A DNA stretch of 64,000 bases. Origin: Herbinix hemicellulosilytica. GTDB lineage: Bacteria; Bacillota; Clostridia; Lachnospirales; Lachnospiraceae. Under the pieces are notes generated by a model. That model saw nothing but the letters and a program-made list of their open reading frames with translations. It searched no databases and was not told where the DNA came from. Positions 1 through 64,000 of this stretch are shown in pieces (positions within the stretch are counted from its first letter, which is position 1; every line of letters starts with the position of its first letter). Made by a program: the position numbers and the translations under genes. The stretch lies in the NCBI RefSeq assembly GCF_002904165.1, contig NZ_CVTD020000008.1:62001-126000 (forward strand). The letters are read 5' to 3'.

Positions 1-419
1 TGGTTCCGGGTAAAAGAACTAAAATATTAATAAGTAATTATGAGGAAGTCGGTTTCGGAGCCAGTTGGATACCGGAAGATATATCGGAACTGGTTGCTGT
101 AGATATGGGTGTCATAGGGGATGATTTAAACGGATCTGAATATAAAGTATCCATATGCGCAAAAGATTCATCCGGCCCGTATGATTATGAATTGACAGGA
201 AAGCTTATTTCCCTTGCTAAGGAAAACAATATAGATTATGTGGTCGATATTTTTCCTCATTACGGATCGGATGTATCGGCTGTTTTAGGCGGAGGAAATA
301 ACATCAGAGGGGCTTTAATCGGCCAGGGAGTTCATGCTTCACATGGAATGGAAAGGACTCATATAAAAGGCATAGAAAATACTTTTAAGCTTGTAAAAGC
401 TTACCTGGACTTAAGATAA
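1..419 (+). CDS. M42-family metallo-aminopeptidase, C-terminal part
   Basis: The frame is open from the window edge (codons begin at base 3) to TAA at 417-419, so the true start lies upstream. The roughly 138 visible residues match the C-terminal half of M42 glutamyl/leucyl aminopeptidases, cytosolic dinuclear-metal enzymes that trim N-terminal residues from peptides. The AVDMG segment and the terminal ASHGMERTH segment, with its conserved metal-site His, are family hallmarks. The internal ATG at 105 is not the start, because conserved sequence (SWIPEDISELVAVD) precedes it. An endoglucanase label, sometimes given to this family, is not supported by anything visible. Confidence 0.85.
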   Translation, partial: VPGKRTKILISNYEEVGFGASWIPEDISELVAVDMGVIGDDLNGSEYKVSICAKDSSGPYDYELTGKLISLAKENNIDYVVDIFPHYGSDVSAVLGGGNNIRGALIGQGVHASHGMERTHIKGIENTFKLVKAYLDLR

Positions 420-439
420 TACATGATATTATATAAATG

Positions 440-448
440 TGCTATAAT
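440..448 (+). promoter_or_regulatory. extended -10 promoter for the candidate small RNA
   Basis: TGC followed by TATAAT (443-448) forms an extended -10 element. The -35 region is poor, as is common with extended -10 promoters. It lies after the peptidase stop and would start a transcript near 455 that ends at the terminator at 557-562. Confidence 0.4.
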
Positions 449-454
449 TTAGAT

Positions 455-562
455 TAAAAATCATATAAGGAATATTACAGATACACCTGTTGGATACTTG
501 CTTTTGAAAGGATGTAAGATATATGCCTTGACAAAATGCCGGTATTACAACAGGTGTTTTTT
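455..562 (+). ncRNA. candidate structured small RNA with intrinsic terminator
   Basis: A perfect 10-bp stem (483-492 with 548-557) is followed by six T residues. Two smaller hairpins sit inside it: CTTGC/GTAAG around 499-518, and ATGCC (523-527) with GGTAT (541-545). The enclosed region is much longer than an ordinary terminator loop. With the extended -10 at 440-448 this suggests an independent transcript of about 108 nt. I recognise no Rfam family in it. It may simply be an elaborate terminator of the M42 gene. Confidence 0.4.
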
Positions 563-743
563 ATTATAAATTTATTTTTGAATTGGATTTAGTTATTGGT
601 TTATATATAGGCGTCCTGTTTAATTATAGATTTGATTTATGTTTGATACAGCCTGTTTACTGTCAAAACATATAAATAGTTATTATAAATAGAGTTATTT
701 TTACTTAGCAGAAATATAAATTTATTTAAATTTTTAAAATATA

Positions 744-772
744 TTGACAATAATGTGTTTAATTGCTATAGT
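744..772 (+). promoter_or_regulatory. sigma-A promoter of the GntR-ABC operon
   Basis: TTGACA at 744-749 and TATAGT at 767-772 are separated by 17 bp, a near-consensus housekeeping promoter. Confidence 0.8.
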
Positions 773-791
773 GTATATAAACGATATATAC
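773..791 (+). promoter_or_regulatory. probable autoregulatory operator (inverted repeat)
   Basis: GTATATA and TATATAC form a perfect inverted repeat with a 5-bp spacer immediately after the -10 box. The position fits repression by the GntR/YtrA-type protein encoded directly downstream. Binding by that protein is inference. Confidence 0.55.
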
Positions 792-818
792 AATATAACA
801 GGAAGTGAGAATAATGGG

Positions 819-1193
819 ATGAATATTATAATTAGTAATTCCAGTGATAAGCCCATATATGAGCAAATTACATCGCAAATCAAGCAAATGATTATAAGCG
901 GAGACCTTCAGCCGGGTGACCAGCTTCCTTCTATGCGGATGCTTGCAAAGGAATTGAGGATTAGTGTGATAACCACAAAACGGGCATATGAGGATTTGGA
1001 ACGGGACGGTTTTATTTATACGATTGTAGGAAAAGGCAGCTTTGTAGCCGATAAGAATATGGAATTTGTCAGAGAAGAACAGCTTCGCATAGTGGAGGAA
1101 CACTTAAGTAAAGCCGTAGAAGGAGCCAAAGCCGGAGGAATAAGCCTGGAAGAATTACAGGACATAATCAGAATGATTTATGAGGAGGAATAG
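819..1193 (+). CDS. GntR-family transcriptional regulator, YtrA subfamily
   Basis: This 124-residue DNA-binding repressor has an N-terminal winged helix (about residues 10-75; PIYEQITSQIKQMIISGDL, then LPSMRMLAKEL and the GKGSFV wing) and only a short C-terminal tail. Short tails mark the YtrA subfamily, which usually regulates adjacent ABC transporter genes. The start is set at ATG 819 because GGAAGTGAG lies at 801-809; the longer frame from 744 would place the promoter inside the gene. The stop lies just before the next start codon, so this is the first gene of a three-gene operon. It probably represses its own operon in response to cell-envelope stress or peptide antibiotics, by analogy with YtrA. 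Confidence 0.85.
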   Translation: MNIIISNSSDKPIYEQITSQIKQMIISGDLQPGDQLPSMRMLAKELRISVITTKRAYEDLERDGFIYTIVGKGSFVADKNMEFVREEQLRIVEEHLSKAVEGAKAGGISLEELQDIIRMIYEEE

Positions 1194-1194
1194 C

Positions 1195-2058
1195 ATGAAT
1201 GCCTTGGAATTGGTAAATGTAACAAAAAGATATAATAATTTTACTCTGGATAATATCAGCTTCAATGTACCTAAGGGCGCCATCATGGGATTTGTGGGTG
1301 AAAACGGAGCAGGAAAGACCACCACTATTAAAGCTATTTTAGACTTAATTCGTATAGACAGCGGAGAAATTCGTATTTGGGGGCATTCATCAAAAAAACT
1401 GCCGATGGACTTGAAAGCACAGATAGGAGTTGTTTTTGACGGAAGCAATTTGCATGAGAATTTGACTGCAAATAATATAGCCTTAATAATGAAGAATATT
1501 TATCCGAATTGGGATCAGAAGGTTTTTAGTGATTATTTAAGAAAATTTCAGCTTCCAAATGACAAAAAGTTTAAGGATTATTCCCGCGGAATGAAAATGA
1601 AGCTTTCCATAGCAATAGCTCTATCCCATAATTCTAAATTATTGATTTTAGATGAAGCCACAAGCGGGTTAGACCCTATGGTAAGGGACGAAATTTTGGA
1701 TATTTTTCTTGATTTTATTCAGGAAGAGGATAACACCATCTTATTGTCCTCCCATATTATAAGTGATATTGAAAAAATTGCCGATTATGTGACTTTTATT
1801 CATGATGGGAAAATAGTTTTCAGTGAAAATAAGGATGAATTGGTTTACAAGTATGGGGTAATCAGGTGTCCGAAGGAAGACGTAAAAAAGATAGACAGAA
1901 ACTTTGTGGTAGGAATCAGAGAAAACAGTTTTGGAGCTGAAGTAATGATAAATAATGTGGATTTGTTTAGAAGAAGAAACAGGGAATTTATTCCCGAGAG
2001 GACATCTATAGAAGAAATTATGCTTTTTATCAGCAGAGGTAAGGAGGCCAAGGCATGA
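1195..2058 (+). CDS. ABC transporter ATP-binding protein, YtrB-like
   Basis: The 287-residue cytosolic ATPase subunit has Walker A GENGAGKTT at about residues 35-43, a signature motif written SRGMKMKL in place of the usual LSGGQ, Walker B LLILDEATSGLDP and a switch His in LSSHI. An accessory C-terminal region follows from about residue 205. Start ATG 1195 has GAGGAGG at 1182-1188; the overlap with the GntR frame was trimmed for that reason. The stop overlaps the permease start (ATGA), which implies translational coupling. The weak signature motif is typical of the CcmA/YtrB group. Substrate unknown; export or envelope-stress function is inferred from the GntR pairing. Confidence 0.85.
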   Translation: MNALELVNVTKRYNNFTLDNISFNVPKGAIMGFVGENGAGKTTTIKAILDLIRIDSGEIRIWGHSSKKLPMDLKAQIGVVFDGSNLHENLTANNIALIMKNIYPNWDQKVFSDYLRKFQLPNDKKFKDYSRGMKMKLSIAIALSHNSKLLILDEATSGLDPMVRDEILDIFLDFIQEEDNTILLSSHIISDIEKIADYVTFIHDGKIVFSENKDELVYKYGVIRCPKEDVKKIDRNFVVGIRENSFGAEVMINNVDLFRRRNREFIPERTSIEEIMLFISRGKEAKA

Positions 2059-2708
2059 AGGGTTTAATTATTAAAGATTTAATTAATATATTTAAAAATG
2101 TAAAAGTAATCTTGCTTTTATTAATTTTTTATGGGTTTATTTCTGTTATGACCGATAATCCGGGCAGTTTTATAGGGGTATTTAATTTATTATTTGCCAT
2201 GTATTTTTTAAGTACTTACTCCTATGACGAATATGCCAATTGGGATAATTATGCCCTTACAATGCCTGTTACAAGAGAAAAAATAGTACTTGGGAAATAC
2301 CTGTCTATGCTTTTAGTATCTTTGACCGGATTTATGATTAGCAGCGCATGGATTGTATTAATTAATTATATTAGCAAACAGGATAATATTTTTGAAGGTA
2401 TTGTAATTAATGCTGCAATCATTGCGGCCGCAATCCTTTTCTTTTCCGTAATTATTCCTGTAATTAATAAATTCGGCATTATAAAAGCCAGAATCTATAT
2501 AATAATCATATATATGGTACCCTTTCTTTTAGGCTCATATGTATTTGGAAAAGTTAAGGAGATTTACCCGACACCACCGGAGAAATTAATATCATTTATT
2601 GAAATAGTAATAAAATACGTTTATATTATTGTTCCATTGTTTTTATTGGTTGTTCTTGGAATATCATATGCATTATCGGTACGAATCTATCGGAAAAAGG
2701 AATTTTAG
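2055..2708 (+). CDS. ABC-2 type permease subunit
   Basis: This 217-residue integral membrane protein has about six hydrophobic helices (roughly residues 17-33, 38-54, 87-107, 117-136, 143-162 and 185-206). The SYDEYANWDNYALTMPVTRE stretch after the second helix is typical of ABC-2 permeases of the YtrC/ABC2_membrane_2 group. It overlaps the ATPase gene by 4 bp and presumably forms the membrane half of that transporter. The transported compound cannot be read from the sequence. Confidence 0.75.
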   Translation: MKGLIIKDLINIFKNVKVILLLLIFYGFISVMTDNPGSFIGVFNLLFAMYFLSTYSYDEYANWDNYALTMPVTREKIVLGKYLSMLLVSLTGFMISSAWIVLINYISKQDNIFEGIVINAAIIAAAILFFSVIIPVINKFGIIKARIYIIIIYMVPFLLGSYVFGKVKEIYPTPPEKLISFIEIVIKYVYIIVPLFLLVVLGISYALSVRIYRKKEF

Positions 2709-2777
2709 ATACATCACCTTTTGGCATTATGTTCATAAAATATTATGTGAACATCGATGCAGAAAGAGGTATAATCA

Positions 2778-3377
2778 TTGTATTATAACCAGGATAATAA
2801 AAAAACCGGGCAGGGACCGATAAGATATGAGCAGGTCTTTCCGGGATTTCCTCCGGGATCAGGACCCGGGCAAAGACCTGGGACAGGAACAGGACAGCAA
2901 CCGGGAATGGGACCCGGACAAAGACCCGGGACAGGAACAGGGCAGCAGCCGGGACCGGGACCCGGACAAAGGCCTGGAACCGGAACAGGGCAGCAGCCGG
3001 GAATGGGACCTGGGCAAAGGCCGCCGGGAATGGGACCGGGATTTGGGCCAGGACCGGTAAGACCCGGTGTTCAACCACCTTCATCTCCTCCCGATTTTAC
3101 ACCCCAACTGCCCCGTGAAGAACAGCAATTGCTTTCAGAGCCTTCTGGTTTTCGTGGACCTTTTGGCAGCAGGATAATAGATTTTCGCAGGCGCCCCAGG
3201 GATTTTGGAAGATGCTTAAATCGTTTTACCTATATATGGATGGTTAACGGCAATAATTTTTGGTTTTATCCGGTATCAATAGGCAGAAACAGCATTGAAG
3301 GATTCAGGTGGCGCAGAAACAGATGGGATTATGACAGGTTAAATATCAACAGAATTCTGTTCCATCTATGTTTCTAA
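2778..3377 (+). CDS. collagen-like Gly/Pro repeat protein with conserved aromatic C-terminal domain
   Basis: Translation probably begins at TTG 2778 with AAAGAGG at 2763-2769. The 199-residue product has a short head, then tandem 16-residue units of the form GPGQRPGTGTGQQPG (residues about 28-95), then a compact C-terminal domain. That domain carries the pattern CLNRFTYIWMVNGNNFWFYP and GFRWRRNRW, resembling a small domain found at the end of surface or spore-associated proteins of clostridia. No signal peptide is seen. The repeats are GC-rich and unlike the AT-rich surroundings, and repeat number probably varies between strains. A spore-coat or surface role is a guess. Confidence 0.6.
   Translation: MYYNQDNKKTGQGPIRYEQVFPGFPPGSGPGQRPGTGTGQQPGMGPGQRPGTGTGQQPGPGPGQRPGTGTGQQPGMGPGQRPPGMGPGFGPGPVRPGVQPPSSPPDFTPQLPREEQQLLSEPSGFRGPFGSRIIDFRRRPRDFGRCLNRFTYIWMVNGNNFWFYPVSIGRNSIEGFRWRRNRWDYDRLNINRILFHLCF
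2859..3066 (+). repeat. 48-bp tandem repeats encoding GPGQRPGTGTGQQPG units
   Basis: Three full near-identical 48-bp units plus partial units lie in frame inside the collagen-like gene. The GC-rich, purine-biased block is a likely site of slippage and copy-number change. Confidence 0.8.
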
Positions 3378-3402
3378 AATAATTTTTATAAGCGAAAATT
3401 TC

Positions 3403-3470
3403 AAAGGACACAGGTATAACCAAACCGACAGGTAAGATCCATGTGGGTTGGTAAAACCTGTGTCCTTTAT
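3403..3470 (+). terminator. long-stem terminator after the collagen-like gene
   Basis: A 13-bp stem pairs 3403-3415 with 3456-3468 and encloses about 40 nt containing further pairing (AACCAAAC with GTTGGT). It lies directly after the stop. The T-tract is weak. Confidence 0.6.
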
Positions 3471-3791
3471 AATTTATATATTCTATTTAATATTTTTATT
3501 GCATTTTAAATAAAAAAGCAAAAAAATAACAAACAGTACATACAATACTTTACATAATATCTAAAATTATGTATAATTATATAAAAATAAGTTTGCTGCA
3601 TGGTGTATTTTGGTTACATATTATAATATTTGGTGTTATATATTTGTAAGAAATATATAAAATTGATAAATTATGATTATAAAATATGTTGTTTACATAT
3701 TATCAAAAAGGAAAATTTATAGGTAAAATTTGGCGTTTAGTTTAAAAATATTGACGAATTTTATTAATAATTTTATTTGAAGGAGAAAATC
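3471..3791. other. AT-rich upstream region of the regulator pair
   Basis: About 320 bp of very AT-rich sequence with TATAAT-like hexamers (for example 3622-3627) and no credible coding frame on either strand. It presumably holds the promoter of the tandem XRE-TPR genes. I see no second peptide gene here. Confidence 0.4.
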
Positions 3792-4748
3792 ATGTACAGA
3801 GATATGGAAGTTCGAAATAATAATATCGGAACGGCTATTCAGTATTTCCGCGAATCTTTTCATATCTCACAAAGTAAGTTATGCAAGGGCATTTGCTCTG
3901 TATCCACCCTGTCCAGAATAGAAGCAGGGGAAAGAGACGTGGATGCTCTTATTTTAGAAACGCTCTTGGAACGGTTAAGGAAGGTTACGCATCATTTTGA
4001 ACTGATACTTACAGATTTTGACTATAAGGCCTATATATGCCGGGAAGAAATAAAAAAGAAGATTAAAGATAAAGATATAGAAAAGGCAAGAAAACTAATT
4101 CATGAGTACGACAAGCTGACTATAGGCAAGGGTTCACCTCATAGGCAGTTTATCATGGTAAACCGGGCATATCTTAATGAATTGGAAGGTAAAGAGCCCA
4201 AAACCACCATTGATTTACTGATGGAAGCCATAACCTGTACGGTTCCTGATTTTAACACCAATGAAATTAGAGATTACTATTTAAGTGTAACGGAATTAAA
4301 TATTATTCTTGAAATTTTGCAGAGAATGATAGCCCTGGGGATGGATGAAAAGGCTGAAAGAATTCTTAATCAAATAATCGGCTACCTCTATTGGCACGGA
4401 CAGATGGCCTATGACCGAAAAATTTATCTTAAGGTAGCCGTTATAGCAGGTAAATTTTTTATGAAACATAATAAAATTGATAAGGCCTTGGAGATATGTG
4501 ATATTACCCTTAAGATGTACAAGGGCAGCAATAAGATGGATTATATTGGTGAACTACTTTATATAAAAGCACAATTATTGGAAAGAAAATTTATCGGAAG
4601 TTCAGAGTGGGAACCTGGTAAGAAAACTGATTGTCTGAAATTATATTTGCAGGCATATCATATTTTTGATTTTTGCGAAGAAAAATCGGAGGCTGAAAGT
4701 ATACGCAAGCATTTGCGGGAGGTGTACCAATGGGAAGATATCGGTTAG
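3792..4748 (+). CDS. XRE-family regulator with TPR-like domain, RRNPP type
   Basis: The 318-residue protein has an N-terminal XRE helix-turn-helix (about residues 10-68: IGTAIQYFRESFHISQSKLCKG followed by CSVSTLSRIEAGERDVD). A long all-helical C-terminal region resembles the tetratricopeptide repeats of PlcR/Rgg/ComR peptide-pheromone receptors. Start ATG 3792 follows AGGAG at 3781-3785; the TTG at 3777 overlaps that site. The next regulator starts inside this gene's last 19 bases, so the two are translationally coupled. A secreted-peptide gene lies convergently after the pair, which supports a pheromone-receptor role. That role is inference; peptide contacts cannot be assigned by eye. Confidence 0.8.
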   Translation: MYRDMEVRNNNIGTAIQYFRESFHISQSKLCKGICSVSTLSRIEAGERDVDALILETLLERLRKVTHHFELILTDFDYKAYICREEIKKKIKDKDIEKARKLIHEYDKLTIGKGSPHRQFIMVNRAYLNELEGKEPKTTIDLLMEAITCTVPDFNTNEIRDYYLSVTELNIILEILQRMIALGMDEKAERILNQIIGYLYWHGQMAYDRKIYLKVAVIAGKFFMKHNKIDKALEICDITLKMYKGSNKMDYIGELLYIKAQLLERKFIGSSEWEPGKKTDCLKLYLQAYHIFDFCEEKSEAESIRKHLREVYQWEDIG

Positions 4749-5665
4749 GAGATATTATACGGATGACAAGAAAGTCTTTATCAATAACCCAGGAACAATT
4801 AAGTGAAGATATCTGTTCTGTGGAGACCTTATCGCGTATTGAAACCGGCAAGCAAAATCCCAGCCGGGATGTATACGAGCTTTTGATGGAGCGGATGGGA
4901 AGAGTAAGAAATCGGGCTTATTCCATACTTTCTGTTTCCGATTTTAAGGTTTTGGAAAAGATGCAGTTATTTGAAGAAGCAATTTTGTCTTATGATTATC
5001 ACAGGGCTGAATATATATTGGAAGAAATAATGAAAAAACCCGGAAACACTAATTTGGATAAACAGTTTATGATACGGGCTAAAAGCTTAATTGATTACAG
5101 AATGGGCCGTATAAGCACCGATGAGTTTTTGGAAGAGCTTATAAAAGCAATCCGTATAACCATACCTAAATTTGGGGATATTTCATTGGTTAATTGGCCC
5201 CTAACCTATAATGAATCAAATATAATCCTCAATATATCTACAGCTTATGCCGAAAAGCAGGATTATCAAAAGGGGATTAATATTCTGGAAGAAGCGTACA
5301 GCGCTATCAAGAAGAGTTATATGGATGAGGAGTTTAGAATTACTATGCAGGTTATTATCCTTAATAACCTGTCTAAATGGTATGGCCTGCTGGGAGACCA
5401 TCAGAAGGCAATTGATGTTATAAAACAGGGGCTTAAATTATGTAAGGAGTATAAAATAAGCAGTGTACTCCCTAATCTATTATATAATTATGTCTGGAAC
5501 ATGGAGCGGTTAATAGATAAGGGAGTACTGTCAAAGGAGAACAAGAGAGAATGTATTAACTTGTTAAAGCAAGCGTATTATATATCATGTGCTGTGCAAT
5601 ATCCCTATTTGGAGCAATTTATAAGGAAGCATCTACAAGTTCAATATAATATAAATTTATTATAA
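4730..5665 (+). CDS. second XRE-family regulator with TPR-like domain, RRNPP type
   Basis: This 311-residue paralogue of the preceding gene has an HTH at about residues 4-60 (RLGDIIRMTRKSLSITQEQLSE, then CSVETLSRIETGKQNPS). Helical repeats follow, including QKGINILEEAYSAIKKSYMDEE and HQKAIDVIKQGLKLCKEY. The ribosome site GGGAGGTG lies just before ATG 4730, inside the end of the first regulator. The gene stops at 5665, one base before the stop of the convergent peptide gene, with no terminator in between. Its mRNA may therefore run antisense through the peptide gene to the hairpin at 5949-6005. Two adjacent receptors could divide activator and anti-activator roles, which is speculation. Confidence 0.8.
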   Translation: MGRYRLGDIIRMTRKSLSITQEQLSEDICSVETLSRIETGKQNPSRDVYELLMERMGRVRNRAYSILSVSDFKVLEKMQLFEEAILSYDYHRAEYILEEIMKKPGNTNLDKQFMIRAKSLIDYRMGRISTDEFLEELIKAIRITIPKFGDISLVNWPLTYNESNIILNISTAYAEKQDYQKGINILEEAYSAIKKSYMDEEFRITMQVIILNNLSKWYGLLGDHQKAIDVIKQGLKLCKEYKISSVLPNLLYNYVWNMERLIDKGVLSKENKRECINLLKQAYYISCAVQYPYLEQFIRKHLQVQYNINLL

Positions 5666-5666
5666 A

Positions 5667-5822
5667 TTATAACGGGAATGCAACAGAATCTGCAGGAGGT
5701 AAATTACTGCAAATTGTTATTTCCTGAGTATCTGCTTTTGCATTACCTGTTACAACAGGAACAACTAAGCCTAAAGCCATAAGCAAGCCACTGACAATAA
5801 GTAATTTTTTAAATTTCTTCAT
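5667..5822 (-). CDS. secreted signalling-peptide precursor (RRNPP pheromone candidate)
   Basis: This 51-residue gene lies on the minus strand and was missed by length cut-offs. AGGAGG sits 7 bases before ATG at 5820-5822 (complement). The product starts MKKFKKLL, has a hydrophobic core (IVSGLLMALGLVVPVV) and a GNAKA signal-peptidase-like site, and leaves a mature tail of about 21 residues ending in ADSVAFPL. Size and layout match PapR/Phr/Shp-type precursors that feed XRE-TPR receptors, and two such receptors end one base away on the other strand. The short C-terminal segment is the best candidate for the active peptide after further proteolysis. A bacteriocin-like or ordinary small exported peptide remains possible. 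Confidence 0.75.
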   Translation of the reverse strand: MKKFKKLLIVSGLLMALGLVVPVVTGNAKADTQEITICSNLPPADSVAFPL

Positions 5823-5866
5823 ATAAATTCCTCCTTTTAAAAAGTTGTTGGTTTATGGGGATGCTT

Positions 5867-5906
5867 ATTATATAGCCGGCTATATCGGGTTGTATTTTGT
5901 ACAACC
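5867..5906 (-). promoter_or_regulatory. peptide-gene promoter with two palindromes
   Basis: On the minus strand a TATAAT -10 (5867-5872) lacks a good -35. In its place is the inverted repeat GGTTGTA-N5-TACAACC (5888-5906). A second perfect 16-bp palindrome centred on GCCGGC (5870-5885) overlaps the -10. A dyad replacing the -35 box is the arrangement expected for an activator-dependent promoter such as those of PlcR/ComR-type receptors. That the neighbouring regulators bind here is inference. Confidence 0.55.
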
Positions 5907-5948
5907 TCTATAAGCAATTTTATTATAATATGTATATATATAAAATAA

Positions 5949-6005
5949 CATGGCGTATCTGGAAAATTTTTTATGAAATTTTTCCAAATACGACATGGTT
6001 TTTTT
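5949..6005 (+). terminator. intrinsic terminator between the peptide gene and the EAL gene
   Basis: An imperfect stem of about 18 bp (CATGGCGTATCTGG... with ...CCAAATACGACATG) is followed by seven T residues at 5999-6005. It is oriented for plus-strand transcription. The nearest upstream plus-strand gene ends at 5665, so the likely transcript is regulator read-through antisense to the peptide gene. Confidence 0.7.
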
Positions 6006-6011
6006 AAGCCC

Positions 6012-6035
6012 TGTCCACTATTATATAATTGGACA
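6012..6035 (+). promoter_or_regulatory. EAL-gene -10 inside a TGTCCA/TGGACA inverted repeat
   Basis: TATAAT at 6024-6029 is bracketed by TGTCCA (6012-6017) and TGGACA (6030-6035). The -35 position is only a T-run, so an activator or repressor acting at the repeat is plausible. Confidence 0.4.
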
Positions 6036-6080
6036 AAGCGACTAGACATAAAATACACTACCTCATGAAAGAGAAAATAT

Positions 6081-6950
6081 ATGGAGAAAACAACCAAGTC
6101 AGAAAGATACCATGATTATATGAATGTCTTATCGGTATCCGGGTTATATAAAAAGAGGTATAAGAACGTAAGCTATCGCCGATCAGATATTTTGAAAAAA
6201 ATTATAAAGGCTATAAAGAATGATGAGTTTACGCTGTTCTATCAGCCGGAATATGACCTGGAAACGGGAAAAGTAATTGGTGTAGAGGCTTTAGTAAGAT
6301 GGATTTCTCCTGACAGTAATACCATAATACCTCCTGATGTTTTTATTCCGGTAGCTGAAAAAACCGGGCTGATATTTGAACTTGATCGAATGGTTATCCG
6401 AAAAGCATTAAATCAAAAAATGATATGGGAGAGTAACGGCTTAGGACATATAGAACTGTCAATAAATCTTTCAAGCAAAACTATTGAAAGTGAAGAGAAT
6501 TTCAGATGTATTGAAGAAATAATAAAATCAATCAATGTTGATTATAATACGGTTATATTTGAGATTACTGAAACAATGGTTATCACAAATATAGATTTGA
6601 CTATGGAGCGCTTAAACAGGCTCAGAGAATACGGTATCAGGTTTGCGCTGGATGATTTTGGTACAGGTTACTCATCCTTAATCCATTTGGTAAAATTGCC
6701 AATTGATATTATAAAGATAGATAAAACATTTATAAAATCAATTCCGAATGGCAACGAAGAAACTGCAATTACAAAAAACATTCTTGCGATGGCGCATGAT
6801 TTAAATTTTAAGGTTGTTGCAGAAGGAATTGAAACTGAGAAGCAATTAGAATATCTGCAAATCAACTCCTGTGAAGGAGGACAAGGTTTCTTGCTTTGTG
6901 TTCCACTGCCTTCTGATAAAGTTGTTGATATTATCAGGGGATCAGCATAA
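6081..6950 (+). CDS. EAL-domain cyclic-di-GMP phosphodiesterase
   Basis: The 289-residue protein is an EAL domain (about residues 38-285) with a short basic N-terminal extension and no sensory domain or membrane helix. The expected catalytic features are present: EALVRW, the NLS Asn, FEITET, the DDFGTGYSS loop, IKIDKTF and AEGIET. The Gln of the final motif is kept as GGQGFLL, followed by CVPLP where YxFSxP is usual. It should therefore linearise c-di-GMP to pGpG in the cytosol. The gene is transcribed away from the secreted-peptide gene and may be under the same regulators, which is inference from position only. Start ATG 6081 has a weak GAAAGAG site. Confidence 0.9.
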   Translation: MEKTTKSERYHDYMNVLSVSGLYKKRYKNVSYRRSDILKKIIKAIKNDEFTLFYQPEYDLETGKVIGVEALVRWISPDSNTIIPPDVFIPVAEKTGLIFELDRMVIRKALNQKMIWESNGLGHIELSINLSSKTIESEENFRCIEEIIKSINVDYNTVIFEITETMVITNIDLTMERLNRLREYGIRFALDDFGTGYSSLIHLVKLPIDIIKIDKTFIKSIPNGNEETAITKNILAMAHDLNFKVVAEGIETEKQLEYLQINSCEGGQGFLLCVPLPSDKVVDIIRGSA

Positions 6951-6982
6951 AAATCAATAATTAATGTCGAGAGTTTCTGCAT

Positions 6983-7050
6983 TGCCACCTTGTTGGCAAC
7001 AGGTATATGGGGATAATGGAAGGCTCGTCCCGCAAGGGATGGGCCTTTCC
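6983..7050 (+). terminator. hairpins after the EAL gene
   Basis: TTGCCA/TGGCAA forms a small hairpin near 6985-7000. A strong 14-bp stem with a GCAA loop follows (GGAAGGCTCGTCCC with GGGATGGGCCTTTCC, 7018-7050). The T-tract is short, so termination may be partial. Confidence 0.6.
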
Positions 7051-7081
7051 ATTTAGTACGCCCGGCATGGGCCTAAGCTAA

Positions 7082-7438
7082 CATAGTATTATAAGTATTT
7101 ATGAAACAATTAATAATAAAATTAATAATCAAATTTTGGTAAATTACTTGAGAAAAAAAGAAGATTATGTAAAATCACATATAGGACAAGCAATTAATTG
7201 GCATTTCAATGATGATGGCGAATATATGCTTACATATTTAAAGAAAAAGAAATATCAAAATAAGGAGATATATTTAATTTGCTATTCTGGTAACAGAGCA
7301 GCCAAAGCTTTTAATTTACTGTATATATCCGGTTTTAAAAATATTAATTATGTTAAATTTGGATACGATGAATTTGTTGAAAATGTGGGAAACGAATTTA
7401 CACCGGCAACCGGTGAATGTAGCTGTAAATCTAATTAA
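7082..7438 (+). CDS. rhodanese-like domain protein with no clear start codon
   Basis: The rhodanese fold is recognisable from ILVNYLRKKEDYVKSHIGQA (usually LIDVR..EEY..GHI.GA) through the active-site loop CYSGNRA, whose Cys would carry the persulfide, to SGFKNINYV. Open coding frame runs from 7082, but the first in-frame canonical start is TTG 7136, which lies inside the domain and has no ribosome site. ATG 7101 is out of frame and stops after 13 codons. The DVR Asp is replaced by Asn. The gene may be a 5'-damaged pseudogene, use an ATT/ATA start, or carry a sequencing frameshift. The C-terminus ends in a Cys pair (CSC). Confidence 0.6.
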   Translation, partial: HSIISIYETINNKINNQILVNYLRKKEDYVKSHIGQAINWHFNDDGEYMLTYLKKKKYQNKEIYLICYSGNRAAKAFNLLYISGFKNINYVKFGYDEFVENVGNEFTPATGECSCKSN

Positions 7439-7459
7439 ATAAATTAAAGGAGGATTATA

Positions 7460-7813
7460 ATGTCTCAATATGTATATTTACCGGCCAGAGTTAGAAGAAC
7501 AGAATTTTATGAAGAATGGTATTACTATATTTCTAATGAAGAAAAATGTATCAGAGTTGATGAAATAATAATTTTTTTTAATAAAGATATAAATTATATC
7601 TTTTTATTAGCAAAATCAGATCAGAATTTTAATGATGAAGACTATTTTTCATGTGCCATGAATTTGGTACATGATATGATGGATGACAATGGCGATCATA
7701 TAAATTTTAAATTTGAATATATACTGGTACCTGAAACATTAGATGATAATCAAAAGAAGAAGTTTATTTCAGATAAAAAAGAGGAGCTAAAAAATAATTA
7801 TCTCAGAAAATAA
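7460..7813 (+). CDS. hypothetical protein, 117 residues
   Basis: An excellent ribosome site (AAAGGAGG at 7446-7453) precedes ATG 7460. The product is soluble, acidic and rich in Tyr, Asp and Asn, with a central stretch (DDEDYFSCAMNLVHDMMDD) and a Lys-rich end. No signal peptide, membrane helix or family I recognise. It follows the rhodanese-like gene by 21 bp and is probably cotranscribed with it. Confidence 0.6.
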   Translation: MSQYVYLPARVRRTEFYEEWYYYISNEEKCIRVDEIIIFFNKDINYIFLLAKSDQNFNDEDYFSCAMNLVHDMMDDNGDHINFKFEYILVPETLDDNQKKKFISDKKEELKNNYLRK

Positions 7814-7970
7814 AATGAAACGAATAAAACAGAAAACAGCATTTTATTTTACATATGACTGTCTGTTATATTTTGTTAGCGGTTAGTTTTAAATGTATCT
7901 TTATATGCATTATGGCAATAAAATTGATATGATTAAGTTTAGTATGATTTATACAGGCTTAAAATAGAAG

Positions 7971-8013
7971 AAGGGCATGCTGCAATCAATGATTATCTGT
8001 AACATGCCCTTTT
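7971..8013. terminator. terminator of the tRNA operon
   Basis: AGGGCATG pairs with CATGCCCT (7972-7979 with 8003-8010). It lies 3' of the minus-strand tRNA-Val gene and is followed there by a T/C-rich tract; four T on the plus side suggest it may work in both directions. Confidence 0.65.
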
Positions 8014-8018
8014 ACTTA

Positions 8019-8092
8019 TGGAGTCAATGGGGCTCGAACCCATGGCCTTTCGCACGTCAAGCGAACGCTCGTCCCAGCTGAGCTATGACTCC
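8019..8092 (-). tRNA. tRNA-Val(GAC)
   Basis: A full cloverleaf reads on the minus strand: 7-bp acceptor GGAGTCA/TGACTCC, D-arm AGCTCAGCTGGGA, anticodon stem TTCGC/GCGAA with loop TTGACGT (anticodon GAC), and T-arm GGGTTCGAGCCCC. The CCA end is not encoded. Confidence 0.95.
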
Positions 8093-8124
8093 ACAGTATT
8101 TAAATTTACTTTATAAATGACAAA

Positions 8125-8196
8125 TGGAGCATAGGGGATTTGAACCCCTGACCCCCACACTGCCAGTGTGGTGCGCTCCCGCTGCGCTAATGCCCC
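8125..8196 (-). tRNA. tRNA-Ala(GGC)
   Basis: Minus-strand cloverleaf with acceptor GGGGCAT/ATGCTCC containing the G3-U70 pair that specifies alanine. Anticodon stem CCACA/TGTGG has loop CTGGCAG (anticodon GGC); the T-arm is GGGGTTCAAATCCCC. It lies 32 bp upstream of tRNA-Val in the same transcript. Confidence 0.95.
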
Positions 8197-8842
8197 AGTA
8201 CTACTAAGTATATCAAATCTTTTTGAAAAGTCAATCGGGTAATTTGAGGAATATTTTTACAGACATAGAAAATTGTAAATTCAGATTTGCTTTCTTAAAA
8301 AATTTGAATTTACAATTACATCATTTCAATATGAATTAACTTTTATTATTTGTTAAAGTGAATCGACTGCACCCCAACTATGTCCGGAAATATTAAACTT
8401 GTTGTCAGGTCTGTTTTGGATTGTTTGCAACATATTTATAACATGAATCATTATAACCTGATTAACGCATTTTCTAAGATCACGGTTCTGGCATTATCTT
8501 TTTAGACAAATTTTCTGTATTTGAGTTTTTTGATAATTCATGCATTATTTTAGCGTCCGGTATGTGTATAAATTATTACAGGGGTACTATATATCTGATA
8601 GTCCAGGAAAATTTTTATGAATTCATAATGAACTACCATTTTTGGCTGACTTTAATCAATATTTTTTGGAAGCTAGTTAGAATTAATATTATGATTTGAT
8701 ATAGATAATGGCTATAACTGATTATATAAATTTACTAATTTACAATAGCAAGCTTGAGTGTTATTCTACACATAACAAAGAAATTCCGGAACAATTACTG
8801 AATCATATAAAATTATAGATATCAGGTCAAGGAGGTTTGGTT
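8197..8842. other. gene-free stretch with a 13-bp inverted repeat
   Basis: No intact gene. A perfect 13-bp inverted repeat (8271-8283 with 8305-8317) forms a stem-loop. On the minus strand near 8390-8490 a short frame encodes FNISGHSWGAVDSL, which has the look of a decayed alpha/beta-hydrolase nucleophile loop but is too short to call. No SAM riboswitch (S-box) is visible upstream of the sulfhydrylase gene. Confidence 0.4.
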
Positions 8843-10153
8843 ATGAGCAAGAAATCATATTCCGAAAGGAAATTTAAATTTGAAACTTTACAACTTCATG
8901 TAGGACAGGAGAAACCCGATCCTGCTACAGACGCAAGGGCAGTACCTATTTATCAGACAACTTCGTATGTATTTAGAAACTGTGACCATGCATCGGCCAG
9001 ATTTAGCCTTCAGGATGCAGGAAATATATACAGCAGGCTTACGAATCCCACTCAAGATGTATTTGAAAGAAGAGTAGCAGCCTTAGAAGGAGGTATAGCA
9101 GCTCTTGCACTTGCTTCCGGTGCGGCAGCAGTTACATATGCAATTCAAAATCTGGCACAAAACGGTGATCATATCGTTTCGGCTAAAAATATTTATGGCG
9201 GAACATATAATTTATTTGCCCATACGCTTCCTGCATACGGGATTACAACATCCTTTGTTGATCCTTTTAATTATGAGGAAGTTGAAGCGGCAATAAAAGA
9301 CAACACAAAAGCAATCTTTATAGAAACTTTGGGTAATCCCAACTCTGACGTGGTTGATATTGAAAAATTCGCCGAGATAGCTCATAAACATAAAATACCG
9401 CTGATTGTAGACAATACTTTTGCAACGCCTTATCTGGTAAGGCCTATAGAACATGGAGCAGATATCGTAGTTCATTCGGCTACAAAGTTTATCGGAGGCC
9501 ACGGCACTACTATCGGAGGAATTGTTGTAGACAGTGGAAAATTCGATTGGGAAGCCAGCGGAAAGTTTGAATCCATTACCGCTCCAAATCCCAGCTACCA
9601 TGGCATAAGTTTTACAAAGGCTGCAGGACCGGCGGCATATATTACAAAAATGAGGGCTATATTGCTGCGTGATACAGGTGCTACTCTTTCTCCTTTCCAT
9701 TCATTCCTGTTCCTGCAGGGGCTTGAAACTCTGTCGCTCAGGGTAGAAAGACATGTACAAAATGCTTTAAAAGTCGTAGAATATTTGAAAAATCATAAAC
9801 AGGTAGAAAAAGTAAATCATCCTTCCGTTTCCGAAGATCCGCTTCAACAGCAGCTTTACAAAAAGTATTTCCCTAACGGCGGAGGAACAATTTTCACGTT
9901 TGAAATTAAAGGTGATGCTAAAAAAGCCAGGGATTTCATCGATAACCTTGAACTTTTCTCCCTGCTTGCCAACGTAGCTGATGTTAAGTCCCTTGTTATC
10001 CATCCGGCATCAACTACTCATTCGCAATTAACAGAAGAAGAATTGCTTGATCAGGGCATTAAACCTAATACCATCAGACTTTCCATCGGTACCGAGCATA
10101 TTGATGATATTATAGAGGATTTAGAGGAAGCATTTAAGGCAGTATCAAAGTAG
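8843..10153 (+). CDS. metY: O-acetylhomoserine sulfhydrylase (aminocarboxypropyltransferase)
   Basis: The 436-residue PLP enzyme belongs to the Cys/Met-metabolism family and makes homocysteine from O-acetylhomoserine and sulfide (direct sulfhydrylation). Family signatures include YSRLTNPTQDVFERRVAALE, ASGAAAV, DNTFATPYL and the SATKFIGGHG loop with the PLP-binding Lys. A C-terminal LVIHPASTTHSQL segment matches MetY rather than MetB/MetC. ATG 8843 lies 7 bases after AGGAGG. It stands alone with its own terminator. Cytosolic homotetramer by family analogy. Confidence 0.93.
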   Translation: MSKKSYSERKFKFETLQLHVGQEKPDPATDARAVPIYQTTSYVFRNCDHASARFSLQDAGNIYSRLTNPTQDVFERRVAALEGGIAALALASGAAAVTYAIQNLAQNGDHIVSAKNIYGGTYNLFAHTLPAYGITTSFVDPFNYEEVEAAIKDNTKAIFIETLGNPNSDVVDIEKFAEIAHKHKIPLIVDNTFATPYLVRPIEHGADIVVHSATKFIGGHGTTIGGIVVDSGKFDWEASGKFESITAPNPSYHGISFTKAAGPAAYITKMRAILLRDTGATLSPFHSFLFLQGLETLSLRVERHVQNALKVVEYLKNHKQVEKVNHPSVSEDPLQQQLYKKYFPNGGGTIFTFEIKGDAKKARDFIDNLELFSLLANVADVKSLVIHPASTTHSQLTEEELLDQGIKPNTIRLSIGTEHIDDIIEDLEEAFKAVSK

Positions 10154-10240
10154 CATGTTAAATTATTTTCTATAAATCATTATAAAATTAAAATAATAGT
10201 ATAAAGTAGTATTGTAATGCCTCCTGTCAGGTAGACAAAG

Positions 10241-10292
10241 AATGCTTGAAAACAACCGTATTGTTTTTGTGGTTGTTTTCAAGCATTTTTTT
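10241..10292 (+). terminator. strong terminator after metY
   Basis: Perfect 17-bp stem (10241-10257 with 10271-10287) followed by a T-run. Confidence 0.9.
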
Positions 10293-10674
10293 ATATAATT
10301 CCTTATTTATTTAGAATATTACATTATATTAACTTAAATGAAGATAATGTTTTTTTGTGACATTGAATGGTATTTTGCAATGAAATTTGATTTACTTTTC
10401 TTCTATATTTTATGTCGCAATGATGTTTCATTCGTTATATCAGTTAAACCCAAATATAAAATACATATGAACGCAATTGTACAATGTAAAATTAAAACAT
10501 ATATTGACATCTTCATACATAATATATATAATCAATACAAGGTAATTATTGGGAATTTGCATAAAATAAATTAATACAGTATATAGAACAAATAATATTA
10601 AAAACTACTGATATCGTGTATTAATTTTATTATTATGCATCTCAATATTGCCTATATATTATAAAAGGGATATC
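10293..10674. other. AT-rich upstream region of the secreted-protein cluster
   Basis: About 380 bp without a credible gene. A 78-codon frame at 10338-10574 has no ribosome site and a low-complexity product. The palindrome ATTGTACAAT occurs near 10477. The promoter for the following gene presumably lies here. Confidence 0.4.
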
Positions 10675-11058
10675 ATGAAAAAAATAAAGAAATTATCAGC
10701 TCTTATAATTGCTGGTATTTTAGTTTTTGCCTCAAGTTTAGGCATAGCATTTGCAGATACTAAAAAAGGACAATTGAATGGCCATGATGTTATAGGACAC
10801 AGTTCAGTTACACAGACCTCAGGAATAGCATATACAGATATGTTATGGTCAGGTAGTGTATCAGTTAATGCAACATATGCATATGTAAATATTAATACAT
10901 TAGAAACAGCTACACAAACAAAAAGTGCAGGCGGCCAGAGCAATTGTTCTGTAAGTTTCTCAGCTCCCAGTAGTTGCAGAAGTGTTTATATTAGTGCATC
11001 CCACTGGGCTAGTTTGTCGGGACAAACCTGGTCAGCATCTACTTATGACGCATATTAA
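10675..11058 (+). CDS. small secreted protein, possible bacteriocin-like product
   Basis: The 127-residue precursor has a Sec signal peptide (MKKIKKLS, hydrophobic core, cleavage after AFA at residue 27) and a mature part of about 100 residues rich in Ser, Thr, Ala and Tyr with two Cys (91 and 101). Alternating short beta-type segments suggest a small beta-sandwich. ATG 10675 follows AAAGGGAT. It opens a cluster with a lipoprotein, an ABC ATPase, an ABC-2 permease and an anchored beta-rich protein. A strong hairpin lies between it and the transporter genes. That layout resembles lactococcin-972-type clusters, but the sequence itself is not one I recognise. Confidence 0.65.
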   Translation: MKKIKKLSALIIAGILVFASSLGIAFADTKKGQLNGHDVIGHSSVTQTSGIAYTDMLWSGSVSVNATYAYVNINTLETATQTKSAGGQSNCSVSFSAPSSCRSVYISASHWASLSGQTWSASTYDAY

Positions 11059-11100
11059 AGTTGATTAATAGTATAAAATTGGATATAATTATATATATTT

Positions 11101-11153
11101 AGAAACGATATAAGATATCATTAGTAAAATGTTCTATATACTATATCGTTTCT
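11101..11153 (+). terminator. intra-cluster hairpin after the secreted-protein gene
   Basis: A perfect 12-bp stem (11101-11112 with 11142-11153) precedes a weak T-rich tail. It could attenuate transcription so that the secreted protein is made in excess over the transporter genes downstream. Confidence 0.6.
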
Positions 11154-11199
11154 AATTTATTTTATTGGATATGCAATACCGGATGAGGAGAGATTTCCA

Positions 11200-12705
11200 A
11201 TGAAATTCAAATATTTTTTAATTTGTATTTTATTAATACTTCCGATTTTTCTGACGGCATGCAAAAAAAATAATCAGAATGATTTATTGCAAAATATAGT
11301 GAACAATACAACAAAAGAGGTAGATAATGATACACAGTGGCATGGCAAACTTATTTATTCCGACAATATAATAAAATGGGGTGTACCGAATTTATATAAA
11401 ATCAGTGATAGGGCATTATCTGAATTTAATAAAAAACTTGTGAATATGGGATATGATTTTAATGTAGAATTTATATCATTGGATTTCAATAATTATCATG
11501 ATGAGCTTAAAAAATATGAAGAAAAATATGGCTCATTAGATATTGCATTTACAGGTTTTAATTCTAATAAACACAAAGAATTAATTTTGGAATGGATTTT
11601 ATCAGGTTATTATATACCTCTGGATAATTATTTAACTTCATCTGATGGGAAAGATTTGTGGGAACTTTATGATTCAAAGATTTGGGATTCGGTTAAAGTG
11701 GAGAATTCGATTTATATGGTTCCAAATGGTGTAGGCACAAATAACGGAATTGTATTTGCTTTTAACAAAGAGTATGTTTCTGAGCAAGAGTTAAGTAATT
11801 TTACCGGCAAACTGGAGCAATTAGAGAAGTTTTTGGATTATTTACCGTCGAGTGATGATTTTGTTCCAATTATTATAGAACTTTCCGACATGAGTTTAAC
11901 GGATCTGATTGCATGTGATTACAGATATGGATTAATTTTGCCTCATAATGAAAAAGCTGCATACAATCCTTATGATTATAATAATTTTAGAGATTTATTA
12001 TTAGTTCTTAATAAATATTATAAAGCAAATTATATTCAGGATGATTATTGTCTTATTGGTAACGAGGAAAAACCATCTACATATACTGAACTTGTTGACA
12101 AGAAATTAAAAGAGGGCAAATTTTTTGTATATATAGGAGATAAAAGCAGAATATCCTCTAATTATGAAAATATTTTAATATATGAAATGCCGTCATATAT
12201 CAGAACAAGATTAAACGGTACTGGGATAGCTGCAGGATCCAAAAAGCAAAATGATGCTTTTAAACTTTTAGCATTATCCTACACAAACCAAGAATTGGCA
12301 AATCTTTTAATACACGGTTTAGAGGGATATGATTATACATTAAAAAACAATGTTGCATATCCGACAAGCGATGACGGTGGTAATGCTTGGTTAAACCAGC
12401 TAACGCTAGGTATTTATGAAAATACATATCCAATGCCGGGAGAATCTTTTAAAACTGACAAGATTACAGATAAAAGGGAGTTTTATAAATACCATGTAAC
12501 AGCATCCCCTTATCTTGGGTTTAATTTTTATGATAAGGAATTTAGTACAAGAATTCGTGAAATAAATGAAATTGTCATGGATAATCTGGAACTATGGAAA
12601 TCGGATAACATTGAACAAGATCTGGATTATGCTAATAATCTACTGAAAAAAAATGGCATTAACGAATTGATTGATGCTGTTAATTTGCAGTTGAATGAAA
12701 AATAA
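11200..12705 (+). CDS. extracellular solute-binding-like lipoprotein
   Basis: The 501-residue protein has a lipoprotein signal peptide (lipobox LTAC, Cys21) and a two-lobed family-1 solute-binding architecture. Typical features are YGSLDIAFTG near residue 110, IYMVPNGVGTNNGIVFAFNKEY as the hinge or ligand strand, and GTGIAAGSKKQNDAFKLLALS near residue 350. GAGGAGAG precedes ATG 11200. No importer permease of the sugar type is nearby; the downstream partners are an ATPase and an ABC-2 permease, which normally export. It may act as a surface receptor or immunity lipoprotein instead of an import component. Function unassigned. Confidence 0.7.
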   Translation: MKFKYFLICILLILPIFLTACKKNNQNDLLQNIVNNTTKEVDNDTQWHGKLIYSDNIIKWGVPNLYKISDRALSEFNKKLVNMGYDFNVEFISLDFNNYHDELKKYEEKYGSLDIAFTGFNSNKHKELILEWILSGYYIPLDNYLTSSDGKDLWELYDSKIWDSVKVENSIYMVPNGVGTNNGIVFAFNKEYVSEQELSNFTGKLEQLEKFLDYLPSSDDFVPIIIELSDMSLTDLIACDYRYGLILPHNEKAAYNPYDYNNFRDLLLVLNKYYKANYIQDDYCLIGNEEKPSTYTELVDKKLKEGKFFVYIGDKSRISSNYENILIYEMPSYIRTRLNGTGIAAGSKKQNDAFKLLALSYTNQELANLLIHGLEGYDYTLKNNVAYPTSDDGGNAWLNQLTLGIYENTYPMPGESFKTDKITDKREFYKYHVTASPYLGFNFYDKEFSTRIREINEIVMDNLELWKSDNIEQDLDYANNLLKKNGINELIDAVNLQLNEK

Positions 12706-12722
12706 TTCGTATGGAGAGCGAT

Positions 12723-13595
12723 ATGATATTAGAAATTAAAAATCTAAATAAAATGTACGGAAAAGTACAAGCTCTTAATGATTTTTCTTACAGGTTTACA
12801 GAGGGTGTATATGGTTTATTAGGGCCGAACGGTGCCGGCAAATCTACCCTGATGAACATTATAGCGGATAATTTAAAAGAAAGCAGCGGAGAGATTCTTT
12901 TTAACGAAGTAAATATAAAAACATTAGGCAGTAATTTCCGCAAGATTTTAGGGTATATGCCTCAGCAGCAAGGATTATATCATAACATGACTCTCAATAG
13001 GTTTTTATACTATATGGCTTCTCTTAAGGGAATGACAAAATCGGAAGCTGAAGAACAGATTGATCAGATTTTACACCTGGTTAATTTGGAAGCACATGCA
13101 AATAAACCTTTGGGTTCATTTTCGGGAGGGATGAAGCAACGGGCACTGATTGCACAGGCACTTCTCGGAAACCCAAAGATTCTTTTATTGGATGAACCGA
13201 CAGCCGGACTAGATCCAAAAGAAAGGATTAGAATACGAAACTTAATTGCCAAAATATCCTTTGAAAAAATAGTCATTTTGGCTACTCATATTGTATCTGA
13301 TATTGAATTTATTGCTAAAGAAGTTTTATTTCTCAATAAGGGTAATTTGATAGACTTTGGGTCTCCTCAAGTATTATGTGAAAAATTGTCCAATATGGTA
13401 TATGAGATTATTTCAGCCCATGATGGAGTTACAGATATAGCAAAGGATTATCGTATAAGTAACATTTTTAAAGACGATAAGTATGCTTATATAAAAGTTA
13501 TTACAACAAAGCCGCCTTTTGAATATAAATATCGGGAGGCAAAACCAAATCTAGAGGACGTATATCTTTACTATTTTGATGAGGATGTATTATGA
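12723..13595 (+). CDS. ABC transporter ATP-binding protein
   Basis: The 290-residue ATPase has Walker A GPNGAGKST, a Q-loop in MPQQQGLYHNMT, signature SFSGGMKQR, Walker B ILLLDEPTAGLDP and switch His in ATHIV. About 80 C-terminal residues form an accessory domain. Start ATG 12723 is preferred over ATG 12711 because GGAGAG lies at 12713-12718. The stop overlaps the permease start, so ATPase and permease are coupled. It belongs to the class that powers ABC-2 exporters of peptides, antibiotics or lipids. Confidence 0.85.
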   Translation: MILEIKNLNKMYGKVQALNDFSYRFTEGVYGLLGPNGAGKSTLMNIIADNLKESSGEILFNEVNIKTLGSNFRKILGYMPQQQGLYHNMTLNRFLYYMASLKGMTKSEAEEQIDQILHLVNLEAHANKPLGSFSGGMKQRALIAQALLGNPKILLLDEPTAGLDPKERIRIRNLIAKISFEKIVILATHIVSDIEFIAKEVLFLNKGNLIDFGSPQVLCEKLSNMVYEIISAHDGVTDIAKDYRISNIFKDDKYAYIKVITTKPPFEYKYREAKPNLEDVYLYYFDEDVL

Positions 13596-15880
13596 TGAGG
13601 CTCTTGGCAAATGAATTTATTAAGGTATTTGGGAAAAAATCAATATGGTTAATTCTTCTGGGGGCAATGTGTTTAAACGGAATCTTGCTTTATGTGAACG
13701 AAAGTAGTAGGGTTACCAGAAATAATTTTTATTCCACAAAGCACTATAAAAATATATATGTAGATCTTCAAGGTAAATCGAATCAGGAAGCTTTGAAAAT
13801 ATTACAAGATGAGTTTAAGACACTAGAGATACTGATGCAGCTTACCTATATGGAAAACGATATACTTTTTCAATATAACAGTCAAAATGGAATGTTAATG
13901 GATATTAATGAAGATGAACTTAAAAAGTTGGAAGAAATATATAAGTCAGGCAGCTATTTAAAATATACCGATGATATATGGAAAGAGTATTGGCTATATC
14001 GCGATGTTATTTCAGAAATTACCCTATGTGAGAGTTATGCTGATTACCTTAATAAAATTGATGAAGCAGCCGAAACATTATCACAGCTTCCTATATTCGA
14101 AGAAAAAGATTCGTTCAGTTATAGAAATATTTTAAAGACACCAGAAGCTTTTAATCACCTAAAAGGCAATAAACTTTATTTTGGGCCATCAAACGGCATA
14201 AAGATGGCTACAGAATTTTTTGGCACAGATATGTTGGCAGTTGTTTTATTAATTATGATTATTGCATCTCTGATTACCAGAGAAAAAGAAATGTCTCAGC
14301 TTATTTTATTAAAATCCACTTTTTTAGGCAGAAAACCTTTGGTTATTGCAAAGTTAGCAACTGCATATTTGGGTAGTTTTATAATTACAGTATTACTATA
14401 TGGTGTTAATTTTTTTGTAGCATATCATGTTTACGGCTTTGGAAGTCTTAATCGTTTGATTCAATCCGTTTCCGGGTATATGGGAAGTAATTTAAATATA
14501 ACTATTTTGCATTATTTTATAATGTTTCTGATAGCTAAACTTATTATTTATATACTTTTTACATCGATTGCTTTCCTTTTTGCCGTATTGGCAAAGGATG
14601 CCGTACAGTTGTATTTGACACTGGTTTCACTTTTAGCGGTAAGTGCTGTAGCTTATTATAATATTGATCAATCAAGTTATCTTTCCATATTTAAATATTT
14701 AAATATAATAAGTTTTTTAAATACCTATTCTTTTTTCAAAAGCTATTTAAATATAAATTTTTTTGATATGCCGATAAATTATATACTTATTTCATTTATT
14801 ACTATAATTGCTAAATTAATTATAGCTGTAACTGTCTCTGTTTTAATATTCTGTAGACAAAAGACTATTGATAATACGTCGCGCATAACTGAAGTGTTAA
14901 AATATATTCGTTCTAAGTTACAGTTAAAATACGGATACAGAAGCAGCCGGTTATTTTGGCATGAATGCTATAAGATTTTTATCGGTGGAAAATCGTTATT
15001 ATTCTTATTGGTTTATGCCGCAGTAACATTTGTTACATATAAGCCACTATCTGAAAACTTAAGCACTCTGGAAGATTTTTATTATAAGCAATATATGTTA
15101 GAATTAGAAGGAGAAGTAAATGAAGATAAGCTTCGTTATATTGAAGAGGAAGAAGCCAGGTTATCAGAGGCTTACAATAATATGATGCAATTGATGGAAG
15201 AGGCTGATATTAGTCCATACATTATGGAATCATATCAAAATATTTTGGCTCCATATAAAGCTTTACAAGAAGTTAAAATGCATACGGATTATTTGAAAAC
15301 TAAAAATGGAAGTCAATATCTTTATGATTCCGGTTATAAAATACTTACAGGGGAAGGTAGTGGAAGATATAAGGATATTCAGCTTGCATTGCAGTCGGTA
15401 ATAATGACTATAGTTTGTATAGTATATGTTTATACGGTGGAATATCAAACGGGAAGCATTAATTTAATAAAAGCAAGTTACAAAGGCAGATTGCATACGT
15501 TTCTTTGTAAATTAGGGATTTCTGTAATTATTTTGACGGTTATATACTTTACTACGTATGCTCCTTATTTTTATAACGTATTACAGGCTTACGGGGTAAG
15601 AGCATTATCTGCACCTGCATATAGTATGGAACATTTATCTGAGATTCCGAAGCAGATATCTATTTTAAAATATTTAATATTTATATCTGTTATGAGATAT
15701 ATTGGTCTTATTTTGACAATCTTTATTATTTTTTGGTTATCGGTTAGGCTCAAAAGCGTTATATTAACTTTAGTAGCATGTATATGCGTTCTTGTTTTGC
15801 CGTTACTTTTTTCTTTGCTCGGAATATCAGGATTTGATTATGTACTTCTCAACCCATTTTTATTGGGGAATGTGTTCTAA
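13592..15880 (+). CDS. large two-part ABC-2 type permease
   Basis: The 762-residue membrane protein consists of two similar halves. Each has an initial helix, a large charged extracytoplasmic region (about residues 35-205 and 485-600) and then a cluster of helices (about 210-420 and 610-755). This is the size and layout of fused ABC-2 permeases such as bacteriocin-associated membrane proteins. It overlaps the ATPase gene by 4 bp. Helices such as FIITVLLYGVNFFVAYHVYGF and LILTIFIIFWLSVRL are evident. The fused halves imply that one permease and one or two ATPases form the working unit. Substrate unknown, possibly the secreted protein at the head of the cluster. Confidence 0.75.
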   Translation: MMRLLANEFIKVFGKKSIWLILLGAMCLNGILLYVNESSRVTRNNFYSTKHYKNIYVDLQGKSNQEALKILQDEFKTLEILMQLTYMENDILFQYNSQNGMLMDINEDELKKLEEIYKSGSYLKYTDDIWKEYWLYRDVISEITLCESYADYLNKIDEAAETLSQLPIFEEKDSFSYRNILKTPEAFNHLKGNKLYFGPSNGIKMATEFFGTDMLAVVLLIMIIASLITREKEMSQLILLKSTFLGRKPLVIAKLATAYLGSFIITVLLYGVNFFVAYHVYGFGSLNRLIQSVSGYMGSNLNITILHYFIMFLIAKLIIYILFTSIAFLFAVLAKDAVQLYLTLVSLLAVSAVAYYNIDQSSYLSIFKYLNIISFLNTYSFFKSYLNINFFDMPINYILISFITIIAKLIIAVTVSVLIFCRQKTIDNTSRITEVLKYIRSKLQLKYGYRSSRLFWHECYKIFIGGKSLLFLLVYAAVTFVTYKPLSENLSTLEDFYYKQYMLELEGEVNEDKLRYIEEEEARLSEAYNNMMQLMEEADISPYIMESYQNILAPYKALQEVKMHTDYLKTKNGSQYLYDSGYKILTGEGSGRYKDIQLALQSVIMTIVCIVYVYTVEYQTGSINLIKASYKGRLHTFLCKLGISVIILTVIYFTTYAPYFYNVLQAYGVRALSAPAYSMEHLSEIPKQISILKYLIFISVMRYIGLILTIFIIFWLSVRLKSVILTLVACICVLVLPLLFSLLGISGFDYVLLNPFLLGNVF

Positions 15881-15908
15881 AATTATGCAGATTTGGAAGG
15901 GGTTATAA

Positions 15909-17114
15909 ATGAAGAGTAAGAAAAAAATAATATATATATCATTTTCTTTAATAACTATATTGATTGTTATAATAGTAGTTTTTATTTACTACATAAAAGT
16001 TAATGATATAAGAATGACCGGAAAAGTAAGGGTGCATTCAATTTTTGCCTATACTGATCAAGGAATTACCTATAATATGGATAAATTTTTTAGATATGTT
16101 GATGCATCAAGCGGGAAAGCTGTAGTGTTATGCGATAAGCCCCATTGCAGACATATAGACTCTACATGTAATGCATATAAGGATTTTCATTTAAGAGGGC
16201 TTGCTATATATAACGGTAAACTCTTCTATGTGAAGGAAGAAAATGACCGTACATTAACTGTATATAAAGCTGATACAAACAGTACAAACAGGAAAGCAAT
16301 TGTCAAATTAAAAGAATTACAGAATAATACGGCTGCTGTATATATGGATAATTATCTTCTTTATGCTTACAGAAATTCATTTATTTATGATGATGATTCT
16401 GTCGGACCTGTTGGTGAACTGGAAAAACCGTCAGCAGGATTAGCAATAATTAATTTGCATAAACGGAAAGTAGTATACGTACCTGAAAAAGCTGATTATG
16501 ATGCTACTATTCTTCATCCTTATTTATATGATAATAAGATCTACTATTTATATCTGTATTTAGATGTAAAAATTGATTATACGAAAGATATTGCGGCAAT
16601 TGACCAGGATTATATTAATAATCATACCTACTATAGAATTTATTGCTATGACATAGCTACCAATTCTGAAACGGTCATTTTTGAAGGCAAAAATATTTCA
16701 CTTGAAGATTACAGTGAAAGTAAAGCGTTTATTGTGGAATCTTCCGGAGATTATAACAGAATATATTCGTTGGATTTGCTTACACAAGAAAAAAATCTTT
16801 TAATTGAGGAAAATGCTGATAAAAGTCTGCGCTGTTTTGCAGATGGAGATCGTATTATTTATTATAGTTATAATCGCAATGATAATAGCTCCAGATATCA
16901 TTATTATTATTACGATTTAGTATCACAATCAAAAGTTGAAATCGGAGAAAGCGATTATTTTGCTGTAATATCAGAGATTGTGAATGATAAAATATACCTG
17001 TCATTTTATGATCAGTCATCGGGTGAGTTACAACTTGGTTATATTATGAAGGATGATTTTTATGCTTTTAAATTTGATAAGGCAGTACCGTTAAAATTAG
17101 AATACAATGATTAA
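15909..17114 (+). CDS. membrane-anchored beta-rich (propeller-like) protein
   Basis: The 401-residue protein has an N-terminal anchor (residues about 7-28) and an extracytoplasmic domain of repeating beta units, for example GLAIYNGKLFYVKEENDRTLTVYKAD and DNKIYYLYLYLDV. An early three-Cys motif, LCDKPHCRHIDSTCNAY, occurs in a group of Firmicutes surface proteins of unknown role. AAGGGG precedes ATG 15909, and the gene follows the permease by 28 bp, so it is the last gene of the cluster. A scaffold, sensor or immunity function is conceivable. I do not recognise a characterised homologue. Confidence 0.6.
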   Translation: MKSKKKIIYISFSLITILIVIIVVFIYYIKVNDIRMTGKVRVHSIFAYTDQGITYNMDKFFRYVDASSGKAVVLCDKPHCRHIDSTCNAYKDFHLRGLAIYNGKLFYVKEENDRTLTVYKADTNSTNRKAIVKLKELQNNTAAVYMDNYLLYAYRNSFIYDDDSVGPVGELEKPSAGLAIINLHKRKVVYVPEKADYDATILHPYLYDNKIYYLYLYLDVKIDYTKDIAAIDQDYINNHTYYRIYCYDIATNSETVIFEGKNISLEDYSESKAFIVESSGDYNRIYSLDLLTQEKNLLIEENADKSLRCFADGDRIIYYSYNRNDNSSRYHYYYYDLVSQSKVEIGESDYFAVISEIVNDKIYLSFYDQSSGELQLGYIMKDDFYAFKFDKAVPLKLEYND

Positions 17115-17244
17115 AATTCAAGTACAGAATTTTTGCTATGTAAATAAGAAAGTAAGAGGTTTGATAATACCGGTATTAAGTATGAATAATGACAATATCT
17201 CATTTTTAAGCAAGGATGTGTCATAATTTTATAGGAGGAGTAAA

Positions 17245-18177
17245 ATGACTTTACAGCAGATAAGGTATGTAGTTGCGGTAGCCGATACAAATTCTATGAA
17301 TGAGGCGGCAAAAAGGCTGTATATATCCCAGCCGACCCTTTCCGGTGCAATTAAAGATTTAGAAGCCGAATTAAACCTTACCATATTTACCAGAACCAAT
17401 AAGGGTGTGATACTCACACCGGAGGGAGAAGAATTCCTTGGATATGCAAGACAGGTTTTAAACCAGATGGAACTGCTTGAGGGGAAATACATAGAAGGCA
17501 AGAAGATTAAGAAAAAGTTCGGGGTATCCACCCAGCATTATTCTTTTGCGGTAAAGGCGTTTGTTGATACGGTTAAAGAGTTTGATATGAATGAATATGA
17601 GTTTGCCATTCGTGAAACAAGGACAGCCGATGTTATAGCTGATGTAAAAAACGGAAAAAGTGAGATAGGCATTTTATATACAAATGAGTTTAATGAAAAA
17701 GTGATTAACAAATTGCTGAAAGAAAATCAACTGGAATTTCATCATCTGGTCAGTTGCAAAGGGTATGTATATTTGTGGAAAGGCCATCCTCTGGCATCAA
17801 AAGATAAGATAACTATGGAGGAACTTTTGGATTATCCGTGCCTTTCTTTTGAACAGGGTGACAATAATTCTTTTTATTTTGCAGAGGAAATTTTAAGTAC
17901 GTATGATTACAAAAAAACAATAAAAGCCTGTGACAGAGCAACCATGCTGAATTTGATGATTGGTATAAATGCATATACATTATGTTCGGGAATAATCTGT
18001 GAGGAGCTTAACGGCAGTGATTATTGTGCAATACCGTTAGATATAGATGTAAATATGAATATCGGTTACATTACCAGAAACCATGGTATAGTAAGTGATA
18101 TCGGTAAGAAATACATAGAGGAACTGCAAAAATATATAGGTAATTATGTTATAAAGCAGCAGGCGGAAAATTTATAA
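17245..18177 (+). CDS. LysR-family transcriptional regulator
   Basis: The 310-residue regulator has an N-terminal winged HTH (residues 1-60: TLQQIRYVVAVADTNSMNEA, then YISQPTLSGAIKDLEAELN and LTPEGEEFL). A LysR substrate-binding domain follows (about 92-295). ATG 17245 has AGGAGGAG at 17233-17240. It ends at the bidirectional hairpin 18177-18204, facing the SUMF1 lipoprotein gene. The effector cannot be read from the sequence. It is in the CysB/CynR-like size class. Confidence 0.88.
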   Translation: MTLQQIRYVVAVADTNSMNEAAKRLYISQPTLSGAIKDLEAELNLTIFTRTNKGVILTPEGEEFLGYARQVLNQMELLEGKYIEGKKIKKKFGVSTQHYSFAVKAFVDTVKEFDMNEYEFAIRETRTADVIADVKNGKSEIGILYTNEFNEKVINKLLKENQLEFHHLVSCKGYVYLWKGHPLASKDKITMEELLDYPCLSFEQGDNNSFYFAEEILSTYDYKKTIKACDRATMLNLMIGINAYTLCSGIICEELNGSDYCAIPLDIDVNMNIGYITRNHGIVSDIGKKYIEELQKYIGNYVIKQQAENL

Positions 18178-18204
18178 CCCGTAATATTTTAATATTACGG
18201 GTTA
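18177..18204. terminator. bidirectional terminator overlapping the SUMF1 gene end
   Basis: AACCCGTAATATT and AATATTACGGGTT form a near-perfect stem. It starts at the last base of the LysR gene and includes the final codons of the convergent SUMF1-lipoprotein gene (stop at 18195-18197), so its sequence is constrained by both roles. Confidence 0.75.
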
Positions 18205-19055
18205 CGGCATACACGAAAACCTGTATCAGGTCCCATACCGTTAGCTTCATATTTGCCTCGGTAGGAAAGTTCGCAGCATACCACGTCTCCCATCCAGCCT
18301 CCGCCTTTCCAGATTTTATATGCGCTGCCTTTGGCGCTGTCGGACTCCGTATACCAATCCCAGCACCATTCTCTTACATTGCCAGACATATCATAAAGGC
18401 CAAGTTCATTCGGTTTTGTGGAACCTACAGGCTTGGTTCGGTTGTTATTGCTTGCAATTTTAGGCCAACTCCAGTCACCTTTTAAGTATTCATCACCAGA
18501 ATTTCTCCAGTACCAGGCCGCTTTATCTGCGTTATCGCTTCCGCTATAAATATAATTTTTGCTTTTTTGTCCGCCGCTTGCGGCATATTCCCATTCGGCT
18601 TCCGTCGGCAGGCGATAACCGTTGGCGTTTTCATTAATGGTTACCGTCCATTTGATATCATCGTATTCGCTTATATTAAAAGGATCTTTTGATGTTTTAT
18701 CTATGTTGTAATACGGCTCCAACCCTTCTTTTATACTTCTTTTGTTGCAATATTCTATAGCATCATACCAGCTTACATTTTCAACAGGATAGTTATCCCC
18801 TTTGAATTCGGAAGGGTTATCACCCATTATCATTTTCCATTCATATTGTGTAATTTCGTATTTGCTGATATAAAAATCATTTATGACTATATCTTTTCCG
18901 TAAAAAGTGGAATTTTTATTTACAAAGGTACCGCCTTCTACAAATACCATTTCATTGGTAATATTTTCATCAGTGGATGCCTTTTTTGATGTCTTACGGG
19001 TGCAGCCACCCAGAATTAATATTGATATCAGAATTAATAAAAGAACTTTTTTCAT
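18195..19055 (-). CDS. SUMF1/FGE-fold lipoprotein
   Basis: The 286-residue surface lipoprotein (lipobox LGGC, Cys18) has a formylglycine-generating-enzyme fold from about residue 35: MVFVEGGTF, YEITQYEWKMIMG, YPVENVSWYDAIEYCN, YRLPTEAEWEYAA, GLYDMSGNVREWCWDWY and a final TGFRVCR. True FGEs bind copper with two Cys near the end. Here the region reads GGGWMGDVVCCELSYRG, where only one Cys appears to align and the other is Gly, so catalysis is doubtful and a binding role is more likely. AAGGAG precedes the start. It lies 138 bp downstream of the xylanase gene on the same strand. Confidence 0.8.
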   Translation of the reverse strand: MKKVLLLILISILILGGCTRKTSKKASTDENITNEMVFVEGGTFVNKNSTFYGKDIVINDFYISKYEITQYEWKMIMGDNPSEFKGDNYPVENVSWYDAIEYCNKRSIKEGLEPYYNIDKTSKDPFNISEYDDIKWTVTINENANGYRLPTEAEWEYAASGGQKSKNYIYSGSDNADKAAWYWRNSGDEYLKGDWSWPKIASNNNRTKPVGSTKPNELGLYDMSGNVREWCWDWYTESDSAKGSAYKIWKGGGWMGDVVCCELSYRGKYEANGMGPDTGFRVCRNP

Positions 19056-19099
19056 TGGTATATCTCCTTCTGAAGATGCTTTCTAATTATAATATATAT

Positions 19100-19118
19100 T
19101 CAAACAGTATGTAGGCAG
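19100..19118 (+). repeat. left copy of the 19-bp inverted repeat flanking the xylanase gene
   Basis: TCAAACAGTATGTAGGCAG is exactly complementary to 19867-19885. This copy lies upstream of the SUMF1 gene next to a minus-strand TATAAT-like -10 (about 19086-19095). Confidence 0.8.
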
Positions 19119-19193
19119 TTAAGTCAAGGTTTTATGTTACCGGATGCTTGTCCGGTTTTAGCCAAGTGGCCATATTGCGCTAGAGGTATTATA

Positions 19194-19832
19194 CTACCAT
19201 ACGGTTACGTTAGCGCTTCCGCTGCTTTGATAGCCTTCAACGGCCATAACCTGATATGACCAGCTGCTTCCCAGATATAATCCTCTGCTCGCCCATGCGT
19301 TGACATGGTTAGCAAATGTGATTGACACATTGCTTCCTGTCGGCCGCTTGGAAGTACGTACGCTCCAATACTGAGCGAAAGTCTGGGTTCCGTCTATGGA
19401 CGGAGCATTGTATCTCATAGTTCTGTATATATCATATGTTCCGCCGTCACTGTATACAGTTCCCAGAGAATTTGATCCGGGTGGACGCCAATTGCCCCAA
19501 CTGTCTACTACATAATATTCAATAAGAGCATTTCTTGTCCATCCATAAAGGGTAAGATAACCGTTGCCTGAAGGAGCCCAGACACCGGCATTATAATTGA
19601 TTACCCTGTTGGGGCTTCCGGTAGCCCAACCTTTACCTACTACAAAGTTACCGCAATTGTACCAATTGACGCTGAAATTACCGCCTGATCCGTTAACGGC
19701 GTTAACATAGCCGCCGCCGTCGGTCCAATACTGCCAGTATGTATTGGCATATGCATTACCGGCAAGCATTGTTGAAATGCAGAGCGATGCAGCGAAAATT
19801 AATGCAATTGCTTTTCTTAATTTTTTACTCAT
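19194..19832 (-). CDS. GH11 endo-1,4-beta-xylanase, secreted
   Basis: The 212-residue precursor has a signal peptide (cleavage after GNAYA, about residue 30) and a single GH11 jelly-roll domain without a carbohydrate-binding module. Both catalytic glutamates are visible: the nucleophile in [12 protein letters not shown] and the acid/base in [11 protein letters not shown]. Other hallmarks are [24 protein letters not shown] and TFAQYWSVR. It cleaves internal xylan bonds outside the cell. Start ATG at 19830-19832 is chosen because GGAGG lies just before it; a longer frame would begin upstream of that site. The gene is visibly more GC-rich than its neighbours and is bracketed by a 19-bp inverted repeat, hinting at transfer. 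Confidence 0.95.
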
Positions 19833-19866
19833 ATTTTTCCTCCTTCCAATATCCAAATATTTGCCC

Positions 19867-19885
19867 CTGCCTACATACTGTTTGA
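19867..19885 (-). repeat. right copy of the 19-bp inverted repeat flanking the xylanase gene
   Basis: Exact inverse complement of 19100-19118, lying 35 bp upstream of the xylanase start codon. Confidence 0.8.
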
Positions 19886-20375
19886 GTCAGGGATGTTAAG
19901 GAAGTTTAAAGAGTAATATTTGACAAAAAGAGTAAAATATTTACACGCAAATATAATATAACACATATTGGAAAAATATGCAATATTTATATAATAAAAA
20001 TTTTTTTTGATTGGATTTGCAGTAAGAATATATGAAAAAAGTCTAAAAATTATAAATTAAAATAGTTAAAATTGATAGATATTAAATTTTTGCTTTAAAT
20101 ATATTAGTCATTTTAAACAATTCAATATATATTCGTGAAAAAATATACAAATCATAAAATATTAGTTGATATTTCAAAAATTGATATAATTTGACATAAT
20201 GAAAATAAAATGGGAAAAAATGAAATTTAAAACTTTTTAAATTTTTGTAAAAAGGCTTTAAATTTCGATAGATTGTGATAAAATAGTATAGCGTTTATCA
20301 GATTTCGATAAATATAAGATAAAACGCTTATGAAACCCTTGTGTTTGTTAATTTGATTTGAAATGAGGAGTATAT
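19886..20375. other. AT-rich divergent region between xylanase and LCP genes
   Basis: About 490 bp with no coding frame. AGCGTTTATC and GATAAAACGCT near 20291-20329 form an inverted repeat close to the LCP promoter, and TTTCGATA occurs twice (around 20265 and 20305). Confidence 0.4.
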
Positions 20376-21530
20376 ATGTATGATAATGATAAAAAGACGG
20401 AAGAATTACTAAAGCAGCAAGTTCTTGAGATAATGAACGAGGATAAAAATTCCCGTATAAACAATAAATCAGGTAAAAAGAACAAAGGAAAAAAGAAAAA
20501 GAAACGGATCTTTAAATATGTTGCTATTCCATTTTTATTGATATTGACTATGCTTATACTTGTTATAGGCACCAAACCCGGACGAAGCATACTTTATAAA
20601 ACCGCAAGTAAATTTGTATACAGTAATATTAAAAAGGGGGAACCCAAAGAAGAAGAGAAAGAGGATTTCAAGCACGAACAAAAGGCCGATAATGTTGTTT
20701 GGGAGGATTATGTATACAATTTTCTGATATTTGGCGTCGAAGAGATAGGGGGAGCCAAAAATACGGATGCCATGTTAATCGGTTCCATCAATAAAAAGGA
20801 CGGCAAGATAACACTTACTTCTCTGCTTAGAGACAGTTATGTTGATATCCCTGGATATAAGGCAAACAAGCTTAATTCTGCTTTTTCCAAAGGCGGAGTA
20901 GATCTTTTGATAGAAACTATAGAGAAGAACTATAAGATACAGATTGACGGTTATGCTTATGTCAACTTTGAGTCCTTTGAAAAACTGGTGGATATGCTTG
21001 GCGGTGTTACTATAGAGCTTGGTAAAGAAGAGGCGGCATATCTTAATAAAACCAACTATATTTCTAAGAAAGAAAACAGAAATGTAAAACCCGGAGTTAA
21101 TAAACTTAACGGAAACCAGGTAATGGGTTATGTAAGGGTAAGAAAAGTTAAAACTTTGGGTGGTGCCAATTATGATTACGGCCGTGTTGTACGTCAGCAA
21201 AGGGTATTAAAAGCAATGTTTGACAGTCTGATGTCAACTAAGAATCTTTTTAAGATCATTCCTATCGGCAAGGAAGCTCTAAGCTATGTAACAACCGATT
21301 TAAGCCAAAAACAGATTGAAATATTGATGGAGGCGGTAATTGAAAATAAGATTACAACTCTTGAAACATCCAGGATACCCGTTGACGGGGCATTTGAAGC
21401 GCCAAAAAAGTATAACGGTATCGGTTATCCTATAGTTCTTGACTGGGACAAGAACTTAATAGAGATGTATAAATTTATTTTCGGATATACGGAAGAAGAA
21501 GCTTTGGCTGCTCTTGAAAGAGTAAAATAA
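20376..21530 (+). CDS. LytR-CpsA-Psr (LCP) family cell-wall transferase
   Basis: The 384-residue protein has a Lys-rich cytoplasmic tail, one membrane helix (about residues 50-68) and an extracytoplasmic LCP domain (about 115-300). LCP enzymes attach teichoic acids or other anionic glycopolymers to peptidoglycan from a polyprenyl-phosphate carrier. Visible motifs are NTDAMLIGSIN, LTSLLRDSYVDIPG, NKLNSAF and DYGRVVRQQRVLKAM with its conserved Arg residues. ATG 20376 follows GAGGAG. It is a single-gene unit closed by a strong terminator. Confidence 0.92.
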   Translation: MYDNDKKTEELLKQQVLEIMNEDKNSRINNKSGKKNKGKKKKKRIFKYVAIPFLLILTMLILVIGTKPGRSILYKTASKFVYSNIKKGEPKEEEKEDFKHEQKADNVVWEDYVYNFLIFGVEEIGGAKNTDAMLIGSINKKDGKITLTSLLRDSYVDIPGYKANKLNSAFSKGGVDLLIETIEKNYKIQIDGYAYVNFESFEKLVDMLGGVTIELGKEEAAYLNKTNYISKKENRNVKPGVNKLNGNQVMGYVRVRKVKTLGGANYDYGRVVRQQRVLKAMFDSLMSTKNLFKIIPIGKEALSYVTTDLSQKQIEILMEAVIENKITTLETSRIPVDGAFEAPKKYNGIGYPIVLDWDKNLIEMYKFIFGYTEEEALAALERVK

Positions 21531-21593
21531 TTTAGGCTGACAGATGATTTAAAACTAATATAATCATAATTAACAGCGGTTTATGATTGATAT

Positions 21594-21632
21594 AAAGCTC
21601 TTTGCCAAATAAGGACTGGCAAAGAGCTTTTT
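21594..21632 (+). terminator. terminator after the LCP gene
   Basis: Perfect 14-bp stem (21594-21607 with 21617-21630) followed by T residues. Confidence 0.9.
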
Positions 21633-21847
21633 TGCAATAAGAATGAAAAATAAAATTTGTCAATTTATATTTTGTAGACCGGAATATTATTTATTCTAAA
21701 TTATTTGGTGATAATAACGTATTGACAGCATAAAAACCAAGGTTTAGACTAATATTGTTGGCGTATTTTGATAGGGTTTGGATTAAGAATACGAATTTTA
21801 AAGGCACTTGGAACAATTAAATTATATTATGAAAAGAAAGGAGCGAG

Positions 21848-21943
21848 ATGATAACAATGGACGCTGGCAGTAGTAATGGCATACCGGACCGAAGTTTCAA
21901 TACAACTTTATATTGGACTGCGGAAGCGTCCGTTTGTTATTGA
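21848..21943 (+). CDS. 31-residue leader peptide upstream of mgtE
   Basis: AAGGAG (21838-21843) lies 4 bases before ATG 21848. The frame encodes MITMDAGSSNGIPDRSF, then 14 further residues ending SVCY, with TGA at 21941-21943. The stop sits exactly at the 3' arm of a terminator hairpin, so a translating ribosome would block terminator folding. This is the layout of a translation-controlled attenuator. It resembles MgtL of Salmonella in concept only, not in sequence. The frame could also be chance inside a metal-sensing RNA. Confidence 0.45.
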   Translation: MITMDAGSSNGIPDRSFNTTLYWTAEASVCY

Positions 21944-21957
21944 CGCTTCGGTCTTTT
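21859..21957 (+). promoter_or_regulatory. candidate attenuator/riboswitch controlling mgtE
   Basis: Three pairings compete. GGACGC (21859-21864) can pair with GCGTCC (21926-21931). GAAGCGTC (21923-21930) pairs with GACGCTTC (21942-21949) next to a T-run at 21953-21957. GACCGAAG (21887-21894) pairs with CTTCGGTC (21947-21954), also followed by the T-run. Overlapping arms mean only one state can form at a time. I do not see the M-box consensus. Mg2+ as the signal is inferred from the downstream gene. Confidence 0.5.
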
Positions 21958-21984
21958 TGTGCCTTTACTCCTGCCAAGTATGGC

Positions 21985-22004
21985 CAAGTATAGCAATATA
22001 CTTG
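21985..22004 (+). promoter_or_regulatory. perfect hairpin just upstream of the mgtE ribosome site
   Basis: CAAGTATA-GCAA-TATACTTG is a perfect 8-bp hairpin with a GNRA loop. It ends about 14 bases before the mgtE Shine-Dalgarno sequence and could modulate ribosome access or mRNA stability. Confidence 0.45.
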
Positions 22005-22032
22005 AGTTATGCTTTGGAAGGAGGTAAATTAA

Positions 22033-23385
22033 ATGATTAAAACAACAGATTTAGAAAATCAGATTATTGAATTATTAGAAGGAAAAAAATACAAAGAACT
22101 AAAAGAAATCATATCAACTATCAATCCCTATGACTTGGCTGCATTGTTTGAGGATTTGCCGGAGAAAAATATTATTTTATTGTTCCGGTTACTGCCCAAA
22201 GATCTGGCAGCTGAAACATTTGTAGAGATGAATCCGGAGCACCAGAAAACTTTGATTGAAAGCTTTTCTGATGTTGAGCTGAAAGAAGTGATTGACGAGT
22301 TATATATCGATGACATGGTATATTTAATAGAAGAAATGCCGGCCAATGTCGTTAAACGTATTCTTAAAAACTCATCGGAATATGACCGTAAGATAATTAA
22401 CCAGATCTTAAACTATCCCCAGGATTCTGCCGGAAGCATAATGACAACGGAGTTTGTCAGCCTGCGTTCTGACATGACCATAGCCGATGCCATTAAAAGA
22501 ATACGGCAGATCGGTTTGGACAGTGAAACGTTTGATACCTGTTATGTTACCGATAATGTAAATCATTTAATAGGGTATATTACTATTCGGACAATTATTC
22601 TCTCCGATGATAACAGTAAAATAGAGGACTTAATGGAGACAAACGTCATATCTGTAAATACCCATGATGATCAGGAAGAAGTGGCCCATCTATTCGGTAA
22701 ATACGACTTGACCGTTCTCCCGGTAGTTGATAACGACAACAGACTGGTAGGAATTGTTACGGTAGACGATGCATGGGATGTATTGGAGAAGGAAACAACA
22801 GAAGATATCGAATTGATGGCTGCTATAACCCCTTCGGATACCCCATATCTTAAGAAAACGATATTTGAAATTTGGAGAAGCCGTATGCCGTGGCTGCTTC
22901 TTTTAATGATATCTGCTACATTTACAGGCCTTATCATAACCCGTTTTGAAGATGCACTAAAAGCATATGTGGTTCTGACTGCATATATACCTATGCTTAT
23001 GGACACCGGAGGAAACTCGGGAAGCCAATCTTCGGTTACTATAATCAGAGGACTTTCTTTAAATGAAATAGAATTTGGAGATATTCTTAAGGTTTTGTGG
23101 AAAGAATCTAGAGTAGCAATGCTATGTGGAATAACTTTAGCGGTAGTAAATTTTGCAAAACTGATGGTGTTTGACAAGGTAGGATTTGGGGTGGCTGTGG
23201 TTGTAAACTTAACTTTGTTACTAACAGTAATTATTGCTAAAATGGTAGGTTCAACCCTTCCTATGCTGGCTAAAAAGATAGGATTTGATCCTGCCGTAAT
23301 GGCTAGCCCATTCATAACTACAATAGTTGATGCTATTTCTTTGATATTATATTTTGCTATCACCGGTATGATACTCGGTCTGTGA
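22033..23385 (+). CDS. mgtE: MgtE magnesium transporter
   Basis: The 450-residue protein has the full MgtE plan: N-terminal superhelical domain (about residues 20-125, with LPEKN and LLPKDLAAE repeats), tandem CBS domains (about 135-255) that sense Mg2+, a connecting helix, and a five-helix pore domain from about 285. The pore signature MLMDTGGNSGSQSS and the FDPAVMASPF segment with the conserved Asp of the ion path are present. It is a Mg2+-gated channel in the cytoplasmic membrane. ATG 22033 has GGAGG at 22019-22023. It is preceded by the leader/attenuator region and followed 41 bp later by an aldo-keto reductase gene. Confidence 0.95.
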   Translation: MIKTTDLENQIIELLEGKKYKELKEIISTINPYDLAALFEDLPEKNIILLFRLLPKDLAAETFVEMNPEHQKTLIESFSDVELKEVIDELYIDDMVYLIEEMPANVVKRILKNSSEYDRKIINQILNYPQDSAGSIMTTEFVSLRSDMTIADAIKRIRQIGLDSETFDTCYVTDNVNHLIGYITIRTIILSDDNSKIEDLMETNVISVNTHDDQEEVAHLFGKYDLTVLPVVDNDNRLVGIVTVDDAWDVLEKETTEDIELMAAITPSDTPYLKKTIFEIWRSRMPWLLLLMISATFTGLIITRFEDALKAYVVLTAYIPMLMDTGGNSGSQSSVTIIRGLSLNEIEFGDILKVLWKESRVAMLCGITLAVVNFAKLMVFDKVGFGVAVVVNLTLLLTVIIAKMVGSTLPMLAKKIGFDPAVMASPFITTIVDAISLILYFAITGMILGL

Positions 23386-23426
23386 GAGGATCTGATACCT
23401 GTTTGCTATGTTAGTGGGGTGTACCT

Positions 23427-24230
23427 ATGGTCTTACAGGAAACATTTATTTTAAAAAACGGAGTAAAGATACCCAAGATCGGACTTGGTACCTGGCAGAT
23501 ACCTAACGGCAAGGAAGCTTATAATTCCGTAAAATGGGCATTGGAAGTCGGCTACAGGCATATAGATACTGCCATGGCCTATGGGAATGAAGAAAGTGTA
23601 GGCAGGGCTATAAAAGATTCGGGTATACCGAGAGAAGAGATATTTGTAACGACAAAACTGCCTGCCGAAAAGAAAGGTTATGACATAGCCCATGAATGCT
23701 TCAAAAAATCCCTTGAAGCTTTAGGTTTGGATTATATCGACTTGTATTTGATACATGCTCCCTGGCCGTGGGATAGGATAGGACTTGATTGCACTGAAGG
23801 CAATATAGAAAGCTGGAAAGCTTTCGAGGAAATCTATGACAGCGGTAAGGCAAAAGCTATAGGAATATCAAATTTTGAACCGAAGCATATAAGGCCTATC
23901 CTTGAAATGTGCAAACATGTGCCTATGGTAAACCAGATTCGTTTCCATATAGGTGAACGTCAGGAAGAAACGGTAGAATTTTGTGCCAAACATGATATTT
24001 TAATTACAGCATATTCTCCGCTGGCTACCGGACGTATTCTTAATAGGAAAGAAATTGTGGATATGGCAAATAAGTATAAAGTAACCGCCGCCCAGCTTTG
24101 CATAAGATATTGTTTGCAGAAAGATACTGTAGTTATACCTAAGTCCACAAAAAAAGAACGTATCATATCAAATGCTAATGTAGACTTTATTATTGATGAT
24201 GAGGATATGAAGGTTCTGGATAGGTTATAA
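23427..24230 (+). CDS. aldo-keto reductase
   Basis: The 267-residue cytosolic NAD(P)H-dependent oxidoreductase has the AKR TIM-barrel. The catalytic tetrad is visible as Asp in GYRHIDTAMAYGNE with the following Tyr, Lys in TTKLP and His in YLIHAPWP. The cofactor-binding end is VVIPKSTKKERIISNANV. It resembles the AKR5-type 2,5-diketo-gluconate/methylglyoxal reductase group, but substrate cannot be set by eye. It is about 10 residues short of the usual C-terminal loop. Start ATG 23427 follows GTGGGG, a modest ribosome site. Probably cotranscribed with mgtE. Confidence 0.88.
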   Translation: MVLQETFILKNGVKIPKIGLGTWQIPNGKEAYNSVKWALEVGYRHIDTAMAYGNEESVGRAIKDSGIPREEIFVTTKLPAEKKGYDIAHECFKKSLEALGLDYIDLYLIHAPWPWDRIGLDCTEGNIESWKAFEEIYDSGKAKAIGISNFEPKHIRPILEMCKHVPMVNQIRFHIGERQEETVEFCAKHDILITAYSPLATGRILNRKEIVDMANKYKVTAAQLCIRYCLQKDTVVIPKSTKKERIISNANVDFIIDDEDMKVLDRL

Positions 24231-24331
24231 GTCTGCTTTTCGTAAATTCTGCAAGAGCAGTAAATATGAATTTATATAAAAAATCTTAATAAAGTATGTA
24301 TTATAATAGTTGATAGAGTAAGCAATTATAT

Positions 24332-24369
24332 AACTCCCGGTGCCTCGTTTAAATATGGCATCGGGAGTT
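24332..24369. terminator. bidirectional terminator between aldo-keto reductase and ABC operon
   Basis: AACTCCCGGTGCC pairs with GGCATCGGGAGTT across a short loop. It serves the convergent genes on both sides. Confidence 0.75.
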
Positions 24370-24382
24370 GTATTATAATAAC

Positions 24383-25066
24383 TTATTCATCAATTGTTTT
24401 AATTTCCCATGCTTTCACAATGCTACTCGTATTGATAAGCAGTTTTTCTTTATTTGCATTGTATATAATAATTGCTGATATAAGAAACAGTAATGCAGAA
24501 GCCACAACAGATGTAACAATGCTTGTAGAATTAATCGGTATTAAATTTCCGAATGGTACAAATAGTACCGGCAAAACAAAGCCAAGAACAGCAAATACTG
24601 AAGCTATTAATTGCTTATGCAAAGTATAGTCTGCAAAATGTATTGTCGATCCTGCAATTAAAGCAGCGCTCATAAAAAGATTCAGAAATGATTGGCAAAT
24701 CGTATAAATATTTAATGCAATATCTTTATGTAATGCAAATTTTAATATAAGGCCAAAGGCGAAGAGTAAAAATATTGAGTAAATAAAGCCGGTAATTGTG
24801 ACAAATACAATGTTAATAAACCATAATTTCAGAATGGAGGTATTGGTAGCTAGTATTACTTCACATGACACAAGTTCTTCAATTGAAAAGTGAATAATAA
24901 CGCTAAATGTTATAACATTAAACGGAAAATATGCCACTATACTATTCCACTGAACTCCGGTAAAATATAGTAAGCCGAAATATAATACAGGGAAAAGGAA
25001 AAAAAGGATTACTTTTGATATTTTTTTATGTGATTCATTAATTCTTTTCCAAATAAGAGCCCTCAT
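24383..25066 (-). CDS. ABC exporter membrane subunit (third gene of operon)
   Basis: The 227-residue protein has about six hydrophobic helices (for example VILFFLFPVLYFGLLYFTGV near residue 20 and SVVASALLFLISAIIIYNA near 192). AAGGAG lies 9 bases before ATG 25066. It follows another membrane protein by 2 bp and an ABC ATPase further upstream. It is therefore taken as the second permease half of an ABC-2-like exporter. No family-specific motif is evident. Confidence 0.65.
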   Translation of the reverse strand: MRALIWKRINESHKKISKVILFFLFPVLYFGLLYFTGVQWNSIVAYFPFNVITFSVIIHFSIEELVSCEVILATNTSILKLWFINIVFVTITGFIYSIFLLFAFGLILKFALHKDIALNIYTICQSFLNLFMSAALIAGSTIHFADYTLHKQLIASVFAVLGFVLPVLFVPFGNLIPINSTSIVTSVVASALLFLISAIIIYNANKEKLLINTSSIVKAWEIKTIDE

Positions 25067-25068
25067 AT

Positions 25069-25710
25069 TCAGATACTCCTTTTTAAAATTCTTTCTTTGC
25101 TTAGTGTTTCGGTTAATTTTTTTATTCCTATAGAAATGGGCAACAGCAAACCAAGCATAATTAAAATAAGAATATTAACCATATTTTTTGATAATAGCAG
25201 AATACATGTAAGCAGTATTATAATTTGAAAAAGGTAAGGGATAATTCTTATTTTTGATTTTAAATTCCAGATTACAAGCCCAATAAAATAACTAAAATAG
25301 TATTGCCAGATAGGTAAAACTATGATCAGTAAAAAAGTTTTAACCGAAAACACCATATCTTTCTTTTCAATAAAAACATGATAAATCAGTAGAATAAGTG
25401 TTGTTATAATTGATTGTACATATGCTTTTAATAATATAAAAATACATTTGCTTTTTATAATATTTATAATTTCAATAGGCAATGAGAGTAATGATTCAAT
25501 ATAATTAGTAAAATCGTAATGAAATACATCGGTTTGGATGGCTAAAACATACATTAATGGTATAAGTGACAAAACAATTTCAATACTAAAGATGCTTTTT
25601 AGATATATATAAAAATAACAATAAGCTATAACTTGGATAATAGGCGTTATCTTTGATTTTTTTTGACGTTTTAATTCTTTCCATAATAAAGGATGTAATT
25701 TAGGATTCAT
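25069..25710 (-). CDS. ABC exporter membrane subunit (second gene of operon)
   Basis: About 213 residues with six hydrophobic segments, beginning MNPKLHPLLWKELKRQKKSK. That opening, LWKELKR, is typical of ABC-2 permease subunits. ATG 25710 is preferred over the GTG at 25725 because GAGAGG lies between them. The gene follows the ATPase by 16 bp and precedes the other permease by 2 bp. Substrate unknown. Confidence 0.65.
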   Translation of the reverse strand: MNPKLHPLLWKELKRQKKSKITPIIQVIAYCYFYIYLKSIFSIEIVLSLIPLMYVLAIQTDVFHYDFTNYIESLLSLPIEIINIIKSKCIFILLKAYVQSIITTLILLIYHVFIEKKDMVFSVKTFLLIIVLPIWQYYFSYFIGLVIWNLKSKIRIIPYLFQIIILLTCILLLSKNMVNILILIMLGLLLPISIGIKKLTETLSKERILKRSI

Positions 25711-25726
25711 GAATTTACCTCTCACT

Positions 25727-26647
25727 TTATTTTGAAAAACCTATAATACGTTGATATATGTCTTCCAAGTCACCGCTTACCTTTTTCAGTTCAATAATTT
25801 GCACATTTCTGCTATGCAACCATTCAGGCAAATTATTGTAATTATTATCAACGCAAACCGTAACAGTATCAAATTCTGTATGCACCCATTTTACAAAGGT
25901 ACTTCTTTTTAATTCATTCAGCCATTTATCTTTATTTTTAGCTTTAATTGAATATATATTTTTGCTATACCGTTTGCTTAATTCTTCATATGTACCTATA
26001 TCATATATTTTTCCTTTATTAATAAATGCAATTTTAGTACATAATTTTTGAAGAGAAAGCAGATCATGTGAATTTATAAATACAGTTTTTCCCTGCTTTG
26101 CATTTTTAAGAATAAAATCCCTAAGAAGTATTTGTCCTTCAAGATCAAGTCCTCTGGATGGTTCATCCAGGATTAGTAATTCAGGATCATTAACTAAAGC
26201 TCTTGCTAATGCTAACCGTTGCCTCATACCTCTGGAAAAAAATGAAATATTGCTGTCCTTTTTTGAATAAAGATCAAACTCCCTTAATAACATACTTATT
26301 TTTTCATTCCTAATACTTTTAGAAGCATTCGGAAAATAAATTCTGTGAAAAAATTCGAGGTTTTCCCAGGCGGTTAAATCTCTGAACAGACCGATATTAT
26401 CAAGAAGAAATCCTATTTTTTGCCTTACTTTGTCATATTCTTTACTTCTTACATCAACGTTATTAACTGTTATTTTTCCGCTATCTGGGTTATATAAGTT
26501 TAAAATCAGACGTATTAATGTCGTTTTCCCCGCCCCGTTTGGACCGACCAGAGCAAATATATCTCCCTGGTTAACTTTAAATGATACATTAGAAAGAATC
26601 GTTTCTTTTCCTATAGTTTTACAGACATTAATAATGTTTACCTCCAT
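25727..26647 (-). CDS. ABC transporter ATP-binding protein (first gene of operon)
   Basis: The 306-residue ATPase has Walker A GPNGAGKTT, signature FFSRGMRQRL (a degenerate LSGGQ), Walker B ELLILDEPSRGLDL and switch His in INSHD. A C-terminal accessory domain follows from about residue 215. GGAGG lies just before ATG 26647. With two membrane subunits downstream it forms an exporter of the drug, lantibiotic or lipid type. The SRG signature and domain layout are close to BcrA/CcmA-like proteins. Regulation is unknown; no regulator is adjacent on the same strand. Confidence 0.85.
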   Translation of the reverse strand: MEVNIINVCKTIGKETILSNVSFKVNQGDIFALVGPNGAGKTTLIRLILNLYNPDSGKITVNNVDVRSKEYDKVRQKIGFLLDNIGLFRDLTAWENLEFFHRIYFPNASKSIRNEKISMLLREFDLYSKKDSNISFFSRGMRQRLALARALVNDPELLILDEPSRGLDLEGQILLRDFILKNAKQGKTVFINSHDLLSLQKLCTKIAFINKGKIYDIGTYEELSKRYSKNIYSIKAKNKDKWLNELKRSTFVKWVHTEFDTVTVCVDNNYNNLPEWLHSRNVQIIELKKVSGDLEDIYQRIIGFSK

Positions 26648-26909
26648 ATTCCTTCCTCCAACAAGTATATACAGTGAGATAAATTAAATATTAAGTATGC
26701 ATGTGATTTTAGAATTGGCAGTATTATTATTTCGGTAACTGTACTATAATTGCGGCTAAATTAATACTTCCATTTTTTACGCTATTTATTAATAATTGTT
26801 AATATTATAATCATATTTCAAAATATTTACAATAATAAATATTTAATAATAATCTAAAAACTATTTTCTTAATAATTATATTTGTTGACTTTATTAAAGT
26901 AAAATAATA

Positions 26910-27099
26910 GGGGCTGTCGCATAATTAGATTAAGAGGATATAGATATAACTGTAATGCACCGTTAAAAGAACATCTAGCATGTTTTGACGTCATAGGCGA
27001 ACCTTTGCGTCCGACAATGACGCACATAATTAGTTAGATGTTCTTTTACCGGTGTGTGAAGCTATATCTATATCCTCGATAGAATAATGCGACAACCCC
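26910..27099. mobile_element. MITE-like element with about 70-bp terminal inverted repeats
   Basis: The 190-bp sequence begins GGGGCTGTCGCATAATTA and ends in its imperfect inverse complement; the arms share GAGGATATAGATAT and TAAAAGAACATCTA. No coding capacity. AATA flanks it on both sides (26906-26909 and 27100-27103), a probable target duplication. The terminus matches the smaller element at 46795-46884, so at least two family members are in the window. The source transposase is not here. Confidence 0.75.
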
Positions 27100-27115
27100 A
27101 ATACTATAAATATAT

Positions 27116-27373
27116 CTATAACTTTATTTTAACAATATCCCCATCGCTGGTTTCTACATCTACCAGTACCAAACCGGGATGCTTTCGTTTGATTCTGTTT
27201 ATTTCTTTTACAATCTTGTGCAGATCACGGGGTTTTATTTTAAACTTGTCGGAAGGAACATACTTTTTTAAAGCAGCCGCTCCGATTTTTGCTGTCAAAC
27301 TATTAAACAGCAATCTGGTCGGAAAAATAAGCCTTATTGTTCTTTCATTAGGGGATTTAATAATTATTTTCAT
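27116..27373 (-). CDS. small conserved hypothetical protein paired with the XRE regulator
   Basis: The 85-residue basic protein ends in VLVDVETSDGDIVKIKL, which mirrors the end of the upstream regulator (VEVESAEGDIVEIVVE). ATG 27373 lies directly after that gene's stop (one base between), so the two are translationally coupled. This pairing suggests a shared C-terminal beta-module or heterodimer. Function unknown; an anti-regulator or co-regulator role is plausible. Confidence 0.65.
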   Translation of the reverse strand: MKIIIKSPNERTIRLIFPTRLLFNSLTAKIGAAALKKYVPSDKFKIKPRDLHKIVKEINRIKRKHPGLVLVDVETSDGDIVKIKL

Positions 27374-27374
27374 A

Positions 27375-27869
27375 TTATTCCACCACTATTTCCACGATAT
27401 CGCCTTCTGCACTTTCAACTTCTACAAGTTTGCCGATAACACCTGATTCCACCAAGCGGATAAGCTGCTCAAAATCTACGTTTTGTAATGCTGCATTTCC
27501 TGATACCTGTGGCAGGTTCATTCCCATTTCCAATCCCAGCTTTATCAGGGCCAGGGGGAGATTAATCTTTATTTTATCTCCTTCTGATGTATTTACATAG
27601 ATTCTGAATATCATATCATCTATGTTTTTGCGTTCTTCTTCAGGCAATAACCTGGTTTCTTTTTTGGCTTCACCGGAAAGCAGTTCGTCAACAGTAACTT
27701 CGAGTATTTCTGCAAGTTTCGGAAGCAGCAGGATATCCGGATAAGATATATCATTTTCCCATTTGGATACCGCCTGAGGGGTAACTCCAAGCTTTTCTGC
27801 AATTTCTTCCTGGGTAATGCCTTTTTCTCTTCTTAAATAGGAAATTCTTTTTCCAATGGTTTCTTTCAT
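27375..27869 (-). CDS. XRE-family regulator with C-terminal conserved domain
   Basis: The 164-residue protein has an N-terminal XRE HTH (IGKRISYLRREKGITQEEIA, then GVTPQAVSKWENDISYPDI). A linker and a C-terminal domain of about 70 residues follow (RIYVNTSEGDKIKINLPL... VEVESAEGDIVEIVVE), seen in Firmicutes regulators of the SHOCT/DUF type. ATG 27869 follows GGGAGAGTG; an upstream in-frame ATG lacks a ribosome site. It is cotranscribed with the 85-residue partner. Confidence 0.82.
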   Translation of the reverse strand: MKETIGKRISYLRREKGITQEEIAEKLGVTPQAVSKWENDISYPDILLLPKLAEILEVTVDELLSGEAKKETRLLPEEERKNIDDMIFRIYVNTSEGDKIKINLPLALIKLGLEMGMNLPQVSGNAALQNVDFEQLIRLVESGVIGKLVEVESAEGDIVEIVVE

Positions 27870-28246
27870 ACTAATCACTCTCCCTTCTTGTTGTTTACAT
27901 TTTAACTTCAAATGCAGGGAAGGAAAAGAGATTATTGGTTGAATTTACGATTTTCTTGCAACCTGTGGTTTAATTTTTACTCAACCGTAAGTTGATTATT
28001 CTGCAAATGCCAGGATATTAAGTACAGAGCAAAAATTCTGCTATAGATAACAGTTTTAAATTTGAAATAAGAAAGTGTAAACTGCTAACAATGCTTAATG
28101 ACAAATTGATTTTTTGATATTTGGAAAACCATAAGATGATATAATAAGGTAAGGAAATAGCAGACAAGATGTGATAGAATAAATAAAAATCATTTAAGTC
28201 AGATAACCGGTTGTAGAACTGTAAAATTATTACCAAGGGGGATAAG
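27870..28246. other. divergent intergenic region upstream of sbcD and the XRE gene
   Basis: About 375 bp with no supportable gene. It should hold the divergent promoters; GGTTGA/TCAACC half-sites near 27936-27985 form a loose inverted repeat. No clear terminator. Confidence 0.4.
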
Positions 28247-29431
28247 ATGAAAATATTTCATATTTCTGATTTACATATAGGCAAATATTTGCATTTTTAC
28301 AATCTGAAAGATAACCAGATAGCCATACTTGATCAAATTGTGGACAAGGTAAAAAAGTACAGGCCGGACGTATTAATAATTGCTGGAGACATTTTTGACA
28401 AATCCATCCCTTCGGCAGAAAGTTATACGGTTTTTGACCGGTTTTTGATTGATTTGTCGCAGATAAGGCCCGGTATTCCTGTTCTTATCATAGCAGGCAA
28501 TCATGATTCGGCTGACCGCCTGAATTACGCCAGTTCTTTTTTGGAAAAACACAACATTTATATATCCGTCTATCCTCCCAGAAAAGATGACGAATATCTG
28601 AAAAAGGTCGTACTGGATGATGAATATGGAACTGTCAATTTCTATCTGCTTCCTTTTACCAAGCCGGCATATGTTAAGCACCTTTTTGAAGAAGGAAGGA
28701 TAACAAGTTATGATGCGGCCATAAAAGCCTTAATTGAGAGGGAAAATATCAACTATAATGAGCGAAACGTCCTTGTATCCCATCAGTTTTATGTAGCAGG
28801 GGACAGTGTGCCTGAAACCTGTGATTCGGAGCAGGTTTATATTTCCGTAGGAGGAATTGACAGTGTGGATATTAGAGCTGTAGAGAAATTTGATTATGTG
28901 GCTCTGGGACACCTTCATGGAGCTCAAAGCATAGGGAAAAAACACATACGTTACAGCGGGACCCCCTTAAAATATTCCGTAAGTGAAGAAAAACATGTAA
29001 AATCCATAACCATGGTTACTATAAAAGAAAAAGGCTCGGATATCGCTATTGAGGAGATACCGCTTAATGCTTTGCAGGATGTAAGAAGCATAAAAGGCAC
29101 TTTACGGGAAGTTATCGGGATGGCTACGGACGAAAACAGGCATGATTTTGTCAGCATAACCCTTACTGATGAGGAAGAGTTATACAAGCCCAAGGATCAA
29201 CTGGAGGAGCATTATGACCATATACTTGAGGTAAAAATAGAAAACAGCAGAACAAAAGCCCAGCTTATGGATACATATTCGGAAATAACGGTGCTTAATC
29301 CTTTTGAAGCATTTAAGCAGTTTTATTTGGACATACAGGGAGTTCCAATGAGTGATGAGGAAGAAAAGATAATGTCTGAAGTGATAAATTCTATTAAGGA
29401 GGTGCGGGAAGATGAAACCGATTTACATTAA
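28247..29431 (+). CDS. sbcD: exonuclease subunit SbcD (Mre11-like nuclease)
   Basis: The 394-residue metallophosphoesterase has all Mre11/SbcD motifs: DLHIGK, GDIFDKSIPS, GNHDSADR, SHQFYVAG and GHLHGAQ with metal-binding Asp/His residues. A capping domain follows from about residue 270. With SbcC it forms the ATP-dependent nuclease that opens hairpins and processes double-strand breaks. GGGGG lies before ATG 28247. The gene overlaps sbcC by 20 bp, implying a coupled operon. Confidence 0.95.
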   Translation: MKIFHISDLHIGKYLHFYNLKDNQIAILDQIVDKVKKYRPDVLIIAGDIFDKSIPSAESYTVFDRFLIDLSQIRPGIPVLIIAGNHDSADRLNYASSFLEKHNIYISVYPPRKDDEYLKKVVLDDEYGTVNFYLLPFTKPAYVKHLFEEGRITSYDAAIKALIERENINYNERNVLVSHQFYVAGDSVPETCDSEQVYISVGGIDSVDIRAVEKFDYVALGHLHGAQSIGKKHIRYSGTPLKYSVSEEKHVKSITMVTIKEKGSDIAIEEIPLNALQDVRSIKGTLREVIGMATDENRHDFVSITLTDEEELYKPKDQLEEHYDHILEVKIENSRTKAQLMDTYSEITVLNPFEAFKQFYLDIQGVPMSDEEEKIMSEVINSIKEVREDETDLH

Positions 29432-32400
29432 AATGTCTGCTTTTGGGTCATATGCGGGAGAGGAAGTTATAGATTTTACGGGTATAAACAACGGTATTTT
29501 CCTTATAACCGGGGATACAGGTGCGGGAAAAACCACCATTTTTGATGCCATAACCTATGCCTTATATGACCGGACAAGCGGAGGAAAACGTGACGGGGTT
29601 ATGATGCGCAGCCAGTATGCAGCTGATGATGTCCGCACCTTTGTGGAATTTAAATTTCAATACAGGGGGGAAACTTACATAATCAACAGAAGCCCAAGGC
29701 AAAACCGTATCAGCAAAAGAAGAAACAAGGACGGAGAGTATGTCTTAACAACTGAGCAGGCGGCGGTTACCCTGATTATGCCGGACGGACAGCCTTTTAG
29801 GGGAAATATTAAAGAGACAAACCAAAAAATAGTAGATATAATAGGCCTTGATGCCGACCAATTTACCCAGATTGCCATGATAGCCCAGGGAGAATTTTTA
29901 AAATTACTCCATGCATCTTCCAAAGAACGTAAAGAAATATTCGGCAAAATCTTCAATACCAGAATTTATTGGCTGATAGAAGAGGAACTAAAAAGACGGG
30001 CAAATGAAGTCTATATTGCTCTTGAAGACAACAAAAAGGCTATTGTAAGAGAGTTGGAAGATGTTCAGTTGATTAAGGACAGCAGCCTTACCGAACTGTG
30101 GAATGAAATGGGGCGGTTTACGGAAACCGATCCTGAGAAGCAGTTGGAAATGCTAAAACAGGTTATAAAAGAAGTAAAGTACAGGGAAGAAGATATCAAC
30201 AGCCATATCCGTGTATATAAGAAGGAACTGGATGAGGTAAACACAAAAATAAGTCAGGCCAAAGATCTGAATAAGCTGTTTGACGACCTGGAGGCAGAAC
30301 TGAAAAAGAAAGAAGAACTGGATTTACAAAAACATGAGATGGAGCTTGTTCAACGACAGATAGAATACGGAAAAAAAGCCCAATATTTAGAACCAAAGGA
30401 AGCATTTTACCTTAATAAGAAAACGGACCTTATTCAGTGCAATCAAAGGATTGAAGATATAAAAAAGTGGCTTTATGAAAATAGGGCTAAATTGGAGAAA
30501 TTAAAGAAAGATAAAGAGGATAAGGAAGAAAAGTACAGTAAATATAGCCCGATACTGGTATCAAAAATAAATAACATAAATGAGCTGATCCCCAAATATG
30601 AGCATTATGATAAAGTAAAAGCCGAATTGGAATTGCTAAGGGAGAATATATTAAAGACCGAAAAAGAACGTGACAAAATATGCGAGAGTATCGGTAAGGC
30701 AAGAGAAAGTAAAGTTAAATTGGAAAAAGAACAGGAAGAGCTAAAAAAGCTTGCCGATCAGTATACCGAACTGTTACATAAGGTCCGGGTAATGACCGAT
30801 AGAAGCAATGCCATTATTGATTTGACAGAATTAATAAAAAATATGAAACTGCTTGAGGTTAATTATAATAAAGCAAGACAGGATTATGAAAATGCGAATA
30901 GATCGTATGAGTTAAAAAGGCAGCACTACGAAGAACTGTATCACAGCTTTATAGTAGGGCAGGCCGGAAGGCTGGCAGCAGAGCTTAAAGAGGGTGAGCC
31001 ATGCCCCGTATGCGGTTCTACTTTCCATCCTCAAAAAGCAGTATTGGCAGAACAGATTATAGACGAAAATGAGCTGGATGAAGCAAAAATTCTTATGGAT
31101 GAAGCTATGGGTACAAGGCAGGAAAAATATGAAGCTATGCAGAAAGCATGGCAGGAATATGAAAGCAAAAAAAGCCTAGCCGAACATGAGGGAAAGAAAG
31201 TGGTTGATGCTTCATTTGATCCTGACAATATTGACGAAAATCGCTTGCAGGATATGTTGGCAGAATGTCAGGAAGAACTTAATAAGACAACATTTGAAAT
31301 GAACCGGGCCAAAGAAGCAGGAGAAAGATATACAGAAAATCAAAAAAGAATTAAAGTTCTGGAAGAATCTTTGGAAACCTATGATAAGGCAAAGATAGAA
31401 GCAGAAGAAGCTTTAAAAGAGTTTGCTGTAAGTTTAGCAAAAGCGGATACGATAAAAGTTTCCCTTAAGGAAGCTCTTGTTTATGAAAGCAAAAACAAGG
31501 CTTTGGAGGAACTTGCATCAGCAAAAGAACAACTTAAGGTCATGGAAGAAGCAAAATCCACAGCCGATAGAATTTATCAGCAGATGGCAGAAAAGTTTGC
31601 TTCTGAGCAGGGGAAGCTTAAGTCTGAAGAAAAAAATCATGAAAGGTTAACAGTGGAAGTAAACGCAGCTTTGGATGCATTCAATACGGAGCTTAAAAAG
31701 CAAGATTTTGCGGATGAGAATGAGTATCATAAGTCGTTAATCGGTCCTGAGAAGATAGAAGAATTAAGTGCTTTGTTACAATCGTATCGTGATGCCTTGG
31801 TAGATAATAAAGCACGGCTGGAAAACTTGAAAAGTCAAACTCAAGGTAAGGCAAGGATCCAAACCACAGAACTGGAAGAAAGGCAGGCAAAACTTACAGA
31901 AAATATAATGAAACTGGATGAGGAAAATAAAACCATATACGGCATACGAAGCAGAAATGAGGAAATTTTTGAAAGGCTTAAAAGACTTATTAAAGACAGA
32001 GAAAAAGCCAAAGAAACTTACGGAATTATAAGCAGGCTCTCCGATACGGCAAACGGTAAAATAAGCAGGCGGCATATAAATTTCCAGACTTATATCCAAA
32101 GAAGGTATTTTGAAATGATACTAAGGGAAGCAAATAAGCGATTATATAATATGACAGGCGGCCAATTCCTTCTAAAATGCAGGGATATGGAAGACCTATC
32201 CGGCCAGGGGGAAGTAGGTCTGGACCTTGACGTATACAGCCTGGTAAATAATCAGGTTCGTGACGTAAAGACTTTATCCGGAGGAGAGTCTTTTATGGCA
32301 GCTCTGGCAATGGCTCTTGGAATGTCAGATATTATTCAGTATACTGCAGGAAGAATCCATATTGATACTATGTTTATCGATGAAGGATTCGGCTCGCTAA

Positions 32401-32564
32401 GTGACGAGGCTAGGATGCAAGCCATTAAAATCTTAAATGATTTGTCCGGAGGAAAAAGACTGGTGGGTATTATATCCCATGTGACCGAATTAAAAGCTCA
32501 GATTGATACAAAACTTGTGGTGACAAAAGATGAAAAAGGCAGCAGAGCAAGGTGGGATAATTAA
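29412..32564 (+). CDS. sbcC: exonuclease subunit SbcC (Rad50-like ATPase)
   Basis: The 1050-residue SMC-like ATPase has Walker A GDTGAGKTTIFDAI near residue 35, two long coiled-coil arms (about 180-500 and 560-880), and the zinc hook GEPCPVCGS near residue 532 that joins two molecules. The C-terminal half carries signature TLSGGESFMAALAMALG and Walker B TMFIDEGFGSL. It drives ATP-dependent conformational gating of SbcD. Start ATG 29412 lies within the end of sbcD after AGGAGGTG. Confidence 0.95.
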   Translation: MKPIYIKMSAFGSYAGEEVIDFTGINNGIFLITGDTGAGKTTIFDAITYALYDRTSGGKRDGVMMRSQYAADDVRTFVEFKFQYRGETYIINRSPRQNRISKRRNKDGEYVLTTEQAAVTLIMPDGQPFRGNIKETNQKIVDIIGLDADQFTQIAMIAQGEFLKLLHASSKERKEIFGKIFNTRIYWLIEEELKRRANEVYIALEDNKKAIVRELEDVQLIKDSSLTELWNEMGRFTETDPEKQLEMLKQVIKEVKYREEDINSHIRVYKKELDEVNTKISQAKDLNKLFDDLEAELKKKEELDLQKHEMELVQRQIEYGKKAQYLEPKEAFYLNKKTDLIQCNQRIEDIKKWLYENRAKLEKLKKDKEDKEEKYSKYSPILVSKINNINELIPKYEHYDKVKAELELLRENILKTEKERDKICESIGKARESKVKLEKEQEELKKLADQYTELLHKVRVMTDRSNAIIDLTELIKNMKLLEVNYNKARQDYENANRSYELKRQHYEELYHSFIVGQAGRLAAELKEGEPCPVCGSTFHPQKAVLAEQIIDENELDEAKILMDEAMGTRQEKYEAMQKAWQEYESKKSLAEHEGKKVVDASFDPDNIDENRLQDMLAECQEELNKTTFEMNRAKEAGERYTENQKRIKVLEESLETYDKAKIEAEEALKEFAVSLAKADTIKVSLKEALVYESKNKALEELASAKEQLKVMEEAKSTADRIYQQMAEKFASEQGKLKSEEKNHERLTVEVNAALDAFNTELKKQDFADENEYHKSLIGPEKIEELSALLQSYRDALVDNKARLENLKSQTQGKARIQTTELEERQAKLTENIMKLDEENKTIYGIRSRNEEIFERLKRLIKDREKAKETYGIISRLSDTANGKISRRHINFQTYIQRRYFEMILREANKRLYNMTGGQFLLKCRDMEDLSGQGEVGLDLDVYSLVNNQVRDVKTLSGGESFMAALAMALGMSDIIQYTAGRIHIDTMFIDEGFGSLSDEARMQAIKILNDLSGGKRLVGIISHVTELKAQIDTKLVVTKDEKGSRARWDN

Positions 32565-32566
32565 TG

Positions 32567-32630
32567 GTACCTGACACTGTTAACAAATTGTAAACACATT
32601 TGTTTACAATTTATTTACAGTGTCAGGTAC
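32567..32630. repeat. palindromic repeat family, copy 1
   Basis: GTACCTGACACTGT (32567-32580) and its exact inverse complement (32617-32630) enclose an AT-rich core with TTGTAAACA/TGTTTACAA pairing. Members share the core CTGACACTGTTAA with copies at 34523-34587 and 53958-54029. It lies between convergent genes and could act as a terminator. Confidence 0.75.
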
Positions 32631-32640
32631 ATAATGTTTT

Positions 32641-32856
32641 TTATTCAAATAAACTGTCCAATTTTTTTCTGATAAGTTGTTTCCTGGCTTCGGTGGCTTC
32701 AGTATCTATATAAAAATCACCGTTGTTTTCGATAAGTATATCCCCCTCTTTGGTATCGGGAGGAAGTATATCTTTTTTAATATTAATGAAAGATTTATCC
32801 TCTTTCTCGCATACGGCGTAGCATCCTTCAAACCTGTCAACAATATATTTATTCAT
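32641..32856 (-). CDS. DUF3006-family small protein
   Basis: The 71-residue protein begins MNKYIVDRFEGCYAVCE and contains DGD-like turn ILIENNGDFYID, matching the DUF3006 pattern (a small beta-barrel-like domain). AAAGGGG precedes ATG 32856; the longer in-frame extension has no ribosome site. DUF3006 genes are habitually next to ComEC/Rec2-like MBL proteins, as here, where it follows the MBL lipoprotein gene by 66 bp on the same strand. Role unknown. Confidence 0.75.
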   Translation of the reverse strand: MNKYIVDRFEGCYAVCEKEDKSFINIKKDILPPDTKEGDILIENNGDFYIDTEATEARKQLIRKKLDSLFE

Positions 32857-32922
32857 ATGATACCCCTTTTCTTTATCAGGTTTATGTAAAATTATATAAA
32901 ACATAATCATAAAATAAATAAA

Positions 32923-34368
32923 TTACATGGTCGGAGGATTGCAGGTTTTACATGGGGTTAGCCCTTTATTCAATGCTTCTTCCAAAGTAACCTCTATATC
33001 GCTTTTACTTAGATGTCTGCATCCTGCCCTGTGATATTTTGAACCGGTATTTGTTATGTGAACTATAATATTTTTAGCAGATTCTGTGTTTTTATTTGAT
33101 GAATCCGATTTATTTGTATCAGTTTTGCTTGTGCTTGATTTACCCGTATTGTTACTTTGGCTTTTGCTTGTTTCAGTCTTGTTTGTGGAAGTTTTGACTG
33201 TATCTGCTTTAGTTTTATCAGTGGATGAAGAATTTGAATTATATGTTGATTTATCGCTTTTTGTGGTATTAATATCAGCATCATTTATATTATACGGATC
33301 TTTGTTGGCTGTAATTTTAATTCCGTCAGATTCCAAAATAATTGTACCTTGTTTATCGGTTCTGAACAACTTGATTTCTCTGTCTTTTATGGATTTTAAG
33401 GTCTCTGCATCGGGATGACCATATTGGTTGCCTTCCCCCACACTTATAATAGCCATATCCGGAGTTACGGCATCCAGGAATTTGGCGCTGCTGCTGGTAG
33501 ATGAACCGTGATGGCCTAATTTTAAAACATCAGCATTAATATTAAGACCGTTTTTAAGCATTTCATTTTCCGATTGTACTTCTGCGTCACCGGCAAAAAT
33601 AAATGAGTTATTGCCGTTTATCAGCTTAATTACTACGCTGTAATTGTTAAGATTATCATAGTCTGTGCCGTTAGGAGCCAATATAATAAATGAAGCATCT
33701 CCGATATTATATTCGTTTCCTGGGATTGCTTTAGTTATCTTTAAGCCTTTTTCTGAAATTGTGTCCAGTAAATTTTCATAAGTTTTGGAAGTGTGTACCG
33801 CATTGGGCATGATAATTTTGCCTATGTTAAAATGATTTATAACATCGGCAAGACCTCCGATGTGGTCACTGTGAGGATGGGTGGCAACGATATAGTCCAA
33901 TTTTTTTACCCCAATGGTTTCTAAATAATCAATTACGATACTTCCCTTGTTCCTTTCTCCGGAATCAATAAGCATATATTTGTTGCCGGATTCAATCAAT
34001 ATAGAATCTCCCTGGCCTACATCGATAAAATGAACTTTTATTAAAGATGAGTTAGTTTTTTTATTGTCTGCTTTATCAGACTGTCCGGTCTGTGAAGAAA
34101 TAGCAGCATTAGCATCTGATGAAGTATCGGATTCTGAATTTTCACTGTTTGGATTTTGCTGATTATCAGAAACATCAGATTTTTTAGCCTTGTCATCGTC
34201 GTCTATGCCTTCGGCGGAAATTTCTCTGTCGCCGGAATTATTAATATTGTTAATATCATTTTCTATTGATTCTTTATCTGAACCTGCACCTTGAGTATGC
34301 TCTATATAAGAACATCCGGTAATTATAAACATTGTCACTATAAGTATCCATAAGAGTATTTTTTTCAT
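32923..34368 (-). CDS. ComEC/Rec2-like MBL-fold lipoprotein
   Basis: The 481-residue surface lipoprotein (lipobox ITGC, Cys19) has an acidic Ser/Asp-rich linker and then an MBL-fold hydrolase domain (about residues 110-350; IDVGQGDSILIE, then THPHSDHIGG with the HxHxDH metal site, AGDAEV and LGHHGSS). A long Ser/Thr/Lys/Asn linker and a final Cys-containing module, YHRAGCRHL...GLTPCKTCNPP, follow. Relatives are extracellular nuclease-like or phosphodiesterase-like domains related to the ComEC C-terminus. It could degrade extracellular DNA, but substrate is not shown. The final module is common at the end of nuclease-type lipoproteins. CCTCC complement supplies the ribosome site. Confidence 0.82.
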   Translation of the reverse strand: MKKILLWILIVTMFIITGCSYIEHTQGAGSDKESIENDINNINNSGDREISAEGIDDDDKAKKSDVSDNQQNPNSENSESDTSSDANAAISSQTGQSDKADNKKTNSSLIKVHFIDVGQGDSILIESGNKYMLIDSGERNKGSIVIDYLETIGVKKLDYIVATHPHSDHIGGLADVINHFNIGKIIMPNAVHTSKTYENLLDTISEKGLKITKAIPGNEYNIGDASFIILAPNGTDYDNLNNYSVVIKLINGNNSFIFAGDAEVQSENEMLKNGLNINADVLKLGHHGSSTSSSAKFLDAVTPDMAIISVGEGNQYGHPDAETLKSIKDREIKLFRTDKQGTIILESDGIKITANKDPYNINDADINTTKSDKSTYNSNSSSTDKTKADTVKTSTNKTETSKSQSNNTGKSSTSKTDTNKSDSSNKNTESAKNIIVHITNTGSKYHRAGCRHLSKSDIEVTLEEALNKGLTPCKTCNPPTM

Positions 34369-34450
34369 ATTTGCCTCCTGTTTGTTACTTTATGCTTCTG
34401 TTTTACAGTAATAACCATTCTAATCCGATATGTGGAATTTATGTAAACAT

Positions 34451-34476
34451 AAAAAAAGGCCATCTTTATGTGGCCT
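34451..34476 (-). terminator. minus-strand terminator-like hairpin in the MBL-gene leader
   Basis: AGGCCA/TGGCCT stem (34457-34476) followed on the minus strand by seven T residues. It lies about 80 bases upstream of the MBL lipoprotein start on the same strand, where it could attenuate that gene's leader. Confidence 0.45.
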
Positions 34477-34522
34477 GTTATATTTGCTTCAATTATAACA
34501 TTCTTAAATGGCGATGTCTATT

Positions 34523-34587
34523 GGTACCTGACACTGTTAATAAATTGTAAACAAAAATGTTCACAAAATATTTACAGTACCTGACAC
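34523..34587. repeat. palindromic repeat family, copy 2
   Basis: GGTACCTGACACTGTTAA at the left and TTTACAGTACCTGACACC at the right bracket a TTGTAAACA core. The right 13-mer is in the flipped orientation relative to copy 1, so the hairpin is imperfect. It sits about 60 bp upstream of the HAD gene start. Confidence 0.65.
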
Positions 34588-34646
34588 CATATGGTATGAT
34601 AATTTCTCTAATGAGCAAATTCTTACATATAATAAAGGAGCAGAAT

Positions 34647-35447
34647 ATGTATAAATTAATTGCGGTGGATCTGGACGGAACTTTACTAAATGAGGATAAG
34701 AAAATTTCCGAAAGATGCAGGGAAGATGTTAAAAAGTTAAAGGAAATGGGTAAAAAGATTGTTATTGCCACAGGAAGACCAATGAAAGGGATTTTACCTT
34801 TTATAGAAACTCTGGATTTATTTGATGAAAATAATTATGTTGTTATATATAACGGGGCCATGGTTCAGAGTACCGTGGGTGAAAAAATCATATACGACAT
34901 GCCTGTATCTCTTGAGTCTTATAAAGAGCTGTATGAATTAAGCCGGAAATTGGATGTAAATATACATGCTCTGACGGTAAACCGGGTGCTTACACCCAAA
35001 TTTAATCCGTATACGGAAGTTGAATCAAGCATTAATCAGATACCTGTAGTTGAGGGACCGGTTGACGAAATCGATGCTTCTACTAAGATAGTTAAAGTAA
35101 TGTTTGTAGATGAACCGGAAAAATTGGATTCTGTCATAGTTCAATTACCGGATTGGGTTAAGCAAAAGTATTCGGTACAAAGAAGCGCGCCGATATTCCT
35201 GGAATTTCTGAATAAGAAAGCCAATAAAGGCATAGGTGTATCGATTGTGGCCAAAGAATTGGGAATAAAACCGGAGGAAGTTATCTGCGTTGGCGATGCA
35301 GGAAATGACATTGATATGATAAAATATGCCGGTCTTGGTGTCGCCATGGGCAATGCAACAGACGATGTTAAAGCAGCAGCAGATTTTATAACTCTCACCA
35401 ATGAGGAAGATGGAGTGGCTCAGGTTATAGAAAAATTTATGCTATAA
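34647..35447 (+). CDS. Cof-type HAD-superfamily phosphatase
   Basis: The 266-residue hydrolase has HAD motif I DLDGTLLNED at residue 8 with the nucleophile Asp, motif II ATGRP, a C2B cap (about 85-185), motif III Lys in KKANKGIGV and motif IV GDAGNDIDMIKYAGLGVAMGNA. It dephosphorylates sugar phosphates or similar metabolites in the cytosol. ATG 34647 follows AAAGGAG; the longer frame from 34557 runs through the palindromic repeat and was rejected. Confidence 0.92.
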   Translation: MYKLIAVDLDGTLLNEDKKISERCREDVKKLKEMGKKIVIATGRPMKGILPFIETLDLFDENNYVVIYNGAMVQSTVGEKIIYDMPVSLESYKELYELSRKLDVNIHALTVNRVLTPKFNPYTEVESSINQIPVVEGPVDEIDASTKIVKVMFVDEPEKLDSVIVQLPDWVKQKYSVQRSAPIFLEFLNKKANKGIGVSIVAKELGIKPEEVICVGDAGNDIDMIKYAGLGVAMGNATDDVKAAADFITLTNEEDGVAQVIEKFML

Positions 35448-35868
35448 ACTACTTGGTAATTGAAACCAAAATAATTTGAGACCTCTGAAAAAAGTTTTGT
35501 TTCGATAATAAACGCTGATATTATTTTTTTATTAAAATATCCTGTATGTTATTGTTGTTTATCCGTAGCCCGGATTACAGCGACAAATTTATCACCCATT
35601 CATGATGATATCACCGATAATGAATTCTCATACGCCTTCTTAAGTAGATTGTGATTTTTGTTATACGCCACTATTACTATATATAAGTTAAGGTATATGG
35701 ACTTAAAAGCAATTAACTGCATGCAGGTAAAATTTTAATGAATAGCTTACCTGCCTGAAAATTAATAGTAATATTTTCATACTAAATCGGAATTTTGTCC
35801 GGTTAATTTAGTTTTATATATTAGCTACAATTTAAATATTAAAAACTTAAAAAATCGGTGATAATATT
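35448..35868. other. gene-free stretch after the HAD gene
   Basis: About 420 bp of AT-rich sequence. I see no coding frame with a ribosome site, no tRNA and no clear terminator. Confidence 0.4.
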
Positions 35869-36258
35869 ATGAATAAATTATATGCCAGGGATGTTTTAAA
35901 AAGTTCAAAAATACTTGCTGACCGTTATTTCGGTAATTTGTTAAACGATAAAGAGTATTATGACTGTCAGTTTATTGATATAAAATATCAGCATTTATTA
36001 ATTATAGGAAGTTTTAAATATCAGGTACCGGCATTAAAAGAATTATATAAAAATGAAGTTGTAGGGGAATTCCTTAACCGGCTGTCATTGGACAAATCAC
36101 ACTTATTTAAAATAGATTGGGATACAGAACAGATAATATATTATGTTTATTCGGACGGAAACATCTCTACGGAAATAATTAATCCTGAATTATTCATGAG
36201 GGTAAAAAATCATAGATTTACCCATGGAATTATTACGACAGTTCATTTCCGAGGATAA
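35869..36258 (+). CDS. hypothetical protein, 129 residues
   Basis: ATG 35869 has a weak upstream GGTGAT site. The soluble product (MNKLYARDVLKSSKILADRY at the start; TEQIIYYVYSDGNISTEI near residue 85) has mixed alpha/beta character, no signal peptide and no membrane helix. I do not recognise a family. It is followed directly by the IS1380 insertion. Confidence 0.5.
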   Translation: MNKLYARDVLKSSKILADRYFGNLLNDKEYYDCQFIDIKYQHLLIIGSFKYQVPALKELYKNEVVGEFLNRLSLDKSHLFKIDWDTEQIIYYVYSDGNISTEIINPELFMRVKNHRFTHGIITTVHFRG

Positions 36259-36273
36259 ATTTTTATGAAAGTT

Positions 36274-37741
36274 ATTCACAAAAGGGTATAATATCCCCTT
36301 GGTTTATCCACATTTTAAATTTCTTGAACTGTCAAGGTACATTTTATATATCATTCAAGCTTTGGCAGAAGCCGTATGTTTTTCAATGTCTCATAAAACT
36401 CATTTTTATAAGGACAGCTACTGCATAGCTTGAATGTTATATACCTCGCTGAATGCACTATTTTGGCGGCAACCTTCAACAACTTCAGGCGAATGGTATC
36501 AACTTGCAGCTTTCTCATTCTTGCCGGAAGTACCAAACGCCTAAACCAGTTAAATATATTATATGCCAATACGGATATCTGCAGCCGGTTTTCATTTATC
36601 ACCATACTGTAGCTTGGCATGGTGTCCATATCAAATCCTCTTTTGGATTCTTTTATGAAGTTCTCCATCTTGCCACGGTTACAGTAAAAATGAATGATAT
36701 CCTCAGCTTTCATATACATATTGGTTACAATAAAGGTATGCATATATACAAGCTGGCCTGCCGGTTTTTCTGCCTTTACAACAACTCTTCTCGGATAGGA
36801 CCAGCTGGATGCTGCATAATGGATTTCACCATATACTACTGCATAGTCAACTTTATTATTAGCAGTAAGTTCGTCAAGCTCCTTATCCAGATATGCAGCC
36901 ATCTCCTTTAAGATGGCATTTTCCTTCAGCCTGATTGCATAGGATGTACCGTTGCTTTCCAACTGTTCAAACAGCTCAGGTTTTGCAAATCCGCTGTCAG
37001 CACGAAGAAAAAGCTTTACATCAGGATAATCCTCCTGATATTCGGTAAGTAAAGGCTGAAGAAATTCGCAGCAATCCGTAGAGGAATATACATTTCCCGG
37101 CCTTAAGGCAGCTTTTAGCAGGTCGCCGGTAAGCCCGTCATAACACATTAGTGCATGGTAACCATAATTGGAATAATGATAATTATATCCACTGCCTTCC
37201 TGTTTACCGAAGGTATCAAAAAGAGTGGAATCAATATCCAACAAAACCATCTCAGGCCTTTTGATGGAATAAATCCTTTGTCTAAGAAGGTAAAGTATCC
37301 AGTCAAGCTGCATCAAAGTAACATCATCCATGCGGTTAAAGAACCGGGACATGGTAGGCTGGGAGGCCAATGCTTGTTTGCCAAGTATATTTGTAAAAAC
37401 CGGGTCATCAGTCAGCTCATCCGAGTCATCATCAGAAAAGTAACCGGATATCTGCTGGTAAATTTTTTGCAACAGGTTATCAGCATCCGTATGGATACGA
37501 ATTGTTTTGTCCTTGGTCTGAAAATGTTGCTTAACAAGCGGCTTAAGACCAATTTTGTGAATGAATTCATTAAGTAACAGCAAACCTGCATCGGAAGATA
37601 AATCGCCGCCGTGAAAATTTATTTTAAATTTACTATTGCTTTCTAAGTGAAGTGCATTTAAACTAGACATAAGGGTTTCTCCTTTGCTGATTTGTATGTT
37701 TGGTAAACTTCATTTTAGCAAAGCTGAGACCCTTTTTCTAT
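36274..37741 (-). mobile_element. IS1380-family insertion sequence
   Basis: One transposase gene is flanked by short imperfect inverted ends sharing AAAAGGGT, and AGTT occurs immediately outside each end (36270-36273 and 37742-37745), a possible 4-bp target duplication. The exact ends are tentative. It lies about 90 bp upstream of the frame of the first GH94 gene. Confidence 0.7.
36351..37670 (-). CDS. IS1380-family transposase
   Basis: The 439-residue DDE transposase has LLLNEFIHKIGLK near the N-terminus, QPTMSRFFNRMD, the first catalytic Asp in LLDIDSTLFDT, YHYSNYGYHAL, LRPGNVYSS, the second Asp in FLRADSGF and a C-terminal segment with the Glu region (ENFIKESKRGFDMD). Length and motifs are complete, so the element may be active. 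GGAGAAACCC precedes ATG 37670. Confidence 0.93.
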   Translation of the reverse strand: MSSLNALHLESNSKFKINFHGGDLSSDAGLLLLNEFIHKIGLKPLVKQHFQTKDKTIRIHTDADNLLQKIYQQISGYFSDDDSDELTDDPVFTNILGKQALASQPTMSRFFNRMDDVTLMQLDWILYLLRQRIYSIKRPEMVLLDIDSTLFDTFGKQEGSGYNYHYSNYGYHALMCYDGLTGDLLKAALRPGNVYSSTDCCEFLQPLLTEYQEDYPDVKLFLRADSGFAKPELFEQLESNGTSYAIRLKENAILKEMAAYLDKELDELTANNKVDYAVVYGEIHYAASSWSYPRRVVVKAEKPAGQLVYMHTFIVTNMYMKAEDIIHFYCNRGKMENFIKESKRGFDMDTMPSYSMVINENRLQISVLAYNIFNWFRRLVLPARMRKLQVDTIRLKLLKVAAKIVHSARYITFKLCSSCPYKNEFYETLKNIRLLPKLE

Positions 37742-37749
37742 AGTTCAGT

Positions 37750-37813
37750 TTCACTTTTTAAGTGAAAGCAATAAGAAGATAAAAACATAGTAATTATGCA
37801 GTGCCAGGCACTG
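37750..37813. repeat. short palindromes between IS1380 and the GH94 gene, partial repeat copy
   Basis: TTTCACTT-TT-AAGTGAAA (37750-37767) is a perfect hairpin. CAGTGCCAGGCACTG (37799-37813) is a palindromic end of the family seen at 32567, 34523 and 53958, apparently a truncated copy. Confidence 0.55.
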
Positions 37814-37831
37814 TTGTATATGTTACGATGA

Positions 37832-40456
37832 ATAATTCAGGTTAATAAAGAAATACAGAGTCAAATTCTTAAAACACTTAAAAATTATACCAAATGGGCA
37901 GGATACCTAAACGATAACGGAGATCATATTATTGACCTTAAAAGTCCGTCGCCCGGCCCACATTTTTCTACCAATATGTTATTGGGGAACAGGATAGGAT
38001 TTGCCCATCCTTTGCAGACTACACCAAAATCAGTAATTGACCGGTTTGGGGGCGGCAGTTTCAGAGCCCATGCCGCTACTCAGGTTTTGGCTACCAGATG
38101 GGACATGCTGCCTGAGGAGAACGGCTTTCCTGCCAACCGCCAATTCTATCTCATTGAAAACGGCAGGCAAATATTTTATTCGGCCAATGCCACCGAAAAA
38201 AATATTAAATCTGCAACTTGCAGGCATTCAAGCAATTATACGGAAATCGAATACATTACTGAATGCGGTTTACAAATAAAAAGAAGAATTTTTATACTGC
38301 CTCAGTATGAAGGACTTCCTATAGCAACGGAAGTACAGCGTATTACCATAGCAAATAAAAGCAAAAGTAAAAGAGATATAAAAATTGTTATGACCGGTAT
38401 GCTGGGTTCGCCTAAACCCGAGGCCTTCATGGAAGATGTAGTGTATTCGGCAATTATAATGGAAGCCGGAATGATTCGTGACGAAAACGGTAATCTTCTT
38501 GCTTACATACCCCATTATTATCCTGAATTTTGCCGAAAAGACATCAGGTTTATGACGGGTATGTTTTATCAAAAAGATCAAAAGTATTTAACAGAGGAAA
38601 TCGGAACACATTACGGCGATTTTATAGGAAACGGAAATTTAAACTACCCTCAGGGCTTAACCAAATTGTCCAATAAACTTAGTACCAAGGGGCCGGCATT
38701 TGTAGCCCTTGGAAAAGCATTTTCATTGGATGTTGGGGAAGAAGTAACAGCAGACCAGTACGTTGGGCTTATCTCATCGCTTGATAAAGAAGTACCCGAT
38801 GAAAAAGTTTTCTCTGAAATACATTCCCTTCATAGTAAGTTTCAAACTAAAGAAGCATTGGATAAGGCTTTTGAAGACCAGCTTTCATGGTATTTAAAAT
38901 ACAAGTCATATCTGACAGTCCGTTCAGATAAGGAATATTTTGATGAGTACATAAACAATAACCTGCCTTTTCAAGTTTTGTACCAGACCTTTGTTTCAAG
39001 GTCCTTTGACCTGACTCAAAAAGGATACAGGGAAACAGGTTTTAGAGAAATTCAGGATATATATGCTTCGATGTACTATTTCTTCTCCATGGGTCAGCAT
39101 ACTTTTGTCAAGGAGCTTTTGGCACAATGGATTGAAAAAGTATTGGAACCGGGCTACTGCTATCACAATTTTTTCTGGGTCGGAAAAGAAGCCGGAAAAT
39201 GGTCTGATGATGGCTTGTGGCTGGTGCAGGCGGTTTACAGATATGTAGAGTATACCGGGGACATTGACTTTTTGAAAGAAGAATATAATATACCTGAATC
39301 TGGCGGTAAAAAGCGAAGCGTATATGACACTCTTAAAGCGATTATTAATTATTCGGGAAAGGTATCAACAGGCAGACATGGCCTTCCTTTGATAGACTTT
39401 GCCGACTGGAACGATTGTTTAAAGGTTGATCCTGATTATTTGAGCGGAAAGGATAAGGAAAACCTTACAGGGCCTTTTGACAAATATTCGGAAAGTGTCA
39501 TGAACGGTTTTCTTTTAAAACTGGCTTTGTTGCATATGAGAGACCTAACCAGTATGCTTTCCGATTATGAGTATGAGGAAGAGTTAATAAAGCTGACAGA
39601 AAATTTAAGCCATTCACTTCAGACCCATGCATGGAAAGAGGACTTTTTTGCCCGGGTATTGTTTAATCGTTTTGGGGATGAAATCACATATCTGGGTGCA
39701 GGAAAAGACGGTTTTTCCAGCGATCCTGATATAGACGGAACATATTTTTTAAATTCATTCAGCTGGTCTGTCTTATCCGATGAGGCTACTGAAGATCAAA
39801 TCGCAGTAATGGTAGACAGAATTGAAAAATATTTGAAAAAGGAAAACGGATTTGCCCTAATGAGCCCTACCGATTTATCAAAAGTTTCTAAAGTTACGGC
39901 AACAGGAGAGTATTTTCCGGGAGACCGGGAAAACGGAGGGATATTTAAGCATGCCACAATGATGGCTGCGGCTGCCATGGTTAAGGCTGCCAAAGAAGTT
40001 AAATGCCGTAATCTGGCTGAGAAACTTAGTGATCTTGCTTATTGGATGGTTGAAAAGGTTTTGCCGTACAATACCTTTAAAAACCCGTATTTGTACTGCG
40101 GCAACCCCAGATGGTGTACCCAGTATATCAACAGCAACACCGGCGAACACGTGGGGCCTACCTTAAGCGGCACATCCACATGGCTGGCTCTCACCCTGTT
40201 TGAAATGCTGGGAATTAAATATCAGGGGAATAAATTAATCCTTAACCCTTTGCCTGCAAAAAATGAGGAGCAGGTTGAATATACCTTGCGTTATCTTGAC
40301 AGCTTTTACTCGATTACCGTAAAGAAACCCAAAGGATTATGCAGGGTTAAAGACTTTAAGTACAGCTTATCTTTAGATAATGAAATTCTGAAGGATAATA
40401 TTATTTGCCTGGTAAATGACAAAAAACATCATAAAGTTAATATGATTTTCTTCTAG
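37832..40456 (+). CDS. GH94-family disaccharide phosphorylase, start codon unclear
   Basis: The protein matches GH94 inverting phosphorylases, which split a beta-linked glucoside with phosphate to give glucose 1-phosphate in the cytosol. The catalytic segment is FADWNDCLKV, with the general-acid Asp, and QYINSNTGEHVGPTLSGTSTW and a C-terminal beta-sandwich follow. Coding sequence runs back to 37832 (WAGYLNDNGDHIIDLKSPSP), 48 codons before the first in-frame ATG at 37976. A TGA at 37829 precedes it and there is no usable start or ribosome site. ATG 37828 is one frame off. The gene may have lost its start through the nearby IS1380 insertion or a frameshift. It resembles cellobiose-type enzymes, but specificity is uncertain. 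Confidence 0.75.
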   Translation: MIQVNKEIQSQILKTLKNYTKWAGYLNDNGDHIIDLKSPSPGPHFSTNMLLGNRIGFAHPLQTTPKSVIDRFGGGSFRAHAATQVLATRWDMLPEENGFPANRQFYLIENGRQIFYSANATEKNIKSATCRHSSNYTEIEYITECGLQIKRRIFILPQYEGLPIATEVQRITIANKSKSKRDIKIVMTGMLGSPKPEAFMEDVVYSAIIMEAGMIRDENGNLLAYIPHYYPEFCRKDIRFMTGMFYQKDQKYLTEEIGTHYGDFIGNGNLNYPQGLTKLSNKLSTKGPAFVALGKAFSLDVGEEVTADQYVGLISSLDKEVPDEKVFSEIHSLHSKFQTKEALDKAFEDQLSWYLKYKSYLTVRSDKEYFDEYINNNLPFQVLYQTFVSRSFDLTQKGYRETGFREIQDIYASMYYFFSMGQHTFVKELLAQWIEKVLEPGYCYHNFFWVGKEAGKWSDDGLWLVQAVYRYVEYTGDIDFLKEEYNIPESGGKKRSVYDTLKAIINYSGKVSTGRHGLPLIDFADWNDCLKVDPDYLSGKDKENLTGPFDKYSESVMNGFLLKLALLHMRDLTSMLSDYEYEEELIKLTENLSHSLQTHAWKEDFFARVLFNRFGDEITYLGAGKDGFSSDPDIDGTYFLNSFSWSVLSDEATEDQIAVMVDRIEKYLKKENGFALMSPTDLSKVSKVTATGEYFPGDRENGGIFKHATMMAAAAMVKAAKEVKCRNLAEKLSDLAYWMVEKVLPYNTFKNPYLYCGNPRWCTQYINSNTGEHVGPTLSGTSTWLALTLFEMLGIKYQGNKLILNPLPAKNEEQVEYTLRYLDSFYSITVKKPKGLCRVKDFKYSLSLDNEILKDNIICLVNDKKHHKVNMIFF

Positions 40457-40463
40457 TTAAAAC

Positions 40464-40502
40464 AGCCATAGATAACTCCTATACTTTGTTTATCTATGGC
40501 TT
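40464..40502 (+). terminator. terminator after the first GH94 gene
   Basis: AGCCATAGATAA (40464-40475) pairs with TTATCTATGGCT (40490-40501), followed by TGTATTTGT. Confidence 0.65.
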
Positions 40503-40568
40503 GTATTTGTTGCAGGAATTTAGTAGGCTAATAATCAGAGATGGGTTTATTATAGGAGGAGGGGGTTT

Positions 40569-41627
40569 ATGTTTAACGTTCAGATAGTAGATGATGAACC
40601 TATAGTAAGAATGGGCCTAAAAAAATTGATTCCCTGGGAAAAATACGGTTTTAAGGTGGTTTGTGAGGCGCAAAACGGAATCGAGGCATTAAAACAACTT
40701 GAGAATAATAAAATTGATTTGACTGTTACCGATATTGAAATGCCTATCATGAACGGCATTGAATTTATAAAAAAAGTAAATGAAAAGAAATATAAGCCCC
40801 ATATAGTCATTTTAACTGCTTATGAAGAGTTCGAATATGCAAAAACGGCAATAGATTACGGGGTAATGGGGTATATCATAAAGCCGATTATAGAAAGCCA
40901 AATATGCGAAATGCTTGAGCAAATCAGAGAGAAGCTTACAATTACCGTAAACAGGGATTTTGACAGTGAATTGGACAGAAAACTGATAGAAGCGGTAATA
41001 AAAAATGATGATGCGGCATTTCAGATTATGGAAGAGATAATTGAAGAAGAAAAGAAATATGGGGAGAAAGATATCAGCGGAACATGTTATCGCTTTTTTT
41101 ATATACTTGAAAGTATTATAGATAAAGTAAATAAGAAGTTCAGTAATTTAAACAAGATAGAAAAGCTGAATGTCTACTTTAATTTAAAGAAGGAGAGGTA
41201 TATTACAAAAGAAGACATACTCCTTGAATTTAAACAGGAAATAACAAGAATTTTTAAGCTTTTGCAAAAAAACTATCTTATTTATGATAACAATATTATA
41301 AGGCTTGCCTGCAACTATGTAATTGAACATATAGACGAAAAAATTGGTCTGGCGGAAGTAAGTGATGCTTTGGGAATAAGCAAGAACTATTTATGCAGTT
41401 TATTTAAGCAGGAAACAGGGGAGAATTTTTTGAATTATGTAACAAGGATGAAAATGGAACGGGCAAAGTACCTGCTTAAGGAAAAGGATATGAAAATCTA
41501 TGAGGTCAGTAACTTCCTTGGGTATTCCGATACTGCATATTTTGCCAAATTATTCAGGAAATACTGTAATATGACGCCATACGAATATAAGAAATCCGAG
41601 TGTGAGTATTATGAAATGGTTGAATAA
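40569..41627 (+). CDS. response regulator, AraC-type output (YesN-like)
   Basis: The 352-residue protein has a receiver domain (about residues 1-120; QIVDDEPIVRMG, phospho-Asp in VTDIEMPIMNG, Lys in GYIIKPI), a variable linker and an AraC double HTH (about 245-345; LAEVSDALGISKNYLCSLFKQETGENF and LGYSDTAYFAKLFRKYCNMTPYEY). GGAGGAGGGGG lies before ATG 40569. The kinase gene overlaps its end. Such YesN/YesM pairs control neighbouring sugar ABC importers and glycosidases, so it probably activates the importer genes downstream. Confidence 0.92.
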   Translation: MFNVQIVDDEPIVRMGLKKLIPWEKYGFKVVCEAQNGIEALKQLENNKIDLTVTDIEMPIMNGIEFIKKVNEKKYKPHIVILTAYEEFEYAKTAIDYGVMGYIIKPIIESQICEMLEQIREKLTITVNRDFDSELDRKLIEAVIKNDDAAFQIMEEIIEEEKKYGEKDISGTCYRFFYILESIIDKVNKKFSNLNKIEKLNVYFNLKKERYITKEDILLEFKQEITRIFKLLQKNYLIYDNNIIRLACNYVIEHIDEKIGLAEVSDALGISKNYLCSLFKQETGENFLNYVTRMKMERAKYLLKEKDMKIYEVSNFLGYSDTAYFAKLFRKYCNMTPYEYKKSECEYYEMVE

Positions 41628-43326
41628 AATTTTTAAACGAAAGCATATTAATGCCACTATAACCAATGTATTAATAGGCAGCTATATCCGCGTCATGATA
41701 ATATCTTTTATACTTGGGATTTTTTTGTTTATCGGTATAACGGGAAAAGAACTTAAATTTAGGAGAGCCCAAAACAGCGAACAGATTCTAAGAATAATAA
41801 CATATATAATAAATACCAGGTTAGATGACATAAAAAAGTTTTGTGATGAGCTAATCATTGACGACGAATTTCATGAAATATTCACAAGGAAAGAAGACAT
41901 CAGAAACAATTTGCTTGGCGGATATTTGATGAAACGGATGGCTGAGCAGGATGATATATCTTCAATTCATATTGTCTTAGAAGATTCTGTGGTGTCTGAA
42001 TATAAGTACCCCGTTTATAATGTCGATCAATCGAAAATGGCAGAAACTTTTAATTTGAAAGACAACATAATAAAAAGAGGCGGGTCATACTGGGAGATAG
42101 GGACAGATAACGGAATAAGCGATGAAAATTCCTTTTATTTTGTTGTAAATATTAAATCCAAAACCAGTATGGAGCATCTGGGATATTTGATTATTTTTAT
42201 GGACATTAATCAGTTGATACCTGACATAAACCAATATTTGCAAAAGGATACAGAAATCTATATACAAAGTGCTGCCGGCGAAATTTTAACTTTTCCTCAG
42301 GATATTGAAGATGATACAGTCGAAGATGTTATAAGAGTTATAAACGATAAGGACAGCAGGTTGCCGGACAAGTTTAGGATAAAGGAAATGGCAAATATAC
42401 AGGGAGTTATTGCGGCCCTATCCAGACAGTCAATATTCAGCCCTAATATTGAGTTTGCCATTATATTTATGCTTATCATAATTATTGAATTTACGATTAT
42501 TGCGTCCCTTGTTCTTAATAAAAGAGTGATCGGCCCCCTTGAAGAAATTGCGTTAAGGGCAAAAGAAATAGCCGTTAAGGGAAATCTGGACATTCAATTC
42601 CCCAATGAAAAATATTATACGGAGGCGGACGATATATCAAATGCTCTCAATGAAATGATGACGCAGATCAGAGGATTGCTTGAAGATGTTAAAAACAAGG
42701 AGAAAATGCAAAGGCAGCTGGAACTGTCAGTAATAAATCATCAGATCAAGCCCCATTTTTTATACAATACTCTTAACGCTGCAAGCATATTGATAAGTGT
42801 GGAAGAAAAGGAAACCGCAAATCAGCTTATTCAAACATTGGCCAGTTATTACCGGGCCTGCTTAAACAGGGGAAATGATATTATAACACTGGAAAATGAG
42901 CTTAATATTGTTCGGGATTACATAAAAATTGTATTAATCAGAAATCCCAATATTTTAGAATTTAAATGTGATATAGATGATGGACTAATAAACTTACAAA
43001 TACCCAAAATGACCCTGCAGACCCTTGTAGAAAACAGTATTAAATATGGAATTAAAGAAATGGGACAACCCATTAAAATATCAATTACAGCAAGGAAAAG
43101 AGAAGAATATGCAGAAATTATAGTCGAAGATGACGGAGTAGGAATGAGCAAAGATACAATAGACAGGGTTATGAGAGGTGAACAATTGGAAACTAAATCA
43201 GGGTTTGGGCTTAGGTCTGTATTAAACAGGCTGGCTCTATTATACGATACCAAAGATATAAAGAATTTAATGGAAATTCAGTCAGAACCCAATTGCTACA
43301 CAAGAATTATACTTAGGATGTACTGA
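41611..43326 (+). CDS. sensor histidine kinase (YesM-like)
   Basis: The 571-residue membrane kinase has two helices (about residues 28-48 and 285-307) enclosing an extracellular sensing domain, a HAMP linker (NKRVIGPLEEIALRAKEIA), a His-kinase domain with phospho-acceptor in NHQIKPHFLYNTLNA, and an HATPase domain (TLVENSIKYG, EDDGVGM, GFGLRSVLNRL). ATG 41611 is preferred to GTG 41602. It is the partner of the preceding response regulator and likely senses the binding protein or an extracellular glucan oligosaccharide. Confidence 0.92.
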   Translation: MKWLNKIFKRKHINATITNVLIGSYIRVMIISFILGIFLFIGITGKELKFRRAQNSEQILRIITYIINTRLDDIKKFCDELIIDDEFHEIFTRKEDIRNNLLGGYLMKRMAEQDDISSIHIVLEDSVVSEYKYPVYNVDQSKMAETFNLKDNIIKRGGSYWEIGTDNGISDENSFYFVVNIKSKTSMEHLGYLIIFMDINQLIPDINQYLQKDTEIYIQSAAGEILTFPQDIEDDTVEDVIRVINDKDSRLPDKFRIKEMANIQGVIAALSRQSIFSPNIEFAIIFMLIIIIEFTIIASLVLNKRVIGPLEEIALRAKEIAVKGNLDIQFPNEKYYTEADDISNALNEMMTQIRGLLEDVKNKEKMQRQLELSVINHQIKPHFLYNTLNAASILISVEEKETANQLIQTLASYYRACLNRGNDIITLENELNIVRDYIKIVLIRNPNILEFKCDIDDGLINLQIPKMTLQTLVENSIKYGIKEMGQPIKISITARKREEYAEIIVEDDGVGMSKDTIDRVMRGEQLETKSGFGLRSVLNRLALLYDTKDIKNLMEIQSEPNCYTRIILRMY

Positions 43327-43440
43327 TAAAATATTAATTTACATATAGGAATATTATCCCCCTAAATCGTAATTTTACGTGGTTATAGGAAATTTGCATT
43401 TATTTTATAATTAATTCATCAAAAATAAGGGGGATTGATT

Positions 43441-44856
43441 ATGAAAAAATTATTGGCATTTGTCCTGATATCTGTTTTGGTATTAGGTACTTTTGCTGCT
43501 TGCTCCAAAAAAGAGGAGACTACAGACGTGGGGCAAAGCGATGTAAAAAATGAAACTACACAAAACGAAAACAAACAAGATAATGAGAAAAAAAGCAATG
43601 ACTCAGATAAGCAGGCCGGTGGCGAAGTAACAACTGTTACCATGTGGATTATGCCTAACAGCGGCGCACCGGAAGAAGATTTGAGAGCAACATTAGAGCC
43701 GTTCTTAGCCGAAAATCCTGATATCCAGGTTGAGATTACGGTTCTTGACTGGGGTTCTGCATGGACAAAAATAACAACAGCAGCAACCAGTGGAGAAGGA
43801 CCTGATATTACACAATTGGGAACCACTCAAGTGGCAGCCGTAGCAGCCATGGGAGCCCTGGAAGATTTAACAGGTATTTATGATCGTTTCGGTGGAGAAG
43901 AAGCATTTGTTGAAGCTACACTTCCCACAACCCAGATTTTAGGCATGGGTGAAGAAAGATACGCAGCACCTTGGTTTATTGATACCAGAGCATTATTCTA
44001 CAGAAAAGACTATTGTGAAATGGCCGGAGTTAATCCTGAAACCGATTTTGAAACTTGGGATTCTTTTGTACAGGCACTGGAAAAATTAAAAGGTCTTGTT
44101 GTAGACGGTAAGGAAATTGCTCCGCTTATAATGCCCGGTAAGAATGACTGGAACGTTATACATAACTATGCACCTTGGATTTGGGGCGCAGGCGGTGACT
44201 TTATAGCTGATGATTTAAAGACCAGTATTATAAACTCTCCTGAAGCTTTTGAAGGTGTAAAATTCTACTCTGAGTTGGCTATTAAAGGGCTTCTTAGTAT
44301 GCCTCACCTGGAGAAGAATTCTGCAGAAGTTGAAGCAATCTTTAACTCCGGTGATGCTGCAATAATTTTCTCAGGTGCTTATCACATCAATACTTTAAGA
44401 AGAGAAGTTCCTGAAGTAGCAGAAAAGATCGGAACAGCACCTTTCCCTGCCGGTCCTAAAGGTAGATATGTATTCTTCGGCGGCAGCGATTTATGTGTAT
44501 TTAAAACATCAAAGAATAAAGAAGCCGCATATCGGATTTTGGAATATTTGATGACACCCGATGCACAGATTACATATCAGAGATACTGCGGAAATCTTCC
44601 GACTGTTAAGGCGGCTTATGAAACAGAGTTTGTAACAGAAGAACCGTTAAGAGTAGCATTTAAAGAGCAGCTCCAGTACGGTAAGGCTTATCCGTCAGTT
44701 GCAGGATGGGGTCCTTCAGAGACAGTTCTGCAAAAAGGTCTCAGTAATGTTTGGGATAATATCATGGGCGTATATGGTGAATATGATCCGAACAGAACAA
44801 AAGAATTCCTGGATCAGACGGCAAGCGAGTGTACGGTTATTTACAGTCAGCAATAA
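43441..44856 (+). CDS. sugar ABC transporter substrate-binding lipoprotein
   Basis: The 471-residue family-1 binding protein has a lipobox (TFAAC, Cys21), an acidic Lys/Glu linker, then VTMWIMPNSGAPEEDL, TSGEGPDITQLGTTQ and AAPWFIDTRALFYRKDY, typical of oligosaccharide binders. AAGGGGG lies before ATG 43441. The downstream permease genes are separated by a hairpin, consistent with higher expression of the binding protein. Substrate is inferred to be beta-glucan oligosaccharides from the flanking GH16 and GH94 genes. No ATPase is encoded here; a shared MsmK/UgpC-like subunit elsewhere is expected. Confidence 0.93.
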   Translation: MKKLLAFVLISVLVLGTFAACSKKEETTDVGQSDVKNETTQNENKQDNEKKSNDSDKQAGGEVTTVTMWIMPNSGAPEEDLRATLEPFLAENPDIQVEITVLDWGSAWTKITTAATSGEGPDITQLGTTQVAAVAAMGALEDLTGIYDRFGGEEAFVEATLPTTQILGMGEERYAAPWFIDTRALFYRKDYCEMAGVNPETDFETWDSFVQALEKLKGLVVDGKEIAPLIMPGKNDWNVIHNYAPWIWGAGGDFIADDLKTSIINSPEAFEGVKFYSELAIKGLLSMPHLEKNSAEVEAIFNSGDAAIIFSGAYHINTLRREVPEVAEKIGTAPFPAGPKGRYVFFGGSDLCVFKTSKNKEAAYRILEYLMTPDAQITYQRYCGNLPTVKAAYETEFVTEEPLRVAFKEQLQYGKAYPSVAGWGPSETVLQKGLSNVWDNIMGVYGEYDPNRTKEFLDQTASECTVIYSQQ

Positions 44857-44884
44857 TAAGTTTTAATTGTTTAAATTAGAATAA

Positions 44885-44914
44885 CCGCTGCAATGATTAT
44901 ATTTATTGCAGCGG
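44885..44914 (+). terminator. intra-operon hairpin between binding-protein and permease genes
   Basis: CCGCTGCAAT pairs perfectly with ATTGCAGCGG (44885-44894 with 44905-44914). Partial termination or 3'-end protection here would favour binding-protein mRNA. Confidence 0.7.
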
Positions 44915-44936
44915 ATTATTTATAAGAGGTGTATGT

Positions 44937-45920
44937 ATGCAGCACAGAAAAAGAAGGAAAATTTATAAACCCGAACTAATAAAAAAAGAGGGGCTGTTTA
45001 CTAAAATAAAAAAGAATAAGCTTGCTTACCTGTTAATAACACCGGCAATAATCGGAATGATTTTTATACATCTTGTACCTATAGTATCGGGTATATTAAT
45101 GTCATTTTTAAAATTAAACCAATTCACTTTAAAACAGTTTTTAAAAGCTCCCTTTATAGGTTTAGACAATTATAAAGCTGTTTTATTTGACCCTACCAGT
45201 ACTATCAGATCGGGATTTTTGGATGCATTAAGAAATACGGCAATATTCGGAGTTATATGTAGTGTATCTGTTATTTGCATTTCTCTCCTTCTTGCTATTT
45301 TATTAAACAGAAATTTCAAACTAAGAGGCCTTGCTAGAACCCTTCTTATGACACCTTGGGTAGTCCCTTCCTTTGTTGTAGGTATGTTATGGGGGTTCAT
45401 GTGGCAAAACGACGGAATCATTAACAGAGTCTTGGTTGATATTTTACATATATTGCCCAAAAAGCCTTTCTGGCTTACAGGACCAATGGTTTTGGTCGCT
45501 ATTATAATCCCTACCATATGGAGACAGGTTCCTTTTGTAATGTTAATGTTTTTGGCAGGGCTTCAGCAGATTCCGGATGAATACTATGAAGCCGCCAAAA
45601 TAGACGGAGCCAACGCCTGGCAAAGATTTAGGCATGTAACCTTGCCTATGCTTAGGTCGGTTTTATCCATCCAGATACTAAACGGTATCATTAACTATGT
45701 ATATTCCTTTAATATTGTGGCAATGATGTTTGGCCACGGTGCAGGTTTCCCCGGCAAATACGGAGATTTGTTAATGACCAATATAAACAGAAACTCTTTC
45801 CAGATATGGCAATTTGGAACAGGAGCCGCAGCTACGGTTATTGTTATGTTGTGTGTCATGCTGCTGGTTGCTGTATGGTATAAAGTATTCCAGGATGATT
45901 TGGTGGTGAAAGATAATTAA
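44937..45920 (+). CDS. sugar ABC transporter permease (MalF/UgpA type)
   Basis: The 327-residue permease has six predicted helices starting near residue 27 and the EAA loop EYYEAAKIDGANAWQRFRHVTLPML (about 214-238), where the ATPase docks. The first helix is preceded by a basic segment. It overlaps the next permease start (TAATG) and forms a heterodimer with it. Confidence 0.93.
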   Translation: MQHRKRRKIYKPELIKKEGLFTKIKKNKLAYLLITPAIIGMIFIHLVPIVSGILMSFLKLNQFTLKQFLKAPFIGLDNYKAVLFDPTSTIRSGFLDALRNTAIFGVICSVSVICISLLLAILLNRNFKLRGLARTLLMTPWVVPSFVVGMLWGFMWQNDGIINRVLVDILHILPKKPFWLTGPMVLVAIIIPTIWRQVPFVMLMFLAGLQQIPDEYYEAAKIDGANAWQRFRHVTLPMLRSVLSIQILNGIINYVYSFNIVAMMFGHGAGFPGKYGDLLMTNINRNSFQIWQFGTGAAATVIVMLCVMLLVAVWYKVFQDDLVVKDN

Positions 45921-46783
45921 TGAGAAAAACCGGAATCAATTATAAAAAACGGAAAAAAATCTACAATATATTGGCAAATACAATACTTTTCCTTTTTGTG
46001 TTTTTTGCAATAGCTCCGATTTTATGGATGGTTGCAACATCCCTAATGACTCAGAATGAGATAGTAACGGGTAAGTATACCGTTCCTTCCCATTTCGAAA
46101 ATTACATAGAGATGTGGCAAAACATAAACTTTTTTCAGTATTTTAAAAACAGCGTAATAATATGTGCATCTACTACAGCGGTTGCTTTAATTATTGCAAC
46201 TTTAGCTGGATATGCGGTAGCCCGCTATAAATTCCCGGGTTCAAACTTATTTGGCGCAACCGTACTGGCAACACAGATGGTTCCCGGAATTATGTTTTTG
46301 CTGCCCCTGTATCTGATGTTTATAAAGATACAGGAAACCTTAGGAATCCGGCTTATAAATACCTATCCGGGAATTATTATTGTATATTCGGCATTCTTTA
46401 TTCCTTTCAGTATATGGATCTTAAGAGGATTTTTTGCCAGCATACCGGTGGAACTTGAAGAAGCCGCAATTATTGACGGGTGCAGCCGGATAGGCGCTTT
46501 TGTAAGAGTGGTTTTGCCTTTGGCAAGGGTAGGCATTATTGCTACCGGAATTTACATTTTCCTCATGGCTTGGGATGAACTTTTATTTGCCTGGGCATTA
46601 ACTACATCAACCGATGTGGCAACAATTCCGGTCGGTATCCGCTTGTATGTAGGAAACTACCAAAACAGATATGATTTGCTTATGGCAGCAGGATGTGTGA
46701 CTACCCTGCCTGTTCTGATTATATTCTTCGGACTGCAAAAGCACTTTATTACAGGTATGACCGCAGGTGCGGTAAAGGGATAA
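45920..46783 (+). CDS. sugar ABC transporter permease (MalG/UgpE type)
   Basis: The 287-residue second permease has six helices and the EAA loop ELEEAAIIDGCSRIGAFVRVVLPLA. Its start overlaps the preceding stop by one base, and it ends with the usual FITGMTAGAVKG tail. With the MalF-type partner it forms the translocation channel of the importer. Confidence 0.93.
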   Translation: MRKTGINYKKRKKIYNILANTILFLFVFFAIAPILWMVATSLMTQNEIVTGKYTVPSHFENYIEMWQNINFFQYFKNSVIICASTTAVALIIATLAGYAVARYKFPGSNLFGATVLATQMVPGIMFLLPLYLMFIKIQETLGIRLINTYPGIIIVYSAFFIPFSIWILRGFFASIPVELEEAAIIDGCSRIGAFVRVVLPLARVGIIATGIYIFLMAWDELLFAWALTTSTDVATIPVGIRLYVGNYQNRYDLLMAAGCVTTLPVLIIFFGLQKHFITGMTAGAVKG

Positions 46784-46794
46784 TAAGTTCGTGA

Positions 46795-46884
46795 CAAAGG
46801 GGATGACGCATAATTTTATCGGGGATATAGATATAACCTTAAGTTGTATCTATATCCCTTTCGTTTAATTATGCGTCCCCTTTG
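46795..46884. mobile_element. short palindromic MITE-like element, relative of the 26.9-kb copy
   Basis: The 90-bp near-perfect palindrome reads CAAAGGGGATGACGCATAATT at one end and its complement at the other. Internal GGGATATAGATA is shared with the 190-bp element at 26910-27099. As it lies directly after the last permease gene, it probably also works as a transcription terminator. Confidence 0.65.
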
Positions 46885-46912
46885 TTTTTATGGGATCTTT
46901 TGCAATAGTTGG

Positions 46913-46940
46913 GGTGGGATTCTTTGAATCCCGCCTTATT
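46913..46940 (+). terminator. hairpin downstream of the importer operon
   Basis: GGTGGGATTC-TTT-GAATCCCGCC is a 10-bp stem followed by TTATTTG. Confidence 0.65.
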
Positions 46941-47145
46941 TGTTGTATTTAATTAATTCAAATATCATTTTGGCAGACCAATCAAACTCGCTTTGCCTTG
47001 AACATTTTTATTTAACATTGAAAAATTATTGTGCTAAATCTTAAAAATTTTTTACCGGACGATAATTTTTTTTAAATAGTATTTGTAATATTTAGTCAGA
47101 TGATATAATTTTATTTTTTTTGCGGCCACTTATTTGTGCATAATC

Positions 47146-47175
47146 TTGATTGGCAGAAAATGAATGTGCTATAAT
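47146..47175 (+). promoter_or_regulatory. promoter of the second binding-protein gene
   Basis: TTGATT (47146-47151) and TATAAT (47170-47175) are 18 bp apart, with an upstream TG extended -10. Confidence 0.65.
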
Positions 47176-47216
47176 CTTATTGTTCGGATTCCATATCTGA
47201 AAGGTGGTCATTAAGT

Positions 47217-48223
47217 TTGAAAAGCAGACAATTAACAATTCTTTTGATTTGCTTGGGAGTAATCCTGTTTATTTTTATAATAAAAATATATTCCAATTTT
47301 ATCTGGAGAGACGTTGACGTTGATAAGAAATCTGAAGAGGTAATCCGTGTCTGGACCATCCATGGAGATACCGAAGATGTTTTAAAACAAATTGCAAAAA
47401 AATATGAAGAAATTTATCCGAACATAAAATTTGAAATAACTGTTTATAAGAATGAGGTTTATCAAACTGCTATAAACAATGCCTTAATGACCGACAGCCT
47501 TCCGGATATGTTTTTTTGGTGGGGGTTTAGCAAATTAAAAAGGCTTGTTGATGCCGGCATGATATATGATTTAACAGAGGCGCTCAAAAAAAAGCAGATA
47601 GACCAGGAAATCATAGAAGGCGGTATGGATGCATTTACGTTTGATAGTAAAACGTATGCTTTGCCGCTTTTTGGCTGGACAGCCGTTTTGTTTTGCAACC
47701 GGGAAATTTTTGAGAGGAATAATTTAAAATACCCGAAAGATTATAACCAATTCCTTGAAACTATAAAGGCTTTACAGGAAAAAAACGAAGTGCCCATGAT
47801 ACTTGGAGCCAAGGAGCCCTGGTTGTCTTCGCTTTATTATATGAGTTTAGTTCAGGGAGAAGATTCCGGAAGGAATATTTTTGATGCTGTCAGAGACTAT
47901 AATTTATTCCGGACATCTCAATTCAAAGAAGCTGCCGTCAAATTAAGTGATTTGGTCTTTATGAAAGCATGGCAAAACAATTATCTTGAAAGCGATGCTT
48001 ATTATGCAGCATATTCATTTGCACAGGGTAACGGTGCAATGCTGTATTACGGGAGCTGGGCAACCGCATTGCTGGAGGGCGAATTATCAAATATCCAGGG
48101 GAAAGTGGATGTAATTCCCTTTCCAAACGATAATGAAGCTGAAGGCATAGGAGGCTTTGTAGATACATTTGTGATTAATAAAGAGGGTGTAATACCGAAA
48201 TATGATTTTTTGGTAGATATGTA
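47217..48223 (+). pseudogene. membrane-anchored solute-binding protein, 5' part, split by IS3
   Basis: TTG 47217 (after AAAGGTGG) starts a binding protein with an N-terminal membrane anchor (LTILLICLGVILFIFII) in place of a lipobox, then EEVIRVWTIHG, SLPDMFFWWG and ALPLFGWTAVLFCNREIFE, all typical of family-1 sugar binders. The coding sequence is interrupted after the codons for VDMY at 48223 by an IS3 element. The frame then reads into the IS and stops at 48266. The missing C-terminal part is intact at 49671-49938. The truncated product lacks about 88 residues of the C-lobe and is probably inactive. Confidence 0.9.
48221..48223 (+). repeat. target duplication GTA, left
   Basis: GTA immediately outside the IS3 left end; repeated at 49671-49673. 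Confidence 0.75.
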
Positions 48224-48459
48224 TATAATGCCCCCCATTGTCAAGACAATTTTTCAGCTTTTCTAAGTTAGATTCTCCTTTCTTTAAATTTCTATATTTT
48301 ACATTTATTTACTATGTCTGAGGATGTCAAGGGCGAGCGTAAGCGAGTTCATCTTGACCCTTGACATCCAATACACATACATCATTTTTCTTTCCGGTCT
48401 GTCATGACAGACCGGCTGCCTTCCGGCGAGGACGGGGTTTGGGGCAGAGCCCCAAGGTT

Positions 48460-49407
48460 TTATACGACTGCCTGAAACTGTTTGTAAACCCCGAAATAAT
48501 ACTCTGCTGGCGTTTTGTAGTCTAACGACTGATGAGGTCTCCGGTTGTTATAATATTCAACATAATCCCTGGTAATCTGCCGGAGTTGGTGCCCTGTTTC
48601 GCAATCCTCAAGATAAAGCTTTTCCCACTTGTAAGATCGAAAGAAGCGCTCTATCCTTTGGTTATCCAGTGCTCTTCCTTTCCCATCCATTGAAATTTTT
48701 ATATTGTTACTTTTTAGTAAGTTTATGTAATCATCACTGGTAAACTGTGAACCTTGGTCACTGTTCATAATTTCAGGTTTCCCGTACCGTTTGATCGCCT
48801 TTTTTATTGCCTCTAATACAAATGTCCTTTCCAAAGTATTTGATAACTCAAATCCAACAATATACCGGGAATACCAGTCTATAATGGCTACCATGTACAT
48901 AAAACCACGTTTCATCCGGCAGTATGTTATGTCTATAGACCATACCTGGTTTGGATGATCAATATTCAAGCCTCTCAGCAAATACGGATACAAATACTTG
49001 CCATGCAGACGTTTGCTAAGATTAGGTCCAGGACAGAAACCATGGATCCCCATTTCCCTCATGTAACGCCGGGTTCGCTTTCGATTGATATGAATGTGAT
49101 AATCCCGGTTCAGGATATTCGTCATCCTGCGGTAGCCATACTCCGGATGAGCCGTGTAAATCTCATCAATAATACGCTTAATCAGGTATTCCTCATCATT
49201 TACTGGAACCGGCTTGTAGTAAAGGCTTGTACGGTTAATTCCCAACAGTTCGGCTTGCTTTGTGATGCTCAGTTTCTTTTCTTCTCTGTCAATCATCTTC
49301 ATGCGGTCTTCACGGGACTTAGAGTCGGCCAGATTTTTTTTTAAGCCAGGCAACCTCATATGAAAGTTGTCCAATTTGCTTAAACAGTTCGTCCTTCTCC
49401 TTTTCAT
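48460..49407 (-). CDS. IS3 transposase orfB (DDE integrase)
   Basis: The 315-residue catalytic subunit has an HTH_21 region (EYGYRRMTNILNRDYHIHINRKR) and an rve-type DDE core: Asp in VWSIDITYCRM, Asp in MNSDQGSQFTS and Glu in NQRIERFFRSYKWE. It overlaps orfA by 89 bp. A run of nine A lies in the overlap; orfB is in the +1 frame relative to orfA, not the usual -1. A fused OrfAB would need a one-base loss or slippage there. Alternatively it starts at its own ATG 49407. Confidence 0.93.
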   Translation of the reverse strand: MKRRRTNCLSKLDNFHMRLPGLKKNLADSKSREDRMKMIDREEKKLSITKQAELLGINRTSLYYKPVPVNDEEYLIKRIIDEIYTAHPEYGYRRMTNILNRDYHIHINRKRTRRYMREMGIHGFCPGPNLSKRLHGKYLYPYLLRGLNIDHPNQVWSIDITYCRMKRGFMYMVAIIDWYSRYIVGFELSNTLERTFVLEAIKKAIKRYGKPEIMNSDQGSQFTSDDYINLLKSNNIKISMDGKGRALDNQRIERFFRSYKWEKLYLEDCETGHQLRQITRDYVEYYNNRRPHQSLDYKTPAEYYFGVYKQFQAVV

Positions 49408-49612
49408 ACGACTGTTTGACCTTCTCTACTTCATCAGTTTCCTTGCTGAAAACTCTGCCTGCATTGCTTATGAATTCTGCCTTCCAGCGACTTAGCTGGT
49501 TCGGATGTATTTCATATTCGGCAGCAATCTCATTCAGCGTTCTTTCTTCCCTTAAGACCTCAATCACTATTTTTGCTTTTTCTTCCGGTGTAAAATTTCT
49601 TCTCTTTTCCAT
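49319..49612 (-). CDS. IS3 transposase orfA (DNA-binding)
   Basis: The 97-residue protein has an HTH_Tnp_1 domain (RNFTPEEKAKIVIEVLREE, then LNEIAAEYEIHPNQLSRWKAEF) and a C-terminal leucine-zipper-like coiled coil used for multimerisation. It binds the terminal inverted repeats. It ends in the A-run overlap with orfB. Confidence 0.93.
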   Translation of the reverse strand: MEKRRNFTPEEKAKIVIEVLREERTLNEIAAEYEIHPNQLSRWKAEFISNAGRVFSKETDEVEKVKQSYEKEKDELFKQIGQLSYEVAWLKKKSGRL

Positions 49613-49670
49613 AGTTCCATTCTAACTTATTTTGGCCGTTTTGTCTGTCTTAATTTCTGGTATCATTATA

Positions 49671-49938
49671 GTACATCGATATTATGCGTGAAATATCGGA
49701 TAATATTATAAATGAAATCGGAGGAGGCATACCCGTATATAAGGATCAAAAAATTGATGCAGAACGGTTCCCTTTGCTTTATGATTGCTGGAAAATAAGT
49801 AATGACAGAATTTTATATCCAGCTTATGATCAGATTATGTCGGAGGAGCTTTCGGCACAATACTACTATTTACTTAATGAACTGATGGCAGGGGAAATTA
49901 ACCAGGATGAATTTATAGAAGGTTTAGTTGCTCAATAA
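49671..49938 (+). pseudogene. solute-binding protein, 3' part downstream of IS3
   Basis: Starting with the second GTA, the frame YIDIMREISDNIINEIGGG continues to a stop at 49938. Joining 47217-48223 to 49674 restores VDMYIDIMREIS without any other change, so this is the displaced C-terminus of the binding protein and not an independent gene. The ATG at 49684 is internal. Confidence 0.88.
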
Positions 49939-50149
49939 TTTGACAAACATAACTCTGTTGCTTTGGATACTGGTGAAAGTCAGCCCATCCGTGCAATAGA
50001 GTTTTTATTATGCTCTTAATGATAATTTTGTCCATGAATTTCATAATTCTGTATACTTCAATGTTTTCTTATGTATAGATACAATAATCAGTGATAAATT
50101 TATTATATTGCTGTGACAAAATATTAATAAAAAGGTAGGAGGGAAAGGA

Positions 50150-51061
50150 ATGGTTAAATTTTTGAAAAAAGCAGGAATAATCTTTATGGCTGCGATTATC
50201 TTGACCGGGTGCGGAAAAAAGGACATAAAAGTAGATAATCAGAAAGAAGACAGTGAAATGGAACAGGCGGAAAATATTCAAAACAGTGAGGAAAAGTTGA
50301 CCGAAGAAAACCTTGCAGATCAGGAGAATCCGGCTGCCGATAATGAAGAAATTATCGATAATAATGAATTGGAGGAAAAAGACATGAATACAGAAGGTAA
50401 GTCCAATGTACTGGAAGTTGATTTACAGGAGCATGATCCCAAATTGTTTGAAATAGCAAACGGTTGGTCAAACGGTCAAATGTTTGACTGTACCTGGAGA
50501 GAGGCCAATATTACTTTTGAAAACGGTATTATGAAATTAAGAATAGACGATGACGGAGAAAATGCAAGTCCGAAATGGTCCGGTGCAGAGTACAGGTCAA
50601 GAAATTTTTATCATTATGGATTATTTGAAGTCAGAATGAAACCTATTAAGAATGACGGGGTAGTGTCATCTTTCTTTATCTATACCGGTCCCAGCGATAA
50701 TAATCCCTGGGATGAAATAGACATTGAGTTCCTCGGAAAAGACACAACCAAGATTCAGTTTAATTATTTTACCAACGGACAGGGAAATCATGAATTTGTC
50801 TATGATTTAGGCTTTGATGCGTCCGAGGAGTTCCATACATACGCATTTGAGTGGTTGCCGGATTCAATTACATGGTATGTGGACGGACAGCCGGTACATA
50901 CCGCAACGGAAAATATTCCTGTCACTCCCGGTAAGGTTATGATGAATGTATGGCCGGGTATCGGTGTTGATGAATGGTTAAATCCTTTTGACGGCAACGT
51001 GCCTCTTACTGCAGAGTATGACTGGTTCCGTATAACTCAGTATGATCTTAGCGACAACTGA
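50150..51061 (+). CDS. GH16 beta-glucanase lipoprotein (lichenase-type)
   Basis: The 303-residue enzyme has a lipobox (LTGC, Cys21), a Glu/Asn-rich linker of about 60 residues and a GH16 jelly-roll domain (about 85-300). The catalytic motif DEIDIEFLG carries nucleophile Glu, Asp and acid/base Glu. Other bacterial lichenase features are [37 protein letters not shown] and MMNVWPG. It hydrolyses mixed-linkage beta-1,3-1,4-glucan on the cell surface. AGGAGGG precedes ATG 50150. It feeds the importer and the GH94 enzyme downstream. Confidence 0.93.
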
Positions 51062-51265
51062 TTCTAAATAAATTGATAGGGTAAAAACTTTTATAATTAG
51101 GATTATTAATTATTTGCTCAGTACCGTTTAAAGTAAAATAAATCATCATTATCATAATAATAGCTTATTTATCTGTTTTATATTTAAACCAAGCAATTCT
51201 CATAAATCAATATACGTGTAGGAATAACCGTTAATGTATATTACTTAAAAAGGATGATTATTTGC

Positions 51266-53959
51266 ATGAAGAAATACAGATTTTTGGATGAATACGGGAC
51301 TTTTTATCTGGACAATCCGGAAAGTACAAATATTTTGTACTTTCCGCTTGCCAATGAAAGCGGTGTAATGAGTTGTGTAACCCCTTATCTAGGCGGGGAT
51401 TCAAAGATCGGACAGGATTATTTCTGGCTGGAGCCTGTCAGCATTGAAAACCTGCATAATAACAGAAGTACAAGAAATTTTTGGGTTAATATTGAGGGAT
51501 ATGGCCCCTGGTCTGCCACAGGGGTATCTGCAAGGCAGCAGCTTAAGGTTTTCAGTAAGGATAAGGAAGAAACTGTGCTTGAAGCAGGTATCTTGTGGCA
51601 TAGGATGACAAGGTATAATAAAGATGTAAAAATTAAAGCGACAGTAACATCCTTTGTTCCATGCAGCAAAGATACCGTAGAGCTAATGGAAGTTGTAATC
51701 TCAAATCTTGGTTCGGGTGATTTGAAGTTTACCGCAACGGCAGCAGTTCCCATCTATGGAAGGTCGGCGGATAATATCAGGGATCACAGGCATGTTACTT
51801 CTTTACTTCACAGGATAAAAACAGTTGATAACGGGGTTATAGTAAATCCCACCCTTAAATTTGACGAAAGAGGCCATCGAAAGAATGAGGTCTTATATGG
51901 CTTTTTTGGTAGTGCCGATGGGGTTAATATAACTGGCTTTTATCCTACTGTGGCTGAGTTTATAGGTGACGGCGGAAATTTTGAACATCCAGAAGCAATC
52001 TTAACGGATCATGTTAAGCCTGTTCCTTCCGGATATGCAGTTAACGGATACGAAGCCATGGGCGGAATCCGGTTTGAAGAAATATGTCTTAAGCCCGGTG
52101 AAGAAAAGGCCTTTTATCTCGTATTAGGTTACGGCAACGATGAAAAGGAATTAATTTATACGGCAGAAAAATATCTTTCAAAAGCAGGATTTCATAAGGC
52201 TTTGGGGGAATCAAAAGAGTATTGGAAGTCCAGAGTAAATATAAAGTTTGAAACAGGAAATAAGGAATTTGACAACTGGATGTATTGGGTAACATTTCAA
52301 CCCATACTAAGAAGGATATACGGATGTTCTTTCCTACCCCATCATGATTACGGCAAAGGCGGAAGGGGATGGAGAGACTTATGGCAGGACTGCCTTGCCC
52401 TGCTTATTATGAATCCGGCAGGCGTAAGGGAAATGATTTTAAATAATTTCGGGGGAGTAAGGATAGACGGAACCAATGCCACTATTATCGGTACCAAACC
52501 CGGTGAGTTTATAGCCGACAGGAATAATATAACCAGGGTTTGGATGGACCATGGTGTATGGCCTTTAATTACGACTAAATTATATATTGAGCAAACAGGC
52601 GATATTGAGATACTGCTGGAAGAAAAAGAGTATTTTAAAGACGCACAAATATACAGAAGTGATAAGAAAGACTTAGACTGGGACCCTGAGCAAGGAAGTT
52701 TGCTTCGGACCAAAGACGGTGAGGTATATAAAGGGAGTATATTGGAACATATATTGCTGCAGAATTTGACTGCATTTTATGACGTGGGTGAACATAACCA
52801 TATAAGGCTTCGGGGAGCTGATTGGAACGATGCTTTGGATATGGCTAAAGAAAGAGGAGAAAGCGTAGCTTTTACCGCATTATATGCCGGCAACTTATCG
52901 GACCTGGCGGATTTAATAGATTATTTGACTGAAAAAACAGATATAAAAGCTGTTAATATTGCCAAAGAAATAGAAATGCTTTTAAACTTTGATCCGGAGC
53001 ATTATGATGACGTTAATAAGAAAAAAGAAGTGTTAAATGCTTACAATCAGCAGTGCCAAAGCTATATCAGCGGAGAAAAAAAGGCAGTTGACTGCAGGGA
53101 ACTGTCGGATGCACTTCGAAGAATGAGTGAATGGATAAAAACTCATATCAGAAAAAAAGAGTGGATTACAAATTCGGACGGTTACTCATGGTTTAACGGA
53201 TATTATGACAATAACGGAAGGCAGGTAGAGGGCGATGCACCGTCCGGTGTGCGTTTGATGCTTACAGGCCAGGTGTTTACCGTAATGTCAGGGACCGCAA
53301 CCGATGAGCAAATCCATAAGATTATCGAAGCTGTGGATAAATATCTTTATGATGAAAAGGTCGGTGGATATCGTTTAAATACCGATTTTAAAGAACTTAA
53401 AACCGATCTTGGAAGGATGTTTGGATTTGCTTACGGGCATAAGGAAAACGGGGCTGTATTTTCCCATATGGCCGTAATGTACGCTTACGCCCTGTATAAA
53501 AGGAATTTTGTCAGAGCAGGTTTTAAAGCTATCGAAAGCCTCTTTAGGCACCTTAGTAATTTTGAAAAAAGCAAGGCTTATCCTGGAATAACCGAATATA
53601 TCAATGATAAAGGCGAAGGTATGTATCATTATCTTACCGGATCTGCCAGTTGGTTGCTTTTGACCGTACTTACCCAGATGTACGGTATAAAAGGAAGTTA
53701 CGGAAATCTTATGTTGGGACCGAAACTTCTTAAGGAGCAGTTTGACGATGAGAAAAAAGCAAGTGTAAGTTTTACTTTTAGCAATAAAAAGTTCAAGGTT
53801 ACTTATTATAACAAAAATAACAAAGAGTACGGGGATTATAAAATATCAGAAATCGCTTTGGACGGGAAAAATTTGAGCGGTTTAATACAAATAGATAAAG
53901 ATTTAATTGAACGCTTAGATTCGGAAAAAGTACATCATATTGAGGTTTGGTTAATTTAA
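51266..53959 (+). CDS. GH94 laminaribiose/beta-1,3-oligoglucan phosphorylase-like enzyme
   Basis: About 897 residues. The N-terminus (KKYRFLDEYGTFYLDNPES, then NLHNNRSTRNFW) and the catalytic segment RLRGADWNDALDM, with the general-acid Asp, resemble laminaribiose phosphorylases of Paenibacillus and Lachnospiraceae more than cellobiose phosphorylases. It should convert beta-1,3-glucobiose plus phosphate to glucose 1-phosphate and glucose in the cytosol, saving ATP. No signal peptide. ATG 51266 is chosen because ATG 51254 abuts its AAGG site; either is possible. It completes the beta-glucan pathway begun by the GH16 enzyme. Confidence 0.85.
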   Translation: MKKYRFLDEYGTFYLDNPESTNILYFPLANESGVMSCVTPYLGGDSKIGQDYFWLEPVSIENLHNNRSTRNFWVNIEGYGPWSATGVSARQQLKVFSKDKEETVLEAGILWHRMTRYNKDVKIKATVTSFVPCSKDTVELMEVVISNLGSGDLKFTATAAVPIYGRSADNIRDHRHVTSLLHRIKTVDNGVIVNPTLKFDERGHRKNEVLYGFFGSADGVNITGFYPTVAEFIGDGGNFEHPEAILTDHVKPVPSGYAVNGYEAMGGIRFEEICLKPGEEKAFYLVLGYGNDEKELIYTAEKYLSKAGFHKALGESKEYWKSRVNIKFETGNKEFDNWMYWVTFQPILRRIYGCSFLPHHDYGKGGRGWRDLWQDCLALLIMNPAGVREMILNNFGGVRIDGTNATIIGTKPGEFIADRNNITRVWMDHGVWPLITTKLYIEQTGDIEILLEEKEYFKDAQIYRSDKKDLDWDPEQGSLLRTKDGEVYKGSILEHILLQNLTAFYDVGEHNHIRLRGADWNDALDMAKERGESVAFTALYAGNLSDLADLIDYLTEKTDIKAVNIAKEIEMLLNFDPEHYDDVNKKKEVLNAYNQQCQSYISGEKKAVDCRELSDALRRMSEWIKTHIRKKEWITNSDGYSWFNGYYDNNGRQVEGDAPSGVRLMLTGQVFTVMSGTATDEQIHKIIEAVDKYLYDEKVGGYRLNTDFKELKTDLGRMFGFAYGHKENGAVFSHMAVMYAYALYKRNFVRAGFKAIESLFRHLSNFEKSKAYPGITEYINDKGEGMYHYLTGSASWLLLTVLTQMYGIKGSYGNLMLGPKLLKEQFDDEKKASVSFTFSNKKFKVTYYNKNNKEYGDYKISEIALDGKNLSGLIQIDKDLIERLDSEKVHHIEVWLI

Positions 53960-54029
53960 TGGTGTCAGGCACTGTTAACATTTTGTGAACAATTTTGTTC
54001 AAATTTTGTTAACAGTGCCTGACACCATT
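53958..54029. repeat. palindromic repeat family, copy 3
   Basis: Perfect 23-bp arms (53958-53980 with 54007-54029; AATGGTGTCAGGCACTGTTA at the left end) around an AT-rich core. It lies between convergent genes and touches both stop codons, so it may double as their terminator. Confidence 0.8.
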
Positions 54030-54336
54030 AAAAAATCAATCCGGCTGCAAAGACCGTACAGATTGCCCCCAGGGCAACTACCGTCAAACTTTTTCCCCTG
54101 TATGCAAGTATAATTGCTGCGACGGTACCGCATATGGCTGTGGTCATGTCTCCTGTGGAATATAGTATGTCCGGAAATGTTAAGGCACCCAATACGGCAA
54201 AAGGCACATACTTAAGGAAGGATTTTATATATTTTGACTTTATCTCTTTTCGGAATATAACAATCGGAAGTACTCTTGGAATATATGTTACGACTGCCAT
54301 AAGTATAACCGCGATAAATGCATATTTTATATTCAT
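54028..54336 (-). CDS. azlD: AzlD-family branched-chain amino acid exporter subunit
   Basis: The 102-residue protein has three to four helices and the AzlD pattern VTYIPRVLPIVIF near residue 17 and ALTFPDILYSTG. It lies 26 bp after azlC on the minus strand. AzlCD-type pairs export branched-chain amino acids or analogues. The start ATG 54336 follows an AAGGAGCC site. Confidence 0.9.
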   Translation of the reverse strand: MNIKYAFIAVILMAVVTYIPRVLPIVIFRKEIKSKYIKSFLKYVPFAVLGALTFPDILYSTGDMTTAICGTVAAIILAYRGKSLTVVALGAICTVFAAGLIF

Positions 54337-54362
54337 GATTACGGCTCCTTTTCTTGTACTGG

Positions 54363-55073
54363 TTATATATTTTCTTCAACAGGAAACAGTAAAGCGCCGA
54401 TTCCGGCACCGATAATTGTTGCAATTATTATCCTGAATCCAGAGGAAATAAAATTAAATAGCGGGATATATTTCAGTATACATACAACGACAACGGATAT
54501 AGCAATTATTATGATGACCGGTTTTGATTTTCTGGCTGCCGGAAGTATTATAGCTATAAACATTCCGTATAAGGCTATTCCCATGGCACTGCTTAAGCTT
54601 TCCGGAAGGGTTGAACAGATTACGGCGCCCAGGGCGGTTCCGGAAGTCCAACCAAGTACCGGGCCCAAAATAAGGCCTGTGAGATAAGGAAATGTGAGAG
54701 TTCCTTGCTCCATGGAAGCGACAGTAAAAATTTCATCTGTAACGCCATAGCCAATCAAAAGCCGTTTTGGCAGATTCATTTTCTGATCCAGCCGTTGCGT
54801 CATAGATAAAGACATAAGTAAATAACGGATATTAATAATAAATGTTGTAAGGGTAATTTCCAGAAAACCTGCACCGTTTATTATTAAGTTTGTCCCCGCA
54901 AATTGTCCTGCGGAAGTCAGATTTGACAATGATATGAAAACAGCCATCCAAACGGGTATTCCACCGGAGACGGCCATAAGACCGAAAGTAAATGAAACAG
55001 GGACATATCCTAAAGCAATAGGCAGCCCTCTCTTTAATCCGTATGTAAAATCCTTTCGCCATTTGCTATTCAT
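54363..55073 (-). CDS. azlC: AzlC-family branched-chain amino acid exporter subunit
   Basis: The 236-residue membrane protein has about seven helices and family motifs GLPIALGYVPVSFTFGLMA, NLTSAGQFAGTNL, NIRYLLMSLSM and GYGVTDEIFTVAS. It forms the main transport subunit with AzlD. No Lrp-like regulator is adjacent. Confidence 0.92.
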   Translation of the reverse strand: MNSKWRKDFTYGLKRGLPIALGYVPVSFTFGLMAVSGGIPVWMAVFISLSNLTSAGQFAGTNLIINGAGFLEITLTTFIINIRYLLMSLSMTQRLDQKMNLPKRLLIGYGVTDEIFTVASMEQGTLTFPYLTGLILGPVLGWTSGTALGAVICSTLPESLSSAMGIALYGMFIAIILPAARKSKPVIIIIAISVVVVCILKYIPLFNFISSGFRIIIATIIGAGIGALLFPVEENI

Positions 55074-55233
55074 AACTAAAACTCCGTTCGGCTATATAAT
55101 CGGAATGCTGTTGACATATATAACATGCTGCAAAAGACAGTCTTAGATATTTAGGTGACATACATTATCCAAATAACTTAAGAAACAGGGAAAATGACGG
55201 ATATCAGACAAATTATACAGGCTTTAACCGCAG

Positions 55234-55437
55234 TTAATTTTTATTTTGGTGCCAAAATTTGCGAAGAGCCGGCAAGGCAAATGCAAATAAGCAAAAGCAT
55301 GCAAATAAAGCGGCAGCCAATATAATCAAAGTTTTTACAGTTACTTCTTTACCGGTAGAATAATTTAATAACCAGTATACGGCAGAAGCAAAAACAGAAA
55401 GGAAAAGGTATTTTATAACACTTTTTAACTTATCCAT
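55234..55437 (-). CDS. small membrane protein, 67 residues
   Basis: GGAGG lies 9 bases before ATG 55437. The product has two hydrophobic helices (YLFLSVFASAVYWLL and TLIILAAALFACFCLFAFAL) and a basic tail. No family recognised. Confidence 0.5.
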   Translation of the reverse strand: MDKLKSVIKYLFLSVFASAVYWLLNYSTGKEVTVKTLIILAAALFACFCLFAFALPALRKFWHQNKN

Positions 55438-55692
55438 TACGGCAGTCCTCCATTGCATTCTGAGTTTTAAGGGAAATTATATGTAAATTATAGTTATTCA
55501 TATATGAAAAGTCAAATTTTAAGAATATACAGTAACTCTTAATAACAGCACATGGATATCAAGTGCTGGGAAAGCCGGTATAGACTGCAAAAGGAAGACT
55601 AATTGAAAAATTAAGATCTTTTGGATAAAATAGATTTAGCAGTATATAAATATCAAATTTAATCTGAATTAACGAGTAAGGAGGCATGGGAT

Positions 55693-57222
55693 ATGACAAA
55701 TAAAAACAGGACATATATAGCAATAGACCTTAAGTCATTTTATGCCTCCGTGGAGTGTGTTGAACGCGGGCTTGACCCTATGACTACAAATTTGGTAGTA
55801 GCCGATGCAAGCAGGACAGAAAAAACCATATGCCTTGCGGTATCGCCTTCGTTAAAAGCATACGGAATACCCGGAAGGCCAAGGTTATTTGAGGTTGTGG
55901 CAAAGGTACGGGAAGCCAATGCAAGGCGCCTTCTTAATGCTCCCGACCGTAAATTTACCGGCTCTTCGTATGATGCCCTTGAACTGAAAGAAAATCCCCA
56001 GCTTGCAATTGATTATATAACAGCCGTTCCTCGAATGGCTTATTATATGGAATACAGTACCCGAATATACCAGGTCTATCTGAAATATATAGCACCTGAG
56101 GATATACATGTTTATTCCATAGACGAAGTTTTTATGGATGTTACTGACTATCTGAAAACATACAATATGTCAGCCAGGGAACTGACAAAGAAAATAATTT
56201 TGGATGTACGTGAAAGTACCGGTATTACTGCAACTGCAGGTATAGGTACGAATTTGTACTTGTGTAAAGTGGCACTGGATATAATGGCAAAAAAAATTCC
56301 CGAAGACAAAGACGGGGTCCGTATTGCGGAATTGGATGAGATGTCATACAGAAAAAAGTTGTGGACCCATAGGCCTTTGACTGATTTTTGGAGGATAGGC
56401 AGAGGTTACGCTAGAAAACTGGAGGAACACGGCCTGTATACAATGGGTGATATTGCCCGTTGTTCCATAGGGAAAGGTGATGATTATTATAATGAAGATC
56501 TTTTATATAAACTGTTTGGGGTAAATGCTGAGCTTTTAATTGACCACGCCTGGGGCTGGGAGCCGTGTACGATAGAACATATCAAAGAATATAAACCCAG
56601 TACCAACAGCATAAGCTCCGGCCAGGTACTGCAAAGCCCCTATGATTTTGAAAAGGCAAAGTTGGTTGTTCGTGAAATGGCAGATTTACTGGCATTGGAT
56701 CTTGTGGATAAAGGGCTGGTAACAGACCAGATGGTGCTGACAATCGGATATGATGTTGAAAATCTCTCTGATCCTGAGAAAGCAAAAAACTACAAAGGAG
56801 AGGTCACTATCGATAATTACGGCAGAAGAGTACCAAAACATGCCCACGGAACTGCAAACCTGGACAAACCCACCTCATCTGCCAGATTGATTACAGATGC
56901 TGTTATGAAATTATATGACCGAATTGTGGATAAAAACCTGCTGATAAGAAGAATTACTATTGGGGCTAATCATGTGACAGATGAAAAAATCGCAAATAAG
57001 GAAGAATCATATGAGCAGCTCGATCTTTTCACCGATTATTCAGAGCTTATAAAGAAAAGGAAGCAGGAAGAAAAGCTGCTCGAAAAGGAAAAAAATATGC
57101 AAAAAGCCATATTAAGCATTAAAAAGCGTTACGGTAAAAATGCGGTTCTTAAAGGAGCAAATTTACTTGAAGGAGCTACAGCCAAACAAAGAAACGAGCA
57201 AATCGGCGGTCATAAAGCGTAA
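55693..57222 (+). CDS. Y-family DNA polymerase (UvrX/YqjW-type)
   Basis: The 509-residue translesion polymerase has catalytic motifs IAIDLKSFYASVECVERG and YSIDEVFMDVTDY, the thumb helix-hairpin-helix region, a little-finger domain and a beta-clamp-binding QLDLF motif near residue 435. It resembles the DinB-subfamily enzymes of Gram-positives that are often paired with a YolD-like protein, as here. GGAGG precedes ATG 55693. No LexA box of the GAAC-N4-GTTC type was found upstream; a TTCATATATGAA palindrome lies at 55497-55508. Confidence 0.9.
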   Translation: MTNKNRTYIAIDLKSFYASVECVERGLDPMTTNLVVADASRTEKTICLAVSPSLKAYGIPGRPRLFEVVAKVREANARRLLNAPDRKFTGSSYDALELKENPQLAIDYITAVPRMAYYMEYSTRIYQVYLKYIAPEDIHVYSIDEVFMDVTDYLKTYNMSARELTKKIILDVRESTGITATAGIGTNLYLCKVALDIMAKKIPEDKDGVRIAELDEMSYRKKLWTHRPLTDFWRIGRGYARKLEEHGLYTMGDIARCSIGKGDDYYNEDLLYKLFGVNAELLIDHAWGWEPCTIEHIKEYKPSTNSISSGQVLQSPYDFEKAKLVVREMADLLALDLVDKGLVTDQMVLTIGYDVENLSDPEKAKNYKGEVTIDNYGRRVPKHAHGTANLDKPTSSARLITDAVMKLYDRIVDKNLLIRRITIGANHVTDEKIANKEESYEQLDLFTDYSELIKKRKQEEKLLEKEKNMQKAILSIKKRYGKNAVLKGANLLEGATAKQRNEQIGGHKA

Positions 57223-57235
57223 GGAGATGGAAGCG

Positions 57236-57670
57236 GTGAATAGGAACAATCTATATTCAGATGACGAACACCGTTATGATGATATAATTAATCTGCCTCA
57301 CCATCAATCACAGACACGGCCCAGGATGCCGCTTATTGACCGGGCTGCACAGTTTTCTCCTTTTTCGGCATTAACAGGATACGATGATGCGATAAGCGAA
57401 ACAGAAAGGTTTGTTGATGAACGCATAGAACTTGATAAAGACACTATAGCCATGCTTGATGAAAGACTGCAATTTTTGAAAAATAAAATTAATGAGCAGC
57501 CCTATGCAATAATCACGTATTTTGTGCCGGATTTAAACAAAGACGGAGGCAAATATGTCACCGTCACAGGAAATGTTAAAAAGATTGATGAATATGAGAG
57601 GAAAATAATACTTAAGGACGGTTCTAAAATTCCAATATATGAAATAATAGGAATTTCAACGGAAATTTAA
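57236..57670 (+). CDS. YolD-like protein
   Basis: The 144-residue protein contains RPRMPLIDRAAQFSPFSALTGYDDAISE, the signature of YolD-like partners of Y-family polymerases. A C-terminal domain reads KYVTVTGNVKKIDEYERKIILKDGSKIPI. GTG 57236 is chosen over ATG 57227 because AAGGAG at 57221-57226 is spaced 9 bases from it and abuts the ATG. It overlaps nothing and follows the polymerase by 13 bp. Probably modulates the polymerase. Confidence 0.82.
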   Translation: MNRNNLYSDDEHRYDDIINLPHHQSQTRPRMPLIDRAAQFSPFSALTGYDDAISETERFVDERIELDKDTIAMLDERLQFLKNKINEQPYAIITYFVPDLNKDGGKYVTVTGNVKKIDEYERKIILKDGSKIPIYEIIGISTEI

Positions 57671-57703
57671 TATATGACTTTTCTATATAATAATTTTGGC
57701 TGA

Positions 57704-58240
57704 TCATTTTTTAATGAATCCGCCAAAAGTTGATTTTACGTCATTAATACTTATATATGCATTAGGATTAGTTTCTTTTATTAGTTTAATAGCATAAGGT
57801 ATTTTCTTTCTTTTAAGCTGAATAAAAAGAAGAGTTTTGATGCTGTTGTCTTTACCTTTTCCTTCAAGAATTGTAACGCCAAATTCGTTGTCACGCAGTC
57901 TTTCGGCCAATGCAGCTCCTGCTTTCGAATCAACAATTACTTGAATAGACGCAAGACCGATAGCTACTTTTGATTCGATAGATACTCCCATGTAAACCCC
58001 AAAAGAGTATCCGGCTGCATATGCAACTATTTTTAAAGGGTCTTCTGCAATATTGTTAAGAACAGAACTTACAACCAATAACCAGATCATTATTTCTATA
58101 AAACCAAGTATGGCTCCCTTAACCCGTTCCCCTTTATTGACAAATACCAAACGGATTGTAGAAATAGCTATTTCTACCGTTTTTGCAACAAAAATAATCA
58201 AATACAAAAGCGGACCGTTCAGTTTTATTAGAAAATTCAT
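57704..58240 (-). CDS. DUF2179/DUF5698 membrane protein (UPF0316)
   Basis: The 178-residue protein has three N-terminal helices (LLYLIIFVAKTVEIAISTIR at the start) and a C-terminal cytosolic DUF2179-like domain (EFGVTILEGKGKDNSIKTLLFIQLKRKKIP... NAYISINDVKSTFGG). AAGGAG lies 6 bases before ATG 58240. UPF0316 family; function unknown. Confidence 0.85.
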   Translation of the reverse strand: MNFLIKLNGPLLYLIIFVAKTVEIAISTIRLVFVNKGERVKGAILGFIEIMIWLLVVSSVLNNIAEDPLKIVAYAAGYSFGVYMGVSIESKVAIGLASIQVIVDSKAGAALAERLRDNEFGVTILEGKGKDNSIKTLLFIQLKRKKIPYAIKLIKETNPNAYISINDVKSTFGGFIKK

Positions 58241-58298
58241 ACATGACTCCTTCGCTTATTTTAATTATTATTATTTGTCAAAATTCATTTTATAATCT

Positions 58299-58555
58299 TT
58301 ATTCCTTATAAAGTGAATAATAATCAGCTTCTATGTCTTCAAACCTTTTGTCAAACCAGCGTTTTGCATCATCAAGAGCCTTGTTATATATAACAGGTCC
58401 AAGGGAAACTAAAAAAAAGTCCAAAATCATTTCAGATCCGATAATTCCAAGTTTCTCATCTCTTTCTGTTTCAAAGAAATATATGATATCCTGTATAAGT
58501 TGTTTTTTTCCTCATTGCTTAGTTCTATGTTTCCTCTATGATAAAAACTATTCAT
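58299..58555 (-). pseudogene. DUF2164-family protein, frameshifted
   Basis: AAGGAAGG precedes ATG at 58553-58555 (complement). The first part reads MNSFYHRGNIELSNEEK. A homopolymer of seven A on the minus strand (plus 58503-58509) then shifts the frame. The other frame continues QLIQDIIYFFETERDEKLGI to NKALDDAKRWFDKRFEDIE and stops at 58299. An eighth A would give one continuous 85-residue DUF2164 protein. Either a real one-base deletion, a phase-variable run or a sequencing error. Confidence 0.75.
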
Positions 58556-58676
58556 TGTTATACCTTCCTTTGCTTATATTGAATACTAATATCAGAATAA
58601 CAAGATATAAGTGGTTAGCAAGGTGATTGCCATCGATTAGCATTAGCATCTCTTAGAAAGAGAATAATGTTAAAAT

Positions 58677-58859
58677 ATGGCGGTTATTGTTGACAAAAAT
58701 TGTGCTGTTGATATACTGGAATATATAAACAATAAACGTTTACGTGATATTATAGATGACTTACAAGAAATGTACCCAAATTATATAGACCAACGAGTTA
58801 CTATTATTGAAACGGTTTGCTTGCTATTAAAAAACAGAGTGTTATTAATAGGAGGATAA
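58677..58859 (+). CDS. PqqD-like (RiPP recognition element) fragment
   Basis: The 60-residue frame (MAVIVDKNCAVDILEYINNKR, then LRDIIDDLQEMYPNYIDQRVTI... LLLKNRVLLIGG) resembles the helical C-terminal half of PqqD domains, which bind leader peptides of ribosomal peptide products. The N-terminal beta part is missing, there is a stop two codons upstream, and no ribosome site precedes ATG 58677. It is followed directly by an ABC transporter gene. Likely a decayed or 5'-truncated gene. Confidence 0.5.
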   Translation: MAVIVDKNCAVDILEYINNKRLRDIIDDLQEMYPNYIDQRVTIIETVCLLLKNRVLLIGG

Positions 58860-58940
58860 AATGTATAAATATATACTTAAGAGTAAATTGGCGTTTATAT
58901 ACTTTTTATTATTGATTTTGATGCTATTAATGTTTCACTG

Positions 58941-60542
58941 ATGGCCTGGTTTTTAAAAGAAACATTGGATGCATCATTAAGCGGCAATAAAAATGAGTTA
59001 ATAAAAATGGCTATAGAAATCGTAATTTTTATAGCATTTTATTCTTTGATCAGTTGGTTTACAAGGACTGTAAAAGCTTTTTACATATCAAAGATAATGT
59101 ATAGTATCAAGCAGGATCTGATGAAATCTATAATTAATTTTAATATTAAAGATTTTTTTACAAGAAGCAGTGCGGATTATATATCCGTATTTAATAATGA
59201 TATTAAAATGCTGGAAGATAAGTATTTTAATTCTATTTTATTAATGTTCAGAAGTTCGGTAATCCTCATTGTATCAATGGCTATAATGATATATATTCAA
59301 CCGATAGTTTCAGTTATTGCAGTAATTTTATCTTTCTTTCCTATAATAATTCCTAAATTTTATGGAAAAAAGTTAAGTCAAGTAAATGGGGTATTTTCAG
59401 AAGGATTAAAAAAATATAATAGAGTAATAGATGATATATTTAACGGATTTGAAGTTGTTAAAGGTTATAAGATGGAACCTTATATCTTAGAAAAACATGG
59501 TAAAGAAAACGAAGAACTCGAAATTTATCGTAAAAATGCCGGAATAAAAAAAGCTAATGCCGATGTATTAACAAATTTAATAGCTGTAGGTATTCAGTTC
59601 GCTGTTTTTGTTCTTTCAGGTTTTTTTGTAATTATGGACAAGATTTCAGCCGGTGATGTACTTGCAATAACGCAATTAATGAATAAAGTTGTAAACCCGG
59701 TGTTTGATATTATAGACGGCTTTAATAACATTCAGTCGGTGAAAGAAATTGAAAAAAATATGTTAGAAATAATAAATAAGAAGAGTGAATGTACGGAAAC
59801 AAGACCTATAAATGAAGTTAATAAAAAAATTATATTAAAGAATATAACATATACATACTCGGAAACAGACCAAGGTCTGAAAAATATTTCCTTGGAATTT
59901 GAAAAAGGGAAAAAATATGCTATTGTAGGAGAAAGCGGAAGTGGAAAATCTACATTAATAAAATTAATATTGGGGTATTTTGATAACTATAAAGGAGACA
60001 TATATTTTGATGACGTTAATATAAGGGAACTTTCGCAGGAATCAATTTTTAATATTATATCTGTAATGACTCAACGGGTATATATGTTTGAGGATACAAT
60101 TAAACACAACATTACATTACATAAGAATTATTTAGATGATGAACTGGAAAATATTATATTGATGGTTGGACTCGATAAAACATTGGCAATGAAAGAATCT
60201 GACTTGACATATTTTCTTAAACGGAATGGTGAAAACTTATCAGGTGGCGAGAGACAAAAAGTCGCTATTGCAAGAGCCTTACTGAATAATAAAAAATGGT
60301 TAGTTTTTGATGAAGCAACGGCAGGTTTAGATAATGAAGCCTTATATCAGATAGAAAATTTAATAGTTAATTTACCTGATATAACATGTTTGACTATTAC
60401 ACACAGATATAATCATGATATATTAAGCAAATATGATAAAATATTCGTTATGAAAGAAGGAGAGTTGGTAGAATCAGGAAGATTTGATGAACTTATGAGT
60501 AAAAAGGGTATTTTCTATAATTTGTATTCGCTGCAAACTTGA
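58941..60542 (+). CDS. ABC transporter with fused membrane and ATPase domains, N-terminus frameshifted
   Basis: The body is a half-size ABC exporter: TMD helices (about residues 20-45, 95-135, 195-235) and ATPase domain from about 295 with GESGSGKST, NLSGGERQKVAI, WLVFDEATAGLD and ITHRY. The proper start appears to be ATG 58861, which has AGGAGG before it and encodes MYKYILKSKLAFIYFLLLIL. That frame stops at 58945. One extra T in the TTTT run at 58916-58919 would join it to DAINVSLMAWFLKET in the body frame. From ATG 58941 the first helix is lost. Peptide or bacteriocin export is suggested by the PqqD-like neighbour. Confidence 0.75.
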   Translation: MAWFLKETLDASLSGNKNELIKMAIEIVIFIAFYSLISWFTRTVKAFYISKIMYSIKQDLMKSIINFNIKDFFTRSSADYISVFNNDIKMLEDKYFNSILLMFRSSVILIVSMAIMIYIQPIVSVIAVILSFFPIIIPKFYGKKLSQVNGVFSEGLKKYNRVIDDIFNGFEVVKGYKMEPYILEKHGKENEELEIYRKNAGIKKANADVLTNLIAVGIQFAVFVLSGFFVIMDKISAGDVLAITQLMNKVVNPVFDIIDGFNNIQSVKEIEKNMLEIINKKSECTETRPINEVNKKIILKNITYTYSETDQGLKNISLEFEKGKKYAIVGESGSGKSTLIKLILGYFDNYKGDIYFDDVNIRELSQESIFNIISVMTQRVYMFEDTIKHNITLHKNYLDDELENIILMVGLDKTLAMKESDLTYFLKRNGENLSGGERQKVAIARALLNNKKWLVFDEATAGLDNEALYQIENLIVNLPDITCLTITHRYNHDILSKYDKIFVMKEGELVESGRFDELMSKKGIFYNLYSLQT

Positions 60543-60880
60543 AACACAAATGATAACTGCATAATATTTACGTAGGATAAATTTCTTAAATATAAAAATC
60601 CAAGCAATTCTGGTATGTTGCATCTTGAACTTAGTAAACTAATTAAATCATCTTAAATAAAAGTCTTGTATTATGTGACAATTGAATTGTGTAACAATAA
60701 CTACAGATGAACATTGTATAAAAACGCTAATCCTTATAGGATTAGCTTTTTTTATTAGGTGCCCGTAATTAGTTTAAAACATTTGATTATTAATTGACAT
60801 ATATATGACAACAAAATGACAAACAAAAAATTTATAAAGTAATTAACAAAGGGATAATTTTCCTGAATGGAGGTTAAAGG
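60543..60880. other. intergenic region with terminator
   Basis: No gene seen. It holds the strong terminator at 60726-60753 and an AT-rich promoter region for the BspA-like gene with TTGACA-like sequence near 60796. Confidence 0.5.
60726..60753 (+). terminator. terminator after the ABC gene
   Basis: GCTAATCCT-TAT-AGGATTAGC followed by seven T residues; a textbook intrinsic terminator. Confidence 0.92.
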
Positions 60881-63103
60881 ATGACAGCTCAAATGAAAGA
60901 CCAACTAATGAAAAAAAGAACTTTTATGCTTTTCATTATTGCTTTTGTGGTCTTTGGATTTATTTTTTGGCCCGGTAAAGCAACATATGCAAAAGAGGAA
61001 ACCGTCTACAGCGACGGTATTTACAGATATATTATAAAAGACAACAACGAAAAAAAGGTACAACTGATCGGAATAGAATCTGATAAAGCTACAAAAGAAC
61101 TTTACATTCCGGGAAAGGTTTTTATAAATAACATAGAATATACGGTTGATTTGGTGGATATTTACTATGAATATTATTCTAATGAGAAATATGCTAAATT
61201 TTATAGCAGTGTCAGCAAAATAAATGTGGCGGATAACTTTACTGGTTCACTGCGAAATTTGACATTTGCTTTTGAAAATTTAGAAGCAATTGAATTTTAC
61301 GGAAAAGATGTACCAAAGGAAGTTGATATACTTTTATTTTACTGGAATTTAAAAGATTTTTTGTTTATAGTTCCCAAAGGCACGGAAAATGCGTATTCAA
61401 AGGTAATTAATATATATATTCATTATTATTTTTACAGCGATTTATATGAACAGGATATTGAGGTAAAACCGACCATAATATCAGGTAATTCTAAAGACAT
61501 TGAATTCAGTTATTTTGCCAAAGACGGATTTATTTATAGAGTAACAAAATCGGCAAAAAAAGGAAAGGGGAAGGTAGAGCTTGTCGGTATTACCCATTCG
61601 CTTAAACTGGATTATTTGAAACTTCCAGATAAGGTAAGCCACAACGGGTACACTTATGAACTTACTAAACTTCGTCATTTTGCTTTGCTCGGATGCGGTG
61701 CAAGGGTTATTGTAGTGCCGGATTCTGTTACTGAAATGGAAGGAAGGGTATTTGATTCAACTGTTGAACTTCTTTTCCTGTCAAAGAACTGCAAAAAAAT
61801 TCCTTCTTATATGGTCGCTGATGAAAACAGTGAGACAAATTTGAGGTTTGTATATGTGCCTGAAGGGGTAACTACCATATCGGATTATGCATTTAACAAT
61901 ATACCTCTTAATACGGCCAGTATAATCTTGCCTACTACCGTTACAAAAGCAGGAAAAAATTCTTTATATACTTTTAAATTAGTGACGTTTCTAAATAAAA
62001 AACCTCTGGATAACGTGGCTGCGGCAGTGAAAAAAGGCACGACTGTTAAAGTTGATAAATCGGCCGTTTCTGCTTATAAGAAAATTCTCGGAAGCAAGGC
62101 ATCGGTTGTCGAGGCTAAGAAAATAGTAAAAACAAAAGATATTAAGGTAAATAAAGAAGAATTGAAACTTTCTACTTATAATACAGCCACATTAACCGGT
62201 ACACTTTCAAAAGGTTCAAATGAAACGATTTATTGGCTTTCTGCAAATCCCGATATTTTGGAGGTGTCCTCAAAAGGGGTTATAACACCAAAGAAAGCAG
62301 GTACCACTTATGTGGTTGCATATACCAGAACCTCGGGAAGACATAAAGCGGTGAAAGTTACAGTTACGGAAGCAATTTTTGATGACGGAATTTTTACTTA
62401 CAGAATTACCGATCCGTCAAAAAAGACAGTGACTTTATGTGAAATCCGCCCGGATAAGTCTCTCAAAACTTTGACCATTCCCGAAACGGTTACTTATAAA
62501 AAAGTAAAATACACTGTAACGTCAGTTATAGCCAATCCGGATGATCCTGCTGTTCCGTTAATACCCGAAAAGTATAGCAACAATAAGATAAAAACGATTA
62601 TATTCCCCAAATCTATAACGGGAAAGGTCGGATACCTGGGAGTTTTAAAAAATATAGAGAGTATAACGTTTAAGGGGACTAAGGCTCCCGAAGCCATATG
62701 CAACTGGTATGAAGACGGTGGGCTTTTGGCATGGCAGGCTGTAATTTACGTTCCAAAAAAATGTGTAAGTGCATATACATCCGCCCTGTGGTTAAGGGCC
62801 TATGATACTTACCAGCAGAATCATTACGGCTGCATCATGGATTTTAATGTGGTTGAGACAGGTAACGATCAGGTAAAGCGTTTTGTGGCAGACGGAATAC
62901 TGTACCATGTGACTAAATACGCAAGCAAAAAGAATAGCGGAGAAGTAATAGTAAAGGGAGCAGATGTCAACCTAAAGAAAATTGTAATAAAGAATACGGT
63001 TAAGTACAAAGGATATACCTATAAAGTTACCGCAATTTCAAGAGGAGCTATAGATTACAAAGGAAAAGAAGTGTATATTGATAAGTCTGTAAAGAGGAAC
63101 TGA
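60881..63103 (+). CDS. BspA-like leucine-rich surface protein with Ig-like domain
   Basis: The 740-residue secreted protein has a signal peptide (helix about residues 13-33, cleavage near TYAKE). BspA-type LRR_5 repeats follow (for example ARVIVVPDSVTEMEGRVFD and YVPEGVTTISDYAFNNI). A central BIG2-type bacterial Ig-like domain covers about residues 425-500 (DIKVNKEELKLSTYNTATLTG... SSKGVITPKKAGTTYVVAYT). More LRR-like modules follow, ending abruptly at residue 740. GGAGG lies before ATG 60881. Such proteins mediate adhesion at the cell surface. No LPxTG or SLH anchor is visible, so attachment is unclear. Confidence 0.8.
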   Translation: MTAQMKDQLMKKRTFMLFIIAFVVFGFIFWPGKATYAKEETVYSDGIYRYIIKDNNEKKVQLIGIESDKATKELYIPGKVFINNIEYTVDLVDIYYEYYSNEKYAKFYSSVSKINVADNFTGSLRNLTFAFENLEAIEFYGKDVPKEVDILLFYWNLKDFLFIVPKGTENAYSKVINIYIHYYFYSDLYEQDIEVKPTIISGNSKDIEFSYFAKDGFIYRVTKSAKKGKGKVELVGITHSLKLDYLKLPDKVSHNGYTYELTKLRHFALLGCGARVIVVPDSVTEMEGRVFDSTVELLFLSKNCKKIPSYMVADENSETNLRFVYVPEGVTTISDYAFNNIPLNTASIILPTTVTKAGKNSLYTFKLVTFLNKKPLDNVAAAVKKGTTVKVDKSAVSAYKKILGSKASVVEAKKIVKTKDIKVNKEELKLSTYNTATLTGTLSKGSNETIYWLSANPDILEVSSKGVITPKKAGTTYVVAYTRTSGRHKAVKVTVTEAIFDDGIFTYRITDPSKKTVTLCEIRPDKSLKTLTIPETVTYKKVKYTVTSVIANPDDPAVPLIPEKYSNNKIKTIIFPKSITGKVGYLGVLKNIESITFKGTKAPEAICNWYEDGGLLAWQAVIYVPKKCVSAYTSALWLRAYDTYQQNHYGCIMDFNVVETGNDQVKRFVADGILYHVTKYASKKNSGEVIVKGADVNLKKIVIKNTVKYKGYTYKVTAISRGAIDYKGKEVYIDKSVKRN

Positions 63104-63556
63104 TTATTTTTTGGGTGTTTTGGTTTATAATATAGCAAGCTAAATAACTGATGTTTAAGATTATATAACGGAACTCTTTCTTGTAAGCTTTTTATAAAAC
63201 AAGAGGGGTTCCGTTATTTAATTAATAATATGGGAAATGTTAATTAAAGAATTATAACCGTTTGCTTTATTATATGTCCTTGTATTATAATATTTATGTA
63301 TTTCGGCAGGTATGAACTTGCATAAAATCATATATTGTATTATTCTAAAGGATGAAATTACGATATTGTCAAACTATACTTCGCTTTAAAAAAATATGGG
63401 CTTAATATAAATTACATATGTATGTTTCTTTACTTTTACAAATATTATATAGACACATAAAAGTAACAGGCCGTATTTTTTTTGAGTTGATCTGGTTATA
63501 AAAAGCAATCATAAGCAGCTGATATATAAATTAATATAGAAAGTCTTGGTGGTTTA
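63104..63556. other. intergenic region
   Basis: About 450 bp of AT-rich sequence holding the terminator at 63164-63217. No further gene or RNA recognised. Confidence 0.4.
63164..63217 (+). terminator. terminator after the BspA-like gene
   Basis: ATAACGGAACTCTTTCTTGT pairs with ACAAGAGGGGTTCCGTTAT, followed by TTAATTA. Confidence 0.75.
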
Positions 63557-64000
63557 ATGGAAAATGATAAAGCAAAACTTTTTGAAGAATTAAGGACCAA
63601 ATATCCGAAATTCATATATAAAGGCTATACATATGCCATTGGTGAATCTTCTTTAGATATAGATTTTAACTTTGAAATACCCGGGCTTTCACAATTTAAT
63701 CCAAGGTGGTCGATTAAAAAGAGTGAAAGTAAGATTACAGACCCTAAAGATCTTGAACTTCTGATTTTTAATCTGGGAATGGTAGAGCTGATAAGTTATT
63801 GGAAATTAACGTGTTCACCTAAGATTATAATAAATTGTGGATATCTTTCTTCTGAACAGATTAAATGGTGGAAAAAACTATTTATAAAAGGACTAGGTGA
63901 ATTTTTTTATACTAACGGAATTTCATTTAATTATGATATGTTTGAGTTCCGGTGTGACAATTCGCAAAATAACATAAACTTTATAAAAAATCCTGTAGCT
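63557..64000 (+). CDS. MurL-like UDP-MurNAc-L-Ala-L-Glu epimerase, 5' part
   Basis: ATG 63557 opens a frame that runs off the window (148 codons visible). The segments IPGLSQFNPRWSI, LIFNLGMVELISYWKLTCSP and EQIKWWKKLFIKGLGEFFYTNGI match MurL-type proteins. With MurD2 these provide an alternative route to D-Glu in peptidoglycan precursors by epimerising UDP-MurNAc-L-Ala-L-Glu. The ribosome site is poor. The assignment rests on pattern memory of the family and the partner gene lies outside the window. Confidence 0.65.
   Translation, partial: MENDKAKLFEELRTKYPKFIYKGYTYAIGESSLDIDFNFEIPGLSQFNPRWSIKKSESKITDPKDLELLIFNLGMVELISYWKLTCSPKIIINCGYLSSEQIKWWKKLFIKGLGEFFYTNGISFNYDMFEFRCDNSQNNINFIKNPVA

Follow-up and report, generated by a model that had tools for sequence, protein, structure and literature searches.

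The window (the whole stretch of 64,000 nucleotides that was analysed) holds a locus that very probably serves cell-to-cell signalling: a pair of regulators would sense a small peptide that the cell secretes. We are confident, if short of certain, that it is an RRNPP-type (PlcR/PapR-like) peptide quorum-sensing module, whose two regulators would act as a heterodimer and activate from an asymmetric box. The RRNPP-type reading had been proposed in the original prediction, and the convergence of peptide and regulator genes in relatives, the predicted PlcR-like nature of regulator 2 and the conserved peptide core all point the same way.

The regulator pair and its convergent propeptide gene

Regulator 1 (positions 3792-4748, plus strand, 318 aa) consists of an XRE HTH and a TPR-like domain. 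Regulator 2 (4730-5665, plus strand, 311 aa), with a PlcR-like XRE HTH and a TPR domain, starts inside regulator 1, and the two genes overlap by 19 nt (4730-4748, plus strand). Facing them, a minus-strand gene at 5667-5822 encodes 51 aa, MKKFKKLLIVSGLLMALGLVVPVVTGNAKADTQEITICSNLPPADSVAFPL, with a Sec-type signal sequence; its AGGAGG ribosome-binding site (5830-5835, minus strand) lies 7 nt 5' of the ATG, and one base separates its stop codon from that of regulator 2. Translation and coordinates bear out the original prediction of this peptide gene beside two tandem XRE-TPR regulators. Of the features that define RRNPP(A) systems, the TPR receptor with an XRE HTH was found in regulator 2 and more weakly in regulator 1, and the adjacent short propeptide gene with an export signal is present. 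No other copies of this regulator type were found in the window's genome.

Regulator 2 was found in 21 of 34 same-genus genomes at E 1e-30 or better, among which G423 holds only a 35%-identical relative. Regulator 1 stands in tandem with it at all 16 distinct intact genus loci (L033-L035 duplicate L046, L047 and L053, and distinct loci were counted once), and the gene overlap is 19 nt in 14 of these and 28 nt in the other two. All genus loci with enough downstream sequence carry a convergent propeptide gene, and the signal sequence and C-terminal core are kept in every such relative, as expected if peptide and regulators form a conserved unit; at L051 and L052 a contig end leaves only the repeat-rich 3' part of the gene visible. 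When a fixed filter was applied (small ORF, RBS, signal-like leader judged by hydropathy, opposite strand, -60 to +150 nt from the 3' end), such an ORF was convergent with 14 of 15 regulator-2 genes, one gene missed by the name pattern being counted as regulator 2, compared with none of the 173 other genes on those stretches (Fisher p 3e-20). Furthermore, the propeptide leader is under purifying selection (pN/pS 0.33, pooled over 10 pairs). In G403 (L054/L096), the reading frame of regulator 2 is broken in two, with the propeptide and the dyad described below intact, which represents either a pseudogene or an assembly error. A repeat protein rich in Gly and Pro, whose C-terminal domain (NRFTYIW.NGN.FWFYPVS) is conserved, was also observed (window 2778-3377, L033 120-497, L081 5155-5640 and other genus loci), often upstream of regulator 1 and after a GntR-ABC transporter set.

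Judging from its sequence, the 51-aa product is a propeptide. Across 16 loci its core reads [S/N]D-x-P-x-x-[D/E], with the Pro invariant (16/16) and the Asp kept in 13 of 16. The core is tandemly repeated in seven relatives (L033, L040, L044, L045, L051, L052 and L055), several of which have 5-10 copies per propeptide at repeat lengths of 9, 12 or 18-19 residues. Thus, L040 carries six copies of CSDAPAVDTILV, L044 five copies of ASDFPPHDTIGI, the 227-aa propeptide of L045 ten ASDCPPIESAS-type units, and L033 of Mobilitalea sibirica NDLPPTESY-type units, and in L052 at least seven ASDLPPVLS units follow one another every 9 residues; simple forms are CSDLPFVD (L048), QSDLPYAD (L035) and NSDLPAIDW (L034). 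In the window, these repeats and the conservation in relatives mark SNLPPADS (codons at 5685-5708, minus strand) as the putative pheromone core. The original prediction had placed the signal in the C-terminal tail. That part of the tail which contains SNLPPADS is indeed conserved; however, the extreme C-terminus, VAFPL, varies. Since the conserved core is internal and the last residues vary, the mature peptide of the window may stop short of the C-terminus. The Pfam and NCBIfam search of the peptide gave nothing credible, and none of ten propeptides matched the Pfam PapR family even at E 10, the likeness to PapR being confined to the core motif. A mirror-tree comparison of peptide-core and TPR-domain distances gave no correlation (r 0.05-0.08), and thus no signal of co-evolution at this depth.

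Tandem and fused receptors

When the regulator 2 profile was searched against the PDB, the best solved structure was PlcR (2qfc, E 1.1e-19), matched at positions 5-286, nearly the full length. The AF2 model of regulator 2 (pLDDT 88.9) matched the PlcR-PapR7-DNA complex 3u3w with a VIA Z of 23.5, compared with 17.9 for the next family, and its TPR part fitted apo PlcR at 2.9 A over 217 residues. The large rmsd of the model to 3u3w probably arises because the HTH is positioned differently relative to the TPR domain. Regulator 2 thus models as a PlcR-like TPR superhelix with an XRE HTH, the kind of TPR domain expected of a peptide receptor. Telling against the module, the profile alignment of the window's regulator 2 has a Leu where PlcR has an Asn on helix 5 that contacts the peptide. 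Regulator 1, the more divergent of the two, matched HTH_3 at E 1.5e-6 and RNPP_C at E 3e-4, which is under the RNPP_C cut-off, and with its AF2 model (pLDDT 82) PlcR and Rgg2 came on top in Foldseek, whereas by VIA PlcR did not stand out from other TPR proteins, so that its nearness to PlcR is weak. The HTH of regulator 1 also matched Rgg/MutR at E about 1e-3, and for regulator 2 both profile and fold favour PlcR.

The architecture extends beyond the genus. At 30 more distant XRE-TPR loci (L005-L032, L036 and L058), a convergent propeptide was present in 16, and a same-strand propeptide just downstream in none. In other Lachnospiraceae, one fused receptor of about 580-680 aa occurs in 12 loci; the first half scored as regulator 1 and the second as regulator 2 in 12/12, the second half of the L010 receptor being nearly tied between the two. 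A two-receptor architecture, tandem or fused, was found in 14 of the 16 loci with a convergent peptide compared with 4 of the other 14 (p 0.002), and L014 and L058 have a convergent peptide with a single receptor. In the class-wide search outside Lachnospiraceae, single PlcR-like receptors were seen, with no convincing convergent peptide in the few loci seen.

The original prediction had suggested that two receptors with one peptide might be an activator/antagonist pair. The same quorum-sensing module could indeed contain receptors that act separately on the box, one activating and the other repressing or antagonising. A precedent is Rgg2/Rgg3, a known opposing pair with common SHP pheromones; moreover, regulators 1 and 2 are just 27% identical, and their HTH recognition regions are similar, alike enough to compete for one site. 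Nevertheless, this arrangement is hard to reconcile with the single-chain fusions, which number at least 12 among Lachnospiraceae loci and all have the order 1-2, with a constant overlap that implies matched dosage, and with a box that is asymmetric, and we regard it as unlikely. The two receptors look like obligate partners instead, given the 19- or 28-nt overlap, the 1-2 fusions and the non-palindromic box. Since the natural fusion, the constant overlap and the box together favour a heterodimer, the presence of two receptors for one peptide would be explained without an antagonist.

Box, dyad and putative regulon

The propeptide gene is divergent to a gene for an EAL-domain protein, a c-di-GMP phosphodiesterase and likely target (6081-6950, plus strand; Pfam EAL E 1.5e-68), and the space between these two genes contains TTTTCCAAATACGNCATG twice, each copy facing outward. 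The putative regulator box on the propeptide side is TTTTCCAGATACGCCATG (5949-5966, minus strand), and the propeptide promoter has its -10 box, TATAAT (5922-5927, minus strand), 21 nt past it. The putative box on the EAL side is TTTTCCAAATACGACATG (5980-5997, plus strand), followed at 21 nt by a possible -10 box, TATTAT (6019-6024, plus strand), with a second candidate, TATAAT, 5 nt beyond. In relatives the dyad CATGNCGTATTTGGAAAA...TTTTCCAAATACGNCATG was found upstream of the propeptide in every locus with that DNA, degraded in L050; each arm reads TTTTCCAAATACGNCATG outward, and the reverse reading is CATGNCG-N4-TGGAA. Among the 34 genus genomes scanned, the exact-core dyad occurs once per genome in 13, all with regulator 2 (p 2e-4), and in none of those lacking regulator 2; viral contigs gave no dyad. 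An EAL or GGDEF-EAL gene is divergent to the dyad in 11 of 14 loci with flank, and at L035, L049 and L050, which have no EAL neighbour, the dyad remains with the propeptide.

The distance between arm and -10 is rigid. On the propeptide side the -10 lies exactly 21 nt past the arm in 16/16 loci (TATAAT in 15, TATGAT in one), and on the EAL side a -10 (at least 5/6) lies at 19-22 nt in 75% of loci, compared with 10% in shuffled sequence. The box may replace the -35, as at class-II activator sites, so that no -35 would be needed. At the distant loci L005, L008, L022, L025 and L031, CATG stands exactly 21 nt 5' of a -10-like hexamer (CTATG at L058), and the distant-locus boxes match TTTTCCANNNNCGNCATG to varying degree.

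Instead of an operator, the inverted repeat that separates the peptide gene from the EAL gene could be an RNA hairpin, a terminator or leader. Its folding is strong for either strand (z -3.7 and -4.7), some outer pairs covary, double changes being present in 5 pairs, and a T-run often follows on the plus strand. However, 12 of 22 pairs never vary, which argues that the sequence itself is conserved, partnerless single arms recur upstream of other genes, and a rigid 21-nt spacing to the -10 would be meaningless for a hairpin; Rfam returned sub-threshold chance matches only for the repeat. We therefore hold a pure hairpin to be improbable, and the invariant pairs together with the covarying outer pairs make a hairpin role in addition to the operator role possible. 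A perfect palindrome, ATATAGCCGGCTATAT, at 5868-5883 in the propeptide 5' region was also considered as an operator and rejected, since, in contrast to the conserved 18-bp box, it was lacking in those relatives' sequences that were read. The motif ATGGGGAT was observed on the plus strand at window 5855-5862, in the propeptide 5' region (the mRNA thus has ATCCCCAT), and again at window 7007-7014, 3' of the EAL gene beside a hairpin, as well as 5' of a terminator-like hairpin at about 4340-4400 in L034 and 4440-4500 in L035; it could be a small RNA or a leader element of the same transcripts.

The regulon was scanned by pattern searches. Outside the dyad, about 13 exact single arms were found in the genus, compared with 1 for the reversed pattern; 10 were intergenic, and matches inside genes (L147, L148 and L155) were discarded. 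By the rule used for the EAL side (at least 5/6, at 19-22 nt), a -10 accompanies 80% of the single intergenic box sites, compared with 12% in shuffled sequence. Composite promoters (box, N21, TATAAT, at most 3 mismatches) numbered about 60, compared with 8 for the reversed-pattern control; those with at most 2 mismatches were found only in genomes with regulator 2, and the N20 version of the pattern was weaker. The box precedes genes for a GH5 cellulase with CBM65 (G397) and GH11 xylanases (G425 and G427) in relatives, and also a CcpM radical-SAM maturase (above the NCBIfam cut-off), a C39 peptide exporter, LytTR regulators, an ECF-type sigma factor and several secreted proteins. In G427 (L290), G422 (L287), G409 (L277) and G411 (L279) the box stands before CcpM maturase, C39 exporter and LytTR regulator genes, hinting that peptide-product clusters may be under the same control as the propeptide. 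In the window's genome, only the two dyad arms were above background, and looser matches (at most 3 mismatches) numbered 32 compared with 20 in the control; as these are not far apart, no wider regulon is claimed there.

That some box-preceded genes belong to RiPP and export systems would also suit a small protein that is itself a secreted product, bacteriocin-like or a surface peptide, with regulators that respond to something else, and the Sec leader and the repeats are equally suited to a multicopy product. Nevertheless, the locus has no gene for modification, immunity or export, the core that is repeated resembles PapR, being short and centred on a proline, and the peptide gene has a promoter architecture in common with the putative targets. 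Moreover, convergent peptides recur next to this receptor type with unrelated C-termini. A secreted product of this kind is thus very improbable.

Returning to the heterodimeric quorum-sensing module, we infer the following course. The propeptide would leave the cell through Sec and be cut outside to a short pheromone around SNLPPADS, which would be taken up again and bind in the TPR groove of regulator 2, of regulator 1 or of both. Translational coupling would yield the regulators as a pair, and in their heterodimer each HTH would read one half of the box: CATGNC, like the PlcR half TATGNA, and TTGGAA. The loaded complex on CATGNCG-N4-TGGAA, standing in for the -35 at 21 nt 5' of the -10, would activate transcription, and the back-to-back boxes would fire both the propeptide gene, as positive feedback, and the divergent EAL gene. 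Single boxes in relatives would bring secreted polysaccharidases, along with other public goods, into the regulon.

Relation to known systems and significance

Compared with known systems, regulator 2 is nearest to PlcR by sequence and fold, in PlcR-PapR of the Bacillus cereus group and PlcRa-PapRa. The peptides share the Sec leader and a D-L-P-type core, SDLPFVD and SDLPYAD here being comparable to ADLPFEF, the PapR7 of Bacillus (PMC4701985); the conserved Pro and acidic residue recall Pro4, Glu6 and Phe7, the critical residues of PapR7 (PMC6568020), and CSDAP.. here resembles PapRa7, CSIPYEY (PMC3519770). The box is likewise similar to the 16-bp PlcR box, TATGnAnnnnTnCATA (PMC2464732), in its 4-bp spacer, ATGN half and 6-4-6 geometry, and secreted proteins belong to the PlcR regulon and to the putative one here. 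Rather than the palindromic TATGNAN4TNCATA, however, TTTTCCAAATACGNCATG has one ATGN half only, and the two receptors, convergent peptide gene and multicopy propeptides also differ from PlcR-PapR. In Rgg group III of streptococci, the peptide gene lies downstream of the receptor gene and is convergent (PMC3679016), as here 3' of the receptor; unlike Rgg/SHP, the present system has a regulator 2 nearer PlcR, a Sec-type leader, a proline core and tandem or fused receptors. Phr propeptides of Rap-Phr contain several pheromone copies, up to 8 reported (PMC11343458), which is similar to the multicopy propeptides here; however, Rap has no DNA-binding domain, and the repeats here go with PlcR-like receptors.

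Qsr/Qsp of Clostridium acetobutylicum likewise pairs clostridial XRE-TPR receptors with secreted, mostly unannotated peptides, with a peptide ORF that comes after a single regulator gene and an active core of AEPTWGW; unlike the present loci, the eight Qsr/Qsp systems have no tandem or fused receptor reported in the part of that account drawn on here (PMC7376267). The same paper lists CA_C0957 and CA_C0958 as RRNPP-type regulators; their locus tags are consecutive, and neither has a peptide assigned to it.

RRNPP signalling, the convergent orientation (PMC3679016) and multicopy pheromones (PMC11343458) are already known. In the literature searched, outside which most subscription papers lie, we found neither the tandem or fused double receptor, nor the fixed-spacing asymmetric box, nor the polysaccharidase-linked regulon, and no description of a peptide quorum-sensing receptor of this kind in Lachnospiraceae. 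RRNPP_detector limits the receptor to 500 aa and the propeptide to 100 aa (PMC10075063); since the fused receptors exceed 500 aa and some propeptides 100 aa, they would be missed by design. We lean, by a narrow balance, towards an overlooked large RRNPP branch in Lachnospiraceae, with an obligate heterodimer or a covalent double receptor of about 600 aa, an asymmetric operator at a fixed -10 distance and a convergent, often multicopy propeptide, in which cellulases and xylanases of lignocellulose degraders would be quorum-controlled. A double receptor on an asymmetric box, if true, would represent a new design of peptide sensor. The box offers a sequence handle on the regulon, and quorum control of plant-fibre-degrading enzymes in some anaerobes becomes directly testable.
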